A stretch of 43,673 nucleotides of DNA, taken from IMG/VR virus record IMGVR_UViG_3300025872_000099, positions 1 through 43,673 of that record; one strand, 5' to 3'. The notes under the pieces are model-generated. The model did not search any database. It saw only the letters and a program-made list of their open reading frames with translations, and was not told the origin of the DNA. Shown piece by piece: positions 1 to 43,673 of the stretch; position 1 is the first letter of the stretch; each line of letters opens with the position of its first letter. The position numbers were made by a program, and so were the translations under genes. The DNA is from a virus.

Positions 1-101
1 ACAGCCCGGAGGAGAAGACGGCTGTGATAGACATCCTCTACAGGGGACTCTGCGAGTCCACCCTTCGCAAGACAATCAGAACCATGATACTGGTGGGATG
101 A
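1..101 (+). CDS. 3' end of an unidentified gene (partial)
   Basis: Only the last 33 codons are inside the window, read in the frame starting at base 3 and ending with TGA at 99-101. The visible tail ends STLRKTIRTMILVG, basic and amphipathic, and resembles the LRxLIRE tag seen at the N termini of other proteins here. The stop overlaps the start of the next gene (ATGATGATC), so the two are probably translationally coupled. Function unknown. Confidence 0.55.
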   Translation, partial: SPEEKTAVIDILYRGLCESTLRKTIRTMILVG

Positions 102-1375
102 TGATCAGACAGCTTATCCGTGAGATGCTCATGCTGGAGAACGGTCCCGAGGCCCACATCCTCAACTTCTATGAGGACCTCGACATGCCCCTCTCCGAGT
201 TCAAGGAGGCCATCAGGGCCCTCCTCGATGCCCAGGTGGAGGACGTCGAGGAGAAGATGGACGGGCAGAATCTCACCTTCACCGTGAGGAACGGCGAGGT
301 GGAGACGTTCTCCAAGGGAGCCTCCTGGGCATCCGTCCAGCGCGGCGGAAAGAAGATCGCCGACTACGAGGCCCAGTACGCTGACCGTCCGCAGGTGAGG
401 GACGCCTTCAAGAGGGCGTACGCATCCCTCCAGGCCGCGGCAGATGTCGATCCGGCCCTCACCTCCCGGCTCTTCAGGGACGGCGGAGTGGTGGTGGAGT
501 CCCTCATGATGCTCCCCGAGAACCCCAACACCATCGTCTACGACAGGCCCACCATCCGATTCGTGAGGGCCTACCCGATGGACCCGGCGCTCGGTGGACA
601 GGTGGACCAGGAGGCGTACAGACAGTTCCTCGCTTCAGCTTCCTCGCTGGACGTCGCCGTCCCGATGGGTGAGGTTCCCATCCTGAAACTGAAGAAGGTC
701 CTCAATTCTGACCAGGTCGCAGCCGAACTTGAGACAGACCTCGATGCGCTCATGGCCGAGGCCGGTGTCAACGACTCGTCCACCATGGGTGATCTCATTG
801 TCGGACTCGTGAAGACCCGCCTCGAGTCCGATGGGATGAGTCCTGATGTCGCGACAAAGGTCGCCATCCGTCTCGGTCGCGGTGAGAAGGCGGCGTTCTC
901 CGCGAAGGACGCGAAGGCGGTGGGACCCGGCGTCTGGGAGAAGGTCCAGGGAATGGAGTCCGGCCCATACGTCGACGAGGCCATCATCCCCATCGAGAGG
1001 ATCCTCCAGAAGCTCGCCGTCCAGGTCTTCCGCAACCTGGAGTTCGTCCTCTCCTCCAACCGCACCGAGTCAGGTGACGCTCTTCGATCCTTCGTCCGGC
1101 AGACCCGAGACGCAGTGAGGGGCGGGAGGCTCATCGCCGACCCATCCCAGACCGAGTCCATCAGGGTTGCACTCGAGAGGATCGGTGACGAGGCAGCATT
1201 CGAGAAGGCGGTTGAGGGAATCGTCTTCCGGTGGAAGGGAAAGACCCGGAAGCTCACCGGACTCTTCACGCCCATCAACAAGCTCCGCGGATTCTTCGCC
1301 TATGGTAAGACTCCAGCGAGGATATCGCAGAATGAGTCTCGAAAGAGATACTTACCATTCGGAAGGGTCGGATAA
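98..1375 (+). CDS. Putative covalent nucleotidyltransferase (ligase-like fold), tagged N terminus
   Basis: A 425-residue protein. It carries the pattern of the DNA/RNA ligase and capping-enzyme superfamily: motif I as KMDG (Lys53-Gly56, where AMP or GMP would be bound), a hydrophobic-Glu motif III-like VVVESLMM near residue 131, EGIVF (motif IV-like) at about 373-377, and a basic RKLTG (motif V-like) at about 384-388. This resembles phage proteins annotated DUF6267, which I recall as having a similar K-x-DG region; that family assignment is from memory. The N terminus IRQLIREMLMLE is the tag shared with several unrelated proteins in this window. The stop TAA overlaps the ATG of the next small frame (TAATG). 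The ligase-like fold is an inference from spaced motifs; the substrate is unknown. Confidence 0.6.
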   Translation: MMIRQLIREMLMLENGPEAHILNFYEDLDMPLSEFKEAIRALLDAQVEDVEEKMDGQNLTFTVRNGEVETFSKGASWASVQRGGKKIADYEAQYADRPQVRDAFKRAYASLQAAADVDPALTSRLFRDGGVVVESLMMLPENPNTIVYDRPTIRFVRAYPMDPALGGQVDQEAYRQFLASASSLDVAVPMGEVPILKLKKVLNSDQVAAELETDLDALMAEAGVNDSSTMGDLIVGLVKTRLESDGMSPDVATKVAIRLGRGEKAAFSAKDAKAVGPGVWEKVQGMESGPYVDEAIIPIERILQKLAVQVFRNLEFVLSSNRTESGDALRSFVRQTRDAVRGGRLIADPSQTESIRVALERIGDEAAFEKAVEGIVFRWKGKTRKLTGLFTPINKLRGFFAYGKTPARISQNESRKRYLPFGRVG

Positions 1376-1425
1376 TGAGAATCACAGAATCACAGCTTAG
1401 AAAGTACGGATCAGGCGGGCACTGA
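1375..1425 (+). CDS. 16-codon tag-like ORF, probably the displaced N terminus of the next gene
   Basis: Starts at the ATG overlapping the stop of the upstream gene (TAATG) and encodes MRITESQLRKYGSGGH before a TGA. The first ten residues look like the N-terminal tag found on other proteins here. The downstream nucleotidyltransferase frame is open without a stop from 1379 onward, so skipping a single base after the AAG codon at 1402-1404 would join the tag to the enzyme. It could be a true mini-ORF, a programmed +1 shift, or a one-base insertion or assembly error. Confidence 0.4.
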   Translation: MRITESQLRKYGSGGH

Positions 1426-1426
1426 G

Positions 1427-2233
1427 ATGGGAGGAGAGGCATTCAAGGGTCCCGACGGAGAGCCACTAGCCACGGGCATAAAGCAGGCAGAGGTTGGTCC
1501 GACTCTCGACTCTCTTCTTCGAGATGTCCTCCGCCCCGTGGGCATCGATTCCTACGTCCCGCTGGGCTCGACGGGCAAGAAGCCGATCTCTAGTGACCTT
1601 GACATCGCAGTCGGACCTGTCCCGATGGATGACCCGAAGGCTCTGAAGGCTCTGAAGGACGCGCTACTGGCGAACATCCAGGCGGTTGTCGGACCTGACA
1701 ACGCGAAGCTCGTCGGTCAGAACATCGCGATACTTCAGCCCATTGCTGGCTCTCCCGATCGTTTCGTGCAGGTCGATCTCATGCTGTCGGGTGACCCACA
1801 GAAGACGGGCTGGCTGATGTCTGGTACGGGTTCGGGCGTGAAGGGAGTCTATCGCAACCTCATGCTAGCATACATCGCGAAGCTCCGTTCTGAGGAGCAG
1901 CCTGGTACCAAGATCACCATCTCATACCCAGGCGGCATCCAGGTCGTCAAGGATGGGCAGACAGTGGTGCCGAGGACTGAGGACGCGGAAGCGATTGTCT
2001 CCACTCTCGGAATCCCTGCGAAGCCCTCAGAGATCAATACTTTTGAGGAACTAGTAACCATATTGGCAAGGGACCCGAGCATCTCTGGTAAGCTCGAGGG
2101 TTACGAGACATACATCGGAAGGTATCTCCAGGATCCGAAAACTGCAGTAGAGGCCCAAAAGTCGATTGCTGCCCTTAAAACAGCTCGCGGTCTCATGGAG
2201 ACCGTGAGACTGCTGGTTCGCTCTCTCAGGTGA
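1427..2233 (+). CDS. Polymerase-beta-type nucleotidyltransferase
   Basis: A 268-residue protein with the catalytic signature of the Pol-beta superfamily: Gly47-Ser48 followed by the Asp57-x-Asp59 pair (GSTGKKPISSDLDIAVG), and a third acidic residue, Asp117, in FVQVDLML. This superfamily transfers NMP to nucleic acid, protein or small molecules; the substrate cannot be read from sequence. The ATG at 1427 lacks a clear Shine-Dalgarno. The frame is open upstream to 1379, and a tag-encoding mini-frame begins at 1375, so the native N terminus may be longer. The last 8 bases overlap the convergent gene at 2226. It follows directly behind a ligase-fold nucleotidyltransferase-like gene, which suggests a shared pathway. 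Confidence 0.75.
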   Translation: MGGEAFKGPDGEPLATGIKQAEVGPTLDSLLRDVLRPVGIDSYVPLGSTGKKPISSDLDIAVGPVPMDDPKALKALKDALLANIQAVVGPDNAKLVGQNIAILQPIAGSPDRFVQVDLMLSGDPQKTGWLMSGTGSGVKGVYRNLMLAYIAKLRSEEQPGTKITISYPGGIQVVKDGQTVVPRTEDAEAIVSTLGIPAKPSEINTFEELVTILARDPSISGKLEGYETYIGRYLQDPKTAVEAQKSIAALKTARGLMETVRLLVRSLR

Positions 2234-2741
2234 TTCGGATTCCCTTCACAGACATCTGAAGGGTCGTAAACCACGGATCCTTCACTTCCCGGTCGAGCTC
2301 ATCAACTGCGATGGCGACCGGGATTGCTGTCATCTCCCACTGCTCAATGCGCTCGCCCTCGTGATCACTCACGACCATCTTCACCTTGCGCTCAAGGGGC
2401 TTTTGGAGCCATGAGAAGACGCCAGCGTTCATGCCAGGCTTAGCTCTGACCTCAACGACCATCTGTCCCGAAGAGTTCTCTCCGGGTGTGAAGACCGAGA
2501 ACTTCACGCCGCCGGACTCGAGGGGCTGCATGCCTTCGATGGAGATCTCCCACTTCGGAGACTCATCGACCTCGGGCTCCTCGCCTTCTCCGCCAGCTCC
2601 CAGAGCCCCTGCAAGACCGACCTTCTGCATGAGCTCCTCCATCGTGACAAATTCTACGGGAGGAGTCGCGACCTCACTCGGAGCATCAGCGACAGAAGTC
2701 TCAACAAGAGCATCTTCCTTCTTCTTACGACGAAATCTCAT
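2226..2741 (-). CDS. Hypothetical phage protein, possibly tail-tube or baseplate related
   Basis: 171 residues from ATG 2741, which overlaps the upstream stop (TGATG). A basic N terminus (MRFRRKKKED) and an acidic, Pro/Ala-rich linker lead into a beta-rich domain from about residue 65. The C-terminal half contains a W-E-M-T-A-I-P-V-A-I then D-E-L-D pattern, reminiscent of the end of phage tail-tube proteins (W.l.G.fP..i....lD). That resemblance is weak and the protein is better left unnamed. It overlaps the convergent nucleotidyltransferase gene by 8 bases and is coupled to the 72-residue gene upstream. Confidence 0.7.
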   Translation of the reverse strand: MRFRRKKKEDALVETSVADAPSEVATPPVEFVTMEELMQKVGLAGALGAGGEGEEPEVDESPKWEISIEGMQPLESGGVKFSVFTPGENSSGQMVVEVRAKPGMNAGVFSWLQKPLERKVKMVVSDHEGERIEQWEMTAIPVAIAVDELDREVKDPWFTTLQMSVKGIRIT

Positions 2742-2959
2742 CAAGCGCCTGCCTTCTCTTCAGATTCAATAGACTCACGGATGACTTTCACGAACTCACG
2801 CTGTGCTCGTTCCTCATCCCACTCTGTCACTCCCCAAGCCTTCATGAGGATGCATTTCACATCCTCATCAAACTCGATGTTGATCTTTGCAGAGCCGTCG
2901 GGCTGCTCCTCAACGCTTGCCACCCTGATGGGAACCTGGAGCTGCTTTCTCTGTTTCAC
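2741..2959 (-). CDS. Small acidic hypothetical protein
   Basis: 72 residues, starting with GTG at 2959 behind a good ribosome-binding site (GGAGG, 4 bases upstream). It is highly charged with a helical C-terminal half rich in Glu, Arg and Lys. The stop overlaps the next ATG (TGATG), so it is translated with the downstream 171-residue protein. No recognised family. Confidence 0.7.
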   Translation of the reverse strand: MKQRKQLQVPIRVASVEEQPDGSAKINIEFDEDVKCILMKAWGVTEWDEERAQREFVKVIRESIESEEKAGA

Positions 2960-2996
2960 GAAACCTCCGAGAATACTGTAACTATCACCCTAAACT

Positions 2997-3794
2997 TTAC
3001 ACTGCCTTCTTCTTGCGGGGCTTGCGGACCTTCGGGAAGATGAGCTTCTCAGCGTCCGATGTCACCACGGTACCCTCGAGCAGGACGTCCACCATGACCA
3101 TCCCGTAGCCAGAGAAGGTGCGGTTCCCGATGATGAGAATGTCGATGGGTGTGTTGTCGTCACCGTTCTTCCAGGCCCGACCCGGAATGTGCCACGGCCT
3201 CACCTGACAGAGGGACCCGACCTTCTCGGGGATGGATTCCCAGAGGGCAACCACTGCCCTGAACTGGGACTTCAGGAAGTCCACGTCCTCGACCTCGACC
3301 TCGCTCTGGTAGAGAATCTTGTTGGCGATCCGGTCGATGCGGTTGGAGGTCGCCGGCTTGTTGCCCCAGTAGTACTGGGACATGCGGGACTTCCGATTGA
3401 AGAGGCCCGCGGTGAGCTGGCGGAGCTCGTCGTCAACCTGGATCGAGTTGATGGGACGCTGGGCACCCGCCACGATCCGCTCGGCGTACGCCTTCTGGCG
3501 CTCGGTGAGGTCCCGACCCTGGAGGACCTGGCCGGCAAAGCTCCGGAGAGTGTCGGCCTCGTCCTTGCGGACGCAGGTCTCGGCCACGGCCAGCCAGTCC
3601 TTCGCCTTCTGCCATGACGGCCAGGTCTCGGGCGCTCCCTTCGCGAGTAGGTCGCGGAGGATGTTGACGCCGTTCCCACGGGGCTGCTTACCCTCGGCCG
3701 AGAGGGACGCGAGGAAGCCACCCGGCCAGGTGCCACCGAGGCCGGCGGCCTGGTAGGCCTGTGAGAGGGACCGGACCTTGTCGAGGTCGAACAT
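2997..3794 (-). CDS. Hypothetical phage protein under a sigma70-like promoter
   Basis: 265 residues from ATG 3794, preceded by AGGAGG in a leader nearly identical to that of the DNA ligase gene. The start is chosen because upstream in-frame codons lie inside the promoter. The N-terminal two thirds look helical. The C-terminal part is beta-rich with a basic tail (KVRKPRKKKAV) that could bind nucleic acid. I do not recognise a family. The shared promoter suggests expression at the same time as ligase. Confidence 0.75.
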   Translation of the reverse strand: MFDLDKVRSLSQAYQAAGLGGTWPGGFLASLSAEGKQPRGNGVNILRDLLAKGAPETWPSWQKAKDWLAVAETCVRKDEADTLRSFAGQVLQGRDLTERQKAYAERIVAGAQRPINSIQVDDELRQLTAGLFNRKSRMSQYYWGNKPATSNRIDRIANKILYQSEVEVEDVDFLKSQFRAVVALWESIPEKVGSLCQVRPWHIPGRAWKNGDDNTPIDILIIGNRTFSGYGMVMVDVLLEGTVVTSDAEKLIFPKVRKPRKKKAV

Positions 3795-3815
3795 TCCATT
3801 CCTCCTTACATTAAG

Positions 3816-3844
3816 ACTATACCACACTTTTCAACAGATTGGAA
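3816..3844 (-). promoter_or_regulatory. Sigma70-like promoter (TTCCAA-17-TATAGT)
   Basis: On the minus strand, -35 TTCCAA (3844-3839), a 17-base spacer and -10 TATAGT (3821-3816) lie upstream of ATG 3794. The surrounding CCTATTCCAAT and the leader AATGTAAGGAGGAAT are repeated almost exactly at the ligase promoter at 7315-7343, which argues for a shared, specific promoter class. Confidence 0.6.
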
Positions 3845-3863
3845 TAGGCCCGCGCAAAATAGT

Positions 3864-3904
3864 GATTAAAAGAGAACCGCCGAGCCAGTTACCCGACTCG
3901 GCGG
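3864..3904 (-). terminator. Rho-independent terminator, minus strand
   Basis: A perfect 8-base stem CCGCCGAG (3877-3884) / CTCGGCGG (3897-3904) with a 12-base loop, followed on the minus strand by TTCTCTTTTA. It lies just after the 61-residue gene (3928-4113) and before the promoter of the next operon, so it separates the two units. Confidence 0.75.
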
Positions 3905-3927
3905 CTTGCGCTCTCCCGAGGAAGGGA

Positions 3928-4113
3928 TCAGTCGATGGCCTCCTTCGCGAGCTTGACGGAAAGCGCCGCGACAGCCTTCGCGATCTTCTTACCCTCTTCC
4001 TTCGTGATGTTCACCTTCCCATTCTCGTCCTTCTTCAGGGACTCTCCGATCAGCTTCGCGAGCTTCTCGAGTTCAGGTGCGAGCACTATGAGCTCATCTG
4101 GTGTCAATGCCAT
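3928..4113 (-). CDS. Small helical Lys/Glu-rich protein
   Basis: 61 residues from ATG 4113 with GAGGAGG upstream. Almost entirely predicted helix: an acidic-aliphatic first half (LAPELEKLAKLIGESL), a DENGKVN turn, then a Lys/Ala-rich amphipathic helix. It stands alone, closed by the terminator at 3864-3904. Function unknown. The composition would suit a small DNA- or protein-binding factor, but nothing proves it. Confidence 0.7.
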   Translation of the reverse strand: MALTPDELIVLAPELEKLAKLIGESLKKDENGKVNITKEEGKKIAKAVAALSVKLAKEAID

Positions 4114-4200
4114 TTTGAAGTCCTCCTCTAGAGGCGGGGTTTCCGCGCTCTAAGGATAACTATCATCGAAGCCGCAGATATAGTTACGATAGGAGTGCAA

Positions 4201-5151
4201 ATGCATAGAAACGAAGCTGTGGTGAGGAGCCTTATTCGTGAATGGCTCATAATCGAACAGGCAGCTGATGACGGCGCGAGCGCAGGAGCTGAAGCTGCTG
4301 GAGAGCTCAGCGGACTTGGATCTTTGGAGAGCCAAGTTGATGCTGCTCTCGATAAGATTGAAGACAAGATAGAAGACAAGAGTGAAGCAGTTGTCGCTCT
4401 TGCTTTAGGGCTCGGTCTCTCGATCCCCACGCTCGGAAAGTGGGCCGCAAAGGCAATAGCTCTCATCGTCAAAGGTTACGTCAAGCTCGCATCGAAGTTC
4501 GGCAAACCTGAACAGTCTGGTGGGCTTGCGTGGGCTGCAAAAGTAGAGGCTGCGGGAGAATCCTTCTACGAGAAAGGTCATCACATGATCGAAAGCTTCT
4601 ATACAAAAATTGTGAAAGCCCTGTTTCTTCTTCTGTGCGCAATGGGAGACGTGGGAGGAATTGATGCTTACAAAGCTTACGCAGACTCACCAGCGGGACA
4701 AGAAGCTTTCACAAAAGTAGCAAAGCTGATCGATCTTGCAGTAACGTGTATCCTCGCAGTCTATAGCGTCCAGGGGGCTATCGGAGCGATTCAGGCAGCT
4801 CACGCAGGACTCGCCGCGACCGAGGGCGTTCTTTCTGCTGCAAAGGGAGCGCACATAGGAGCTGCAGTCGCAGAGTCAATAGTAGAGGCTTCTAGAGCAT
4901 TTGCAAGAGCATTTGCTGAAGCGGGTGTAGCCTCGGCCCTGATCTCGGACATCATGAAGAAAGCTTCATCTTTCTTCGAAGCCATCAAAGAGACGATTAT
5001 GGGCGGCATCGAAGTCACTAAAAAGGCTGCTCAGGCTGCTGGACTCTCAGTTGCTCTCGCTGCAGGATCGGCAGTAGCCAGTGATGCTCCTGCCGACAGT
5101 GCTGCCTCTGCGCAGGACAGCGGAGTTGTTAGAGCTGATTCATCTCGTTGA
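4201..5151 (+). CDS. Ala-rich helical protein with tag; candidate internal virion protein
   Basis: 316 residues. ATG 4201 is chosen over the in-frame GTG 4195 because AGGAG sits 5 bases before ATG 4201. The N terminus carries the tag VVRSLIREWLIIE. The rest is strongly helical and rich in Ala and Gly, with hydrophobic stretches near residues 61-82, 142-152 and 176-200 and a low-complexity Ala/Ser/Asp tail. Its size and composition are compatible with an internal head protein or ejected protein, but I recognise no family. It overlaps the convergent gene at 5129 by 23 bases. Confidence 0.75.
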   Translation: MHRNEAVVRSLIREWLIIEQAADDGASAGAEAAGELSGLGSLESQVDAALDKIEDKIEDKSEAVVALALGLGLSIPTLGKWAAKAIALIVKGYVKLASKFGKPEQSGGLAWAAKVEAAGESFYEKGHHMIESFYTKIVKALFLLLCAMGDVGGIDAYKAYADSPAGQEAFTKVAKLIDLAVTCILAVYSVQGAIGAIQAAHAGLAATEGVLSAAKGAHIGAAVAESIVEASRAFARAFAEAGVASALISDIMKKASSFFEAIKETIMGGIEVTKKAAQAAGLSVALAAGSAVASDAPADSAASAQDSGVVRADSSR

Positions 5152-5422
5152 CAACCTCTTCTGTGCGCTTGTCACGGCCTCCCCAGTCGCGGGCCTCAAT
5201 CCATTCAGTGACAGTTCCGCTCTCGTCACACGGGAAGACAAGAGTCTCATTGATGGTGAACATTCCGTTGCCGTGCTGGGCGTCAGAGATCGCGAAGTGT
5301 CGACCGTCAGTCATGACAACGTGACTTCGGAAGATGATGCCGCCCTTCTTCACCAGCCTCCCACTCTCGAAGTAATCTTCAATGACGACTGGTTCCTTGA
5401 ACTTGATGAAACGATCGATCAT
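5129..5422 (-). CDS. Hypothetical small protein downstream of MT-A70 methyltransferase
   Basis: 97 residues from ATG 5422. GAAGGAG lies just upstream, inside the end of the methyltransferase gene. The GTG at 5428 is too close to that site to be preferred. The sequence looks beta-rich (PVVIEDYF, KKGGIIFRSHVVMTD) with an acidic C terminus. No family recognised. Translated directly after the methyltransferase with a 2-base gap, and its end overlaps the convergent 4201-5151 gene. Confidence 0.7.
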   Translation of the reverse strand: MIDRFIKFKEPVVIEDYFESGRLVKKGGIIFRSHVVMTDGRHFAISDAQHGNGMFTINETLVFPCDESGTVTEWIEARDWGGRDKRTEEVVNEMNQL

Positions 5423-5424
5423 TC

Positions 5425-5976
5425 TCACTCCTTCACGTTGATCTCGATGTCAGAAACGACCTCATCACCCCACACGTCCCAGCCCGGTGCCTTCTCACGC
5501 GCAAACAGTTCAAGCTTTCGCTGCGTCGGAAACATCTGCTCGATCCTACTTCTCACCTCGAGGGGCTTCGCAGAGTGCTCCCTGCGCTTTTCAGAGAGGA
5601 ATTGCCTCACATTACGAGAACCTCGTGGCTGAGGTATCTTACCCTTCTTTCCGATAAGACAGAGCTCGACCTGGGACATCGTGTAGAAGCCCGGATTGAC
5701 TTTCTGCTTGTCCCAGGCAAAACCAACGGTCGCCCACTGGAATCCCCACGACTTCATCAGGTCAATCGCCTGGTCCAAGTGGGGCGACGTCGACCAGAGA
5801 AACAGTAGGCAGTCGGGAGCACAGTGCTCCGCCACGTTGTACTGTTTGAGGTCATCGAGAGTGAGAGTCCCGTAGTGGTTCTTTGCTCCGCCTGAAGTGG
5901 GACCTCCACGACCGGTGTGCTGCACCTGTCCCTTGTAGTCCCACGGTGGGTCGCAGTAGATGATTTCGTAGCTCAA
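5425..5976 (-). CDS. MT-A70 family N6-adenine methyltransferase
   Basis: 183 residues with the catalytic motif DPPW (near residue 9, YCDPPWDY), characteristic of the MT-A70 family that transfers a methyl group from S-adenosylmethionine to N6 of adenine in DNA or RNA. Further family landmarks are FLWSTSPHLDQAIDLMKSWG and the C-terminal EMFPTQ-like RIEQMFPTQRKLELFARE. The start is TTG 5976, overlapping the ligase stop (TTGA), with GGAGAAGG upstream. No restriction partner is nearby, so self-protection or modification of phage DNA is the likely role. Probably one mRNA with ligase. Confidence 0.88.
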   Translation of the reverse strand: MSYEIIYCDPPWDYKGQVQHTGRGGPTSGGAKNHYGTLTLDDLKQYNVAEHCAPDCLLFLWSTSPHLDQAIDLMKSWGFQWATVGFAWDKQKVNPGFYTMSQVELCLIGKKGKIPQPRGSRNVRQFLSEKRREHSAKPLEVRSRIEQMFPTQRKLELFAREKAPGWDVWGDEVVSDIEINVKE

Positions 5977-7295
5977 GCCTTCTCCTTCCAGGTGTCGTAA
6001 GCGGCGAGGACCTTGGGGTCCACATCAGAGGGGTCTCGGAAGCGGCAAAATACGGGAAAGCGGAGCTTCCCATCCGGGGTGAACGGGGGCTGGTGTTCGC
6101 ATTCCACGATCCGACCGATGTAGGAATCAGGCGCCGAGTTCACCTCGGTCTTGAGTCGATCGGAGTATCCACCACCGACCCGGGTAACCACGCCATTGGG
6201 CGTGAGGACCTTGAATCCACCGAACTGGCCTGCCCGCTTCGTGGCCTTTGACGCCTCGTACCAGCCGACCACCACACCCTCCTCGGTGGCCACCGGCTTG
6301 AGCTTGAGGATGGCCGAGGAGCGCTTCCACTGGTACTTGGCTTTGACGTCCTTGAGCATCACACCCTCGTAGCCGGCGTCGAGGCAGGTCGAGTAGAACT
6401 CTCGGAGCTCATCCTCATTTGCGCAGGTCTTCGCCTTCACGTACCGGAAGGGACCCTGGGAGAGCATTGGGCCAGCCCCGATGATGGTGACCAGGTCTGC
6501 CAGACGCTGCTCGTAGGTGAGCTCGGTCCTTTGGGCCTGCCAGTCAGTGAGGGGAACGCAATCGAAGACGTGGTAGCACATGGTCGAGTCGTCCTTCTTG
6601 GACTTGGCCGACATCACCACCGAGGCCGACTCATTCCAGTCCTCACCCATGGCCTCGCCGTCGAGGACGAAATCATCGGAGGAGAGGGACTCGATTGCCG
6701 CCTTGATGCGGGGGAGAGTCTCGAGCACCGTGCCATTGCGAGTGTAGAGAGTGACCTCACTCTTGGACTTCACCGCCACCACTCGGAGGCCATCGAGCTT
6801 CGCCTCGACTCGGACGGGATAGGTCACCGGCTCGGAGAAGACGAAGTTTCCGTTGACTCCCTTGGTGGGGAGAGTGCCGGCGAGAGCCACCGCGAATGGG
6901 ACCACCGTGCCCGGCCAGAGCTTGTTGATCGTGGTCACCGAGACCCCGCAGCGGAGGTTCCGCCAGAGGAGGCGTTCGAGCCACTTCTGGGCGACCCCGT
7001 CACCGGACTGGATGAGATCGGAGACCGCCTTCTTGGCTGCGTTACCTTTGAGTTCCCGCTTGTCGAGGCGAACCAGGAGATCGAGGAACTCGGTGACCAG
7101 GTCATCGCCGTGACCCCGGGTGCCGGGCGCCTTCGGGCGATCGTACTTGGCCACGCCCCAGTTCTTCCAGGGATCGAAGGCAAGCGAGAAGAAGCGGTGG
7201 AGGAGCGGATTGCCGCGATTCTCCTCCATGACGGCGCCCTTTGCGTTCCGGCCGCCGTCCGCCTCGAGAGTTTCCAGGATGTCCAGGACTTCCAT
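5973..7295 (-). CDS. ATP-dependent DNA ligase
   Basis: 440 residues. Motif I is KLDG with Lys166 as the adenylated lysine, followed by TRNG (motif Ia-like), VLDGEAMG (motif III), a YEGVMLKD motif IV, and AILKLKP (motif V). The N-terminal helical domain is of the kind seen in T4-like and T7-like phage ligases. It seals nicks during phage replication, recombination and repair. ATG 7295 follows AGGAGGAAT and the sigma70-like promoter at 7315-7343. The stop overlaps the MT-A70 start. Confidence 0.92.
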   Translation of the reverse strand: MEVLDILETLEADGGRNAKGAVMEENRGNPLLHRFFSLAFDPWKNWGVAKYDRPKAPGTRGHGDDLVTEFLDLLVRLDKRELKGNAAKKAVSDLIQSGDGVAQKWLERLLWRNLRCGVSVTTINKLWPGTVVPFAVALAGTLPTKGVNGNFVFSEPVTYPVRVEAKLDGLRVVAVKSKSEVTLYTRNGTVLETLPRIKAAIESLSSDDFVLDGEAMGEDWNESASVVMSAKSKKDDSTMCYHVFDCVPLTDWQAQRTELTYEQRLADLVTIIGAGPMLSQGPFRYVKAKTCANEDELREFYSTCLDAGYEGVMLKDVKAKYQWKRSSAILKLKPVATEEGVVVGWYEASKATKRAGQFGGFKVLTPNGVVTRVGGGYSDRLKTEVNSAPDSYIGRIVECEHQPPFTPDGKLRFPVFCRFRDPSDVDPKVLAAYDTWKEKA

Positions 7296-7314
7296 GATTC
7301 CTCCTTACATTATG

Positions 7315-7343
7315 ATAATAACACATTAGAGCACAAATTGGAA
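7315..7343 (-). promoter_or_regulatory. Sigma70-like promoter (TTCCAA-17-TATTAT) for ligase operon
   Basis: Minus-strand -35 TTCCAA (7343-7338), a 17-base spacer and -10 TATTAT (7320-7315). It shares CCTATTCCAAT upstream and AATGTAAGGAGGAAT downstream with the promoter at 3816-3844. The conserved extra bases suggest recognition by something more specific than a generic sigma factor, or recent duplication of the control region. Confidence 0.62.
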
Positions 7344-7370
7344 TAGGCTGGGGACCTTTTTGCAAAGAAA

Positions 7371-7398
7371 TGTTTACTTAGTTGAGGCAACGCTAGAA
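7371..7398 (+). promoter_or_regulatory. Candidate promoter for the three-gene membrane cassette
   Basis: GTTTAC (about 7371) and TAGAAT (about 7393), separated by about 16 bases, lie ahead of the plus-strand gene at 7423. The boxes resemble T4 early promoters (GTTTAC...TATAAT). Only one instance fits well, so confidence is low. Confidence 0.35.
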
Positions 7399-7422
7399 TG
7401 ATCGGTTGCCCAAGGAGCAGAT

Positions 7423-7911
7423 ATGGATCCGTTAGACACGACTGGCGAGCTCGTTGAACCGCCTCCCGCTGATGAAGCTGCCGCGCCTGTTGTCGAGGGA
7501 TCCTCGACTGGTGCAAATCTCGTTGAAGTTGCTGATGCAAAATCGCAAACTATCGCGCTTGACAAGGATGGCGACAAGATTTACCCGAGCCTGTATGACA
7601 CAGTCCCAACAACATTCGGGGCAATCGTTCTCGGCGGTCTCATCATCGGCGGCATTCAGTGGATAGTGAAGAAGATCTTCGAGCGTGAAAAGAAGGAGCA
7701 CAAGGCTCTCACGCAGTTTGTCACTTCGATGTTTGCTTTCATCATTGGAGTTTGGATCGCTGACAAGATCATCGCGGGACCCACAGCTAACATTCTCGAC
7801 CCAGCTGAGAGCAAGGAACTTCTCACCTTCATCAAGGACATCACGCTGATGGTGTTCGCATACTACTTCGGAACAAAAGCGAACGTTCCAAAGGATGACG
7901 TCGATGGATAA
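7423..7911 (+). CDS. Three-pass membrane protein, possible holin-like
   Basis: 162 residues from ATG 7423 with AAGGAG upstream. A soluble acidic N-terminal half precedes three hydrophobic segments at about residues 64-84, 96-117 and 133-150, with the basic loop KKIFEREKKEHK between the first two. It leads a plus-strand cassette of three overlapping genes, all with membrane or coiled-coil features. The position and topology would fit a holin or other envelope factor, but no endolysin gene is evident next to it, so the name is tentative. Confidence 0.7.
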   Translation: MDPLDTTGELVEPPPADEAAAPVVEGSSTGANLVEVADAKSQTIALDKDGDKIYPSLYDTVPTTFGAIVLGGLIIGGIQWIVKKIFEREKKEHKALTQFVTSMFAFIIGVWIADKIIAGPTANILDPAESKELLTFIKDITLMVFAYYFGTKANVPKDDVDG

Positions 7912-8389
7912 CGCAGCAGACATCATTAGCGCCGCAGGAGGCGGCAACATCTGGGCCGTGCTCGGTCTCGCTATCTCAGGCGCCCTCGGCAAGTACGCTT
8001 GGGACTTCTACAAGAAAAAGGCTGACCTCAACTTCAAGGAGAAGGACAACCTCCGCAAGGACAGCAAGGAAGAGCGTCTCCTCGACCGCAAGGAGAAGAA
8101 CGAGTTCAAGGACGACCTGAAGGAGAGAGTGGCCGCTCTTGAAGTGAAGCTCGAGGCGGCATTGCAGGCGAAGGAGGACCTCCTCGAGCAGGTTGGAGAG
8201 CTGAAGGCGAAGCTCGCCAAGATCGAAACCAAGCTCGAGATCCTCCTCGCGGGCGGCAAGGTTGCGCCAGAGCCGCCCACAGACGAGAAGCCGAAACCCA
8301 GGGCAAAAGCGAAGGCCGCGCCTGCACCCACACCAGCTCCAGAGCCGACGCCCGCTCCGAAGCGTGGCCGAGCCAAGAAGAATGGCTGA
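7904..8389 (+). CDS. Membrane-anchored coiled-coil protein with Pro/Ala/Lys tail
   Basis: 161 residues. ATG 7904 is preferred to ATG 7895 because AAGGA lies 8 bases upstream of it. An N-terminal hydrophobic segment (about 14-30) is followed by a long charged coiled coil (about 40-125) and a Pro/Ala/Lys-rich tail (about 130-161) ending KRGRAKKNG. The layout, short anchor plus coiled coil, resembles i-spanin-type or scaffold-type proteins without matching a named family. It overlaps both neighbours by 8 bases. Confidence 0.7.
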   Translation: MDNAADIISAAGGGNIWAVLGLAISGALGKYAWDFYKKKADLNFKEKDNLRKDSKEERLLDRKEKNEFKDDLKERVAALEVKLEAALQAKEDLLEQVGELKAKLAKIETKLEILLAGGKVAPEPPTDEKPKPRAKAKAAPAPTPAPEPTPAPKRGRAKKNG

Positions 8390-9059
8390 TCCTTGTTTCA
8401 TCAAATCCGGTGAGATTGTCACAATAGACGACCCACGTTTAAGTGACACTGATTGCGTGATAGAGGCGGGCGTCATCATTCGTCCGCCCGCAGACGAGAC
8501 AACAGTCAAGGAAGTCGAGAAACATGTTGAGGAGAAGACAGAGGTCAAGGAGATAAAGCACACTGTCAAGAAGAGGGTGGAACTACCCTTAGAACCAGAG
8601 CCTCCTCCCGCTGTAGTTGAGACTCCTCCAGTCAAGACTGTTGTTACAAATCCGACAACAGTCTCTACAGCAGCAACAGCGGTTCCTGCCCCTGCTCCAA
8701 AGGAAGAAATTTACTTTGGGATGTCACCTGAAATGGCGACTGTTGCAGCAGTTGGCACAATCGCTGCAGTGGGTGGTGCGGTCGCAGCTTCAACGATGGG
8801 AGGTTTCAGTGCTGTTCAAGCAAAGCTCGCTTCGATCTTTGGTTCAAAAGCTGCTGCAACTGCTACAGCGGCGGTCGCAGTGACGGCGGGAACCATCGCC
8901 GCCGTGAAGGCCCTCGAGGGAAAGGTGGGCAAGTTCGAGGAGGACATGAAGAAGGCGAAGGAGGAGGTCGGTGGTGCAGCCTCTTCAATCGACCGGATCG
9001 ATGCCCTACTGAGCCGGCTTGGCGGCGACAACGACGACGAACTCGACCCTTCGGTTTAG
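8382..9059 (+). CDS. Hypothetical protein with Pro-rich linker and Ala-rich hydrophobic segments
   Basis: 225 residues from ATG 8382, which overlaps the stop of the preceding gene. The order is a short beta-type N domain (MADPCFIKSGEIVTIDD), a charged Lys/Glu/Val stretch, a Pro/Thr/Ala-rich linker (about 65-105) as seen in envelope-spanning proteins, two Ala-rich hydrophobic segments (about 114-135 and 147-170), and a short coiled coil. Its last 54 bases overlap the convergent TSP3/OmpA gene. Function unknown; it belongs to the same cassette as the two genes before it. Confidence 0.68.
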   Translation: MADPCFIKSGEIVTIDDPRLSDTDCVIEAGVIIRPPADETTVKEVEKHVEEKTEVKEIKHTVKKRVELPLEPEPPPAVVETPPVKTVVTNPTTVSTAATAVPAPAPKEEIYFGMSPEMATVAAVGTIAAVGGAVAASTMGGFSAVQAKLASIFGSKAAATATAAVAVTAGTIAAVKALEGKVGKFEEDMKKAKEEVGGAASSIDRIDALLSRLGGDNDDELDPSV

Positions 9060-12000
9060 GGCCTGCCCCTCGGGAGTCCCGGAGGTGTCGAGCGGTGCCG
9101 TGTCTCCCTTACCCTCGATGGAGATGCGCCCCGCATCGACACCCTTGCCGATGAGGTAGTCAGCAGCGACCTTCGCTCTTTCCCGTGAGAGTTCCTCAGG
9201 GTGCTTGAACTCCATTTCCGAGGAGTCCGCGTATCCGACGACCTTCACGCCGTATCCCGGTCGAAGATTAAGGACCGTCCAGACACCGTCGAGTGTCGCC
9301 CGGGCCTTAGTGTTGAGCTTCGTGTCGCCTGGAAGGAAACCGATTCCGACCTCCTGCTTCGGAGGTAAGGTGACATCAGGCTTCGCCGGGACTACTATCA
9401 CGATGGGCTGGAGCGGTTCTTCCTGAACCTTACACTCACATGCGGTCTGGGGCGAAACTTCGGGAGTAGCGTCTTCCTCTTCCTCATCTGAGGGACCGAA
9501 AGTAATCTGCATTGTTGCCTGCCAATCTCCATCGCCAGGTTGACGAATGACACCCTTGCTCAGTGCACCGCCAATCGAGAAGTTGCCGACAGTCCACTCC
9601 AGTGAAGACCCTATGAAGAGAGATGAGACAGGCGACTCTCCAAGGTTGTGAAACGCCTGCGAGTCTACTCCAATCGTGAAGTCGCCGACTGAATAAGATC
9701 CTGCCGCCGTGATGTAGGGCCCGGATCCAAGCTCGTATCCTTCGAGATCGACCTTCGGGTAGACCATGAAACCAGCCCCGAGGAGCCCCCCGACGTTACC
9801 GAACTGGGCCTCGGCTCCTGCTTCGAGTGTCGTTGCCCACCCAGGATGTGAGACACCGAGTCCTACTCCGGTGGGAGCAACCAACGACACATCGCCGTAG
9901 GCTCCCAGGCCATCGACACTGAAGGCTTTCGAGTTCACGCGGAGACCGCCCCAGACATCACCGAGGCGAACTACTCCATCGTTAGCGATGGATGCTGGCA
10001 CGCCGAAGTCGACAGAGAAGTGCTCGAAAGTGTAACGATTGGTCGTCCAGCCCCAGTAGACGTCATCGATGACCACGACCTCGTCACCCTGCGGGTTGAT
10101 GTAGGAGAGGGGATCGGTGACCACACCACCGACGATGGCAGTCTCATCTCCGAGGAACCTCGACTCACCCCTCGGTGGGAGGGGCACCACACTCATCTCG
10201 GGGACCTCACCCCCAGAAGCTCCCATCAGGAGCGGGAATCCGAGGAGGAAAGAGAAGAGGCCCCTCCGCCTTGAGGCGAGCACCGCGCCGAGGGTCATGA
10301 GAATGAGGCTTCCGCTTCCACCGCCGCCGGTCGTGGAGCAACCGCCGCCCGGGACATATGACCCCTTCGGAGCGGGATTCTCGTCCGTGTCATCGACCGG
10401 TGGGGCGCCAGTCTCGTCGGCACTATCAACGGCTGAATCGGAACCGGTATCGATCGAGGTATCGTGGCCACTGTCGCCCGTGTCGATCACCACACCGCTG
10501 TCACCAGAATCTCCTGTATCGATTGGCCTGTCATCGACAGGATCACATGCATCACCGACTCCGTCTCCATCAACGTCGGACTGGTCATTGGAGAGACCTG
10601 GACAGTTGTCGGTCACATCGTCAGCCCCGTCTCCGTCGGCGTCTGGATCGCAGATATCACCAAGACCGTCTCCGTCGATGTCTGCTTGGTCGGAGTTGAA
10701 GGCATCCGAGCAGTTGTCAGATAGACCGCAGAGCCCGTCCTCATCAGCGTCGTTTGTCGCATCATCCGGACAGGCATCGACATCACCACAGATTCCGTCG
10801 GCATCGATGTCGTTGTCAGCATCGAACTCGCATGGATCGGTGTCGGCACATGCTCCGTCACCATCGACATCGTCGCTTGGATCGAGCGGGCAGACGTCCA
10901 GTGATTCACAGGCTCCGTCGCCGTCCCGATCATCGAGGGAGTCATTGGGGCAGATGTCCTCGTCACCGCAGGTCCCGTCACCGTCGATGTCGTTCAGCTC
11001 ATCGAGCGGGCAGGTGTCACAGTCATCTGAGAGGCCGTCCTCGTCCGAATCTACCGTGTCATCAGCGCCCGGGCAGATATCTGCAGAATCGCAGGATCCG
11101 TCACCGTCGGAATCATCGGCTGAGTCCGCCGGGCAGGCATCGCAACCATTCGGGATGCCATCACTGTCAGTATCGAGTGTGTCATCAGCGCCCGGGCAGA
11201 TATCGTCGGAGTCGCATGAACCATCCGCATCACTGTCACCGAGTGCATCGAATGGGCAGGTGTCGCAACCGTCGGGGGTGTAGTCACCATCAGTGTCGAT
11301 GCGGTCATCTGAGCCGGGGCAGATGTCGTTCTCAGCACAGACGCCATCGGAATCGGAGTCATTGTCTGCGTCATACTTGCAGGCATCGCAACCATTCGGG
11401 ATGCCATCTGAGTCGGAATCCACCAGGTCACTGTAGCCCTCGCAGACATCCACATCTCCGCAGACTCCGTCACCGTCAGCGTCATCGTATGGGTCTGACG
11501 GGCAAGAGTCGCAGCCATCTGGCGTGTAATCAGCGTCCGCATCAGCGAGGTCATCGTATCCTTCGCAGGCATCAACATCACCGCAGACACCGTCGGCATC
11601 TGCGTCGTCATACGGATCGGATGGGCAGGAATCGGAGGAGTCTGGGATTCCGTCGCCGTCCGCATCCGGTTCAACAGGGGCTTCGGCGCAGTCCGTTGCA
11701 GCGGAGACCGCAGTCTCGTCAAGGGTGTAGATGACCCTGAATGTCTCGGACTGCCCAGGAGCCATATCACCGAGGCTCACCGCAAGCGAGATCGCCGCAT
11801 CATCGGAGACCGAAGATCCCACTGTGGAGTAGAATCCTGAGCCGTTCCAGATGTCCGAGGCATCGGTGTTGAAGAACCCACCATGGGTGACCCTTGCACG
11901 ACTGTCGGAGGCGATGAGGTAGAGATCCGCGCCATCTCCCCCGGTCGCCCTAACTGAGGCAAGATCGGTGGATGAGTCAGGTTGCGAGATGATGGTGTTC

Positions 12001-12587
12001 GTGGTCGAGTAGTCGTATGTCGTCATCACAGAGTTGTCAGGATCGACGTTCCTGAACCAGTAGACGTCCGACAGGGTCGATGAGCCGTTGTTGGTGAGGG
12101 TGACAGTCATCACGACGTAGACCTCGTCATTGACGACACCGTACTGGGTCTCTACCCCGAGGTCTCCCACCGCGCCGGTCCATGTCACCGCACCGCCGAG
12201 GTTTCCGCAGATATCGACCTCACATGCGGGGTCTCCGAGGGAGCCTGCGATGCCATTCGTCCAGCCGTTTGTGTTGTCGTATGCGACCCCGTTGAACTCA
12301 ACGCCCCAGCCCTCGAGAGGAGAGCCGGGTGAGAAGAAGTCACCGTAGTAGCTCGACCAGCCGTTCCGCTGCGGGTTCGCCACGAAACCGAGTTGGCCTG
12401 TGTTCGACCGGTAGTGCCATCCAGAAGGGTAACCGCCCTCTCCGAAAGCGCCCTCGGAGCCGATGCCGAACTCAACGTATTCGTTACGAATAAAAGCTGA
12501 TGAACCAGGATCATTGACTTCACAAAAACCTGATGCCTGGGCCAGCGTTGGCGTGAGGAACAAAAGTGATAGAAGTATTTTACGCAT
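9006..12587 (-). CDS. Giant secreted outer-membrane protein: TSP3 repeats, MYXO-CTERM-like segment, beta-barrel, OmpA domain
   Basis: 1193 residues from ATG 12587, beginning with a signal peptide (MRKILLSLLFLTPTLAQASG). An N-terminal beta-rich ectodomain (about 20-300) is followed by roughly 18 calcium-binding-type DxDxDG thrombospondin type-3 repeats with paired Cys (about 305-685), an Asp/Thr/Ser/Gly linker, then GGGCSTTGGGG plus a hydrophobic stretch and RRR (about 745-775) matching the MYXO-CTERM pattern. After that come a predicted barrel ending in MQITF, an acidic linker, and an OmpA-type peptidoglycan-binding domain (about 1079-1192; LSRERAKVAADYLIGKGVD, then NRRVEF). This is normally bacterial surface architecture. 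The 3' end overlaps a convergent gene by 54 bases. The in-frame fusion is discussed in the findings. Confidence 0.85.
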   Translation of the reverse strand: MRKILLSLLFLTPTLAQASGFCEVNDPGSSAFIRNEYVEFGIGSEGAFGEGGYPSGWHYRSNTGQLGFVANPQRNGWSSYYGDFFSPGSPLEGWGVEFNGVAYDNTNGWTNGIAGSLGDPACEVDICGNLGGAVTWTGAVGDLGVETQYGVVNDEVYVVMTVTLTNNGSSTLSDVYWFRNVDPDNSVMTTYDYSTTNTIISQPDSSTDLASVRATGGDGADLYLIASDSRARVTHGGFFNTDASDIWNGSGFYSTVGSSVSDDAAISLAVSLGDMAPGQSETFRVIYTLDETAVSAATDCAEAPVEPDADGDGIPDSSDSCPSDPYDDADADGVCGDVDACEGYDDLADADADYTPDGCDSCPSDPYDDADGDGVCGDVDVCEGYSDLVDSDSDGIPNGCDACKYDADNDSDSDGVCAENDICPGSDDRIDTDGDYTPDGCDTCPFDALGDSDADGSCDSDDICPGADDTLDTDSDGIPNGCDACPADSADDSDGDGSCDSADICPGADDTVDSDEDGLSDDCDTCPLDELNDIDGDGTCGDEDICPNDSLDDRDGDGACESLDVCPLDPSDDVDGDGACADTDPCEFDADNDIDADGICGDVDACPDDATNDADEDGLCGLSDNCSDAFNSDQADIDGDGLGDICDPDADGDGADDVTDNCPGLSNDQSDVDGDGVGDACDPVDDRPIDTGDSGDSGVVIDTGDSGHDTSIDTGSDSAVDSADETGAPPVDDTDENPAPKGSYVPGGGCSTTGGGGSGSLILMTLGAVLASRRRGLFSFLLGFPLLMGASGGEVPEMSVVPLPPRGESRFLGDETAIVGGVVTDPLSYINPQGDEVVVIDDVYWGWTTNRYTFEHFSVDFGVPASIANDGVVRLGDVWGGLRVNSKAFSVDGLGAYGDVSLVAPTGVGLGVSHPGWATTLEAGAEAQFGNVGGLLGAGFMVYPKVDLEGYELGSGPYITAAGSYSVGDFTIGVDSQAFHNLGESPVSSLFIGSSLEWTVGNFSIGGALSKGVIRQPGDGDWQATMQITFGPSDEEEEDATPEVSPQTACECKVQEEPLQPIVIVVPAKPDVTLPPKQEVGIGFLPGDTKLNTKARATLDGVWTVLNLRPGYGVKVVGYADSSEMEFKHPEELSRERAKVAADYLIGKGVDAGRISIEGKGDTAPLDTSGTPEGQALNRRVEFVVVVAAKPAQ
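10262..10352 (-). other. MYXO-CTERM-like sorting segment inside the giant protein
   Basis: Encodes Gly-Gly-Gly-Cys, a Gly/Ser spacer, a hydrophobic helix (LILMTLGAVLA) and SRRRG. This is the tripartite pattern of Myxococcota C-terminal sorting signals (Cys, helix, Arg cluster), but it is followed in frame by another 420 residues. MTLGAVLASRRRGLFSFLLG could also act as the signal peptide of the downstream barrel/OmpA part. Confidence 0.55.
10530..11670 (-). repeat. Tandem thrombospondin type-3 coding repeats
   Basis: About 18 imperfect units, mostly 60-80 bases, encoding D-x-D-x-D-G-x-C and C-P/C-D pairs. On the plus strand they show as recurrent CCGTCACCGTC and CATCG runs. Protein repeats of this type bind calcium and stiffen surface proteins. 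Confidence 0.8.
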
Positions 12588-12633
12588 ACCTCTATCTATG
12601 TTATTCGCGCGTAGAGACTGACGAAAATTCAGA

Positions 12634-12924
12634 TTAAGAGCTGACGGCCTCGACAAAGCGAGAGTCTACCAGAAGACGACCTGCCTCTGACATGCACCAG
12701 TAGTACACTCGATTCTCTATCTTGTTCTCAGTGAGGGTCACCGCGGGCGACTCGACTCTCTCTACGACGAGAGCATTGATGTTTGCGACAATCTTCTTCT
12801 TACCCTTCAACTTGAGAGTTCCCTCCCTGGTGTTCTCTACGCTTGACCAGCCGTAGGGAGGTTCAATGCCTTCACAGTCCCAGGGCACGATGCGCACAAT
12901 GTCACCATTCTCAAACTTACTCAC
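12634..12924 (-). CDS. Small SH3/KOW-like protein
   Basis: 96 residues from GTG 12924, which overlaps the upstream stop (GTGA) and follows GGAGG. It begins KFENGDIVRIVPWD, the G-D-[IL]-V opening seen in many small proteins of this window, followed by a predicted small beta-barrel (GTLKLKGKKKIVANINALVVERV). This resembles SH3-like or KOW-like folds used for protein or nucleic-acid contacts. Fold assignment is by pattern only. Confidence 0.7.
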   Translation of the reverse strand: MSKFENGDIVRIVPWDCEGIEPPYGWSSVENTREGTLKLKGKKKIVANINALVVERVESPAVTLTENKIENRVYYWCMSEAGRLLVDSRFVEAVSS

Positions 12925-13142
12925 TCTACCTCCAGTTTCTTCACCCAGCCCGGCCAGAGATTCACTCTCTCTTCACGACAGATGACAGTGATGTTGGGCT
13001 CTGGCTCTTTGATCATGTCCTCGCTCGAATCTTCAATAACATCTAGAGCTACTACAAGAGCATTGTGGCCCTTGCAGAATCGAGGACCGTTCTCTATGGA
13101 GACTAAGTCGCCGACTTTGATCCCATAGAAGAAGTCCTTCAC
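12921..13142 (-). CDS. Small SH3/KOW-like protein
   Basis: 73 residues. Start GTG 13142 is chosen because it overlaps the stop of the 20-codon ORF upstream (GTGA), with GGAAG before it. A TTG at 13154 is the alternative. It has the GIKVGDLVSIENGP opening, a hydrophobic strand (HNALVVALDVI), an acidic insert, and a final strand NLWPGWVKKLEV. Same layout as the neighbouring small barrel-like proteins. Confidence 0.65.
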   Translation of the reverse strand: MKDFFYGIKVGDLVSIENGPRFCKGHNALVVALDVIEDSSEDMIKEPEPNITVICREERVNLWPGWVKKLEVE

Positions 13143-13201
13143 TTTCGCTTCCAAATCCTCTCAAGGATTCGCAGAAGCTCAAACGAGATCCTACCGAACA
13201 T
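13139..13201 (-). CDS. 20-residue amphipathic peptide, translationally coupled
   Basis: ATG 13201 is preceded by a strong GGAGGAAGGA and lies inside the end of the 70-residue gene. It encodes MFGRISFELLRILERIWKRK, a cationic amphipathic helix that resembles the LRxLIREW tag seen elsewhere. Its TGA overlaps the GTG of the next gene (GTGA). The strong ribosome-binding site plus coupling suggests it is translated. It could be a leader peptide serving coupling, or a tag remnant. Confidence 0.45.
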   Translation of the reverse strand: MFGRISFELLRILERIWKRK

Positions 13202-13403
13202 CTTCCTTCCTCCACTTTCCGTTTCCCTCACTACAGAAGCACGAGTGCTCGAGGTTGTAGAGGGGAGTGATGGACTCTTCAGGATAGCAGGCGCTCTTGC
13301 AGTTTTTCTCAAACTCCCACGTCAAGGATCCCCACGCGATGACACTCATGAGAGCTGCAAACATGAAGAACCAAGTCACAAGGTTCTCTTCCCACTGACT
13401 CAT
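13191..13403 (-). CDS. Small single-pass membrane protein, Cys-rich
   Basis: 70 residues from ATG 13403, which overlaps the stop of the ATPase gene (TGATG). One hydrophobic segment (about 9-27, VTWFFMFAALMSVIAWGSL) is followed by a tail with four Cys (NCKSACYPEES and HSCFCSEG) that could form disulfides outside the membrane. Unknown function; many phages have such small inner-membrane proteins acting on the host envelope. Confidence 0.65.
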   Translation of the reverse strand: MSQWEENLVTWFFMFAALMSVIAWGSLTWEFEKNCKSACYPEESITPLYNLEHSCFCSEGNGKWRKEDVR

Positions 13404-14554
13404 CAGAAATCCTCTCGGTTGAAATTGTAATTGCCCAGTCCACCGTTCTTCCGGACCTCCGTGAAGACGACCTCGAACTCAGTGTCGTAGTCCTGCACTC
13501 GGAAGACGTAGGTGCCGGTGTTGGGGTCGACCTGGAAGAGGTGCTCCTGGCGGATCTCGAGGTACATCCGGTCATCGGTCTCTGCCCACTCGTCACCGTC
13601 GTCATCAGTGACCTTCTTGGCGAGGCCCTCCTCCTCGAGCCGGAGGCTGACGTTGTTGTCATAGCGCTCGTTGGAGATCATGTAGATGGGAGAGACGTCA
13701 TACCTCGTGTTGAGGGGCTTCCACTTACGGCCCTTCTGCTTCGGGGTGGTGACTGTCGGGACCCAGAAGACTCCGCCGTTGCCGCCGGCCGGCTTCACGT
13801 TGAGGACCTCGATGGCATCGTCGAACTCGCCGCCGTATCGATTGAGCTCATCCACGAGGACCTGGAGCATGTCGAAGTTGAAGTCATCACAGAGTGCCGA
13901 GAGCGTGGTGATCTTCTCCAGGTATTTCCCGCAGTCCTGAAGCTTGTCCTCGCAGTACTCACGGATGAACTCCGTGTCGAGTCGATCGTAGGAGATGGCG
14001 TACCGGAGTCGACTGGGGCGGTTGTGGAAGAAGCCCTTCACCTTGTATCGGTCATTGCAGGTGATGACCATCACCTTGTTCTGGGCGGTGTAGACGCCGT
14101 CGAAGAGGGTGAGGATGGACTCCTGGGCGTCCTCGTCGTAGAGCTTCTCGAACTCGTCGAAGATGACCACGGCCGGCTGCTCGATCCCCTGTATCGTCCG
14201 CATGAACCGCTCGTCGGAGAACGGGGTGTTGACGATGATGGTGGGGAGTCCGGAAGTGACGGAGATGTACTTCGCCAGGAGGGTCTTGCCGGAGCCCTTC
14301 AACCCACTGAGGAAGACACCGATCTGGGTCCCGGGCTGGCGGTCGGAGAAGGTGTCGAGGATGCGATTGCCGTAGCGCTCCGTCTTTCCATAGAGCTTCT
14401 TGGGAAGGATAAAAGCCTCGCTCTCCTCGAGGTAGTACTCACCGGTGAGGGGATGCTTGCACACCGTGAAGTTTCCGGGTGGAAGCTGGTCTCGGACGTC
14501 CATTCGGGAATCGGGGGCGAGGGACCAGATGTTACCGGACCTGTGGAACTTCAT
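13403..14554 (-). CDS. AAA+ family ATPase
   Basis: 383 residues from ATG 14554 (GGAG upstream). Walker A is GLKGSGKT (84-91), Walker B VVIFDEFE (129-136), a sensor-1-like VMVITCND follows, and then an arginine-finger-like RPSRLRYAIS. The N-terminal 60 residues are a family-specific lead-in. Similar single-domain AAA proteins occur in T4-like and other large phages without an assigned role; they may remodel replication or virion complexes. The gene heads a run of small overlapping genes. Confidence 0.85.
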   Translation of the reverse strand: MKFHRSGNIWSLAPDSRMDVRDQLPPGNFTVCKHPLTGEYYLEESEAFILPKKLYGKTERYGNRILDTFSDRQPGTQIGVFLSGLKGSGKTLLAKYISVTSGLPTIIVNTPFSDERFMRTIQGIEQPAVVIFDEFEKLYDEDAQESILTLFDGVYTAQNKVMVITCNDRYKVKGFFHNRPSRLRYAISYDRLDTEFIREYCEDKLQDCGKYLEKITTLSALCDDFNFDMLQVLVDELNRYGGEFDDAIEVLNVKPAGGNGGVFWVPTVTTPKQKGRKWKPLNTRYDVSPIYMISNERYDNNVSLRLEEEGLAKKVTDDDGDEWAETDDRMYLEIRQEHLFQVDPNTGTYVFRVQDYDTEFEVVFTEVRKNGGLGNYNFNREDF

Positions 14555-14573
14555 TGTATCTCCAGTGTTGATT

Positions 14574-14801
14574 CTATTGGGAGTCTTCGGGTTGTTCAAG
14601 CGGGACGAGAGTGTAGTAAGACGTGTTAAGGAGAATCCTGGACTCCCCGTCCCACACCTCGAAGTGCCAGTGATTGCTGCCGGTGACTTGATCACCGGGT
14701 GGGCACACCTTCAGGAGGACGCAGCAGATGTCTCTCTCTGAGCCCCAGTTGTCGATTGCTCGATACGTGTGTCCGACAGGGAGCTCACTCTGAGACGGCA
14801 T
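14574..14801 (-). CDS. Hypothetical small protein
   Basis: 75 residues from ATG 14801, overlapping the end of the preceding gene. The predicted fold is beta-rich with several aromatic strands (HTYRAIDNWG, NHWHFEVWDG). This could be another small SH3-like barrel but it lacks the G-D-[IL]-V opening. Ends 20 bases before the ATPase start. Function unknown. Confidence 0.6.
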   Translation of the reverse strand: MPSQSELPVGHTYRAIDNWGSERDICCVLLKVCPPGDQVTGSNHWHFEVWDGESRILLNTSYYTLVPLEQPEDSQ

Positions 14802-15027
14802 CAATAGCCTCCAAGTCAGGCGCGTACACGAAGCCCTTGAGTCCATCCCAGAGGACCTCGACCCAATGATTCTTTGTCGCGTTTGAGAGTGTTCCTGTCC
14901 AGACACTGACGACGAGCACGTTGGTGCGGGCAGGAACGTAGAAGACATCATTACGATGCGGATCCATCGAATCAAACTCGGTCTCGACCCTCGTCCGCAT
15001 GATGGTGCCCGGGACAATGATTCTCAT
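14785..15027 (-). CDS. Small SH3-like protein
   Basis: 80 residues from ATG 15027 with GGGA upstream. Beta-rich: RIIVPGTIMRTRVE opening, ARTNVLVVSVWTGT strand, then NHWVEVLWDGLKGFVYAPDLEAI, where the W-D-G-x-x-G-F-V and the terminal hydrophobic strand match the other small barrel-like proteins here. Coupled to the next gene by overlap. Confidence 0.65.
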   Translation of the reverse strand: MRIIVPGTIMRTRVETEFDSMDPHRNDVFYVPARTNVLVVSVWTGTLSNATKNHWVEVLWDGLKGFVYAPDLEAIDAVSE

Positions 15028-15197
15028 ATTCCCAGCTGGACCCTTATTGTTGCGAAGAGGATGTAGAAGAACCCGATGAGAGCTGCTTTGACAAGGGTGT
15101 CGACAATGAGGAATGCGCATCCAGGATTTGCGTCAGCCCCTCGATCACGTCCCTCCTCATCTCTTCCATCTGTCCGCCCCTGAACTTCACTGTCCAT
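15024..15197 (-). CDS. Small membrane protein overlapping another frame
   Basis: 57 residues from ATG 15197, with GGAG 7 bases upstream. A charged N-terminal half is followed by one clear transmembrane helix (about 29-52, FLIVDTLVKAALIGFFYILFA). It shares 154 bases with the 95-residue gene at 15044-15331 in a different frame; in that stretch the other frame encodes low-complexity Ser/Gln, so this frame looks the more protein-like. It may be a nested or overprinted gene. Confidence 0.45.
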   Translation of the reverse strand: MDSEVQGRTDGRDEEGRDRGADANPGCAFLIVDTLVKAALIGFFYILFATIRVQLGI

Positions 15198-15331
15198 TTT
15201 CCGTCTCCGTTTTCCCAAAGGACGATGAAGTACTCGAAACCCGGGTTGGGAGCGGTCAGTCGAAAGTACTTCTCACTCCACACTCGCAGTTGACCCTCTT
15301 GGACTGCCAACGTGGTCGAGGTTCTTCTCAT
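15044..15331 (-). CDS. Hypothetical small protein with beta-rich core
   Basis: 95 residues from ATG 15331, overlapping the preceding gene by 59 bases. The first 70 residues look genuine (EYFIVLWENGDGKWTVKFRGG, then the helix EEMRRDVIEGLTQIL). The last 25 are Ser/Gln-rich and coincide with the membrane gene in another frame. A frameshift or a late stop loss near 15110 would explain this. Function unknown. Confidence 0.55.
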   Translation of the reverse strand: MRRTSTTLAVQEGQLRVWSEKYFRLTAPNPGFEYFIVLWENGDGKWTVKFRGGQMEEMRRDVIEGLTQILDAHSSLSTPLSKQLSSGSSTSSSQQ

Positions 15332-15611
15332 CTACTGCGATCTCCCTGCCGTCCTGGAAGACGATCCAGCACTTCGATATCCATTTCTCAGTGTACTTCA
15401 TCGAATCAGACTTTACAAGCAGGAGCACGTGCGAGCCGACCTCGATCTCGATTCTCTCCCACACGGGAGATCCGAGAAAGGGCGGATCCTGCTGCCAGAT
15501 GTGGGCGACCACGTGAGTACCAGGAAGGGCGCGACCATCGTAGAGGTGATCACGACACACGACCACGGCGAGATCGCCCGGCCGCAGCTCACCACTCTTC
15601 GCCGAGTCCAA
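15273..15611 (-). CDS. Small SH3-like protein (start uncertain)
   Basis: About 112 residues if TTG 15611 is used. It overlaps the end of the QueF-like gene and has no ideal start codon. It has the ELRPGDLAVVVCRDH opening, then IEIEVGSHVLLLVKSDS and KCWIVFQDGREIAVDEKNL, the same strand pattern and final hydrophobic strand as other small barrel-like proteins in this block. CTG or GTG starts nearer 15570-15590 are alternatives. Confidence 0.55.
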   Translation of the reverse strand: MDSAKSGELRPGDLAVVVCRDHLYDGRALPGTHVVAHIWQQDPPFLGSPVWERIEIEVGSHVLLLVKSDSMKYTEKWISKCWIVFQDGREIAVDEKNLDHVGSPRGSTASVE

Positions 15612-15996
15612 CCCAGTCCCTGTACTTTTCCTCACCACCGCGGGTCTTCCAGTCAGAGTCGATGGTAAGCTTTGAGCTGATGCCGCCGCGTGGGTTGAAG
15701 ACCATGACGATACGTAGGCGATTGGGCTCGTATACCGCCATGAGGTCATCGTAGATGACATTCGCGAGGCGCTCGTATGAGATGATCTTGTTCCTGAACT
15801 GGTGGAGGTAGAACTTGAAGGACTTGAGCTCCACGACTTTCTCGTGTGGATAGATCGTCACGAAGAGGTCGGCAAAGTCTGGCTGGTCCTTCACTCCGAT
15901 GAAGGTCACCTCGGGTGACTTGATCTTGATCTCGTAGTCCCGGTCAGTCGGATTGGGAATCGACTTCAGGATCGTCGGGTCGCTCCACACTTTCAT
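15589..15996 (-). CDS. QueF-like T-fold protein lacking the catalytic cysteine
   Basis: 135 residues from ATG 15996 (GGAG 5 bases upstream; ATG 16014 is a weaker alternative). It aligns by eye with the single-domain preQ0 reductase QueF: VVELKSFKFYLHQFRN (55-69) matches the NADPH-site motif ELKSxKxY, QPDFA (38-42) keeps the conserved Asp, a Glu at 75 matches the substrate Glu, and NPRGGIS (101-107) is the family C-terminal landmark. In known QueF the nucleophilic Cys lies just before QPDFA in xCPxTGQPDFA; here that segment is FIGVKDQPDFA, with no Cys, and the usual His is Tyr74. It therefore probably cannot form the thioimide and may instead bind or otherwise process a 7-deazaguanine. No other deazaguanine gene is in the window. 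Confidence 0.8.
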   Translation of the reverse strand: MKVWSDPTILKSIPNPTDRDYEIKIKSPEVTFIGVKDQPDFADLFVTIYPHEKVVELKSFKFYLHQFRNKIISYERLANVIYDDLMAVYEPNRLRIVMVFNPRGGISSKLTIDSDWKTRGGEEKYRDWVGLGEEW

Positions 15997-16006
15997 ACGT
16001 TCTCCA

Positions 16007-16261
16007 CTACTCATGACTTTCTGATTTCACGGAAGAGTGTATACTCGCCAAGATTCGCGCCTCCTCTTCATCGACGAAGTATGCCACGGGCGCCCTCACG
16101 ATGCTTCCGAAAGGGGCCAAGAAATCACCGAAAGACCTCTCCCAGGCGTCTTCAAATCCTCCCAGGTAGACCCATGTCTCACCCTCGACAATTCTCCAGT
16201 CACAGGTCTCATCTTCCCATGTTCGACGACTGACGAGGTCACCCTCTTTGAATCTATTCAT
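16007..16261 (-). CDS. Small SH3/KOW-like protein
   Basis: 84 residues from ATG 16261, overlapping the preceding stop. It opens NRFKEGDLVSRRTW, followed by VEGETWVYLGGF and a barrel-like middle. The C-terminal helix EEEARILASIHSSVKS may close the fold. Directly upstream of and overlapping the QueF-like gene. Confidence 0.65.
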   Translation of the reverse strand: MNRFKEGDLVSRRTWEDETCDWRIVEGETWVYLGGFEDAWERSFGDFLAPFGSIVRAPVAYFVDEEEARILASIHSSVKSESHE

Positions 16262-16502
16262 GGATCGTCTCTATCTCGTCTGGAAAGAGCCAGCCCACTC
16301 CGTATTCGCATGATATGAGAGGGACCGGGTCCAACTTGTCCCAGGGTCGTTGCCACTCACCGATGATGACGGCATGCGCACCGATAGGAATCAAGATCTC
16401 TTCTTCCCTGTCGTCCATGAAGCCGAGTGTGACCCTGTCACCGCCCAAGTGACTGCATTTCACCTCGACAAGAGTCCCGGGTTTAGGGTTCCTTGACTTC
16501 AT
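16254..16502 (-). CDS. Small SH3/KOW-like protein
   Basis: 82 residues from ATG 16502 with GGGAG upstream. It opens NPKPGTLVEVKCSHLGGD, then VTLGFMDDREEEILIPIGAHAVIIGEW and a final GVGWLFPDEIETI. The P-G-T-L-V opening and W-x-F-x-x-x-x-I end match the paralogous pattern of this region. It overlaps genes on both sides. Confidence 0.65.
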   Translation of the reverse strand: MKSRNPKPGTLVEVKCSHLGGDRVTLGFMDDREEEILIPIGAHAVIIGEWQRPWDKLDPVPLISCEYGVGWLFPDEIETIHE

Positions 16503-16677
16503 GGAGCTCCCACGCTTGCCATCCATATGAGATCCGCTGTGTTTCTGGGTTGAAAATGTCATGGTCGCTGCGTCCCCGCCAGCCCGATTCAGACTTGATG
16601 ACAATTGCGTACGCCATTTTGCTCGCTGATTCTCGGTACTGTACCAGAGAGCCCACTGGGTGGAGCCTTTCTTCCAT
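16483..16677 (-). CDS. Small SH3-like protein
   Basis: 64 residues from ATG 16677, 8 bases after the methyltransferase stop. It opens HPVGSLVQYRES, then MAYAIVIKSESGW, and ends ISYGWQAWELHEV, a compact five-strand pattern like the other small barrel-like proteins. Function unknown. Confidence 0.62.
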   Translation of the reverse strand: MEERLHPVGSLVQYRESASKMAYAIVIKSESGWRGRSDHDIFNPETQRISYGWQAWELHEVKEP

Positions 16678-16685
16678 GTCTTACT

Positions 16686-17483
16686 CTAGGGAGTAGCAGC
16701 GTAGTGTTCAACGAGATCGTTGATTCTCTCCAATGACTTGTTGAAGTAGTAGGTGTCCTTCTCGCTGCCGACGAAGCGCCTTTCATTCTTCAGAGCCGCA
16801 ATCGCGGTGGAGCCAGAACCAGAGAATGGGTCGAGGATCACGTCTCCAGGTTGGGTGTGAGCCAGGACCATCCTCTCCAGGAGAGCCACAGGCTTCTGGG
16901 TCGGGTGCCAGCCACAGTACTCTCGACTCGTGGTGTGGTTGTTCTGCTGCCAGACGTCTGTGGGCACCTTTCCGCGAGCGAAGTCCTCACCTGTGCGAAA
17001 GTTCTTCGTCACCTTTCGGGGCACCTCCACGTTCTCGGGGTACCATCGAACATCGGGACCCTTCGAGTACATGAGACAGTCCTCATGCTTACGGGGCCAT
17101 GTCTTCTTGGTGCGCCCGCCCCAGTCGTAGGACCAGATGAGCCAGTTACGGTACTCGAGCTTCGCTTGGTGGTTCATGACCCCAAGCTTGAAGCGCAGGA
17201 AAGTGTCGGTCTTGGTCGTCCCCCAAACATAGAGGGCACCGCCGGGCTTCAGGACGACCGAGCACTGTCGGACCCAGGCGTCGCACCACGAGAGGTACTC
17301 GGTCTCGTCCTTCCACTGGTGATCCCAGTCGTCCCCCACGATCTCGAAGTAGGGCGGGTCCGCGATGATCACGTCCACGCTCTCCTCGGGAAGGGAGGCG
17401 AGGAGCTCCATGCAGTCGACATTCCGGAGGTCCAGGTTTGGGGAAGGTTTAGGATTAGAATCTGGGTTATTCACGGGGATCAC
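16686..17483 (-). CDS. DNA methyltransferase, beta class (N6-adenine or N4-cytosine)
   Basis: 265 residues. The catalytic motif IV DPPY (about 43-46) precedes the AdoMet motif I FSGSGST (about 223-229), the permuted order that defines beta-class amino-methyltransferases. WHPTQKP (about 198-204) is the motif typically found ahead of motif I in this class. The likely start is GTG 17483; GTG 17474 is an alternative. No restriction endonuclease is adjacent, so protection of phage DNA from host restriction is likely. It is a different family from the MT-A70 enzyme at 5425. Confidence 0.9.
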   Translation of the reverse strand: MIPVNNPDSNPKPSPNLDLRNVDCMELLASLPEESVDVIIADPPYFEIVGDDWDHQWKDETEYLSWCDAWVRQCSVVLKPGGALYVWGTTKTDTFLRFKLGVMNHQAKLEYRNWLIWSYDWGGRTKKTWPRKHEDCLMYSKGPDVRWYPENVEVPRKVTKNFRTGEDFARGKVPTDVWQQNNHTTSREYCGWHPTQKPVALLERMVLAHTQPGDVILDPFSGSGSTAIAALKNERRFVGSEKDTYYFNKSLERINDLVEHYAATP

Positions 17484-17516
17484 CAGTTGATTTCTGAGTT
17501 ACTCGAGGTTTTGGGA

Positions 17517-17531
17517 TAAGGATATACCTTA
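17517..17531. promoter_or_regulatory. Inverted repeat between two genes
   Basis: TAAGG and CCTTA arms flank ATATA, just upstream of the beta-class methyltransferase start. It could be an operator or part of a promoter. Only one copy is seen. Confidence 0.25.
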
Positions 17532-17534
17532 CCA

Positions 17535-18056
17535 TCAAGGAGGGTTCACCAGAGAGTCACTGGTGTCATCCCTCGGAAGCTCAGCCAGCTGTTCCAGGAT
17601 CTCGTAGAGCTTGCCCGGATGGAGGTCCGGGAACTCGTAGATGCCGAGCTTCTTCCACTTCACGATGCCGGCGTGGCTGAGGGCGTGGGCGATCCAGGAG
17701 GAGCAGTACCACTTGCCCTTGCCCTTGATGATGAAGGGCAGGACCTGGGAGAGGAGCATGCCGGGCCAGTCGTAGCCGTCACCGGTGGTCTCCGAGATGA
17801 AGTCCTTCAGGGCGCGGAGCTCTTCCGGGGTGATGCGGAACTCGAGGTAGTCCCAGTCGCCCGGCGGCACTTGGGTTCGGACCCTTGCTGCGACACGAGT
17901 GAAGAGGAAGGGTGAGATGGAGACCCAGGTGTCGCCCTCGATGACGATCTCTGCGTGGGAGTACGGGCTCTTAGTCCACCAGCGGATGAAGCGGTGGTGC
18001 CATTCTTTCTTGTCGCCCTTGAAGAAGGCGATCCGGATGTGCTCAGTCCTGCGCAT
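17535..18056 (-). CDS. Permuted NlpC/P60 (YiiX/LRAT-like) cysteine hydrolase
   Basis: 173 residues from ATG 18056 (GGAGAG upstream). The order His34 in PYSHAEIV followed much later by Cys118 in KWYCSSWIAHAL is that of the circularly permuted papain-like hydrolases (YiiX, YaeF, LRAT type), which act on peptides, lipids or acyl groups. A possible role is cell-envelope cleavage or protein deacylation, but the substrate is not indicated. It overlaps the upstream small gene by 14 bases. Confidence 0.75.
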   Translation of the reverse strand: MRRTEHIRIAFFKGDKKEWHHRFIRWWTKSPYSHAEIVIEGDTWVSISPFLFTRVAARVRTQVPPGDWDYLEFRITPEELRALKDFISETTGDGYDWPGMLLSQVLPFIIKGKGKWYCSSWIAHALSHAGIVKWKKLGIYEFPDLHPGKLYEILEQLAELPRDDTSDSLVNPP

Positions 18057-18243
18057 CGAGTCTCTCCAGGTTGTGGACAGCCTCCAGGCGGAACTGACCG
18101 TCCAACAGTATCACGACCCAATCTCTCTTTGAGCCGAACTCCTTCGACTCATGGGTCACAATCGCGCACTTTCCGATGTCTTCATCTACGAACTGGGGCA
18201 ACGGGATTCTCTTCACAAGTCTAACGAGGTCGCCCTTCTTCAT
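18043..18243 (-). CDS. Small SH3/KOW-like protein
   Basis: 66 residues from ATG 18243. It opens KKGDLVRLVKRI, a clear member of the small barrel-like set, and ends RDWVVILLDGQFRLEAVHNLERL. No Shine-Dalgarno is visible; the 5' region instead carries a CATAAATTA box, so translation may be leaderless or the start may differ. It precedes the permuted hydrolase gene. Confidence 0.65.
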   Translation of the reverse strand: MKKGDLVRLVKRIPLPQFVDEDIGKCAIVTHESKEFGSKRDWVVILLDGQFRLEAVHNLERLDAQD

Positions 18244-18254
18244 GTTCAATGATA

Positions 18255-18287
18255 ATTTATGACGCTGTCTTTACAACAGCGGTATAG
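18255..18287 (-). promoter_or_regulatory. Hairpin plus late-promoter-like box
   Basis: A 6-base hairpin (CGCTGT/ACAGCG, loop CTTTACA), then CATAAATTA on the minus strand ahead of ATG 18243. The A/T box resembles the T4-type late -10 TATAAATA. The hairpin may end the adhesin transcript above it. Confidence 0.4.
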
Positions 18288-18319
18288 CCTTGAGCATAAA
18301 CTCTGAACAATCTCGACCA

Positions 18320-18487
18320 CTAGAAGCCTCTCGTTGTTGGATGGTAGAATACTTTGCCCGTGACGTTGGTCGTCTTGGTGATCGTCGCGGTCGAGTAGTT
18401 GAACGTCAGGACGAAGTATTGGAATGTCTGGTTTGACACGTTTCGGGGTGCAAGAGAGCCAGCAAATGATGAAGTTCGTGAGAACAT
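18320..18487 (-). CDS. Short tail-tip protein with shared N-terminal peptide
   Basis: 55 residues from ATG 18487, 1 base after the stop of the LamG-like adhesin. It begins MFSRTSSFAGSLAPRN, a diverged copy of the MxGKMSSFSGPIS opening of the two preceding proteins. The remaining 40 residues are Thr/Asn/Tyr-rich beta-type sequence. It is the third member of the adhesin tandem and may be a minimal or truncated tip protein. Confidence 0.6.
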   Translation of the reverse strand: MFSRTSSFAGSLAPRNVSNQTFQYFVLTFNYSTATITKTTNVTGKVFYHPTTRGF

Positions 18488-18488
18488 C

Positions 18489-19223
18489 CTAGACTCCGTA
18501 TCTCGATCTTTGCGCGTTGAAGTTCTGTGTGACTTCTGCGGTGGACAGTCCCCTGTCGTAGATTCTCACGACAGGTATCGCACCGTGTGTGAAGTTTGTG
18601 CTGACATTGTCGACATCATCCCAGCGTCGGGCTATTCTGATTGCGCCACCCGACTGCGGAGTCCCCGAATAGCTCAGCGTGTAGGTCGTTACGACATTGA
18701 CATAGAGAGTCACAGTGCTGCCATCGTAGGTGCCTGCGTAGTGAACCCAGTTTCCGAGAACGGGTGTGTGCCCAGTTGCCACGTTCCTCCACGCACCATC
18801 GAAGAATCCGGCACGTACTGTCGATGACAGAGGTGCAGCAGCTCCCAACGCAAAGTTCACTTTGCTGACGCCATCGTATAGATTCGTGATGACTGCGTTG
18901 GTGCCTGCTGCAGGATTTCCGTCCCAGCGCATCCAAGCCTCTATCGTGAAAGTGTTGAGATCACCCAAGTTCGTTGCTGTATCGGCGTACTGATAGCTGC
19001 CAGAGTTGAATGTGAGGATGCCGCCATTAGCGCTTGAGTATGTCGGAGAATTTCTGAGTGTGAAGTTGACCCCCTGACCCGAGATGTCAGTCCAAGTCGT
19101 TCCCGTCCCTGGGTAGCTTCTTGAGTCTCCCGCATCAAGGTGAACGCGAAGCCCTCTTGTGACAACATACCTCGCCGGTGTGCTTGATATTGGGCCTGAG
19201 AACGATGACATCTTTCCAAACAT
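18489..19223 (-). CDS. Tail-tip adhesin with LamG/concanavalin-A-like domain
   Basis: 244 residues from ATG 19223, 1 base after the preceding stop. The N terminus MFGKMSSFSGPISSTP is nearly identical to that of the gene before it. A LamG-type jelly roll follows from about residue 20: LRVHLDAGDSRSYPG, FTIEAWMRWDG, NWVHYAGTYDGSTVTLYVN and IRIYDRGLSTAEV are typical strands. Such domains bind glycans or host surface proteins. It sits below the 929-residue fibre gene, so a host-binding role at the tail tip is likely. Confidence 0.8.
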   Translation of the reverse strand: MFGKMSSFSGPISSTPARYVVTRGLRVHLDAGDSRSYPGTGTTWTDISGQGVNFTLRNSPTYSSANGGILTFNSGSYQYADTATNLGDLNTFTIEAWMRWDGNPAAGTNAVITNLYDGVSKVNFALGAAAPLSSTVRAGFFDGAWRNVATGHTPVLGNWVHYAGTYDGSTVTLYVNVVTTYTLSYSGTPQSGGAIRIARRWDDVDNVSTNFTHGAIPVVRIYDRGLSTAEVTQNFNAQRSRYGV

Positions 19224-19224
19224 G

Positions 19225-19767
19225 TCACACCGTGAAGTAAAAGAGCTGTGTGAAAGTCTGGCGGCTTGTGGTTATTGAGGCATCGGTTGATTGTGTGTGC
19301 AGCGTGGTCCAGTTTGTGCTGTCATCGCTACCCTCGAAAGTCCACTGGACGGGATCTCTGCCGTCCACGTCGTTTGCTGTGGCGTACCTGAGGGAGTCTG
19401 CAATTTTCTTCGTGCTAGCTCCAAAATCGATCACAAGCTTCCACGACTTGGTCGCACCGGTGGATCCCCCATTGCCGCTCTGGTCTAGCCACTTGGTAGC
19501 GATCAGGCCGTCATTAGCCTTGGTGGGTTCTTCGCCGACCGGATTGTACCCACCTGGATTCGTGCACGTTGCTCCTGTGATTCCAATCGAAGTTCCAGCA
19601 TAGAACAGCTCGACCTCAGATACCTGAACCATTCCGATCGGCCAAGTGGGCAGATCCTGCGTGTAATCTCGAACCTTTGTGACAGAAAATCGATAGTAAC
19701 GGTAGGCTACTCTCGATTTTGGGTTCGGCGAAATCGGACCCGAGAAAGAAGACATTTTACCAAGCAT
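19225..19767 (-). CDS. Tail-tip adhesin with F5/8 type C (discoidin-like) domain
   Basis: 180 residues from ATG 19767, 4 bases after the fibre gene. It begins MLGKMSSFSGPISPNP, then a domain with VSEVELFYAGTSIG, NDGLIATKWLDQSG, SWKLVIDFG, and DPVQWTFEGSDDSTNWTTL, a good match to galactose-binding-like F5/8 type C modules. It probably recognises a host surface glycan or protein. Shares its N-terminal peptide with the next two genes. Confidence 0.8.
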   Translation of the reverse strand: MLGKMSSFSGPISPNPKSRVAYRYYRFSVTKVRDYTQDLPTWPIGMVQVSEVELFYAGTSIGITGATCTNPGGYNPVGEEPTKANDGLIATKWLDQSGNGGSTGATKSWKLVIDFGASTKKIADSLRYATANDVDGRDPVQWTFEGSDDSTNWTTLHTQSTDASITTSRQTFTQLFYFTV

Positions 19768-19771
19768 CTGA

Positions 19772-22561
19772 TCATCCGTATGTCGTCATCTGCCCAAGAA
19801 CTTTCCAGGCAGATCCCGACCTGATGAGGCTGAATCCAAACGCGTCCTGTTTGTTCGCAGTGCCCGTCGGAACGACGTTGTTCGCCCAATTTATCGTCTG
19901 CGCAGCTCCGTCGATCTGCACGGCATTTACGACTCTGGGCGTCGCAGATTGTGAGAGGATCACTGTGGGAGTGATTACTCTCAGGTTGGTAGTCGGCGCG
20001 TTGGTGAAATTCGCAGTTACGTTACCGGCTGGGTTGTTGACATAGAAGACCGACTGCGCCAGCAGATCGAACCCGGTTACTCCTGTGCTGCCGACAGAGT
20101 TGGAAAGTCTCTCGACCACCCCGCCGAAGGAGGTTCTACCATTGACCACAAGATCTCCAACTAGAGTGCCTGTTGAGGTGGGTGACCCCAAGAAGACATT
20201 CGTCACTGCACCGCCAATGTTGAGGGTCCCGGTCAGCACAGTATTGAGGAGGTTGAACGTCGTCGTTGTCGTCGTGGTGAGTACAGATCCCGTGATCGTT
20301 ACGTCTCCCTGGATGTCGACGTTTCCTGTCTCAGTGACCCTGAACTGGTTCACGTTGTTGAAGTCCCTGACGGCGAAGAAGTGTCCCGCCCCGTTGTTAT
20401 TCGCGTCGAGCTTGATCGTTGCGTTACCGCTCGACACGAGTTGGATGTCGGTGGCGTCGGTGTTTACAGCGACTATTCCCGTGCTGAGGAAGAGGTCATT
20501 GCTGATGGTCGTGCTTCCAAGGAACGTCGGGCCAGCAGATGCGGAACCGATGAGGATGGTTCCATCGTTTCTCACCTCGAACAGATCTCTGAAGCTCGAG
20601 GCGTTGGTGGTCACGTTCCTCACCCTAAACATACCAGCGCCTGTCGTGCCGCTTGTCTGGAGCTCAATTCTGCTGTTGACAGCTTGCTGCTGCATCAGGA
20701 ACTGACCAGCAGTATTCGTTACTGCGCCGTTACCGTTGTGTAACATTGTAAGCTGCTGCGCAGTGCCAAAGCGGATCTTTCCTGCCGTTCCAATGTCGAT
20801 GTCCCTTCCGAAAGCTGTAACTGCTCCAACACCGGTAGCACCTATGTTTAGGGTAGTTGGTGAGCTTAGCAAATTGAAAGTCGTTGCAGTCGTTGTGATG
20901 TCGCCTCCTACGACTGCAAGGTCACCAGTTAGACTCAAATTTGAGCCAGTGATGTTTCCACCAATCTGTAGGTCGCTGGATCCACTGATGACACCACCCG
21001 TGGAGACGCTAGCGACCACGGCACCTGCGCCGCTCTTGACCTGGAAAGTTCCCGATGAGACAAGCGAGCCAGCAGAAGATCCTGTGACCACAAGATTTGC
21101 AACTAGAGCAGTTCCTGTCCCTTTCACAAACCTGAAGTCGCTGGTTCCGTTGAAGACTGCCGCATCATTAAACTGGACGTAAGTGTCAGAGCCGCCAGGT
21201 GTTCCTGTTGCACCGGCACCAGAAGATGCCACAGCGCGGAATGAACCAGCCTGCACGATCCTGTATGTAGTTGGATCTGTAAAGTCTAGGCCTGTACCCT
21301 TGACGATGACGTAGCCTAAGAATATCGCTGCATCTCGGGTGTTTTTGCCCTCAGTGAAGACTTCGGTGGCGATGCCTGCCTGGGCATCAGACAGAGTGGA
21401 GTAGATCGTGCTACCGTAGTAGACGTAGAATGCGCGATTAACAGAGTTCGGAAACCAGTAGACGCGCTGGATCGTGTACTTGTTTCCGGTGCCAACCGTC
21501 GTCAGGGTGCCGGCATTGTTGTATTGGGCAAAGTCGAGGACAGAATATCCGACATTTCCGTTGTTGAGGATGACGTCATCGCCTGACGCATTGACGTACT
21601 CATAGAATATCTTCGAGGTGGTCTGTGCTGTGTCTGTTGTGGAGGAGACGTAGTTCGGGCTATCGGGGTCAACGCTGTAGTTTCGACCCTCAGCGTAGGA
21701 ATCACCTGCATCCTTCTGAAGTCCCTGTGTTCCGTTCGCAGAAAGCGTGTGACCGCTGAGCTTGATGGGACCGAAAGCACGGACGAAGTCTCCTCGGAAC
21801 TGGTTGAGACCGTACGAGACCAAGGGCTGGTTCACAGCTCCGTTCGTTCCCACCTTGTCGGTGTGGAGGATCCTACCCAGGACGATGTAGTCGTTGTAGT
21901 CGCCGTTAGTGAACGGGATCGACTTCAGGAAGGGAGTTCCTGTGCTGTCCATCGCGATGTAGGTGATCTGCGTCGTGGAGAGGGAAGGAAGGGCTTGACC
22001 GGTGAGAGCGGGCCACGAGACTCGGGTTATCGTAGGATAGGGTTCATTGGCATCAGCCGTGGAGCTACCGTGAGCGTTGTAGGTGACTATGAGTCCGGAA
22101 CCCGAGTTGATGTTGTAGGTGGTCGACCCAGAGGTCGAGGAGAGCGTACCACCCGCCAGGAGGCCCGTGCTGAGACCTGATTCCAACCAGCGGAGGCGGG
22201 TCGTGTTGGTATAACCCGTGCCCGGCTGGTATTGGGTGAAGTAGAGGTCGTTGGTGGAGCCGGACGTGTAGATGTAGCTCGCGGTGGTGTTGGTTGGGAT
22301 CAGGAGGGTGCCGACCGGCTTCATCTGGATGTAGGAGTCCGTGCCGAAAGCGCCGGAGACGAAGGTATCGCCGCCGAAGACAGCTACGGGTGTGTCTGCC
22401 CCAGTCAATGTCTTTGCACCAGAGACAAAGAGTTTTACTCCTGATCCGATAGAAGACAGAGTCGGAAATCTTGAGCTCGGCTCATCTGCGATGATGAGAG
22501 ATCCCGATATTGCTGTAGTGGAAGTTCCGTTGCTACCTGATACTGTGCCTACGAGAGCCAT
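19772..22561 (-). CDS. Large tail-fibre protein
   Basis: 929 residues from ATG 22561 (GAGGTAAG upstream). Long, Gly/Thr/Ser/Asn-rich and beta-helical in character, with repeated short modules such as GDLAVVGGDITTTATTFNL that also occur in the other fibre (32321-34174). A conserved knob-like end contains WANNVVPTGTANKQDAFGFSLIRSGSAWKV. No chaperone gene follows; instead three small adhesins lie directly downstream. A hairpin lies ahead of its leader. Confidence 0.85.
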   Translation of the reverse strand: MALVGTVSGSNGTSTTAISGSLIIADEPSSRFPTLSSIGSGVKLFVSGAKTLTGADTPVAVFGGDTFVSGAFGTDSYIQMKPVGTLLIPTNTTASYIYTSGSTNDLYFTQYQPGTGYTNTTRLRWLESGLSTGLLAGGTLSSTSGSTTYNINSGSGLIVTYNAHGSSTADANEPYPTITRVSWPALTGQALPSLSTTQITYIAMDSTGTPFLKSIPFTNGDYNDYIVLGRILHTDKVGTNGAVNQPLVSYGLNQFRGDFVRAFGPIKLSGHTLSANGTQGLQKDAGDSYAEGRNYSVDPDSPNYVSSTTDTAQTTSKIFYEYVNASGDDVILNNGNVGYSVLDFAQYNNAGTLTTVGTGNKYTIQRVYWFPNSVNRAFYVYYGSTIYSTLSDAQAGIATEVFTEGKNTRDAAIFLGYVIVKGTGLDFTDPTTYRIVQAGSFRAVASSGAGATGTPGGSDTYVQFNDAAVFNGTSDFRFVKGTGTALVANLVVTGSSAGSLVSSGTFQVKSGAGAVVASVSTGGVISGSSDLQIGGNITGSNLSLTGDLAVVGGDITTTATTFNLLSSPTTLNIGATGVGAVTAFGRDIDIGTAGKIRFGTAQQLTMLHNGNGAVTNTAGQFLMQQQAVNSRIELQTSGTTGAGMFRVRNVTTNASSFRDLFEVRNDGTILIGSASAGPTFLGSTTISNDLFLSTGIVAVNTDATDIQLVSSGNATIKLDANNNGAGHFFAVRDFNNVNQFRVTETGNVDIQGDVTITGSVLTTTTTTTFNLLNTVLTGTLNIGGAVTNVFLGSPTSTGTLVGDLVVNGRTSFGGVVERLSNSVGSTGVTGFDLLAQSVFYVNNPAGNVTANFTNAPTTNLRVITPTVILSQSATPRVVNAVQIDGAAQTINWANNVVPTGTANKQDAFGFSLIRSGSAWKVLGQMTTYG

Positions 22562-22570
22562 GCATCTTAC

Positions 22571-22589
22571 CTCGAGTCTAAATATCAGA
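22571..22589 (-). promoter_or_regulatory. Hairpin ahead of the large fibre gene
   Basis: Perfect 6-base inverted repeat GAGTCT/AGACTC around GATATTT, about 10 bases before the start of the 929-residue fibre. It could terminate the upstream unit, regulate the fibre mRNA, or be part of a late promoter (the loop is A/T-rich). Confidence 0.4.
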
Positions 22590-22606
22590 CTCGGGAAGGA
22601 AGTGAC

Positions 22607-22819
22607 TCAGCGAGATAGCATTCCTGGCACTGGTTCACAGGGCGTGAGGATGTGATCGCGGAGGAAGGTTGCTCGCGTCAGGCCCGGGTCGAGGTACCAG
22701 CGGTCACCGCTAGAGCAGAGCCACTCCTCCATCACTCGCTTCGTCGAGTGCTCGAATTTCCTCACTCGATAGTATACGTTCTCGGTGACGTCGTGAAACC
22801 ACTGCTCGTTGTCGTTCAC
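22607..22819 (-). CDS. Hypothetical small protein after the Pol-beta-like gene
   Basis: 70 residues from GTG 22819, which overlaps the stop of the preceding gene (GTGA), with GGAG upstream. Compact, charged and aromatic (NEQWFHDVTENVYYRVRKF; EEWLCSSGDRWYLDPG), with two Cys. No family recognised. The coupling suggests it works with the nucleotidyltransferase encoded just before it. Confidence 0.62.
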   Translation of the reverse strand: MNDNEQWFHDVTENVYYRVRKFEHSTKRVMEEWLCSSGDRWYLDPGLTRATFLRDHILTPCEPVPGMLSR

Positions 22820-23412
22820 TTGAACTCCATGGGGACTTGCTGAAGGTTGAATCGTGGGATTGCCTTGATGGCGGAGCGGGATACCCGGTCCTGGGGATCG
22901 ACCCACTGGACGCCGCAGACGCGGAAGTAGTCGGACTCCTCCCGGACGATCACCTTTCGGCCGTCGGGCAGCGTCGGGTGTCCGCCGAGCATCCGTCCAC
23001 CGCCGGAGACCTTCTTCCACCGGGAGAACATGCCGGGGACGAAGCCCTCGTAGGGATTGCCGTCGGGACCGACGCCGGAGCCCGTCCGCATCATGAAGAG
23101 GGCGCCCCAGTTCTCGGCCGAGGTGATGAAGAGGTCGAGCTTGAGCCCGTCGTTGAGCATCATGCGGAGGTAGCGGGCGTTCGCCTTCGGAGCCCAGGGA
23201 GTGACCTCGGGGCAGCCGGGCTTGATGAAGTAGCCCCACTTCTCGAGGGCTCGGAATGCAGGCTCCCAGTCCCGGACCTGAACCACGAGCTCGATGTCCT
23301 TCACGTTTGCCTTCATCCGCCGGACGGAACCTGCGACCTCGGCGCGGTGGCAGTGGGGTCGCAGGTCGGCCACAATCAGGTCCGCGAGGGGCTTGGCAAT
23401 GTTGATGTCCAT
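22816..23412 (-). CDS. DNA polymerase beta/X-like nucleotidyltransferase
   Basis: 198 residues. ATG 23412 follows GGAGG; the ATG 12 bases upstream is less favoured. In this numbering, AGSVRRMKANVKDIELVV (about 27-44) gives the Gly-Ser-x-Arg-Arg and Asp-x-Glu catalytic pattern of family X polymerases, and LKLDLFIT (about 90-97) supplies the third acid. The protein is shorter than full Pol X and lacks obvious helix-hairpin-helix motifs, so it may be a repair-type or specialised nucleotidyltransferase. Controlled by the 33-bp promoter element at 23425-23457. Confidence 0.8.
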   Translation of the reverse strand: MDINIAKPLADLIVADLRPHCHRAEVAGSVRRMKANVKDIELVVQVRDWEPAFRALEKWGYFIKPGCPEVTPWAPKANARYLRMMLNDGLKLDLFITSAENWGALFMMRTGSGVGPDGNPYEGFVPGMFSRWKKVSGGGRMLGGHPTLPDGRKVIVREESDYFRVCGVQWVDPQDRVSRSAIKAIPRFNLQQVPMEFK

Positions 23413-23424
23413 TTTGGCCTCCAT

Positions 23425-23457
23425 GATCCTTTAATTCATTCTGGACCCGGCGGACAC
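23425..23457 (-). promoter_or_regulatory. 33-bp conserved promoter element, copy A
   Basis: Minus strand: GTGTCC, 15 bases, then AATTAAAGGATC. Fixed spacing and near-identical sequence recur at five other operon heads. An A/T-rich tract lies just upstream. It leads into the Pol-beta-like gene. Confidence 0.65.
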
Positions 23458-23474
23458 ATCTTTTTGAAAGTTTT

Positions 23475-23565
23475 AGAAAAAGAGCACCAGACCCATCCGT
23501 GAACCGCGTCTTCCCTGTGGTGAGCTATAGCACTTTGGCGGAGCTTGCGGATTGCAGCGATGGGT
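23475..23565 (-). ncRNA. Structured intergenic region, candidate small RNA or terminator
   Basis: Between the tagged protein gene and promoter copy A, ACCCATC (23491-23497) can pair with GATGGGT (23559-23565), closing about 75 bases with internal complementarity. A CTTTTT run follows on the minus strand at about 23475-23482. This could be a terminator of complex shape or a small RNA. Only sequence complementarity supports it. Confidence 0.25.
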
Positions 23566-23576
23566 AGATGCCGCTA

Positions 23577-24563
23577 TTAGTATCTATCAACCTCTTGAGA
23601 GCGAGCCAACGCAATCTCGAGGTCATTGGCCACCTTCTGGGCGACGTACTTGTCGACGTGTGGACAGGACCTGATCGCATCGATCGCCTGCTGGGCAATG
23701 GGCACTATCATCGTGACACTGTAACCCGGCCTCTCCCGACCCTTCTCGATCATCTCCATCGCCTCGAACGCTAAGACTCGAGCGTCAGAGTCCTCTGGAC
23801 AGCCCGCTTCCTCGAGATCCATGTCCGCAGTCTCAAGGGCAGTGATGAACTCTGTCGTCTGGAGCTGCTCGAGGTCCCTCCCGGCGACCATCTCACCGGC
23901 TTCGGAAATGGAGCGTCTCCGACGCCGAGACTCGACTGTCCCCCTCGAATCGAGTATCGTGAGGACGCGACCCGTCGTCATCTTACCCCGAGCCCAGTCC
24001 TCGAACACTTTCCTGAAGAGGTACCGCTGCTCGTCAAGCTCTCTCTTCCAGATGTCCTTTGTCTCGGGTGAGAGGGTCCTCTCAAGCTCGTCAAGCTTCC
24101 CGAGGACCTTACTCTTCAGGTTCTCGAAAGCCTTTCCGATAGGGTGGTTCGGGTCACGAGCGTAGTCAGAGCCAGGGTCCATGCTCGCATGACTCCTCTG
24201 CGCCTGCTTGTAGTTCTCCCAGACCATCCGGTACTCTGGGAGAGTGTGAAGCATACCGAAGAAAGAGTGATAACGATCGATGATCTTGTCGTCGCCTGTC
24301 CTCTCAAGACGCTGCGTTGTCGTGGGACCGAACATATCAGCAAGAACAGTCATCAGGCCTTTAATGGCATTACCCGACATCGTCGCATGGATGAGACCCC
24401 ACTCCCGAATGAGCTCTCTCCTGATGATTGAGCGCAGCGCGGCCTCACCGATATCGAGAGTCTTTGGGTAGCCCTTTTCTCCCGGACGAGCCGGACGCTC
24501 TCCGCGCTTTCTTTTAGCGCGGATGTTGTGCCAGAGTCCCTTATTTTTCTTTGCTTCGTTCAT
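23577..24563 (-). CDS. Tagged phage protein with KGLW-NI-KRKRG motif
   Basis: 328 residues from ATG 24563, which overlaps the stop of the HAD gene (ATGA). It starts with a basic segment KNKGLWHNIRAKRKRGERPARPGEKGYPKT, a motif I recall from many phage proteins, where it precedes unrelated domains. At about residues 45-58 it carries the tag RSIIRRELIREW. The rest is helical and charged. No enzyme motif is evident. The combination suggests a protein packaged in or associated with the capsid. Confidence 0.72.
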   Translation of the reverse strand: MNEAKKNKGLWHNIRAKRKRGERPARPGEKGYPKTLDIGEAALRSIIRRELIREWGLIHATMSGNAIKGLMTVLADMFGPTTTQRLERTGDDKIIDRYHSFFGMLHTLPEYRMVWENYKQAQRSHASMDPGSDYARDPNHPIGKAFENLKSKVLGKLDELERTLSPETKDIWKRELDEQRYLFRKVFEDWARGKMTTGRVLTILDSRGTVESRRRRRSISEAGEMVAGRDLEQLQTTEFITALETADMDLEEAGCPEDSDARVLAFEAMEMIEKGRERPGYSVTMIVPIAQQAIDAIRSCPHVDKYVAQKVANDLEIALARSQEVDRY

Positions 24564-25501
24564 CTCTTTATCCCCGCGAGGTAGCTCCACCTCTCCATGA
24601 TCATGTCGTCCTCGAGTCTTCTGTTTTCAGAAATTCCACGAGGGTCAAGGTCCTCATCGGAGCCCTCATATGACTTGTTCGGAAACTCTGGGCTCGCTTC
24701 ATCGTGAGCAAACTCACCAGGACCGTAGATGTGAAGTTCCGAAGGTACCTTCGATGCCACCGCGGCTTCGACCTCTTTCGTGTTCTTTTCCAGGTCGTCG
24801 TAGAAATGGACTTCTTCAGGAGAGCCGCCGGGTTCACTCAAGTACTTCTTGATGATTGCGATACCCTTGTTCTGACCAGTGACCCCCATCACCCCGTCAG
24901 TGGGTTTTGCTCCCAGTCTCGAAAGAAACTGCTCCATGTCCTGGGAGTTAGTGGCGGGCACGGGATTTCCGTGAAAGTCGGTGCCGACACCGTCAGCCTT
25001 CCTCGCAGTGATGACTATCGTGTCAGACCCCTGGGCGTTTGCTCGTCTCAGCTTGTTGACAGTCGGCTCGATGGGCTGGGTGTTTTCCGTGTCGGTGCCC
25101 GATGAAGGAGTGAAGTCGATGAGTATCGTCTCTCCTGGCTGGTTGACCTTGTCCGCGAAACCTGTGGTCACTCCCTGTTTGGCAGGCGGGAAAGCTTTCT
25201 GGACCCTGCCCAGGCCGGACGAGTTGAGGTACACCGCCATCCCGTTTTCTCTCTCAGGGATCGGTACGATACCTGGTGGGAGGATTGCGCTCATGGGGAC
25301 CCCGAGGGAAGAGAGCCACTGCTTGACATCGGCTTCTGTCTTGTGAGCGGGAGAACCGTCATTGTAGAGCATCACGCCGTTCGCGTTGACCGTGAGACCG
25401 AGAGTGTCGTCAAAGTCGAAGACATGCACCTGCTTGTCAGGCGGTGCGTCTCCCGGTATTGCGTCCTCGAAGAGGATGTCTACAAGCTTCCTGCGTTTCA
25501 T
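24560..25501 (-). CDS. HAD superfamily phosphatase-like protein
   Basis: 313 residues from ATG 25501. HAD motif I is VFDFDDTL (Asp29, Asp31); motif II is IVITARK; QNKG supplies the motif III Lys; and HFYDDLEKN is motif IV. Members hydrolyse phosphate esters; phage versions often act on nucleotides or polynucleotide 3' or 5' ends. The N terminus MKRRKLVDILFED resembles the tag or cleavage-site peptide on other proteins here, and the C terminus ends MERWSYLAGIKR. It overlaps the pilin-like gene by 4 bases. Confidence 0.8.
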   Translation of the reverse strand: MKRRKLVDILFEDAIPGDAPPDKQVHVFDFDDTLGLTVNANGVMLYNDGSPAHKTEADVKQWLSSLGVPMSAILPPGIVPIPERENGMAVYLNSSGLGRVQKAFPPAKQGVTTGFADKVNQPGETILIDFTPSSGTDTENTQPIEPTVNKLRRANAQGSDTIVITARKADGVGTDFHGNPVPATNSQDMEQFLSRLGAKPTDGVMGVTGQNKGIAIIKKYLSEPGGSPEEVHFYDDLEKNTKEVEAAVASKVPSELHIYGPGEFAHDEASPEFPNKSYEGSDEDLDPRGISENRRLEDDMIMERWSYLAGIKR

Positions 25502-25710
25502 CTTGTCGTTCCCACTCTTCCGATCTTGCCGTCGGAAAGGATCTTCTTCACATCGTTCGCCAAGTCCTGCACTCCCTGCTTGAAGGGATCGATGAATACA
25601 TATGCAGCTGCGACGATCGCGATGACAATCACGCTGATGAGGAGCATGTACTCTACAGTTGACTGACCCTCTTCCTCGCGGAGAAGCTGCTTTGCTGTCT
25701 GCAAAAACAT
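25498..25710 (-). CDS. Flp/type IVb pilin-like protein
   Basis: 70 residues from ATG 25710. After a short basic leader comes EEEG/QSTVEYMLLISVIVIAIVAAA, the classic prepilin cleavage site (Gly before Gln) with Glu at +5 and Tyr at +6 of the mature form, typical of Flp-like pilins and TadE-related proteins. A C-terminal helix of about 30 residues follows. No prepilin peptidase or Tad machinery is in the window, so it would depend on host factors. Unusual cargo for a phage. Confidence 0.7.
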   Translation of the reverse strand: MFLQTAKQLLREEEGQSTVEYMLLISVIVIAIVAAAYVFIDPFKQGVQDLANDVKKILSDGKIGRVGTTR

Positions 25711-25973
25711 CACTTCACTTCGTCGGTTGACTGGTCAATCTCTTCGTTCCAGTCTGTTCGAAGCTTGATGAGAGGGTTGAAGTTCGCCTTCTTCCTCTCG
25801 AGAACAAGAGCAGACTGCGGCTTTTGCAGGACGCCCTCGATCTCCAGGCCCTCAAAGTCAATCTCAGTCTTCTGCTTGTAAGTGATCTTACGGTCTTCCT
25901 CTTCGTCACCGGCTGAAGCGTGACCGGGCAGAAGAGTCATAGAGAGGATGAGCGCTAGCTTCAAGTACTTCAT
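25710..25973 (-). CDS. Small secreted protein
   Basis: 87 residues from ATG 25973, which overlaps the preceding stop (ATGA). Signal peptide MKYLKLALILSMTLLPGHASA, then an acidic region and a conserved-looking core (KTEIDFEGLEIEGVLQKP; FNPLIKLRTDWNEEI). I recall similar short proteins from Myxococcota and Bdellovibrionota, but cannot name a family with certainty. It is adjacent to the pilin-like gene, which suggests a joint envelope function. Confidence 0.65.
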   Translation of the reverse strand: MKYLKLALILSMTLLPGHASAGDEEEDRKITYKQKTEIDFEGLEIEGVLQKPQSALVLERKKANFNPLIKLRTDWNEEIDQSTDEVK

Positions 25974-26332
25974 TTTGTGCTCCCAGCCCTTATGTATTCA
26001 CAGACCTGAGCAAGGACTTCAAGAGCGCAGAGCTTGTCCCCGTCGGCATCGTCAGAGACACGAAGAGCGAAGAAGTTTCTCTCTTGGTAGGGACTGCCGA
26101 GGTGCGCACCGTTCTCAGAGATGAACCAAGTTTCGCCGTCAGGGACTCCTGCTTCGACGGCGAGACGGCTAGCCTCTCGCATGATGTAGAGAGGATTGTA
26201 CGGGATCTCTCCGCGGATGAGATGCATTCGCTCGCTACCGTGGGTGAGCTTCTCCCCACGGTGATTCATTCGTCGTCGAGAATCTCCGTCGATTCGTCGG
26301 AGTACTTCCCAGTATTTCTCGTTCGTGATCAC
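25970..26332 (-). CDS. Hypothetical small protein
   Basis: 120 residues from GTG 26332, overlapping the DUF3310 stop (GTGA). Mostly helical at the N terminus, with PYNPLYIMREASRLAVEAGVPDGETWFISENGAHLG in the middle and a C-terminal helix CALEVLAQVCEYIRAG. No recognised family. Confidence 0.62.
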   Translation of the reverse strand: MITNEKYWEVLRRIDGDSRRRMNHRGEKLTHGSERMHLIRGEIPYNPLYIMREASRLAVEAGVPDGETWFISENGAHLGSPYQERNFFALRVSDDADGDKLCALEVLAQVCEYIRAGSTK

Positions 26333-26547
26333 TTCTTTGCTCCCTCGATGCGTTTGATGTAGTGGTCGATGTACCACATCGCCTTGCGCAGGTCCTCGCC
26401 TGCCGTGTTGGTTCCCTTGCGGCCCTGGCGTGCGATGTACTTGACAGCATTGCCGAGACAGAAATCGAGGTCCCAAGCGTCTATGACGTCAATGACCTCG
26501 AATCCCGTGTCCTTGCGGTAGTGACTTGGGTGGTCCACTTTGCTCAT
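26329..26547 (-). CDS. DUF3310 (SaV-like) family protein
   Basis: 72 residues from ATG 26547 (GGAGGG upstream). The sequence VDHPSHY, EVIDVIDAWDLDFCLGNAVKYIARQGRKG and LRKAMWYIDHYI fits the DUF3310 family, small nucleotide kinase-like proteins found in many phages (the first studied member binds nucleotide). The family is common in replication and accessory modules. Its stop is coupled to the next gene. Confidence 0.88.
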   Translation of the reverse strand: MSKVDHPSHYRKDTGFEVIDVIDAWDLDFCLGNAVKYIARQGRKGTNTAGEDLRKAMWYIDHYIKRIEGAKK

Positions 26548-26728
26548 TCTTGCCCTCCATCTGTATGAGACTGTCACTGAGATACCAACCCTCGGAACCG
26601 TCGAGGGGAAACTTCACGAGGACTTCCTCGGGAAAGACTCCGTTGTGATCGGCAACATCAATGATCACGCCGTACTCCTCGGTGCGGCGCATGTAGGACT
26701 TCCACATGACGAGGTCACCCTTCTTCAC
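26489..26728 (-). CDS. Small SH3/KOW-like protein
   Basis: 79 residues from GTG 26728 (GAGG 6 bases upstream). It opens KKGDLVMWKSYMRRTEEYGVI and has the strands IIDVADHNG, EVLVKFPLDG and EGWYLSDSL. The C-terminal 22 residues overlap the DUF3310 start and look like an extension. Clear member of the small barrel-like set. Confidence 0.65.
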   Translation of the reverse strand: MKKGDLVMWKSYMRRTEEYGVIIDVADHNGVFPEEVLVKFPLDGSEGWYLSDSLIQMEGKNEQSGPPKSLPQGHGIRGH

Positions 26729-26966
26729 GGACGACCTCGATGTCTTCCCAGTCAAAATGCATGAACCTGTTGCCGATGAGAACGTAAGCCATGATGTCAC
26801 TCTGGTTGCCGAGACCAACGTAGTCTATCGTATCAACCAAGAGCCCGTGTTTCTCGTCAACGAGATCATTCCACATCGCGAAATCATTGTCGTAGTTTAA
26901 ACTGACAATGTCGCTCCTGTGAAACTCCTTGCCGTCACGTCGAGTCCAAAGGAGTTCACCGGGCAT
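26715..26966 (-). CDS. Small SH3-like protein
   Basis: 83 residues from ATG 26966, overlapping the topoisomerase stop. Contains HRSDIVSLNYDND, GLLVDTIDYVGLGNQSDIMAYVLIGN and FDWEDIEVV, i.e. the short-strand pattern with an initial [DK]xxDIV. It overlaps the next gene by 14 bases. Function unknown. Confidence 0.62.
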   Translation of the reverse strand: MPGELLWTRRDGKEFHRSDIVSLNYDNDFAMWNDLVDEKHGLLVDTIDYVGLGNQSDIMAYVLIGNRFMHFDWEDIEVVREEG

Positions 26967-28326
26967 GACTCTTCTCGACCTGGGAGCGGAGGTCCTTCAG
27001 GTCCTGCCGGTAGAAGTCTGCAGGCTTCGTCTTCTCGACCTTCTCCTTCTCCTTCCGCTTCTGCTCGACCTTCTTCTGGATCTCTACGAACTTCTCGTAG
27101 GTGAGCGACCAGATCGGCATGCTGAGGAGGAAGTCGTGGGAACCGTCGACCTTCGGGATTCCCTCGGCCTCGATGGACTTCAGGATGTCGGGCTTCTTCT
27201 CGTTCACCACGACGATCCGACCCTTCACGACTGCGTCGACAAAGTCCATCCGAGCGTTGAGGACCTCGAGCTCTCTCGTGAGCTCTGCGAGGAGGTGGGC
27301 CTTCCGCTTTCCGTAGTAGTTGAGTCGGAAGTCCACGAAGTATCGGACAACATCTTCGGCACGATCAAAGACTCGCAGCTTGCCGTGTTCATCGAGAGTT
27401 GTGAGGTTCTCGCCCTCGCCCTCCCGCATCTTCAGGAGGTCACCGAGCCGGTCCTTCTTGATCCACTCGGCGAGGACAGCGCGGGGAAACTTCAGGATGT
27501 AGTGAACGCGATCAGAAGAGTGGTCGTCGTAGGTCGCGAGGATCCCCTTCTCAACGAGAGAGTCGAGGTACTGCTCGTACTTCTCGTAGGTGAAGGAAGG
27601 CGGGATCTCGGTGATCTCGACAGTCGAAGTGTTCTTCACCTCGTACTTGCCCCAGAACGACCAGGAGCGGGGAGCGTTCTCGACCGGTGTGATGTCGCCC
27701 CAGAAACCGCGAAGCCAGGGTCTCAGGACGGGAACTTCCTTGCCCTCAAGGGCGGCCATGCAGGCATCGATGAGGTCAAGAGGGTGTCTGTTGAGGATGT
27801 TCGTCGCGAAGCCGACCGCGATGCCTGAGCCACCGTTGAGAAGGACCGTGGGAATGATGGGGAGGAAGAACTTCGGTTCGATCTCCTCACCCTCCTCGTG
27901 CTGGGATGTGACGAGCTCGAAGTCCTTGTAAAGGAGCCTGAAGTTCTCGTTGAACTTTACTCCGATGTATCGAGGAGCACCAGCGGTCGGAGATCGCAGA
28001 GACCCAAACTGACCGATGCCCTGGAAGATGGGCATGGAGTTCTTGAACTCCTGCGTCATGCCGATGATGGTGCCATCGAGTGAACCGTGGTGGAAGAAGG
28101 AGATCGCCGCAGCCTGGCCACCGAGTTGGAAGACCTTCATGGGCTTCTCGTTGCCGGTCTTCCAGAGGCGATTGGCAGCGTAGGCGATCTTCCGTTGGGA
28201 AGGCTTGAAACCATCGATCACTGATGGGATTGCGCGATTGGAAATCGTATACTTTGCGTAATCACAATATTCGTTATCGAAGAAGTCCTCAACATGACGG
28301 ACTGGAACCTGTTGGGTCTCTTCCAA
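26956..28326 (-). CDS. 52: Type II DNA topoisomerase medium subunit (T4 gp52-like)
   Basis: 456 residues if TTG 28326 is the start (AGGAGG 5 bases upstream); the in-frame ATG 28344 lies inside the predicted -10 box TATAAT and lacks a ribosome-binding site. The DNA-cleavage domain has SVIDGFKPSQRKI, GSLDGTIIGMTQ, and GAPRYIG with the catalytic Tyr (about residue 120) that links to the DNA 5' end. A GyrA-like coiled-coil region follows. It works with the large subunit encoded at 28910-30769, with a Nudix gene in between. Confidence 0.93.
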   Translation of the reverse strand: MEETQQVPVRHVEDFFDNEYCDYAKYTISNRAIPSVIDGFKPSQRKIAYAANRLWKTGNEKPMKVFQLGGQAAAISFFHHGSLDGTIIGMTQEFKNSMPIFQGIGQFGSLRSPTAGAPRYIGVKFNENFRLLYKDFELVTSQHEEGEEIEPKFFLPIIPTVLLNGGSGIAVGFATNILNRHPLDLIDACMAALEGKEVPVLRPWLRGFWGDITPVENAPRSWSFWGKYEVKNTSTVEITEIPPSFTYEKYEQYLDSLVEKGILATYDDHSSDRVHYILKFPRAVLAEWIKKDRLGDLLKMREGEGENLTTLDEHGKLRVFDRAEDVVRYFVDFRLNYYGKRKAHLLAELTRELEVLNARMDFVDAVVKGRIVVVNEKKPDILKSIEAEGIPKVDGSHDFLLSMPIWSLTYEKFVEIQKKVEQKRKEKEKVEKTKPADFYRQDLKDLRSQVEKSHAR

Positions 28327-28344
28327 TATGACCTCCTGTGTCAT

Positions 28345-28374
28345 TATATCACAGGTTGACAGAGAAGAACAACT
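28345..28374 (-). promoter_or_regulatory. Promoter of the topoisomerase medium-subunit operon
   Basis: Minus strand: TTGTTC (about -35), an 18-base spacer and a perfect TATAAT whose last base adjoins the ATG at 28344. This places transcription start near the AGGAGG that serves TTG 28326. Confidence 0.55.
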
Positions 28375-28379
28375 TTTGT

Positions 28380-28901
28380 TTACATTCTTGAGAGTGTGTA
28401 CTCAACACCGAAGTGGAGACGCCTTCCCATCACGCTTGCGCCAGCCCTCAACTTCGACCTCGGGATCCACTGGAAGTCGTCGGTCTCTCCGTCATTCGAG
28501 ACCAGTCTCCACCCTTCCTTCTGCTCCAGCGTGATGTCAGCGATTAGCGTGACGTACTGGAACCCACAGTCCTCGTAGACTGTCCTGCCCGTGACCTGCG
28601 AGGACGAGAACCCCGGAGGCAGCGAGCCGCACTCCTCGACAGCCTCACGGAATGCGGCTCGCTGGAATATCGAGGGATCAGAGATTGGCTCTTCGATGGG
28701 CGTCTCGAACCACCCTTCCTCGACGCCGCCCCCGGGTATTCCCCAAGTCCCGCCCTGATCAACCCAATTAGCGCGGAGGAGAAGAAGGACCGTGTCATCC
28801 TCGGGACAGCGGAACATGATTCCTGCTCCGCCTCGCCCCCAGTATTCGGGCTTCTTGCACATCTCGCGGATGAGAGAACGGATCAGCTTATCGGACTTCA
28901 T
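28380..28901 (-). CDS. Nudix hydrolase with tag
   Basis: 173 residues from ATG 28901. A Nudix-like signature is split: GIPGGGVEEGW then, after an insertion of about 15 residues, FREAVEECGSL, which supplies the R-E-x-x-E-E. Nudix enzymes cleave nucleoside diphosphates linked to another moiety. The N terminus LIRSLIREMC is the tag shared with several unrelated proteins here. It lies between the two topoisomerase genes. Confidence 0.75.
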   Translation of the reverse strand: MKSDKLIRSLIREMCKKPEYWGRGGAGIMFRCPEDDTVLLLLRANWVDQGGTWGIPGGGVEEGWFETPIEEPISDPSIFQRAAFREAVEECGSLPPGFSSSQVTGRTVYEDCGFQYVTLIADITLEQKEGWRLVSNDGETDDFQWIPRSKLRAGASVMGRRLHFGVEYTLSRM

Positions 28902-28909
28902 GGGAGTAA

Positions 28910-30769
28910 CTATTCTCCCGATTCGGCTTCCTCTTCACCGCCCATGATCTTCGCCTTTCGGGGAGCAGAGTCACCGGCGAACCAGGTGTCGAGCGTCGTC
29001 TTCAGCTCCTTACCACCGGCAATGGAGAACATCTTCGGATTCTGGATGATCTCCTTGTACTCGGCATCCTCCAGAGCGGCGAGCCCCTTCTTGTAGGCGA
29101 TGTCCCACTTCTTCGGGTCCCTCACCTTTCCCATCCACTCCTCGAAGTCGGCGTTGGTGTAGAAAGAGAGGGTCTCACCACCCTTCTTCGCGACCACGAG
29201 GGGAGTCATCACTCGACAGATTCTTCCCTGGTCGAAGAGCTCAGGCCAGTATCGACCGAAGAAGTTCATCAGGAGTCCGGCGATGGAGTCACCGTCGGGA
29301 TCTGCGTCGGAGTAGATGAGGACTTTTCCGTAGCGGAGGTCCTTGGGCTCCTCTCCCATCTTCAGTCCGATCGCAGTGAGGAGGTCCTTGACTTCCTGGT
29401 TCTGGATGACCCGGGTGTTGGGAAGCTCGGTGACGTTGATGAACTTGCCCCGAAGGGGGAAGGCGCCCTGGTTCATCGGGTCGCGGTACTTGCGGAAGGC
29501 GGAGGAAGCGGAATCTCCCTCGAAGAGGCTGAGAGTGCAGGAGTTCCGGTCAACCCGCGCCTTCGCATCGATGAGCTTCAGGACCTTTCCCTTCGCAATG
29601 TTCTTATTGAGCTCACGGAGCTGCTTGCGTTCCTCGGCAAGCGCCTTCTGCTGCGCCCAGTCGAGGATGCGTTGAACGACCTCAGAGGCGAGAATCTGCT
29701 TCAGGGTCCTCTCGCTGATCTCGAACTTGGAGCCGAACTCCTTCGACTCAGTGATCATCTTCTCCTTCGTCTGGGAGGAGAACGCCGGATTGACGATGTC
29801 GGCCTGCACCATCACGAAGAAGTGGTTGCGAAGCTCAGCGGGTTTGAGGTCGACCTTGTGCTTCTTCCGCACCTTCTCTCGAATCCACTCGAGGACCTGC
29901 CACACCACATAGTCAACGTGAGTGCCGCCGTCCTTCGTCTCGACCGAGTTCACGAAGGAGACCTGCGTGAAGGAGCCCTCCGACGGAGCAATGCCCACCT
30001 TCCAACGATCGACCTCCTCGTAGATGACCGACTGCGTGTAGAGTGTGCAGTAGTCCTTGAACGTGGGGAAGCGGTGCTCGTTCCCGTTGAACTTCACGGT
30101 GAGCTTCGGATTACAGGCCGCCAGATCGAGGCACCGCTTCTGCATGATCGCGATGTGATCCTCATCGATCCGCTCCATCCCAAAGCGGGAGAGGTCGGGC
30201 TGGAAGAGGATCTCTGTGAACCCCTCCTTCCACTTGACGACCTTCGCGTCGGAACGCTCTCGCATGTTGTTGGAGAACGTCTGCTGATAAGCGTTCTTCC
30301 CATCTGCGGTCCGAACCCGGAACTTCGTAGAGAAGATGTTTGTGAGAGTCGAGCCCACGCCGTTCGTACCAGCGACGAGGCGCTCCTCGTCATCGTTGAA
30401 GTTGGAACCTGCCTTCAGGTTGCTGAAGATCATCTCGGGGACCCACTCGTCATACTCAGAGTGCTTGACGACAGGAATGCCGCCATTATCCCAGACGGTG
30501 ATCGAGCAATTCTCGGGATCGACGGTGACCCGGATCTCATTGAGCTTTGGGTTGCGCCTGTGCTCATCGACAGAGTTCGACACGATCTCATCGAAGATCT
30601 TCATGAAAGCGGGATTGTACGTCACCTTCCGCTTCTTGAAGCCGCCCTCCTCGCTTAGAAGGTGGAGGTCCTCCTCACGCGGCTTCACTGAGCCGACGTA
30701 CATTCCCGGACGGAGGAGGACGTGTTCGATGTCGGAGAGCTTCCTGTACTTCTCTTCGATTGACTTCAT
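28910..30769 (-). CDS. 39: Type II DNA topoisomerase large subunit (T4 gp39/gp60-like fusion)
   Basis: 619 residues. GHKL ATPase landmarks: EIVSNSVDEHRR (Asn/Asp), VWDNGGIPV and GTNGVGST. The TOPRIM domain has EGDSASSAFR (about 415) and SDADPDGD (about 486-493), with metal-binding acids. In T4 these activities are split between gp39 and gp60; here they are in one chain, as in many related phages. It relaxes positive supercoils during replication with the medium subunit. ATG 30769 follows AGGAAGG. Confidence 0.93.
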   Translation of the reverse strand: MKSIEEKYRKLSDIEHVLLRPGMYVGSVKPREEDLHLLSEEGGFKKRKVTYNPAFMKIFDEIVSNSVDEHRRNPKLNEIRVTVDPENCSITVWDNGGIPVVKHSEYDEWVPEMIFSNLKAGSNFNDDEERLVAGTNGVGSTLTNIFSTKFRVRTADGKNAYQQTFSNNMRERSDAKVVKWKEGFTEILFQPDLSRFGMERIDEDHIAIMQKRCLDLAACNPKLTVKFNGNEHRFPTFKDYCTLYTQSVIYEEVDRWKVGIAPSEGSFTQVSFVNSVETKDGGTHVDYVVWQVLEWIREKVRKKHKVDLKPAELRNHFFVMVQADIVNPAFSSQTKEKMITESKEFGSKFEISERTLKQILASEVVQRILDWAQQKALAEERKQLRELNKNIAKGKVLKLIDAKARVDRNSCTLSLFEGDSASSAFRKYRDPMNQGAFPLRGKFINVTELPNTRVIQNQEVKDLLTAIGLKMGEEPKDLRYGKVLIYSDADPDGDSIAGLLMNFFGRYWPELFDQGRICRVMTPLVVAKKGGETLSFYTNADFEEWMGKVRDPKKWDIAYKKGLAALEDAEYKEIIQNPKMFSIAGGKELKTTLDTWFAGDSAPRKAKIMGGEEEAESGE

Positions 30770-30783
30770 GTTTCCTTCCTGTC

Positions 30784-30812
30784 CGATTCTATTCGTGCGC
30801 GAGGTAAATACA
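30784..30812 (-). promoter_or_regulatory. Candidate promoter for topoisomerase large subunit
   Basis: TTGTAT then 16 bases then TAGAAT on the minus strand, upstream of AGGAAGG and ATG 30769. Ordinary sigma70-like; weak -35. Confidence 0.4.
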
Positions 30813-30819
30813 ACCTGCG

Positions 30820-31032
30820 CTAAGATTTGACAACGACAGAGTTGTTCATGAGCCAGTCGAGGAAGTACCCCTCGGTGGTCCCATCAGAGTTCATGACATC
30901 GACTCGGACGCCGTCGACATCTATCACTGTGAAGAACTCGCCACCCCCCAAGCCGCCCTTGAGCTTGTCCTTGACGAGGGAGAATTTCCACTGCCTGAGC
31001 TCTCCGGGACGAGGGCGCTTCTGCCGGCTCAC
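30820..31032 (-). CDS. Hypothetical small protein
   Basis: 70 residues from GTG 31032, overlapping the preceding stop (GTGA). A basic N terminus (SRQKRPRPGELRQWKFS) is followed by EFFTVIDVDGVRVDVMNSDGTTEGYFLDWLMNNS, with strands that would fit a small beta-barrel, so it may be a distant member of the SH3-like set. Function unknown. Confidence 0.6.
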   Translation of the reverse strand: MSRQKRPRPGELRQWKFSLVKDKLKGGLGGGEFFTVIDVDGVRVDVMNSDGTTEGYFLDWLMNNSVVVKS

Positions 31033-31676
31033 TCAGATTCCGGCATCGGGACAGAATCGAAGGTCGCCTCGATCTCGAGGAAGTTGGACTGGCACTCGGC
31101 CTGCTCGATCTCCCAGAGCTTGTGATGGAGGGTGAGCTTCGCCTGCTCGACCATCTTGATGTACTCCTGTCGAAGCTCACGGTTGAGGGTCTTCACTCGA
31201 TTCCAGTCTGCGACCCCGATCCGTTCGAGAGCGACCGAGGAGGAGTGGGCGCGAGGCCCGAGGGTCACCATCGCCGCCATCTTTGCCCGGGTCTCGTCCG
31301 GGGCGATGACGTAGCCGAGAGTCTCGAGGGAGGACTTGGCCTCGAAGATGTGACCGTAGTAGTGGGCCTTGCCGGGCTTCGGGATCTCGCCGCTTCGAAG
31401 ACCTTCGAAGGTGGTGCAGCTCACCTTCCAGAGGGAGCCATCGATCTCGGACTCCTTGCTCACCCGAAGGGCCGCCGCCGCCTGGGGCCAGAGCTTCCGC
31501 GTGCGGATGGTGATGCCGCGGGGACCGGTGCTGGAGTGCCAGCGTCCGTACACGTAGCTCCTGCACTCCTGCTCGTTGCGCCAGCCGTAGGCGTGGACCT
31601 GCTGGTAGGTGAGCTTACCGCGACGAAAGATGACCTCGTCGGCAACCTGGTCCTTGAGGGCTTGACTCGGTACCAT
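31029..31676 (-). CDS. Hypothetical phage protein under conserved promoter
   Basis: 215 residues from ATG 31676 with AGGAGGAAGG upstream, headed by promoter copy B. The N-terminal half is mixed (YQQVHAYGWRNEQECRSYVYGRWH) and the C-terminal half is helical and charged, with a possible coiled coil (RELRQEYIKMVEQAKLTLHHKLWEIEQAE). No enzyme motif seen; unknown function. Confidence 0.7.
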   Translation of the reverse strand: MVPSQALKDQVADEVIFRRGKLTYQQVHAYGWRNEQECRSYVYGRWHSSTGPRGITIRTRKLWPQAAAALRVSKESEIDGSLWKVSCTTFEGLRSGEIPKPGKAHYYGHIFEAKSSLETLGYVIAPDETRAKMAAMVTLGPRAHSSSVALERIGVADWNRVKTLNRELRQEYIKMVEQAKLTLHHKLWEIEQAECQSNFLEIEATFDSVPMPESE

Positions 31677-31690
31677 TTCCTTCCTCCTTT

Positions 31691-31723
31691 GATCCTTTAA
31701 TTCATTCCGGGTCAGGCGGACAG
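31691..31723 (-). promoter_or_regulatory. 33-bp conserved promoter element, copy B
   Basis: CTGTCC, 15 bases, AATTAAAGGATC on the minus strand, then AAAGGAGGAAGGA before ATG 31676. The upstream GTGTCC box has one change (CTGTCC). Confidence 0.65.
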
Positions 31724-31748
31724 GTTCCCATGAACTTTTGTTGCACTT

Positions 31749-32069
31749 TTATGCGAGGAGCCAGCAAGCGAGGACCACTCCGAGGCGAAGAGTGGCGGCC
31801 CAAACCGTCTGGGTCGCAGTTTCGATGTCATCGGGCTTCGGGGGCTGGACGCCGAACTTTGCGAGAGCGGCCAAGAACACGAGAGAGATGACCGGAAGGT
31901 TCGACCACAAGAACCAACCGTCGTGCCCCGTGTAGAGCATCGCCGCCCAGATCATCCACGACATGAGAGTCGTGGCAAAGTTCAACGAGGCCGTGTCCTT
32001 CTTCGAGAGGGTGTGGCCGATGAGGGCGATTGCGTGGTATCCAGTCCAGATCCAGAGAGGAGTCGTCAC
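31749..32069 (-). CDS. Four-pass membrane protein
   Basis: 106 residues from GTG 32069 (AGGGG upstream). Four hydrophobic segments are visible, at about 5-20, 32-47, 53-71 and 89-105, linked by short loops. No family recognised. With the 68-residue membrane gene just before it, it forms a pair that may alter the host inner membrane. Confidence 0.65.
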   Translation of the reverse strand: MTTPLWIWTGYHAIALIGHTLSKKDTASLNFATTLMSWMIWAAMLYTGHDGWFLWSNLPVISLVFLAALAKFGVQPPKPDDIETATQTVWAATLRLGVVLACWLLA

Positions 32070-32078
32070 ATTTCACCC

Positions 32079-32285
32079 CTAGTTGAAGAGCATTGAGAAA
32101 AGCCAGCTGAGACTGGCGACTGTGAAAACTGCCAGCATTGTGCCCATCGGATCATTGAGATAGGGCCACCTCGAAATTTCGATCTTCACTCTGTTGAGTG
32201 AGTCGATAGGTTGCTGCGCGGTCCCTTTGATGACGACCACAGTCGGAGGGTCATCGTTGAAGTCGTTTGACACCTTGTTCTCCAT
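32079..32285 (-). CDS. Small C-terminally anchored membrane protein
   Basis: 68 residues from ATG 32285. A soluble N-terminal part (about 1-45) contains PPTVVVIKGTAQQPIDSL. A hydrophobic C-terminal segment (about 47-67, GTMLAVFTVASLSWLFSMLF) would act as a tail anchor. No family recognised; lies just downstream of the repeat-containing fibre. Confidence 0.6.
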   Translation of the reverse strand: MENKVSNDFNDDPPTVVVIKGTAQQPIDSLNRVKIEISRWPYLNDPMGTMLAVFTVASLSWLFSMLFN

Positions 32286-32320
32286 AGAACAAGAGTATCT
32301 CTAAGAGACTCGTTTACAAA

Positions 32321-34174
32321 CTAATTGGGTTGAGCCGGAGCAATGCCACCGCAGACGAGGTGCCACTCTTCTTCTCCCACTGTTCCATCACTGCAGATCT
32401 CAATCCACGCGTAACCCTGGAGAACGTAGGTATTATCAGCGTTACCGCGACCGCGGATTACCGTTTCAGCGTTCTGCGCGTTGTTGTCAGAAGTTATTGT
32501 GACAGTTGACAAGTCATCATCGTTATAGATCGTAATGACTCTACCGCGATGCATGGCGGGATCGGGAATGTTGCAAGTCACATTTGCGGCTCGTGATTCG
32601 AAGCGAACGTACCGCTTCCCATTAAGAGCCGCAGAGTTTACTGTCGATACAGCGAGTCTAGTGACACCAGCTCCAGCAAGAAGCTCATTGTTGTACTTGA
32701 ACTTTTTGTCAGCAGTGAGTTTCACATTTACCGTTGCGTTGCCCTCAGCGTCGTTCTTTCCGATCGTTAGAGTGCTGGCGTTGCTCGTGAAGAGATTCAC
32801 GCTCGTCACTGAGCCCGGTGTGTCCATAGAGACAAGACCCGCTACCGAAGCATCACTGATGGTGATGCTGGAAGACTGAATCAGCTTCCCGCTAGCCAAA
32901 TCGAACCTGGCGATCTGATTGTCGAGTGAACTTGCCGGACCAACGACGTCACCGGCTGCGACCGTCCACTGACCCGCAGAATTGTTGAACGTCACTGCGG
33001 CTCCTGAGCCCGTTATGAAAGGAGTCGACCCATTGACCGTGTGGATCGAGCCCGTCATATTCCTGGATTTGAATGAGCCCGTCACTTCAGTCACGTCGGC
33101 AGCGGTGTCTCCAAGCTTCGTGCTGCCGCTAACGTAAACGGAACCGCTAAAGTAGACATTTGCATTCTTCAACCATGCAGTGCCTGTCGTCGTGCCGAGA
33201 CTGACATCAGTGGCACCTCCGCCGATCTTCAAAGTCGTTGCGTTTGCGTTGACAAGGTTGAAGGTTGAGGCTGTCGTGGTGATGTCACCGCCGTTGACAG
33301 CGAGGTCACCGGCGACTGTCAAAGTGTCAGTATCCTTGTCGTAAGTGAGACCCGCGTCGCCGCCGAAGGAAGATCCACCGTCGTTGAACTGCACTTGCGT
33401 GTTCGTCCCTGCCGGTGTGCTCGAACCACCTGTCGCGGCTATTGTCCACTGGCCCGTTGTGTTGTCATACGTCGTTGTGACGTTAGTGCCATCCTTCAGG
33501 AAAGTCGTTGTCCCGTCTACAGTGTAGATGGAACCCGTGACCTGTCTCGACCTGAATGAACCCGTCACTTGTGTGACGTCAGCCGCCGCGGCGCCGAGTC
33601 GAGTGCTACCGCTCACATAGACAGAGCCGCTGAAGTAGACATTCGCGTTCTTCAACCAGGCTGTGCCTGTCGTTGCGCCGAGACTGACGTTGGTGGCAGC
33701 TCCCCCTATACCGACAGTCGTCGCGTTCGAGTTCACAAGCAAGAAATTCGTAGACGTTGTGGCAATGCCAGCGCCATTTACACTGAGATCGCCAGACACA
33801 GTCAACTTATTCGTTATTTTGTTGTAAGTAAGACCAGAGTCACCGCCGAGAGACGATCCGCCGTCGTTGAACTGCACTTGCGTGTCGCTGCCTCCCGCTC
33901 CCCCTCCCCCGACTGCAGTCTCAGAGCCGCCTGAGTTCTTGAAGTAGAGAGTCCCGGCCCTCGCATACAGAACTGCCTCCGCGCCACCTGGAGTGGGAGC
34001 AGAGGCTTGGTTCTTCAGAAATGCCGAACCACTGACGAGCAGATTACCGGAGACAGCGGTTTTTTCGTCGAGAAGTATCTCACTCGCCTGCCCGGTGAGT
34101 ACCTGGTAGATGCCCTCTGATCCCGAGTACAGGTACGCAATTCCGGGTGTGAGTCTCAGTCTTGAAGTGGCCAT
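32321..34174 (-). CDS. Tail-fibre protein with internal tandem duplication
   Basis: 617 residues from ATG 34174. After about 95 residues come two copies of a 152-residue module (about 96-248 and 257-408) opening with TQVQFNDGGSS and containing the identical block GTAWLKNANVYFSGSVYVSG. The remaining 200 residues form a different C-terminal domain. Gly/Thr/Ser-rich beta structure fits a long fibre shaft with a distal knob. Shares short modules with the 929-residue fibre. Confidence 0.85.
   Translation of the reverse strand: MATSRLRLTPGIAYLYSGSEGIYQVLTGQASEILLDEKTAVSGNLLVSGSAFLKNQASAPTPGGAEAVLYARAGTLYFKNSGGSETAVGGGGAGGSDTQVQFNDGGSSLGGDSGLTYNKITNKLTVSGDLSVNGAGIATTSTNFLLVNSNATTVGIGGAATNVSLGATTGTAWLKNANVYFSGSVYVSGSTRLGAAAADVTQVTGSFRSRQVTGSIYTVDGTTTFLKDGTNVTTTYDNTTGQWTIAATGGSSTPAGTNTQVQFNDGGSSFGGDAGLTYDKDTDTLTVAGDLAVNGGDITTTASTFNLVNANATTLKIGGGATDVSLGTTTGTAWLKNANVYFSGSVYVSGSTKLGDTAADVTEVTGSFKSRNMTGSIHTVNGSTPFITGSGAAVTFNNSAGQWTVAAGDVVGPASSLDNQIARFDLASGKLIQSSSITISDASVAGLVSMDTPGSVTSVNLFTSNASTLTIGKNDAEGNATVNVKLTADKKFKYNNELLAGAGVTRLAVSTVNSAALNGKRYVRFESRAANVTCNIPDPAMHRGRVITIYNDDDLSTVTITSDNNAQNAETVIRGRGNADNTYVLQGYAWIEICSDGTVGEEEWHLVCGGIAPAQPN
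32951..33889 (-). repeat. Two tandem in-frame 480-bp coding repeats in fibre gene
   Basis: Copy 1 about 33889-33431 and copy 2 about 33406-32951 on the minus strand, both encoding the TQVQFNDGGSS to QWTxAA module. They include near-identical DNA around TTCAACCAxGC and the ACATTxGCxTTCTT block. Confidence 0.75.
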
Positions 34175-34185
34175 TCTATCTCCCT

Positions 34186-34196
34186 ACCGCTATTTA
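34186..34196 (-). promoter_or_regulatory. Late-promoter-like CATAAATAG box before fibre gene
   Basis: CATAAATAG on the minus strand, about 15 bases before ATG 34174, close to the T4-type late consensus TATAAATA. A similar box lies before 18243. Late expression would suit a tail-fibre gene. Confidence 0.45.
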
Positions 34197-34218
34197 TGCG
34201 GCGGCGGGAGCTGCAGAA

Positions 34219-34581
34219 CTACTCTTCCTGATACACTGGCACAACACCCTCCCAGCTCGTAGCGTACTCCTCGCCGTTCCGAGGATCGAGCATCACGTAA
34301 TGAGCTCCCCTCCGCTCCTTCAGGATTCGCGGAGGGCCGTCATAGTGCTGCACCAGGGTACCAGGCTTGATTCCATTGTAGTCATGGGACCGCGTCTGTT
34401 CAACAATTGCGATCACATGCTTCGGAGAATACCACGCTCCTGCTCCGTTTGCGTAACGCGGAAACGGCTCGGAAGTGAGAGTCCCGCGGACCCACCCGTC
34501 ATCACGAGTCTCGAGGATGTGGACGGCCCTCACGTGGCCCGCCTTCGAAGAGACTCGAACAACCGCGATCTTACCGAGCAT
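34219..34581 (-). CDS. Hypothetical protein, paralogue of 36557-36955
   Basis: 120 residues from ATG 34581. Reads as a tandem pair of barrel-like halves: KIAVVRVSSKAGHVRAVHILETRDDGWVRGTL, then WYSPKHVIAIV, then IKPGTLVQHYDGPPRILKERRGAHYVMLDP. The order DGW[VI]xG, WYSPxx[VI], I[KP]PGTLV, ER[RK]GAxYxVML is shared with the protein at 36557-36955, so these are paralogues. Confidence 0.68.
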   Translation of the reverse strand: MLGKIAVVRVSSKAGHVRAVHILETRDDGWVRGTLTSEPFPRYANGAGAWYSPKHVIAIVEQTRSHDYNGIKPGTLVQHYDGPPRILKERRGAHYVMLDPRNGEEYATSWEGVVPVYQEE

Positions 34582-34807
34582 TCTTCTTACCGAGGGTGAA
34601 TGGATTCACTGCGTCTGGAAAGTAATCGGGACGCTGCCAGCGATACTCTGCAGGGGGTAGCCATCCTGCAGGCCAACTCTCTCGTGGGACGACCGTCCAG
34701 TGAAGTGTCGCCCATGTTGGATGCACGATCCCCGGAGCCCATATCGCCCGTACGCTGAGTAACGTTGGATTTGGGACAGGCTCTACTTCGAAGATGTGCT
34801 CAGCCAT
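34571..34807 (-). CDS. Hypothetical small protein
   Basis: 78 residues from ATG 34807, overlapping the preceding stop (TGATG). Rich in Trp and Pro, with strand-like stretches (NPTLLSVRAIWAPG; TWATLHWTVV; EYRWQRPDYFP). No family recognised. Overlaps the next gene by 11 bases. Confidence 0.6.
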   Translation of the reverse strand: MAEHIFEVEPVPNPTLLSVRAIWAPGIVHPTWATLHWTVVPRESWPAGWLPPAEYRWQRPDYFPDAVNPFTLGKKNAR

Positions 34808-35037
34808 CAGGGGAACTCACGCCCGATTCCCAGCACGTTGATCGTCCTCACCGTCCACTTGATCCCAGTGTCTGGGAAGACCACGTTCACGCAGGTGACC
34901 GCCGAACCGCCCTCACCGCCACCTCGCATGATCTCATGGTCATAATCGTCGTAGACGATCTTCGTGTAGACATCACTGTCCACGATGGCAGGCTTCCCAT
35001 TGACGCTTACGATGTCACCCTTCTTGAACCAGTGCAT
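34807..35037 (-). CDS. Small SH3/KOW-like protein
   Basis: 76 residues from ATG 35037. It opens HWFKKGDIVSVNGKPAIVD, a typical barrel-like start, then TKIVYDDYDHEIMRGG and strands VTCVNVVFPDTG and IKWTVRTINVLGI. It is coupled by a TGATG overlap to the gene after it. Confidence 0.66.
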   Translation of the reverse strand: MHWFKKGDIVSVNGKPAIVDSDVYTKIVYDDYDHEIMRGGGEGGSAVTCVNVVFPDTGIKWTVRTINVLGIGREFP

Positions 35038-35346
35038 TCATCCTCCATAGAAAGTTGCGACCTTCTCGACTCGAAGTTTCATCTTCTTGATCTCAGTCGT
35101 CTTGTAACCGTCATTCTTCAGGTCCTCGATCGCGCTCTTGACAGAGTCACCCTCACCCCAGACCTCAACGCTACCGCGGCTCGGATGGTCACCGACGATT
35201 GCGCTCTCAAAGTAGACGTTTTCGATGATCTCACCGTCGTAGTTCGTCAGGAGGCAGGGGCCGTACTCCGGATGGTGAATCTTGAATCCGTGCTCGTCCC
35301 TGATGAGGAGATATGAAACAGCCTCGGACTTCTGCTTCTTCGCCAT
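35038..35346 (-). CDS. Hypothetical small protein
   Basis: 102 residues from ATG 35346, overlapping the preceding stop (TGATG). An alpha/beta pattern: SYLLIRDEHGFKIHHPEYGPCLLTNYDG, then SVEVWGEGDSVKSAIEDLKNDGYKTTEIKKMKLRVEKV. The second half resembles a small ferredoxin-like fold. No family recognised. Confidence 0.6.
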   Translation of the reverse strand: MAKKQKSEAVSYLLIRDEHGFKIHHPEYGPCLLTNYDGEIIENVYFESAIVGDHPSRGSVEVWGEGDSVKSAIEDLKNDGYKTTEIKKMKLRVEKVATFYGG

Positions 35347-35642
35347 CACTCACCCCCCTCGGGGCGCCCCTCGACGACCCAGTCTTCCTCATCACCCTCA
35401 CGGTCCTGGGCGTACTGATCGTCGTAGTCCTCGTCGGTCCCTTCGAAGGAGTTAAGGACCGTCTCGGTCATGGTCTCCACGTCGAGCTTGATGAGGAGGA
35501 TCGTAGAGGGGTCGTCGGTGAGGTTTTGCTGGCACTCGAAGAACGCTCCGTCTGCCTCCGCGAGGTCTCGGTGGTAGGACATCTCGACGCTCGGACCGCA
35601 GGGACCCTGGGTAGTGGACATTGAGACGATGTAGACGATCAT
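35346..35642 (-). CDS. Hypothetical acidic small protein
   Basis: 98 residues from ATG 35642 (AAGGAG upstream). It begins IVYIVSMSTTQGPCGPSVEMSYHRDLAEADGAFFECQQNL, then STILLIKLDVETMTET, and ends with a very acidic tail (TDEDYDDQYAQDREGDEEDW). The N-terminal pattern of strand, CGPSVE, helix and FxEC resembles phage proteins of unknown function. The tail is typical of DNA-mimic or regulatory small proteins, but this is not shown. Confidence 0.6.
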   Translation of the reverse strand: MIVYIVSMSTTQGPCGPSVEMSYHRDLAEADGAFFECQQNLTDDPSTILLIKLDVETMTETVLNSFEGTDEDYDDQYAQDREGDEEDWVVEGRPEGGE

Positions 35643-35664
35643 GTGCAGGACTCCTTGTTCGGGT

Positions 35665-35952
35665 TTAGGAAAGCCGGCTGTCGCGGTACTCGTGCTTGGC
35701 CTGGGCAAGCCCAAGACCATTGACCCACCAGGCGGCCTCGAGGAGCTTCGCGGTGGGCTTGGGACCGTAGGCATCGAGTGCGCGCTCCGAGGCCTCGAGG
35801 TCCAGGGACTTCGTGTCACCGTAACCGCGCTCCACCATGAGGCTCCGGCGCTTGCGGTACTCGTCCCGGAAGAGGCTGAGGACGTCGACCCGGTTGTCCT
35901 CGGCGTAGCGGGTGAAGTTGCGGACCGTGAAGTGGAGATCCGAGTTTGTCAT
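35665..35952 (-). CDS. Helical small protein under conserved promoter
   Basis: 95 residues from ATG 35952 (AAGGAGGAAGGA upstream), with promoter copy C just ahead. Rich in Arg, Leu and Glu, mostly helical: NFTRYAEDNRVDVLSLFRDEYRKRRSLMVERGYG and KLLEAAWWVNGLGLAQAK. No family recognised. Confidence 0.62.
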   Translation of the reverse strand: MTNSDLHFTVRNFTRYAEDNRVDVLSLFRDEYRKRRSLMVERGYGDTKSLDLEASERALDAYGPKPTAKLLEAAWWVNGLGLAQAKHEYRDSRLS

Positions 35953-35969
35953 TGTTTCCTTCCTCCTTT

Positions 35970-36002
35970 GATCCTTTAATTCACTGGATGAACGGAGAAC
36001 AC
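35970..36002 (-). promoter_or_regulatory. 33-bp conserved promoter element, copy C
   Basis: GTGTTC, 15 bases, AATTAAAGGATC on the minus strand. It is preceded by an A/T tract (AAAACTTTCAAG) that is also seen at copy A. Confidence 0.63.
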
Positions 36003-36006
36003 CTTT

Positions 36007-36387
36007 TCAGGCACTTTCTTGAAAGTTTTTGACGTACTTGCTGATGTCGACAGGTTCACAGCCGTAGTTCACGCACTCCACCGAGCCGTCGAGGCGGATG
36101 ATGTAGTTGTACACCTCACTAGTACAGGGCCACTCAGTCTGGAGTAGGTGCGAACGGGAGGTCGCCTCGACCTCACCCTTGGCTTCCACGAATGTCTCGA
36201 CACCGTCCTCCTCGAATACACGGAAACCACCCTCCAGGAGTGCCTTCTCCACTGCCATCATCACACCGTCGTGACCCAGCTTGAGGAGGACTGGGACGAT
36301 GTGTTCGGGATAGCCGTCGTAGTGACAGTAGACTCCTGCATAGGAGCCACCGGGAAGCTCGTATCCGATGGTGGAGTGGGTCGACAC
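36007..36387 (-). CDS. Conserved phage protein (YCHYDGYPE type)
   Basis: 126 residues from GTG 36387 (CAGGAGGAG upstream). The N-terminal sequence STHSTIGYELPGGSYAGVYCHYDGYPEH is a recurring phage motif (usually with YCHWDGYP); function unknown in the family as I recall it. The middle is a helix (VPVLLKLGHDGVMMAVEKAL) and the end is strand-rich. Lies downstream of a 53-residue gene. Confidence 0.72.
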   Translation of the reverse strand: MSTHSTIGYELPGGSYAGVYCHYDGYPEHIVPVLLKLGHDGVMMAVEKALLEGGFRVFEEDGVETFVEAKGEVEATSRSHLLQTEWPCTSEVYNYIIRLDGSVECVNYGCEPVDISKYVKNFQESA

Positions 36388-36388
36388 G

Positions 36389-36550
36389 CTACTCCTCCTG
36401 GAAGCAGGTTTCGCTGAGAGGGATCGCCACGATGGGACCGGTCAGGCCTTCCGGCACCCAGACAGCCTCGATCTCGGAGGTGAGGACCTCAACCTGTGGC
36501 TCGGGAATCACCACTCGCGTGTGGAGGAGAAGGAACAGTTTGATGAGCAT
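36389..36550 (-). CDS. Small hypothetical protein (53 residues)
   Basis: ATG 36550 to TAG 36389, 53 residues. Its hydrophobic N-terminal segment (MLIKLFLLLHTRVVI) could anchor it in the membrane. It continues as PEPQVEVLTSEIEAVWVPEGLTGPIVAIPLSETC. It sits 6 bases after the preceding stop and 1 base ahead of the next start. Confidence 0.55.
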   Translation of the reverse strand: MLIKLFLLLHTRVVIPEPQVEVLTSEIEAVWVPEGLTGPIVAIPLSETCFQEE

Positions 36551-36556
36551 GAGATC

Positions 36557-36955
36557 TCAGGGAACGTTGTCAATTGCTGCGTTGAAAGGGCGGATGAGCT
36601 GCCAGTCGAACTTCTTCTTCTCGTCACCGAGCATCACCTCGTACTTGGCTCCCTTCCTCTCGATGACGAGACCGAAGACCTTGCGGGATCCCTGTCCGAT
36701 GGTGACCAGGGTACCGGGTGGGATCTCGTTGTAGTCGAACTTGGTGTCGCCGTAAGGCATGACGTTTCGCTGGACGATGTTCGACGGGGAGTACCAGTAG
36801 CCGACAGTCTCTTCGACTGAAGAATTGTTGCCGAAGTAGCTATGGGGATACCCACTGATCCAGCCGTCCGGTGTCTCCTCGAGGACGATCACCATCTCCT
36901 CACGGATGTTTCGACCGTGTGTAGCCGTCTTGACGATGGCGATTTCCCTTTCCAA
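36557..36955 (-). CDS. Hypothetical protein, paralogue of 34219-34581
   Basis: 132 residues from TTG 36955. This start fits because the leader AAGGACGGAAAC aligns with the leader AAGGAGGAAACA of the gene at 41433 after the same promoter. It contains EIAIVKTATHG, DGWISGYP, WYSPSNIV, IPPGTLVTIGQG and ERKGAKYEVMLGDEKKKFDW. These motifs align in order with the protein at 34219-34581. Likely a small beta-domain pair. Promoter copy D is upstream. Confidence 0.68.
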   Translation of the reverse strand: MEREIAIVKTATHGRNIREEMVIVLEETPDGWISGYPHSYFGNNSSVEETVGYWYSPSNIVQRNVMPYGDTKFDYNEIPPGTLVTIGQGSRKVFGLVIERKGAKYEVMLGDEKKKFDWQLIRPFNAAIDNVP

Positions 36956-36972
36956 GTTTCCGTCCTTGATAT

Positions 36973-37005
36973 GATCCTTTAATTCATCTCAGGAAAGGAG
37001 GACAC
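36973..37005 (-). promoter_or_regulatory. 33-bp conserved promoter element, copy D
   Basis: GTGTCC, 15 bases, AATTAAAGGATC on the minus strand, then ATATCAAGGA before TTG 36955. It overlaps the 3' end of the preceding gene. Confidence 0.65.
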
Positions 37006-37342
37006 CCTTGTGGGAAACTTTTTTCACATTTTTCGGAGGGTCCACGACGACCCAGCGATTGGCCCAGGAGAGCATCACTCTTCCCTCTACGAGGACTCGA
37101 ATCTCCGGCCCCTTCCTCCCGAGGTAGACACCCAGGGTTCCCCAACCGAGGACATCATGCTCCGCCTTCGGGTCACTTGAGCTCCAGACGATGGCACCGG
37201 GAGAAATGAACCTCTTCCCACCGTACTTTCTCTTGGGAGGGCGAGCCATGATGATGGTGCCCTTCGGGATCTTGAGGTAGACAGGCTTGGGGAGACGCCC
37301 CTCCATGAGGGGAGGCATTCCCCACCAGGGCATGCGACCCAT
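36989..37342 (-). CDS. Small SH3-like protein
   Basis: 117 residues from ATG 37342, overlapping the preceding stop (TGATG). Basic middle (RPPKRKYGGKRFISPGAIVWSSSDP), strands GTLGVYLGRKGPEIRVLVEGRVMLSW and a final NRWVVVDPPKNV. The P-G-A-I-V and G-x-L-G-V-Y patterns place it among the barrel-like small proteins. The 3' end runs into promoter copy D. Confidence 0.6.
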   Translation of the reverse strand: MGRMPWWGMPPLMEGRLPKPVYLKIPKGTIIMARPPKRKYGGKRFISPGAIVWSSSDPKAEHDVLGWGTLGVYLGRKGPEIRVLVEGRVMLSWANRWVVVDPPKNVKKVSHKGVLLS

Positions 37343-37833
37343 CAGTTGTCGAAGGCAAAGACGAGGCGGACCCTATCCTCGATGTCACGGGAACCGACGA
37401 ACTCGGCAAGTGTGCCGGCGAAGGGCTGCTTCTTGAGGCGACCGCCAGTGTCAGGGATGAGGATTCCCGTGACAATGTGGTCTGGGTCGATGCACTTGAT
37501 GAACTCCTCGGTGAGGTCAGGACCGTTGGGAAACTCGTCAGGCCACTGGTCAAAGCTCTTCTGACACCAGTCACGATTGACGTCTCGGAGTTCCTGGGGA
37601 GTGAGCCAAGACTTGCTGTGGAGATCAGGGCCCCACTTTCCGCAGAGATATTCCCACGCCCAGGAGGGACTGTCCGGCATTCCCTTCGGCTCCCTGGAGA
37701 GCTCGCTCTTCTGTCGAACACCGGCAGCCACACCGAACCAGGCGTAGCTGCGTCCGGCATCGACCTCCTCGATCATGTGCCAGTTACCTTCCGGGTCCCT
37801 GGCTTCCCAGTAGGGATGAATGTCACAGCCCAT
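37342..37833 (-). CDS. Conserved phage protein (MGCDIH family)
   Basis: 163 residues from ATG 37833. Begins MGCDIHPYWEARDPEGNWHMI, a strongly conserved phage start; the family is widespread but of unknown role to my knowledge. Later PSWAWEYLCGKWG and the C-terminal GRLKKQPFAGTLAEFVGSRDIEDRVRLVFAFDN are typical. The stop overlaps the next start (TGATG). Confidence 0.78.
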   Translation of the reverse strand: MGCDIHPYWEARDPEGNWHMIEEVDAGRSYAWFGVAAGVRQKSELSREPKGMPDSPSWAWEYLCGKWGPDLHSKSWLTPQELRDVNRDWCQKSFDQWPDEFPNGPDLTEEFIKCIDPDHIVTGILIPDTGGRLKKQPFAGTLAEFVGSRDIEDRVRLVFAFDN

Positions 37834-37841
37834 CGTTCACC

Positions 37842-38132
37842 TCAGATTGCAGTAGATCCGTCGCGGGGCAGGCTCTCAGGAACATCCACGCGGAAACGTC
37901 GGTGAGTCTCTTCCTGATCCCACTCCCAGTTGTCGTGAGTGTACTTCTGGAAGTGGAGGAGCTGCTTGATGACCGCGACTCCGTGGTCAATGAGCTCGTC
38001 ATCCGAGCTTCGGATGCTGTCACCGATGATTGTAGGCTGGAGCTGGATGACCCCTGTGTCAAGGAGGTTCTCCATGACTCGCATCGCAAACTCCTCGAAA
38101 CGAGACTCGTGAATGGTGAGACTATCGCTCAT
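37842..38132 (-). CDS. Hypothetical small protein
   Basis: 96 residues from ATG 38132, overlapping the preceding gene by 11 bases. Mostly helical: SLTIHESRFEEFAMRVMENLLDTGVI, then DDELIDHGVAVIKQLLHFQKYTHDNWEW. No family recognised. Confidence 0.6.
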   Translation of the reverse strand: MSDSLTIHESRFEEFAMRVMENLLDTGVIQLQPTIIGDSIRSSDDELIDHGVAVIKQLLHFQKYTHDNWEWDQEETHRRFRVDVPESLPRDGSTAI

Positions 38133-38304
38133 CGGGCGCGTCCTCGGGAAGAGTGATGTTGTGCAGACGCTCGCCCCAGGATCGGGGGAGGATCGCCATG
38201 AGCGGGTGGGCGATAAGATTGTGGGGAAGCCACCTGATTCGAGCAGGGATATCGAGCTCGTGCTTCAGGCAGTCAAGGAGTCCGACTTCGTTTCGATCAA
38301 TCAT
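38122..38304 (-). CDS. Small protein with HNLIAHP motif
   Basis: 60 residues from ATG 38304. Central sequence RWLPHNLIAHPLMAILPRSWGERLHN: the W-x-x-H-N-L-I-x-H-P-L pattern is recurrent in small phage proteins and is partly hydrophobic. Function unknown. Overlaps genes on both sides. Confidence 0.65.
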   Translation of the reverse strand: MIDRNEVGLLDCLKHELDIPARIRWLPHNLIAHPLMAILPRSWGERLHNITLPEDAPDER

Positions 38305-38584
38305 TCTTCACCTCAATCATGTGAGATTCGACCCAAGCTGTGACGTGGAAACCGTTCGACCATGGATCAGGATTCTTGGGATCGCCGTCATCCACCAGAG
38401 CCTCCCATAGGTCCTCACGCTGCTCAAAATTGTTGTAGTATGACATGATGCGGACATTGCGCACTGTGCCCTCCCGCCAGTTCTCGCGTGTCTCAGCCCA
38501 GAAACGACAGGGCTGCCCAGGCTTCACCTGATTTCCCTTGACGTCCAGCATCACGCTGTGCCTTCGAAGAACTTCAGAACTCAC
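38297..38584 (-). CDS. Small SH3-like protein
   Basis: 95 residues from GTG 38584, which overlaps the preceding stop (GTGA) with GGAGAG upstream. Opening VSSEVLRRHSVMLDVKGNQVKPGQPCRFWAETRENWREGTV, then VRIMSYYNN and EALVDDGDP. Ends TAWVESHMIEVKND. The V-K-P-G-Q-x-C-R-F opening fits the barrel-like set. Confidence 0.62.
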   Translation of the reverse strand: MSSEVLRRHSVMLDVKGNQVKPGQPCRFWAETRENWREGTVRNVRIMSYYNNFEQREDLWEALVDDGDPKNPDPWSNGFHVTAWVESHMIEVKND

Positions 38585-38997
38585 GAGAACTCTCCTTCGA
38601 TGCAGTCCCAGGTACCGGCACCCTGTCGGACGCATCCGTGACCGAGAGCATGACGGGCAAGGTTGCCTGGACCGGGTTCGGCATGATTTCTATCATACAT
38701 CTCTTGAGTCCATGTACAAGGCCTTTCTCGTCCACGTGCAGTGATGATGGCAAGCATTTCCTCGTAGGTGACCACCTCACGGTACTCGTTGATGATGAGG
38801 CGGTCCTTGTCGAGGAGGTAGGGAACCCAACCCGGGAGGTCGTGGATGTTGAACTCCGGAATGACGTGCAGGGAGAAGCACCATCCGGCAGAGGACTTCC
38901 CGATGTGTAGGTTGTCCTCGGAACCCCGAGAGCCCCAGAAGGACTCAGAGTCCAGCTCCTCCATGCCTTTCTTCACCGAGAAGTAGTTGGTACCCAT
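38581..38997 (-). CDS. Conserved phage protein (MGTNYF family)
   Basis: 138 residues from ATG 38997, overlapping the preceding stop (TGATG). MGTNYFSVKKG and EDNLHIGKSSAGWCFSLHV are landmarks of a phage-wide family whose function I do not know. C-terminal half includes LARHALGHGCVRQGAGTWDCIEG. Likely a small zinc-free alpha/beta protein. Confidence 0.75.
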   Translation of the reverse strand: MGTNYFSVKKGMEELDSESFWGSRGSEDNLHIGKSSAGWCFSLHVIPEFNIHDLPGWVPYLLDKDRLIINEYREVVTYEEMLAIITARGRERPCTWTQEMYDRNHAEPGPGNLARHALGHGCVRQGAGTWDCIEGEFS

Positions 38998-39251
38998 CAG
39001 CTACCGCACCGACTCTCGCGGAGGACCACCTCACCCTCGATGATGCCGTAGGAAGAGTACTCGAGGAAGCGCTTGGTCTCCGGACGCCAGCCCTGGCCAG
39101 CCGGCTGGGTGGCATACCAGAGGTCCTCACCCTTCCAGGTGACGTCAAAGACAACCTGGTCACACGGGACTTTGACCTCCATGGTGCCCCCGAAGGCACG
39201 TGAGCGCTGGTTGTCGGTGCAGGCGAAGAGGGTGATGAGGATGGCGAACAT
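38997..39251 (-). CDS. Lipoprotein
   Basis: 84 residues from ATG 39251, overlapping the preceding stop (TGATG). Signal peptide MFAILITLFAC with a lipobox LFAC; mature protein CTDNQRSRAFGG then beta-rich domain. Directly follows a second lipoprotein gene. Such pairs often act in superinfection exclusion or as outer spanins; neither is proven here. Confidence 0.7.
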   Translation of the reverse strand: MFAILITLFACTDNQRSRAFGGTMEVKVPCDQVVFDVTWKGEDLWYATQPAGQGWRPETKRFLEYSSYGIIEGEVVLRESRCGS

Positions 39252-39526
39252 CAGTTGGACTCCTTGGGAAGGGTGACACAGGACATGACACGAGGCTCGG
39301 TGTTGTGACGGCCTCGAAGGATGTAACACTCCACCCCGGGACGAGGGGAGACCGTGATCATGTCCTCCTTGGCTCGATCGGAGTAGGACTCATCGTATGC
39401 TGCCTTCTCTTCCGGAGTGTCAGGGTCAGAGCAGGCCACGAAGAGGGTCGCAGCAAGGGGAATGGCAATCAGGATGCCCATGACGGTGAGAGGAAAGGCG
39501 TGCTCATTGAGGAAAGATGCGCGCAT
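39251..39526 (-). CDS. Lipoprotein
   Basis: 91 residues from ATG 39526. The hydrophobic segment GILIAIPLAATLFVACSDPDT ends in a lipobox (FVAC), preceded by 15 unusual extra residues, so an internal start or a longer signal is possible. The mature part is acidic with two further Cys (GVECYI, MSCVTL). Partner of the lipoprotein at 38997-39251. Confidence 0.7.
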   Translation of the reverse strand: MRASFLNEHAFPLTVMGILIAIPLAATLFVACSDPDTPEEKAAYDESYSDRAKEDMITVSPRPGVECYILRGRHNTEPRVMSCVTLPKESN

Positions 39527-39729
39527 TAGATGCTCCCGGAGATGAGGTTGAAGAGCTGGAGGTATCCCCAGACGACGGTGGCACAGACCATGTAGAATCC
39601 GGCCGCCACGCTTCCGCCGAGGACCATGATGAGTAGCATCTCAGCCGCCCCGTACGTGTAGTGGTCGATGCGCTCGACAGTGTCCTCGATTCGATTCCAG
39701 ATTGCCTGCATCTTGTTCTCCTCAGTCAT
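39526..39729 (-). CDS. Small membrane protein
   Basis: 67 residues from ATG 39729. An N-terminal amphipathic helix (IWNRIEDTVERIDHYT) is followed by one long or two short hydrophobic segments (about 29-62). It precedes two lipoproteins in one overlapping unit, so together the three may be an envelope module. Confidence 0.65.
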   Translation of the reverse strand: MTEENKMQAIWNRIEDTVERIDHYTYGAAEMLLIMVLGGSVAAGFYMVCATVVWGYLQLFNLISGSI

Positions 39730-40018
39730 GGGTGCCGATGTGCTTCTCGCCGTGTTCGGGGCAGGTGAATGCCTCGTGGCAGGCGCACTGGATCCAGGTC
39801 GCCTTGGGACAACAGCGTGCCCCGCGGAGGCGGTGGACTCGGTGGAAGGCGAACTCCACGTAGTCCTTTGGGCCGGTTGCCTGCACCTGGGACCGCTCCA
39901 TCACCTGGGTGATCGTGTAGGCGGTGAAGTCGTCCGCCTTGTCACCCCAGCGGACCGCCTCATTGCGAAGGGCCGCGTACCGGCGCCGGAGCTCGATGGT
40001 TTCCGGGGAGTTGTCCAT
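39722..40018 (-). CDS. Small protein with Cys-rich zinc-binding-like end
   Basis: 98 residues from ATG 40018; ATG 40036 is an alternative. Helical N-terminal half with basic residues, then RCCPKATWIQCACHEAFTCPEHGEKHIGTH, where paired Cys and His could bind zinc. Promoter copy F lies just ahead. First gene of the membrane/lipoprotein unit. Confidence 0.6.
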   Translation of the reverse strand: MDNSPETIELRRRYAALRNEAVRWGDKADDFTAYTITQVMERSQVQATGPKDYVEFAFHRVHRLRGARCCPKATWIQCACHEAFTCPEHGEKHIGTHD

Positions 40019-40038
40019 TCCTTTCCTGGCCTCCATGA

Positions 40039-40071
40039 GATCTAGTAATTTCTTTTTGACCCCTCGGACAC
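40039..40071 (-). promoter_or_regulatory. Diverged 33-bp promoter element, copy F
   Basis: GTGTCC and 15 bases are kept, but the downstream box is AATTACTAGATC instead of AATTAAAGGATC. It shares the AAAATAGTTG upstream tract with copy E. Confidence 0.5.
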
Positions 40072-40398
40072 CCCTGCATCAACATTTTTGCAACTATTTT
40101 GAGTGAACTCTGCCGCCTCGGGTGAGTCGCAGAAGTGCGGAGAGTCGGCCGCGCACCAACGAGTGCGACCATCTCCCCTCTTTCCCTTCTTCAGAGAGAG
40201 CTCAGCCCTCAGCGCTGGGGGTCGACCCGCGTAGGGACCGTAGACCTTCACGAGAGCCCATGGACGACCTCCCCTCGTGCACTTTGCACCGCCCCGGATC
40301 TCACCGTTGTGTTGGCGGAGACGCCTGGGCGGGTCAGTCGTCGAGCCCACGTAGGTCCGTCCCGCGTGTGAGCGGAGGACGTAGACCCACCACTTCAC
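40042..40398 (-). CDS. GIY-YIG endonuclease
   Basis: 118 residues from GTG 40398, overlapping the preceding stop (GTGA). WVYVLRSHAGRTYVGSTTDPPRRLRQHN gives the GIY-YIG pattern (VYV...YVG), with conserved Arg and the downstream Glu in RAELSLKK. UPF0213/YhbQ-type small domain; it nicks or cuts DNA in homing, repair or restriction contexts. No intron or homing context is seen. Confidence 0.82.
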   Translation of the reverse strand: MKWWVYVLRSHAGRTYVGSTTDPPRRLRQHNGEIRGGAKCTRGGRPWALVKVYGPYAGRPPALRAELSLKKGKRGDGRTRWCAADSPHFCDSPEAAEFTQNSCKNVDAGVSEGSKRNY

Positions 40399-40736
40399 AT
40401 CAGCTGGGCCCAAGATCCCTCGACCGCCTCGCTTCCGGCCTCAGCACACTTCTTGGAGAACTCGACCCAGTGGGGGTCACGGGTGTCGCCCGGGTCGAAG
40501 AGGATGTAGACGGTGTCGTCCTCGAAGCCGCTGATCCCTGTCGTCTCGCCGCCCTTCTCCTCACGGAAGCTCTTCAGCTTCCAGGCGGTGACGCTGTGGT
40601 TCTCCTCGAGAGCACCGAGGATTTCCTCGTCGTCCTCCCAACCCTGCCACTCTTCCCACGCCTCGGTGATGCCGAGCGCATCGGCGACGGCGTCATTGAG
40701 CTCGATTCCCACTGCGTTCATCGGAACGTATCGCAT
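40395..40736 (-). CDS. Hypothetical protein upstream of GIY-YIG gene
   Basis: 113 residues from ATG 40736. Acidic and helical: VGIELNDAVADALGITEAWEEWQGWEDDEEILGALEENH, then SVTAWKLKSFREEKGG. C-terminal WVEFSKKCAEAGSEAVEG. No family recognised. Shares 4 bases with the next gene. Confidence 0.62.
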   Translation of the reverse strand: MRYVPMNAVGIELNDAVADALGITEAWEEWQGWEDDEEILGALEENHSVTAWKLKSFREEKGGETTGISGFEDDTVYILFDPGDTRDPHWVEFSKKCAEAGSEAVEGSWAQLM

Positions 40737-40737
40737 T

Positions 40738-41139
40738 CTAGCTCTCCATCTCGTTGAGGGGTTCCCAGGTCACCTGGACTCTTTCGCTGTAGTAGCCGTT
40801 GGACTCACCGAGCCAGCGGATCCAGAGGTCCCCGCCGGTGGTCCGGAACTTGTAGAAGGTCCAGGTCGTGGACTCACCGTAGTCGTCCACCTCACCCAAC
40901 TGGCCCTCTTCCTCACCGTTGACGACCTCCTCGGCGTGAAGGAGGACCTGGCCGACGAGGTCCACGACATCACCCTCAAAGTCTTCCACACCAACGGACT
41001 CGCAGCAATCCTGCTCGTGGTGGAGGATGAGATTGCCGGTCATCATCCGGAAGATGATCTTCTCGCTCCCCTGCTCGAGGCCCTCGATGGCGAGGATGGG
41101 CTGGTTGATGACGCTGGAGAGGATGTCGTTGCTGTTCAT
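40738..41139 (-). CDS. DUF7448-like phage protein
   Basis: 133 residues from ATG 41139. HHEQDCCESVGVEDFEGDVVDLVGQ matches the H-x-Q-D-C-C-E-x-V-x-[IV]-E-D motif that I associate with a phage family (DUF7448). It continues as a beta-rich domain with WTFYKFRTTGGDLWIRWLGESNG. Function unknown. Separated by only 1 base from the gene after it. Confidence 0.72.
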   Translation of the reverse strand: MNSNDILSSVINQPILAIEGLEQGSEKIIFRMMTGNLILHHEQDCCESVGVEDFEGDVVDLVGQVLLHAEEVVNGEEEGQLGEVDDYGESTTWTFYKFRTTGGDLWIRWLGESNGYYSERVQVTWEPLNEMES

Positions 41140-41178
41140 TGGCGTCTCATGTGAATGGTATTGGAAGGGAAGAGGTGT

Positions 41179-41433
41179 TCAACCGACAATTCGTCGGGCC
41201 TCGATGATGGCCTCGATCACGGGCCAGGGGATGGTGAAAGCCTGGGGTCCGTCGTGCCAGGTTCCCGAGGAGACCCCGTTGACCCAGATGCCGTCTGCAC
41301 TGATCTCGACATCCGCACCGGAGAAGGGGGACGTCACGTCGATTCGGTTGGTCCAGTGGGCGGGCCAGATTCGAACCTGCCAGCCGGCGTGAGTGAAGAT
41401 TTGGGACTCGCCATCGTTGGTGAAGTGGGTCAT
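41179..41433 (-). CDS. Hypothetical small protein under conserved promoter
   Basis: 84 residues from ATG 41433 (AAGGAGG upstream), first gene after promoter copy E. Beta-rich: HAGWQVRIWPAHWTNRIDVTSPFSGADVEISADGIWVNG, then the helix TIPWPVIEAIIEARRIV. No recognised family. Confidence 0.62.
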   Translation of the reverse strand: MTHFTNDGESQIFTHAGWQVRIWPAHWTNRIDVTSPFSGADVEISADGIWVNGVSSGTWHDGPQAFTIPWPVIEAIIEARRIVG

Positions 41434-41450
41434 TGTTTCCTCCTTGATAT

Positions 41451-41483
41451 GATCCTTTAATTCATTCTGGATCAGGAGGACAC
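41451..41483 (-). promoter_or_regulatory. 33-bp conserved promoter element, copy E
   Basis: GTGTCC, 15 bases, AATTAAAGGATC on the minus strand, followed by ATATCAAGGAGG before ATG 41433. Best-matched copy. Confidence 0.66.
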
Positions 41484-41509
41484 CTTCTGGGGAACAAACT
41501 TCAACTATT

Positions 41510-41764
41510 TTACGAAGCGTCCTCGTCTCCCCGCTCCAGCCACGCGTGATACTCCTTGAGGGTGAGAGTCGCGGAGTTCTTTCCCCTGAAGAGTCGTCGC
41601 GGATTCTGGCACAGGTGACAGTCACAGCCGAAACGTGACTCCACGAATCGGCCTGCTCGCTTCGTCAGGCTCTCCTCACTGTAACCCAGCTTTCGCAGGA
41701 TCACCTTTGCTCGGGCCTTCTTCGTCTCGGTCTTGCTACGCCGGTATGCCTTTCCGCGTCCCAT
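41510..41764 (-). CDS. Basic small protein with Cys pair
   Basis: 84 residues from ATG 41764, overlapping the preceding stop (TGATG). Strongly basic N terminus (GRGKAYRRSKTETKKARAK). FGCDCHLCQNPRRLFRGKN could bind metal. Likely nucleic-acid-binding by composition only. Confidence 0.6.
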   Translation of the reverse strand: MGRGKAYRRSKTETKKARAKVILRKLGYSEESLTKRAGRFVESRFGCDCHLCQNPRRLFRGKNSATLTLKEYHAWLERGDEDAS

Positions 41765-42471
41765 CACCAGTCTCCTTCGGGGTTTCCATCGACGATCCAA
41801 CCGCGAATACGTCGGCCCTTCTTATTGTAGAGTGCAATGCGCTCGTGTTGCAAGCAGATCTCCCAATAGTCCCTGTCAATCTTCTTCAGACTGAAGGTTC
41901 CATACCCATCGATCCCAAGGAACTCTTCCTTCCCGTAGTGGACATTGGTGTGCTCGCTCTTGATGTTTGCCTTCATCGCAGAGATCATGCCACCCAGCTG
42001 TCCCACCTCGTCCCGAAGGTCATCGTTCTCCTCCTTCAGGATGCGGATGTCTTCACAGAGAGAACTCAGTTCATCCCGAAGCTCAATCTTCTCCTCGAGG
42101 TGCTGCTTCACACGCTCTTGGGCAGCATCCCTCTCAGCAACCACCTTCTCCGCGAAGACCGACCAGTTCCCCTGTCCAACGAATCCGGGACCACGCTCGG
42201 AATCAGGAGGGATCAGCTTTCGTAGGTGTTCATTTTCATATCTGTTGTCCTGGGCATCCCGACGGTAAAGCTCGTTCTCCTTTGCTAGTCGTTCATTCTC
42301 ACCACAGAGATCCAGTCCCGCCTGTTGACGTTCAGCGCTCTCCTTCCGAAGCCGATCGATCTCATCGAGGAGGACCCTTGCCTGCTCATTGTTGAGCAGT
42401 GTACCACCGGCGTCGATGTGCTCACGGATTGACTCCTCGGTCAACCAGTCTCGTTCAGTACTCTGGCTCAT
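41764..42471 (-). CDS. Coiled-coil hypothetical protein
   Basis: 235 residues from ATG 42471. A long predicted coiled coil (about 30-165; repeated LRKE, ENERLAKENEL, LEEKIELRDEL, LKEENDDLRDEV) precedes a C-terminal beta domain (GYGTFSLKKIDRDYWEICLQHERIALYN). N-terminal LLNNEQARVLLDEIDRL is a recurrent phage motif. Function unknown. Confidence 0.68.
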   Translation of the reverse strand: MSQSTERDWLTEESIREHIDAGGTLLNNEQARVLLDEIDRLRKESAERQQAGLDLCGENERLAKENELYRRDAQDNRYENEHLRKLIPPDSERGPGFVGQGNWSVFAEKVVAERDAAQERVKQHLEEKIELRDELSSLCEDIRILKEENDDLRDEVGQLGGMISAMKANIKSEHTNVHYGKEEFLGIDGYGTFSLKKIDRDYWEICLQHERIALYNKKGRRIRGWIVDGNPEGDW

Positions 42472-42797
42472 GGGTTCTCCTCTGAAAATTTCACAAGGTC
42501 CAGCGCTTCCACGAGATTTGTGACCTCAGTGAGCATGTAGCCAGGTTCGAAGGTCAACTCGGTGTAAAGCCCCGAGAGGTCCCGAACGAGCCACAGAAAG
42601 CATCCCAATGTTGCGGGATCGGCCAGGTCAGGATACGCATCCGCCCAGGCACCGGTCAGCTTCGTGCCTTCCTGCTCAACTCGAAACCATGATGTAACAT
42701 GCTCTTCGTACTTCACAACTTTCATGCCCGGGATCCATCGCCAACCCTTGCAGGTGACGGCACGTTGGGCAAGTTCGATCATCTGCTCTTGGGTCAT
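42468..42797 (-). CDS. Conserved phage protein (KGWRWIPGM family)
   Basis: 109 residues from ATG 42797. MIELAQRAVTCKGWRWIPGMKV is a recognisable phage start motif (usually ACKGWRW). Continues DLADPATLGCFLWLVRDL. Function unknown. Coupled to both neighbours by overlaps. Confidence 0.72.
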   Translation of the reverse strand: MTQEQMIELAQRAVTCKGWRWIPGMKVVKYEEHVTSWFRVEQEGTKLTGAWADAYPDLADPATLGCFLWLVRDLSGLYTELTFEPGYMLTEVTNLVEALDLVKFSEENP

Positions 42798-42964
42798 GGG
42801 TTCTCCTTCTCCCTGCGAAGCTCCTGAAAACTCTCCTTCAGGACGGCTGCAAACTTCTCCATCTCCTCTGGGGTCAGGCTATCGAGCTTCGCGATAATCG
42901 TGGGATCCGTGATGGGAAAGCTGACACCTTCGGGGACCTCATTGTCTACTTGCTCGTTGCTCAT
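42794..42964 (-). CDS. Small acidic hypothetical protein
   Basis: 56 residues from ATG 42964 (GGAG upstream; overlaps the preceding stop by ATGA). Sequence SNEQVDNEVPEGVSFPITDP then a helix SLTPEEMEKFAAVLKESFQELRREKENP. No family recognised. Confidence 0.62.
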   Translation of the reverse strand: MSNEQVDNEVPEGVSFPITDPTIIAKLDSLTPEEMEKFAAVLKESFQELRREKENP

Positions 42965-43212
42965 CGGTTCTCCTTTTCGAATGTCGCATTGATCACCCAG
43001 CATACGGTTTCGATCAGCGCCGTTTCCATGTCAATCTCGGTCTCTTCAAACTCTTCATCATCGACCGGGTGCCACTTGAAATCGATCTTTCGACCGTCAG
43101 CGTACAGGCTCTTCTTGAAACTCAGCGTGGTTGCGTCATGCTGGAGTGGTCCGAACTCAACCTTTCGGCCGGTCTTCTGGGAGAGGATGTCCTGAAATTC
43201 GATTGGCGTCAT
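42961..43212 (-). CDS. Hypothetical small protein
   Basis: 83 residues from ATG 43212. MTPIEFQDILSQKTGRKVEFG, then HPVDDEEFEETEIDMETALIETVCWVINATFEK. The C-terminal helix and acid-rich middle recall other short phage proteins. Overlaps both neighbours by 4 bases. Confidence 0.62.
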   Translation of the reverse strand: MTPIEFQDILSQKTGRKVEFGPLQHDATTLSFKKSLYADGRKIDFKWHPVDDEEFEETEIDMETALIETVCWVINATFEKENR

Positions 43213-43460
43213 TCTGTCTCCTTGACCTTTCGCGGTGGAAGACCGACCATCTCCCGGACCTCATCCTCGTAGGGCTTCCCATTCAGGATGTTGATGTCGA
43301 TGAGATGATGGATACGAAGATCAACGCAGGGAATGTCACCCTCGGGATCATCGTATTCATTGATGCATGTGGGAAACAGGGTGGGAACCGTTCCCTTCTC
43401 GAAGATGTGGGCGTGCTTCACCCTAGCAAGATGAAGCTGGAAGATCTTGTTATCTGTCAT
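43209..43460 (-). CDS. Hypothetical small protein
   Basis: 83 residues from ATG 43460, whose start overlaps the end of the gene before it. FQLHLARVKHAHIFEKGTVPTLFPTCINEYDDPEGDIPCVDLRIHHLIDINIL: alpha/beta pattern with two Cys. Unknown function. Confidence 0.6.
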   Translation of the reverse strand: MTDNKIFQLHLARVKHAHIFEKGTVPTLFPTCINEYDDPEGDIPCVDLRIHHLIDINILNGKPYEDEVREMVGLPPRKVKETE

Positions 43461-43673
43461 GGTTCTATTTCCTTGTCTCTATCGTAACCATCGTTGCAGT
43501 CGTTTACAAGTCGCAGGTTCTCCTCCGCCCAGGGCTGCATCTCACCGTCGATCAGGACCCACCAGTCGCACCAACTGTTGATGGGATGGCCGTCCTCGAG
43601 TGTGACGGGTTCGACGATCACTCCGGTGTGACCGAGGATATCGTCAGGGATTTTCTCGTCTTCTGAGTTGACA
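43457..43673 (-). CDS. Small SH3-like protein (partial)
   Basis: The last 72 codons are inside the window; the start lies beyond the edge. IPDDILGHTGVIVEPVTLEDGHPINSWCDWWVLIDGEMQPWAEENLRLV shows the barrel-like pattern, with the final W-x-x-E-N-L-x-L-V. Its TGA lies across the ATG of the following gene. Confidence 0.6.
   Translation of the reverse strand, partial: VNSEDEKIPDDILGHTGVIVEPVTLEDGHPINSWCDWWVLIDGEMQPWAEENLRLVNDCNDGYDRDKEIEP

Follow-up and report, generated by a model that had tools for sequence, protein, structure and literature searches.

The window analysed here, a virus record of 43,673 bases taken as a whole, encodes a giant protein of 1193 amino acid residues which we interpret, with moderate confidence, as a phage-encoded host-surface polyprotein of the MXAN_5598/TraA plus TraB kind, which would yield an adhesin displayed on the surface and a barrel anchored to the wall. 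This protein probably lets the virus remodel the surface of its host, a myxobacterium-like cell. This interpretation draws on the domains, their order, their conservation, the selection acting upon them and the arrangement as two genes in a related phage. The original prediction had treated the domain order as a peculiarity of the phage, a view that is not supported: MXAN_5598 is described as having this order in bacteria (PMC11980579), which at the level of architecture is the finding that the prediction itself had named as refuting. What is new is its occurrence in viruses: a group of T4-like phages has conserved it, alongside a gene for a CglF-like gliding-motility protein.

The giant gene is encoded by the minus strand, a point on which the original prediction was silent, and runs from an ATG at 12587 to a stop codon ending at 9006; the reading frame has no internal stops and contains no DNA tandem repeat. 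From the N-terminus the order is signal peptide, head, TSP3 stalk, linker, MYXO-CTERM tag, second hydrophobic stretch, barrel-like region and OmpA domain, as follows:

9006..12587, minus strand: giant gene for the fused surface protein, 1193 aa (open reading frame; full-length relatives)
12531..12587, minus strand: N-terminal signal peptide, residues 1-19 (hydrophobic peak at residue 4; A-x-A with the predicted cut before SG)
11673..12530, minus strand: head, residues 20-305, a galactose-mutarotase-like super-β-sandwich (AlphaFold, Foldseek)
10530..11672, minus strand: TSP3 stalk, residues 306-686 (Pfam TSP_3, MtsC model match, motif count)
10368..10529, minus strand: D/T/S-rich low-complexity linker, residues 687-740 (sequence)
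10263..10349, minus strand: MYXO-CTERM tag, GGGCSTTGG, TM helix and RRR, residues 747-775 (TIGR03901, above cut-off)
10215..10262, minus strand: second signal-peptide-like segment, residues 776-791 (hydrophobic peak after RRR)
10149..10214, minus strand: near-invariant GGEVPEMSVVPLPPRG, residues 792-813, putative new N-terminus (allele identity)
9492..10148, minus strand: β-barrel-like region, residues 814-1032, about 12 strands (low-confidence model; Foldseek match to FapF)
9051..9338, minus strand: OmpA peptidoglycan-binding domain, residues 1084-1179 (Pfam PF00691)

A signal peptide of the same type, called by eye and from hydropathy without a predictor, opens the protein in all alleles. 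The head, of 286 residues, is modelled by AlphaFold with a pLDDT of 90.2, and Foldseek places it among super-β-sandwiches of the galactose-mutarotase type (GH94, GH116 and YidC domains; E down to 3e-7, TMq about 0.5). This fold is often seen in sugar-acting proteins. A further phage protein with the same fold, labelled FN3, is found in BFVD (TMq 0.85). Bacterial surface proteins share the head at 34-44% identity, chiefly in many Bacteroidota and in a few other bacteria including Thiothrix, but their tails differ: in most examples the head is N-terminal behind a signal peptide, and among those inspected the tail is mostly T9SS or another surface module, with none bearing MYXO-CTERM, barrel and OmpA. 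A scan of 84,980 species genomes, which relied on two short motifs and can therefore miss relatives, revealed 94 relatives of the head, from which 78 loci were kept; none is titled Myxococcota and the closest is about 43% identical, over the head only.

The reading of TSP3, MYXO-CTERM-like and OmpA domains in the original prediction is borne out by Pfam and TIGR03901. The stalk, of the Ca-binding type and differing in length from allele to allele, matches TSP_3 (Pfam, E 2.2e-7) and contains D-x-D-x-D motifs and 34 Cys residues by motif count; the OmpA domain matches PF00691 in a Pfam search (residues 1084-1179, E 8.8e-15). The predicted barrel is supported by about 12 long strands in the secondary structure and by a low-confidence model (pLDDT 49.5), for which the best PDB match in Foldseek is the barrel protein FapF. 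The linker at residues 687-740 and a second, variable linker between the barrel-like region and OmpA are among the fastest-evolving regions.

The TIGR03901 model gives 24.5 bits for the tag segment alone and 21.4 bits with flanks, against a curated cut-off of 20; with longer query segments the per-protein score falls to 18.3, just below that cut-off. When whole related viral records were searched, five of the six gave one match each, all above the cut-off and all at the giant-gene junction. Like myxosortase substrates, the protein has an N-terminal signal peptide and the signature motif (Cys, TM helix, Arg-rich end), but the tag is internal and is followed by 418 residues, whereas such substrates normally carry it at the extreme C-terminus. 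The internal tag, the second signal-like stretch and the barrel-like/OmpA unit are all present in the order first proposed, with a second hydrophobic peak (residues 776-788, KD 2.0) that follows RRR and runs into LLMGASGGE.

Full-length relatives in IMG/VR are 92% (L002/L003), 77% (L004) and 69% (L009/L010) identical in amino acid sequence, with 64% for the barrel part of the last pair. Four distinct alleles in IMG/VR contigs thus have one domain order and one junction, in which the Cys of GCSTTGG, the STTGG, the RRR, LLMGASGGEVPEM and LLMGASGGE are invariant. Residues 790-813 are 100% identical to L002 and L004 and 88% to L009. Over the junction as a whole (residues 741-813), identity is 90% (L002/L003), 88% (L004) and 69% (L009/L010), with dS of 0.25, 1.35 and 2.63 and dN/dS of 0.18, 0.06 and 0.13, respectively, indicating purifying selection. 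Continuity across 10260-10360 had been a concern of the original prediction; a frameshift or assembly chimera there is ruled out because the same uninterrupted junction is shared by all four alleles (the window, L002/L003, L004 and L009/L010). Translation from an internal start, giving the barrel as a protein of its own complete with signal, was likewise rejected: the codon at which such a product would have to start in order to include the second signal segment is ATG in the window, GTG in L002 and GTT in L004. With no conserved internal start retaining that segment, synthesis as one polypeptide is the most economical interpretation. An ATG at residue 798 is conserved and GG-rich upstream, and a product begun there would be without a signal peptide.

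These contigs are taken to be tailed phages because T4-like genes for sheath, terminase, major head protein and portal are present in one of them, the 132-kb contig of L010. The window, L002 and L004 have many genes in common with this contig and with each other, and the window itself carries phage ligase, topoisomerase II subunit, methyltransferase and tail-fiber genes. Two further features of the group were observed. Adjacent SAM synthetase-like and S-adenosylhomocysteine hydrolase-like genes, identified by sequence, are found at L004:893-3600 and L009:11932-14690, the latter gene being 93% identical between the two and having no match in the window. A lipoprotein-like protein of 382 aa with HYDIN/VesB-like Ig and PKD domains (L112:263-1408, minus strand, equal to G004 100260-101408) is 80% identical in the L002 phage and represents another envelope-type protein of the group.

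Proteins of this kind are rare in phages, as was first supposed: no full-length match was found in 50,697 phage records, matches in the phage and plasmid collections are limited to the OmpA domain or the head domain, and the head is present in six IMG/VR contigs. It is hardly credible that the gene is recent host cargo without phage function, or that the contig is a mis-binned host sequence; the head and tags are indeed common in bacterial surface proteins, but the gene is kept down to 69% amino acid identity across distinct phage contigs under strong purifying selection, in synteny with phage genes and, in the 132-kb contig, alongside T4-like genes for sheath, terminase, capsid and portal.

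A 13-kb contig (L094), which also encodes an M15 peptidase and a terminase of the GpA type, has a two-gene layout at the corresponding place. Its head, 68% identical to that of the giant protein, stands on a TSP3/MopE-type stalk ending in GGCSCDTS..MPRRR and a stop, a MYXO-CTERM-like end recognized by eye and not by the TIGR03901 model. This tag-bearing gene overlaps a separate gene of 352 aa via TGATG, and the arrangement recurs in L096, from a second metagenome, at 95.8% nucleotide identity. The product of the second gene is β-rich by eye, its end resembles an OmpA helix and its start has no evident signal peptide; comparison with the fused barrel gave no significant similarity (hhalign P 0.12, BLAST E >0.4), for which reason the relation between split and fused forms rests on position and layout. 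In position the two layouts are equivalent. The suggestion that two ancestral genes were fused in frame fits this two-gene layout, and fusion has also been proposed for MXAN_5598 (PMC11980579). Around the TGATG junction (L094:5880-6100, L096:560-720), about 143 bases are identical against 4.2% divergence overall; special constraint was considered but is not claimed, the chance of such a longest gap being about 0.16 by our own estimate. A signal-like MGQLFPFSLWRA that terminates at TAG can be read at this junction in the +1 frame.

Two bacterial systems offer parallels. MXAN_5598 of M. xanthus has an adhesin region, an internal MYXO-CTERM, a barrel and OmpA in one open reading frame, and was proposed to be a processed fusion of two genes and likened to TraA plus TraB (Guo et al. 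2025, PMC11980579); it has been found in outer membrane vesicles (PMC4158809). The same study describes MYXO-CTERM throughout Myxococcota, regards internal tags as rare cases and notes that C-terminal sorting tags can act mid-protein (PMC11980579). The giant protein has this fused order in one reading frame, compared by published architecture only and with the barrel assigned from the low-confidence model. MXAN_5598 is chromosomal and adjoins ftsA/ftsZ, whereas the giant gene is found in T4-like phages near lysis-type genes. In the second system, the traA and traB genes share four bases, MYXO-CTERM stands at the end of TraA, and OmpA is part of TraB (PMC3325183); TraB begins with a signal peptide and has TSP3 repeats placed between its barrel and its OmpA domain, and the two proteins act 1:1 (PMC12045341). 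The likeness is that of a stalked receptor with MYXO-CTERM, followed by a partner that has a signal peptide, a barrel and OmpA, although TraA and TraB are products of two overlapping genes and the giant gene is a single reading frame. TraA possesses a PA14-like variable head and a Cys-rich TIGR04201 stalk, neither of them among the Pfam/NCBIfam matches listed for the giant protein, which has a mutarotase-like head and a TSP3 stalk. Against the TraB equivalog NF033763 (cut-off 700 bits) the giant protein scores 30.1 bits, in the OmpA part only, and a TraB search of the related viral records gave one match, again to the OmpA part only. The MtsC cell-cell cohesion equivalog NF047638 (350 bits) gives 69.7 bits, confined to the TSP3 part.

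On the polyprotein reading, we infer export, both cuts, surface display, a Myxococcota host and a purpose. The N-terminal signal peptide would export the head and TSP3 stalk until the MYXO-CTERM helix halts in the inner membrane with RRR on the cytoplasmic side. The second hydrophobic segment would then re-enter the membrane as a second signal peptide and export the barrel-OmpA part, so that a single chain would form a hairpin with two passes through the inner membrane and RRR inside. Host myxosortase would presumably cleave at the invariant Cys, with the head-stalk shown on the surface, and signal peptidase behind the second segment, after which the barrel would enter the outer membrane and OmpA would tie it to the wall. 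Because both come from one polyprotein, the two products would be made 1:1 and would probably work jointly, forming in the infected cell a wall-anchored base that carries the adhesin on its stalk. The most likely purpose would be to stick the cell to its neighbors, aiding spread, or to mask its receptors. By analogy we favor adhesion, since overexpression of TraAB makes cells adhere (PMC3325183) and a head and stalk would be superfluous for lysis; exclusion and lysis are also in play, the latter because lysis-type genes are close by.

The surroundings of the giant gene, together with two genes elsewhere in the window, are as follows:

7423..9059, plus strand: convergent neighbors of the giant gene, kept near it in relatives (synteny)
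7423-7911, plus strand: neighbor, 162-aa TM protein
7895-8389, plus strand: neighbor, 164-aa TM and coiled-coil protein
to 9059, plus strand: neighbor, TM protein
25710..25973, minus strand: CglF-like (gliding motility) protein, 87 aa, with signal peptide (NF033764)
25498-25713, minus strand: pilin-like protein, 71 aa, with class III/Flp1-like signal EEGQSTVEYMLLISVIVIAIV (weak Pfam match, E 0.004-0.006)

The TM and coiled-coil genes remain close to the giant gene across fused-type contigs, which lends something to the view that it is lysis machinery, a late envelope protein with an outer-membrane barrel, a wall-binding OmpA domain and a lipid-anchored stalk that, with inner-membrane coiled-coil proteins, breaks or loosens the outer membrane after the endolysin, as an outer-membrane spanin does. 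In L004 an endolysin-like gene (phrog_33083) and a holin-like TM gene immediately precede it, and in L094 its counterpart follows the M15 peptidase and an Rz-like spanin match. The holin and spanin matches are weak, however, and no endolysin relative was found beside the gene in the window. Known o-spanins are small lipoproteins; the giant protein, at 1193 aa, matches no spanin family and has the form of neither a small lipoprotein nor a unimolecular spanin, and a 300-aa head on a variable 380-aa stalk would be unneeded. We consider a lysis role rather unlikely.

Superinfection exclusion, in which the displayed head-stalk masks or occupies receptors of the infected cell, overlaps with the polyprotein-adhesin reading and agrees with the predicted surface location, and large phages are thought to change host surfaces against competitors (PMC7824862). 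Receptor and prophage context are both missing, and masking would not need the barrel-OmpA half, so that exclusion as such appears unlikely. Given the proximity of lysis genes and the TraAB parallel, lysis or adhesion is at least as open as the superinfection block first suggested. Decidedly unlikely, in our estimation, is a bolder form of adhesion, in which a fused TraAB-like adhesin/fusogen binds infected cells to their neighbors and perhaps joins outer membranes, infection passing by contact, with the CglF-like and pilin-like genes as parts of the same host-contact program. A virion fiber or decoration would suit the phage neighbors, the frequency of β-sandwich heads in fibers and the FN3-labelled phage protein sharing the fold, but the signal peptide, MYXO-CTERM, barrel and OmpA all point to the envelope, and in the 132-kb contig the structural genes are at a distance from the gene; a virion role is very improbable.

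The polyprotein reading places the phages in a myxobacterium-like host, and the MYXO-CTERM tag together with the CglF-like genes makes Myxococcota the likely host, judged from sequence. The CglF-like protein matches NF033764 with E 2.3e-15, below the equivalog cut-off. Such genes also occur in three related records (G004, G005 and G007), and in the 132-kb contig one lies directly upstream of the giant gene; a search of five other bacteria and 14 controls gave no match, there being no positive anywhere in that run. The pilin-like gene overlaps the CglF-like gene by a few bases and is more than 80% conserved between phages. Nearby, the window encodes a protein of 313 aa (24560-25501, minus strand) with a DUF2608 (HAD-like) match and the start LVDILFEDA, which in the 132-kb contig is fused with its neighbor into a 642-aa reading frame.

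The head is also found in a 642-kb uncultured phage (LR756502.1). Like the giant protein, that phage-encoded protein has a signal peptide, the same head and a host sorting domain at its end; it differs in having a T9SS type B/CHU_C tail in place of MYXO-CTERM and in the absence of barrel and OmpA. At this locus (409850-422602) the gene adjoins many short genes starting MKHLKK.NES. The T9SS type B sorting domain at the end of the protein suggests that phages use the head as surface cargo in different hosts.

Among the papers searched, those that mention both MYXO-CTERM and phage concern the bacteria, judging by title and abstract, and none links MYXO-CTERM with viral metagenomes. If the polyprotein reading is true, this would be the first phage protein known to us that uses the myxobacterial surface-sorting pathway. 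It would also offer a natural internal-tag substrate for the question, raised by MXAN_5598, of whether myxosortase works mid-protein. The finding points to little-known T4-like phages of Myxococcota bearing relatives of host contact and motility genes, and unrelated phages pair one head with host sorting tails of different kinds (MYXO-CTERM and T9SS), which suggests a common viral strategy of dressing the infected cell.

Follow-up and report, generated by a model that had tools for sequence, protein, structure and literature searches.

A glycine-for-cysteine clade of the QueF family, proposed as T-fold methylenetetrahydrofolate reductases, in phages and in bacterial methionine gene neighborhoods

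Unimodular QueF (QueF-II, preQ1 synthase), represented structurally by the B. subtilis enzyme (PDB 4F8B/4FGC), uses NADPH as the hydride donor to a C=N carbon that is first made by attack of a cysteine, giving a thioimide. The T-fold core of this enzyme recurs in QueF-like archaeosine synthase (5JYX/5K0P), which also forms a covalent thioimide on a cysteine at the same position, and, at the level of the fold, in GTP cyclohydrolase I (FolE) with its guanine/pterin pocket. Methylenetetrahydrofolate reductases (MTHFR, EC 1.5.1.20) are TIM barrels, FAD-dependent in the case of MetF (PF02219) and flavin-free in the case of mycobacterial Mfr, which has no fold relation to the T-fold. In known MTHFRs an acidic residue protonates N10 of methylene-THF to give a 5-iminium that accepts the hydride, the source of which is FAD in MetF and NADH, acting directly, in Mfr (PMC11094777). 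Here we describe a clade of QueF homologs, found in phages and bacteria, in which the catalytic cysteine is replaced by glycine. We propose, with a probability of roughly 0.65, that its members are flavin-free, NADPH-dependent T-fold 5,10-methylenetetrahydrofolate reductases carrying out the MetF/MTHFR reaction, with substrate, cofactor and chemistry that we infer from the evidence below. A literature search returned no relevant paper linking QueF with MTHFR or folate.

The window (the whole stretch of DNA analyzed, a virus record of 43,673 bases) probably represents part of a larger phage genome that has genes for topoisomerase II and DNA ligase. One of its ORFs had been described in the initial annotation as a QueF homolog without the catalytic cysteine, and both profile searches and alignment to B. 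subtilis QueF bear this out. The ORF is real, but its end had been placed at 15996, which is an internal methionine (residue 7), rather than at 16014. Over its corrected extent the protein scores 80.7 bits against Pfam QueF (cut-off 27.3) and 100.1 bits against the NCBIfam QueF-II model TIGR03139 (curated cut-off 86.9). Only QueF models match it, and it has no match to PF02219. The window gene is under strong purifying selection (dN/dS ~0.08 against 80%-identical relatives). An AF2 model (pLDDT 86) predicts a T-fold and not the TIM barrel of Mfr. Its best structural match is B. subtilis QueF (Z 17.1, 130 residues aligned, rmsd 3.8), followed by archaeal QueF-like (Z 14.6, ~15% identity to the window protein) and GTP cyclohydrolase I (Z ~14, ~14% identity), in a comparison made with VIA-align against the listed folds QueF, QueF-like, FolE and DHNA.

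Compared with unimodular QueF, the window protein retains ~35% identity, the fold, the NADPH motif and the equivalents of Asp62 and Glu97, and departs from it at the nucleophile (Table 1). The window segment TFIGVKDQPDFA aligns opposite the B. subtilis QueF segment TSLCPKTGQPDFA, so that TSLC-PKTGQPDFA in B. subtilis faces TFIG-VKDQPDFA in the window, Cys55 becomes Gly40 and one residue is deleted (B. subtilis QueF is numbered as in the literature, one below the count in the PDB sequence). The alignment therefore places a glycine, and no cysteine, where the nucleophile of QueF stands, and the catalytic cysteine of QueF-like archaeosine synthase is likewise opposed by this glycine. The cysteine segment had been called shortened, which it is, but by a single residue and so to a lesser extent than implied. 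A second substitution pointed out earlier, of tyrosine for the usual histidine, is present (Tyr80) and gives no sign of lost function: true QueFs share it, 15 of the 18 Cys-containing unimodular QueFs compared having Tyr or Phe at this site.

Table 1 Features of the window around the Cys-less gene (feature, position, strand, remark)
Junction downstream of the Cys-less gene	15353..15592	-	site of MetK and SahH in close relatives L002-L004, L014 and L015; both absent in the window
Cys-less QueF-clade protein, proposed T-fold methylenetetrahydrofolate reductase	15589..16014	-	141 aa, ATG start
Arg109 codon in NPRGGIS	15688..15690	-	invariant
Glu81 codon (QueF Glu97 equivalent), putative substrate-ring anchor of T-fold enzymes	15772..15774	-	invariant, within the clade-specific S-Y-E-R motif; presumed role
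E62-LKSF-K67, QueF-type NADPH motif	15814..15831	-	kept in clade
Asp46 codon (QueF Asp62 equivalent), proposed general acid	15877..15879	-	invariant; presumed role
Gly40 codon, site of the QueF nucleophile Cys	15895..15897	-	Gly in 159/159 clade members
DNA methylase (N6_N4_Mtase), SAM consumer	16686..17483	-	upstream in the same gene run, in the window and close relatives

Our scans yielded 80 viral and 80 bacterial loci carrying the Cys-less gene, from which 159 proteins were aligned. The one-residue deletion and the glycine at the cysteine site are common to all 159, viral and bacterial alike. Asp62, Glu97, Lys83 and Arg125 of QueF correspond to Asp46, Glu81, Lys67 and Arg109 and are kept across the same set, and the window protein carries the E(S/L)K(S/A)hK motif (E62-K67), which has an NADPH role in QueF. 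Features not seen in unimodular QueF are a Ser-Tyr-Glu-Arg motif, present in every aligned clade member, and C-terminal DSDW/RGG motifs. Because the cysteine is absent from the window protein and from the whole conserved clade, preQ0 reduction through a thioimide is not expected, and the initial annotation was right on this point. In a maximum-likelihood tree of 100 rows, a long branch with 98/99 support parts the clade from Cys-containing QueFs; on this sequence evidence, the Cys-less proteins form a separate conserved clade and not as a decayed gene. A plasmid search gave matches that were all <60% identical, the annotated ones being named queF.

The gene neighborhood of the clade is the methionine/SAM/folate cycle (MetH, split MetH, MetE, MetK, SahH, ThyX), whereas that of unimodular QueF is queuosine. 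In Cyclobacteriaceae and relatives, MetH is split into a homocysteine-methyltransferase part and a pterin/B12 part, and the Cys-less gene lies between the two. It adjoins full-length MetH in Kangiellaceae and others, stands beside a MetH-like protein in a Halanaerobiales MAG and precedes MetE in L138. Its flanking genes in Chitinophagaceae encode a Cys/Met PLP-dependent enzyme and homoserine dehydrogenase, and in deltaproteobacterial MAGs it follows directly after ThyX. Overall, a methionine/SAM/folate gene was found within two genes in 39 of 78 bacterial loci, about half being without one. The gene run is headed by a SAM-I riboswitch in all 15 of the Chitinophagaceae and Cyclobacteriales-type loci tested, as well as in L091 (Halanaerobiales MAG); none was detected in those gamma- and deltaproteobacterial loci that were scanned. 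The deltaproteobacterial MAGs also encode, upstream of ThyX and the Cys-less gene, a conserved 123-aa protein without a Pfam match (L104:6829-7200 and relatives).

Among the viral loci, MetK, SahH, MetH, MetE or a PNP-family protein occurs within two genes in 24 of the 80 (MetK in 17, SahH in 9, MetE in 2 and MetH in 1), and most have no methionine gene within this distance. Gene orders vary, with gene-MetK-SahH in the L002 group and MetK-gene-PNP in the L062 group; in L002 itself MetK begins directly after the stop of the Cys-less gene and is followed by SahH. A 273-kb viral contig (L034:8968-15256) holds MetK, the Cys-less gene, a full-length B12-dependent MetH and SahH side by side, and in L072:9539-11674 and L074, both viral, a cobalamin-independent MetE lies directly 3' of the gene. 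The closest phage relatives of the window share its gene run and bring together DNA methylase, Cys-less gene, MetK and SahH, which would constitute a SAM-supply module. As for the window, two methyltransferases had been reported; one, the DNA methylase, is certain, and no second was seen among the ORFs scanned.

Several further features of these loci were recorded. In ~15 viral loci, the Cys-less gene is directly followed by a gene for a DUF2452 protein or has one nearby (L007:10378-10794 and relatives). L154 (contig NHDW01000006.1, titled Methylococcaceae TMED69) has MetK, Cys-less gene, MetH and SahH in a phage-like order, and in the tree its Cys-less gene is placed among the viral sequences. 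This contig may come from a large phage that was assigned to a bacterial bin. Elsewhere in the window, 9006-12656 (minus strand) encodes a protein of 1216 aa that matches the thrombospondin type 3 repeat and carries an OmpA domain at its C terminus, unusual in a phage; relatives in L014 and L015 are 63% identical. Tail-fibre-like proteins whose domains include Laminin_G_3 and F5/8 C-type occupy 18489-22561 (minus strand). Since the gene blocks on either side are adjacent in the close relatives L002-L004, this stretch gives the impression of a tail module that was inserted or moved.

The neighboring methionine genes depend on methyl-folate, and if the clade is an MTHFR it is therefore expected in genomes that have a methionine synthase and no MetF. 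We scored MetF by PF02219, so that "MetF-less" denotes a genome without a PF02219 match, a criterion that misses the mycobacterial-type Mfr (PMC7857596). Across 40 carrier genomes, 11 lack a PF02219 MTHFR and 29 have MetF. Since 10 of these 11 encode DHFR, the loss of MetF is not mere genome incompleteness; the assembly of G375, one of the MetF-less Kangiellaceae carriers, consists essentially of one contig of 4.38 Mb. The MetH of three MetF-less carriers keeps its pterin (folate)-binding domain. Members of the clade were present in 2 of 296 sampled Bacteroidota genomes, too few for an analysis of co-occurrence, and the test was therefore moved to Kangiellaceae. Among 40 Kangiellaceae genomes, MetH or MetE is present in 32, each of which also possesses MetF or the clade gene: 16 have MetF only, 7 have both and 9 have the clade gene only. 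The clade gene is thus present in 9/9 of the MetH-bearing, MetF-less Kangiellaceae, the niche in which an MTHFR is called for. Methionine synthase is missing from the remaining eight genomes; seven of them have neither MetF nor the clade gene, whereas G040 has the clade gene without MetF. By Fisher test, p is 4e-4 for MetF-less Kangiellaceae and 8e-4 for mutual exclusion, both values being made optimistic by shared ancestry.

In genomes with MetH and no MetF, the clade gene would stand in for MetF. The same operon evidence could, however, be read as another folate/methionine step, such as protecting or recycling methyl-THF or aiding the reductive reactivation of MetH. MetF coexists with the clade gene in the 29 carriers mentioned above, and in Marinoscillum it comes directly after MetH within the same gene run as the Cys-less gene, so that there is no strict replacement and another C1 step is possible. 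Such a step would nevertheless leave unexplained why all MetF-less, MetH-bearing Kangiellaceae have the clade gene, and the version involving MetH is weakened by the MetE neighbors in L072, L074 and L138, since MetE needs no B12 reactivation. We therefore regard this alternative as unlikely. Supply of 5-methyl-THF for methionine and SAM synthesis is most likely what the Cys-less protein provides.

Reduction of another pterin was also considered. A dihydrofolate (or dihydropterin) reductase would likewise carry out NADPH-dependent C=N reduction on a pterin and would be useful beside a thymidylate synthase. The T-fold with its pterin-type pocket fits this idea, as do the ThyX neighbors in deltaproteobacterial MAGs, three of which have no DHFR. 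As a replacement for DHFR, however, the clade mostly fails, given that 35 of the 40 carriers already have a FolA-type DHFR, MetF-less Kangiellaceae and Cyclobacteriaceae included, and the SAM riboswitch and the MetK, SahH and MetE neighbors point to methionine. These observations leave the DHFR reading improbable.

The initial annotation had instead suggested a role in deazaguanine modification of phage DNA, to which an activity such as that of DpdL, a carboxy-deazaguanine decarboxylase, may be added. QueF homology and the retained ring-anchoring Glu are in keeping with action on a 7-deazaguanine, and phages use this pathway for DNA modification (PMC6884629). Queries with QueC, QueD, QueE, FolE and DpdA of phages Dp-1, phiSM and Mufasa8, the genes by which the suggestion was to be checked, nonetheless found no match in the window or in the 80 viral loci, although the same QueC, QueD and QueE queries did detect neighbors of canonical QueF. 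Likewise, Pfam TGT, QueC and FolE had no match in ten whole viral records carrying the Cys-less gene, up to 205 kb. The window and most of the records are fragments, and the absence of the DpdA plus QueC/D/E/FolE set accordingly holds for the fragments that were searched. The clade is moreover common on bacterial chromosomes, where it sits in methionine operons, and a search of 50,697 INPHARED phage records found no clade member, the best matches being <60% identical and the annotated ones QueF or its relatives. With methionine/SAM/folate genes as neighbors in place of deazaguanine genes, we consider this suggestion very improbable. Least credible of all is that the clade still reduces preQ0 by a Cys-independent mechanism, as the curated annotation would have it, for while the score exceeds the curated QueF-II cut-off and the gene is the only one of the QueF family in several Chitinophagaceae genomes, a separate bimodular QueF exists in Marinilabiliaceae and several Kangiellaceae carriers, the gene has no queC/D/E neighbors, unlike canonical QueF loci, and the nucleophile site shows an invariant Gly and a deletion.

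For a methylenetetrahydrofolate reductase, the retained and altered residues suggest the following course of reaction. Glu81 would grip the pterin ring at the site where QueF holds preQ0, and Asp46 would protonate N10, upon which methylene-THF would open to the 5-iminium. Gly40 may give the C1 unit room at the former site of Cys attack. NADPH, presumably bound through the kept ELKSxK and R109 elements, could then pass its hydride directly to the iminium. An iminium would need no covalent step, consistent with a site in which the ring-binding Glu, the Asp and the NADPH motif are retained and glycine takes the place of cysteine. The proposed reaction is that of MetF, and it resembles that of mycobacterial Mfr in that a nicotinamide would give its hydride directly, without a flavin.

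Should its members prove to be MTHFRs, the clade would complete the methionine pathway where MetF is apparently lacking, and the curated annotation of TIGR03139, an equivalog named "preQ(1) synthase", would be corrected for these proteins. One active site would then serve both a nitrile reductase that works covalently and an iminium reductase that does not, the difference lying in the nucleophile. In phages, the Cys-less protein may belong to a SAM-regeneration set with MetK, SahH, MetH or MetE and a PNP-family protein, which probably feeds DNA methylation and other uses of SAM; phages would thus carry methyl-folate and SAM-cycle genes beside their DNA methylases. On balance we favor the view that the clade, as a flavin-free T-fold MTHFR with glycine for the nucleophile, adds a fourth kind to the methylene-tetrahydropterin reductases, unrelated to the other three. 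It would be the sole route to 5-methyl-THF in some bacteria and part of a portable SAM-regeneration module in phages.

Follow-up and report, generated by a model that had tools for sequence, protein, structure and literature searches.

The window analysed here is the whole 43,673-base stretch of IMG/VR record IMGVR_UViG_3300025872_000099, which derives from an uncultivated virus of bacteria. No end repeats were found in it, and it is therefore possibly a fragment. It also carries two DNA topoisomerase II subunit genes (26956-28344 and 28910-30769), and the best match of the large subunit (55%) is in a 642-kb uncultured phage record, so that the window may have come from a large phage genome.

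The minus strand of the window encodes a 929-aa tail fibre (19772-22561; PHROG phrog_16641, tail fiber protein, E 2e-15), with relatives in loci L081-L084, which is the presumed carrier of the adhesins. Its C-terminal domain of about 110 aa (19775-20107), the proposed socket, was recognised by its position at the ORF end in related loci, by a block in an AlphaFold2 model and by a match to gp9/XD1-like structures. Downstream on the same strand, between 18320 and 19767, lie the three consecutive ORFs noticed in an earlier sequence-only reading, and our coordinates and starts agree with it. ORF1 (19225-19767, 180 aa) begins 4 nt after the fibre stop, and the ATGs of ORF2 (18489-19223, 244 aa) and ORF3 (18320-18487, 55 aa) are each found 1 nt past the preceding stop. 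In phages of the T2/S16/PP01 type, the gp38 adhesin gene comes directly after the fibre gene, and ORF1, directly downstream of a long fibre gene, occupies the gene position of a T2/S16-type gp38 adhesin. Further along the window, at 17535-18056, a 173-aa gene has no Pfam match, and a similar gene is present downstream of the cassette in L176.

The first 14 residues of ORF1 (19726-19767) and ORF2 (19182-19223) are identical at 12 positions, yet 9 of 10 informative codons differ, which points to selection on the peptide rather than to recent copying of the DNA. Among 6257 control pairs drawn from unrelated second and third genes, none reached the ORF1/ORF2 start score of 61, whereas 10 reached that of ORF1/ORF3 (31) and 13 that of ORF2/ORF3 (30), in a control set that itself contained ORF2 as a second gene and in which 6 of the 12 top pairs involve it. 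The earlier observation of a common start is confirmed. The start of ORF1 shares 8/14 and 5/14 residues with its body relatives in L081 and L102, that of ORF2 shares 6 to 9 of 14 with five LamG starts, and among the 18 starts compared ORF1 and ORF2 are each other's best match. The start variant of F5/8C+PA14 proteins is kept in ORF3 and in the second of the L089 adhesins, each of which has only 6/14 residues in common with the first peptide encoded in the same genome. An exact search of viral contigs for the DNA encoding SSFSGPI with TCN codons returned 79 stretches, none of which resembles the adhesin family; the matches in L002, L016, L020 and L021 have an ATG within about 8 residues upstream, unrelated following sequence and frames of about 34 to 113 residues. 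Since the peptide is conserved as protein and not as DNA, this route was abandoned.

Behind this start, the bodies of ORF1 and ORF2 are unrelated. ORF2 is a LamG protein (PF13385, 73.9 bits for a Pfam cut-off of 27.6). ORF1 is F5/8C (discoidin)-like: its match to PF00754 (22.6 bits) stays below the cut-off of 28.2, which its relatives in L089 and L091 exceed (28.5 and 28.3 bits, respectively). No depolymerase family of Pfam or PHROG matches ORF1 or ORF2, and none of the three ORFs matches GP38 (PF05268, with its Gly-rich PGII body) in Pfam. The sequence-only reading had given ORF3 a body of its own, a short beta-rich tail, which does not stand: ORF3 aligns over its full length to the two ends (residues 1-25 and the final 30) of an F5/8C+PA14 protein, with 82, 80, 80 and 52% identity to the intact proteins of L082, L087, L089 and L091, about 290 residues being missing in frame from ORF3 as assembled. 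In L089 the intact F5/8C+PA14 gene follows fibre and LamG genes, in the slot of ORF3. On the strength of this two-ended alignment, ORF3 in the assembled sequence is an in-frame internal-deletion derivative, or remnant, of an F5/8C+PA14 adhesin, whose 55-aa product may be used or decaying, or may reflect an assembly error.

Scans for relatives covered 4 loci for the fibre, 10 for F5/8C and 6 for LamG, several of them on the same contigs; those with the fibre C-terminus covered the best 80 of 289 matches and then the best 80 of at least 400. The gene directly 3' of the fibre encodes F5/8C in L081, L083, L086/L102 and L093, F5/8C+PA14 in L082, L087 and L091, PA14 alone in L105-L111, and LamG in L089/L092, L175, L176 and L177, and variants of the start on such genes include MFGRFSSFAGSLSP, MLSRTSSFAGSLAP, MISRISSFAGPISY and MYGRFSNFAGPIST. 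The proposed search of related phages for the same start on other domains thus bore fruit, as the peptide is joined to F5/8C (L081), F5/8C+PA14 (L082, L087), PA14 (L105-L111) and LamG (L092, L175-L177), and also occurs in tandem. In both L175 and L176, LamG is followed by PA14, both genes carry the peptide (12/14 and 11/14 identical within the contig), and the second genes of such tandems keep it even though they do not adjoin the fibre. Among isolate phages, a tblastn search of 50,697 records returned no match to ORF1, and the intact F5/8C+PA14 protein of L089 gave one partial match only. The peptide is absent from the LamG gene starts of LR756501, Flavobacterium immuto, S-SKS1, S-PM2 (whose LamG lies within a long protein) and Sf-CH1b, five phages in which no fibre-domain match was found nearby, the neighbouring genes having been tested in the last four. 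Two phage records of the 600-kb class likewise gave no fibre-domain match.

A wider set of genes following such fibres was also compared. Searched with a profile, the window and L081-L267 among the matches listed make up 188 loci, and in 186 of them the fibre C-terminal domain ends the ORF; 69 of 80 next genes begin no more than 6 nt from the fibre stop. Cultured relatives that have this pair of genes include Actinomycetia phage DSL-LC01 and Synechococcus phage S-H38. Leaving L001-L080 out of the statistics, 96 unique next genes were retained, or 95 once the out-of-frame ORF of L265 was dropped, and these fall into 24 body clusters. Compared between clusters, residues 1-15 score at least 15 in 32% of the 276 cluster pairs, a level reached by 3.9% of 1326 pairs of second and third genes and by 2.5% of the 276 pairs when residues 31-45 are compared instead. 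Of 30 representatives, 28 were next genes and 2 were second genes of tandems; Pfam recovered LamG, F5/8C, PA14/GLEYA, Gly_rich_2, FG-GAP, YHYH, RCC1, DUF285, SGL propeller, He_PIG, SPRY and GP38, and gave no match at E 0.01 for 12 of the 30. GP38 (PF05268) was found in L196, the one relative above its cut-off (25.3 for 25 bits); PDB sequence searches with L182 and L196 turned up no gp38 structure. An adhesin body naturally fused to the fibre domain was sought among the 53 matches lying more than 12 residues from a frame end, and none is confident (all independent E at least 9).

Does the peptide follow the fibre? For pairs of genes with different bodies, similarity of the starts was compared with aligned identity of the fibre domains. 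In 80 genes, that is, the 95 minus 15 with other kinds of start whose exclusion was chosen after the starts had been inspected, peptide and fibre identities correlate (rho 0.288, 0/2000 permutations), while residues 31-45 of the body do not (rho 0.012). The correlation persists when this set is thinned to 46 genes (rho 0.27, 2/5000) or deprived of the window-like group (rho 0.263, 0/2000). With all 95 genes it falls to 0.154 (15/2000), with 57 genes after thinning to 0.136 (101/2000), and without the window-like group to 0.092 (185/2000). An initial calculation on the 95 genes with end-anchored ungapped identity had given a rho of -0.04; this poor measure was replaced by aligned identity. A profile built leaving out one body cluster at a time separated the best peptides from controls, the peptide of the window ranking only at the top 12% of controls. 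The fibre C-terminal domain is therefore tracked by the similarity of the peptides and not by that of the bodies, a relationship that is strong without the 15 peptide-less genes and weak otherwise. Linkage of the peptide to the adjoining fibre gene could be the source of part of this covariation.

Structure prediction gave a beta domain at the fibre C-terminus, with an AlphaFold2 block of pLDDT 85-94 over residues 51-150 of a 150-residue model. Among the solved structures that score best against this model are the Pa223 capsid spike (Z 8.1) and, at Z 5.1-6.8, baseplate chains of Klebsiella phage KP1, CBA120 TSP4, CpaA, StcE and T4 gp9. T4 gp9, TSP4 XD1, CpaA and StcE (1qex, 7rej/7rfo, 6o38 and 4dny, at middling Z scores of 5.1-6.3) form the set given for XD1 in the available part of a description of TSP4 (PMC8825819), in which XD1 modules act as spacers and not as docking sites. 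The predicted fold hence suggests a trimeric attachment-region module of the gp9/XD1 type, without demonstrating a docking site. Residues 1-18 of ORF1 are unstructured in a single-chain AlphaFold2 model (pLDDT below 50), as expected of a free peptide; in a model of poor overall quality (mean pLDDT 61), this is weak evidence for one.

We consider it probable that the locus is a fibre-tip adhesin cassette, in which a short start peptide docks exchangeable bodies onto the fibre end. The gene order, the conservation of the peptide at the protein level, the exchange of bodies and the tie between peptide and fibre domain are observations, and their association is real, beyond what chance would produce; from them we infer physical docking, location in the virion, adhesion, an effect on host range and stoichiometry. 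The fibre would end in a conserved, probably trimeric beta domain acting as a socket, and the next genes, apparently co-translated from the message of the fibre, would provide small lectin-type adhesins. Their first 13-14 residues would form a flexible plug seated distally on the fibre end, with the body pointing outward to bind a surface-exposed glycan or protein. Being short and independent of what it carries, the plug would allow new bodies, fusions such as F5/8C+PA14, tandem arrangements of F5/8C and then LamG, and the loss of a body as in ORF3, while the fibre itself stays unchanged. Tandem adhesins might share one virion or compete for the socket. The recurrence of the start on other modules, its tie to the fibre domain and its absence from the LamG proteins of five phages without that domain nearby support the docking handle with interchangeable modules that had been proposed from the sequence alone, except that ORF3 does not supply a third type of module.

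The same start could instead be a mere trace of gene duplication, or of a recombination hot spot beside the fibre gene, and serve no docking at all. Adjacency alone would keep the start of the next gene linked to the fibre end, and the covariation is modest, but residues are conserved while codons have changed, tandem second genes keep the peptide away from the fibre, and LamG relatives without the fibre domain nearby lack it; we regard this explanation as unlikely. It is quite unlikely, too, that the downstream proteins are chaperones of fibre folding, as T4 gp38 is, that touch the fibre end transiently through the peptide and are not adhesins. T4 gp38 is described, in the accessible part of one paper, as a chaperone released after assembly (PMC12892980); the gene position is the same, and two Gly-rich examples are matched by PHROG phrog_863 (tail fiber assembly). 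Against this, the bodies belong to unrelated surface-binding types (LamG, F5/8C, PA14, FG-GAP, RCC1, YHYH), are exchanged, fused and set in tandem, and in L196 pass the Pfam cut-off for the gp38 adhesin.

Attachment elsewhere on the tail, at the baseplate or the shaft, would make the gene order incidental, and the authors of a pelagimyophage study, in the portion available, left similar proteins as part of a tail fibre complex or of the baseplate (PMC7029224). The conserved gap of a few nucleotides and the covariation with the fibre C-terminal domain speak against such a location, which we judge very unlikely.

Docking at the fibre end by a short peptide has close parallels. The K1-5/K1E/SP6 and the Klebsiella KP32, KP34 and Menlow groups dock their second receptor-binding proteins by a short conserved peptide (Latka 2019, PMC6872550, available in part). 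The short N-terminal peptide, there of down to 7 residues, and the exchangeable bodies are common to both systems. According to the same text, those proteins carry tailspike depolymerases as bodies and find their socket in a T4gp10-like domain of the first protein, whereas the bodies of the window are small lectin-type domains (F5/8C-like in ORF1 and LamG in ORF2, not beta-helical depolymerases) and a long fibre would offer its C-terminal domain as the socket. This domain aligns to XD1/gp9-type structures (Z 5.1-6.3) and may still be of the T4gp10-like XD2/XD3 type. The XD1/gp9 fold of CBA120 TSP4 and T4 gp10-gp9 resembles the fibre-domain model, but is a spacer in what is available of PMC8825819 and stands at the fibre end here. 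With gp38 of T2/S16/PP01-type phages the cassette would share, besides the gene position, a compatibility set by the N-terminus: that gp38 sits at the fibre tip and contacts gp37 through its N-terminus, and its compatibility was transferred together with 113 N-terminal residues (PMC12892980, in part). The cassette differs in having about 14 shared residues instead of 113, and LamG, F5/8C, PA14 and other bodies instead of a Gly-rich PGII body. Marine host-recognition islands combine variable lectin-like, YHYH, concanavalin and gp38 genes with tail fibres, and the available parts of their descriptions give no common start peptide or attachment rule (PMC3909814, PMC7029224). Neither the start peptide nor the fibre-domain rule was found in the literature searched, mostly outside subscription journals and partly in excerpts. 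Docking by short peptides and adhesins at fibre tips both have precedents; what looks new is the pairing of the two, and its breadth.

The chances seem to us evenly balanced that this is a general rule among aquatic phages, in which the gene after a fibre of this C-terminal type encodes an adhesin that plugs into it through its first dozen residues, one socket serving some 20 bodies unrelated to one another (lectin folds, beta-propellers, DUF285 repeats, PA14, Gly-rich and gp38). In uncultivated phages the receptor-binding protein can rarely be recognised, which makes host range difficult to predict. If the rule is true, that protein could be named from sequence in many of them, as a start peptide tied to the fibre C-terminal domain would flag it whatever the body. 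The same tie would explain the exchange of host specificity in marine and freshwater phages, and plug and socket together make a small two-part interaction that can be tested.

Several other arrangements were noticed in the course of this work. A 998-aa RCC1 beta-propeller protein is encoded directly after a fibre with the same C-terminal domain (L206, 3337-6330), and a 542-aa DUF285-repeat protein (E 1.5e-187) also directly follows a fibre (L224, 2264-3889). In the 735-kb record LR756501, in which the fibre domain of the window has no match, tandem LamG genes follow a fibre-like ORF (L268, 5004-8079) and have another common start (MSINYAPKMV, MSVNHAPRIV). Tandem genes with PTGWTKD-like motifs lie 3' of the fibre in L115, L130, L137 and L167, the first of each alone having an adhesin-like start. 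Finally, another recurring start, MALNFP/MSLNFP, is found on genes directly after such fibres in L156, L168, L207 and L223.
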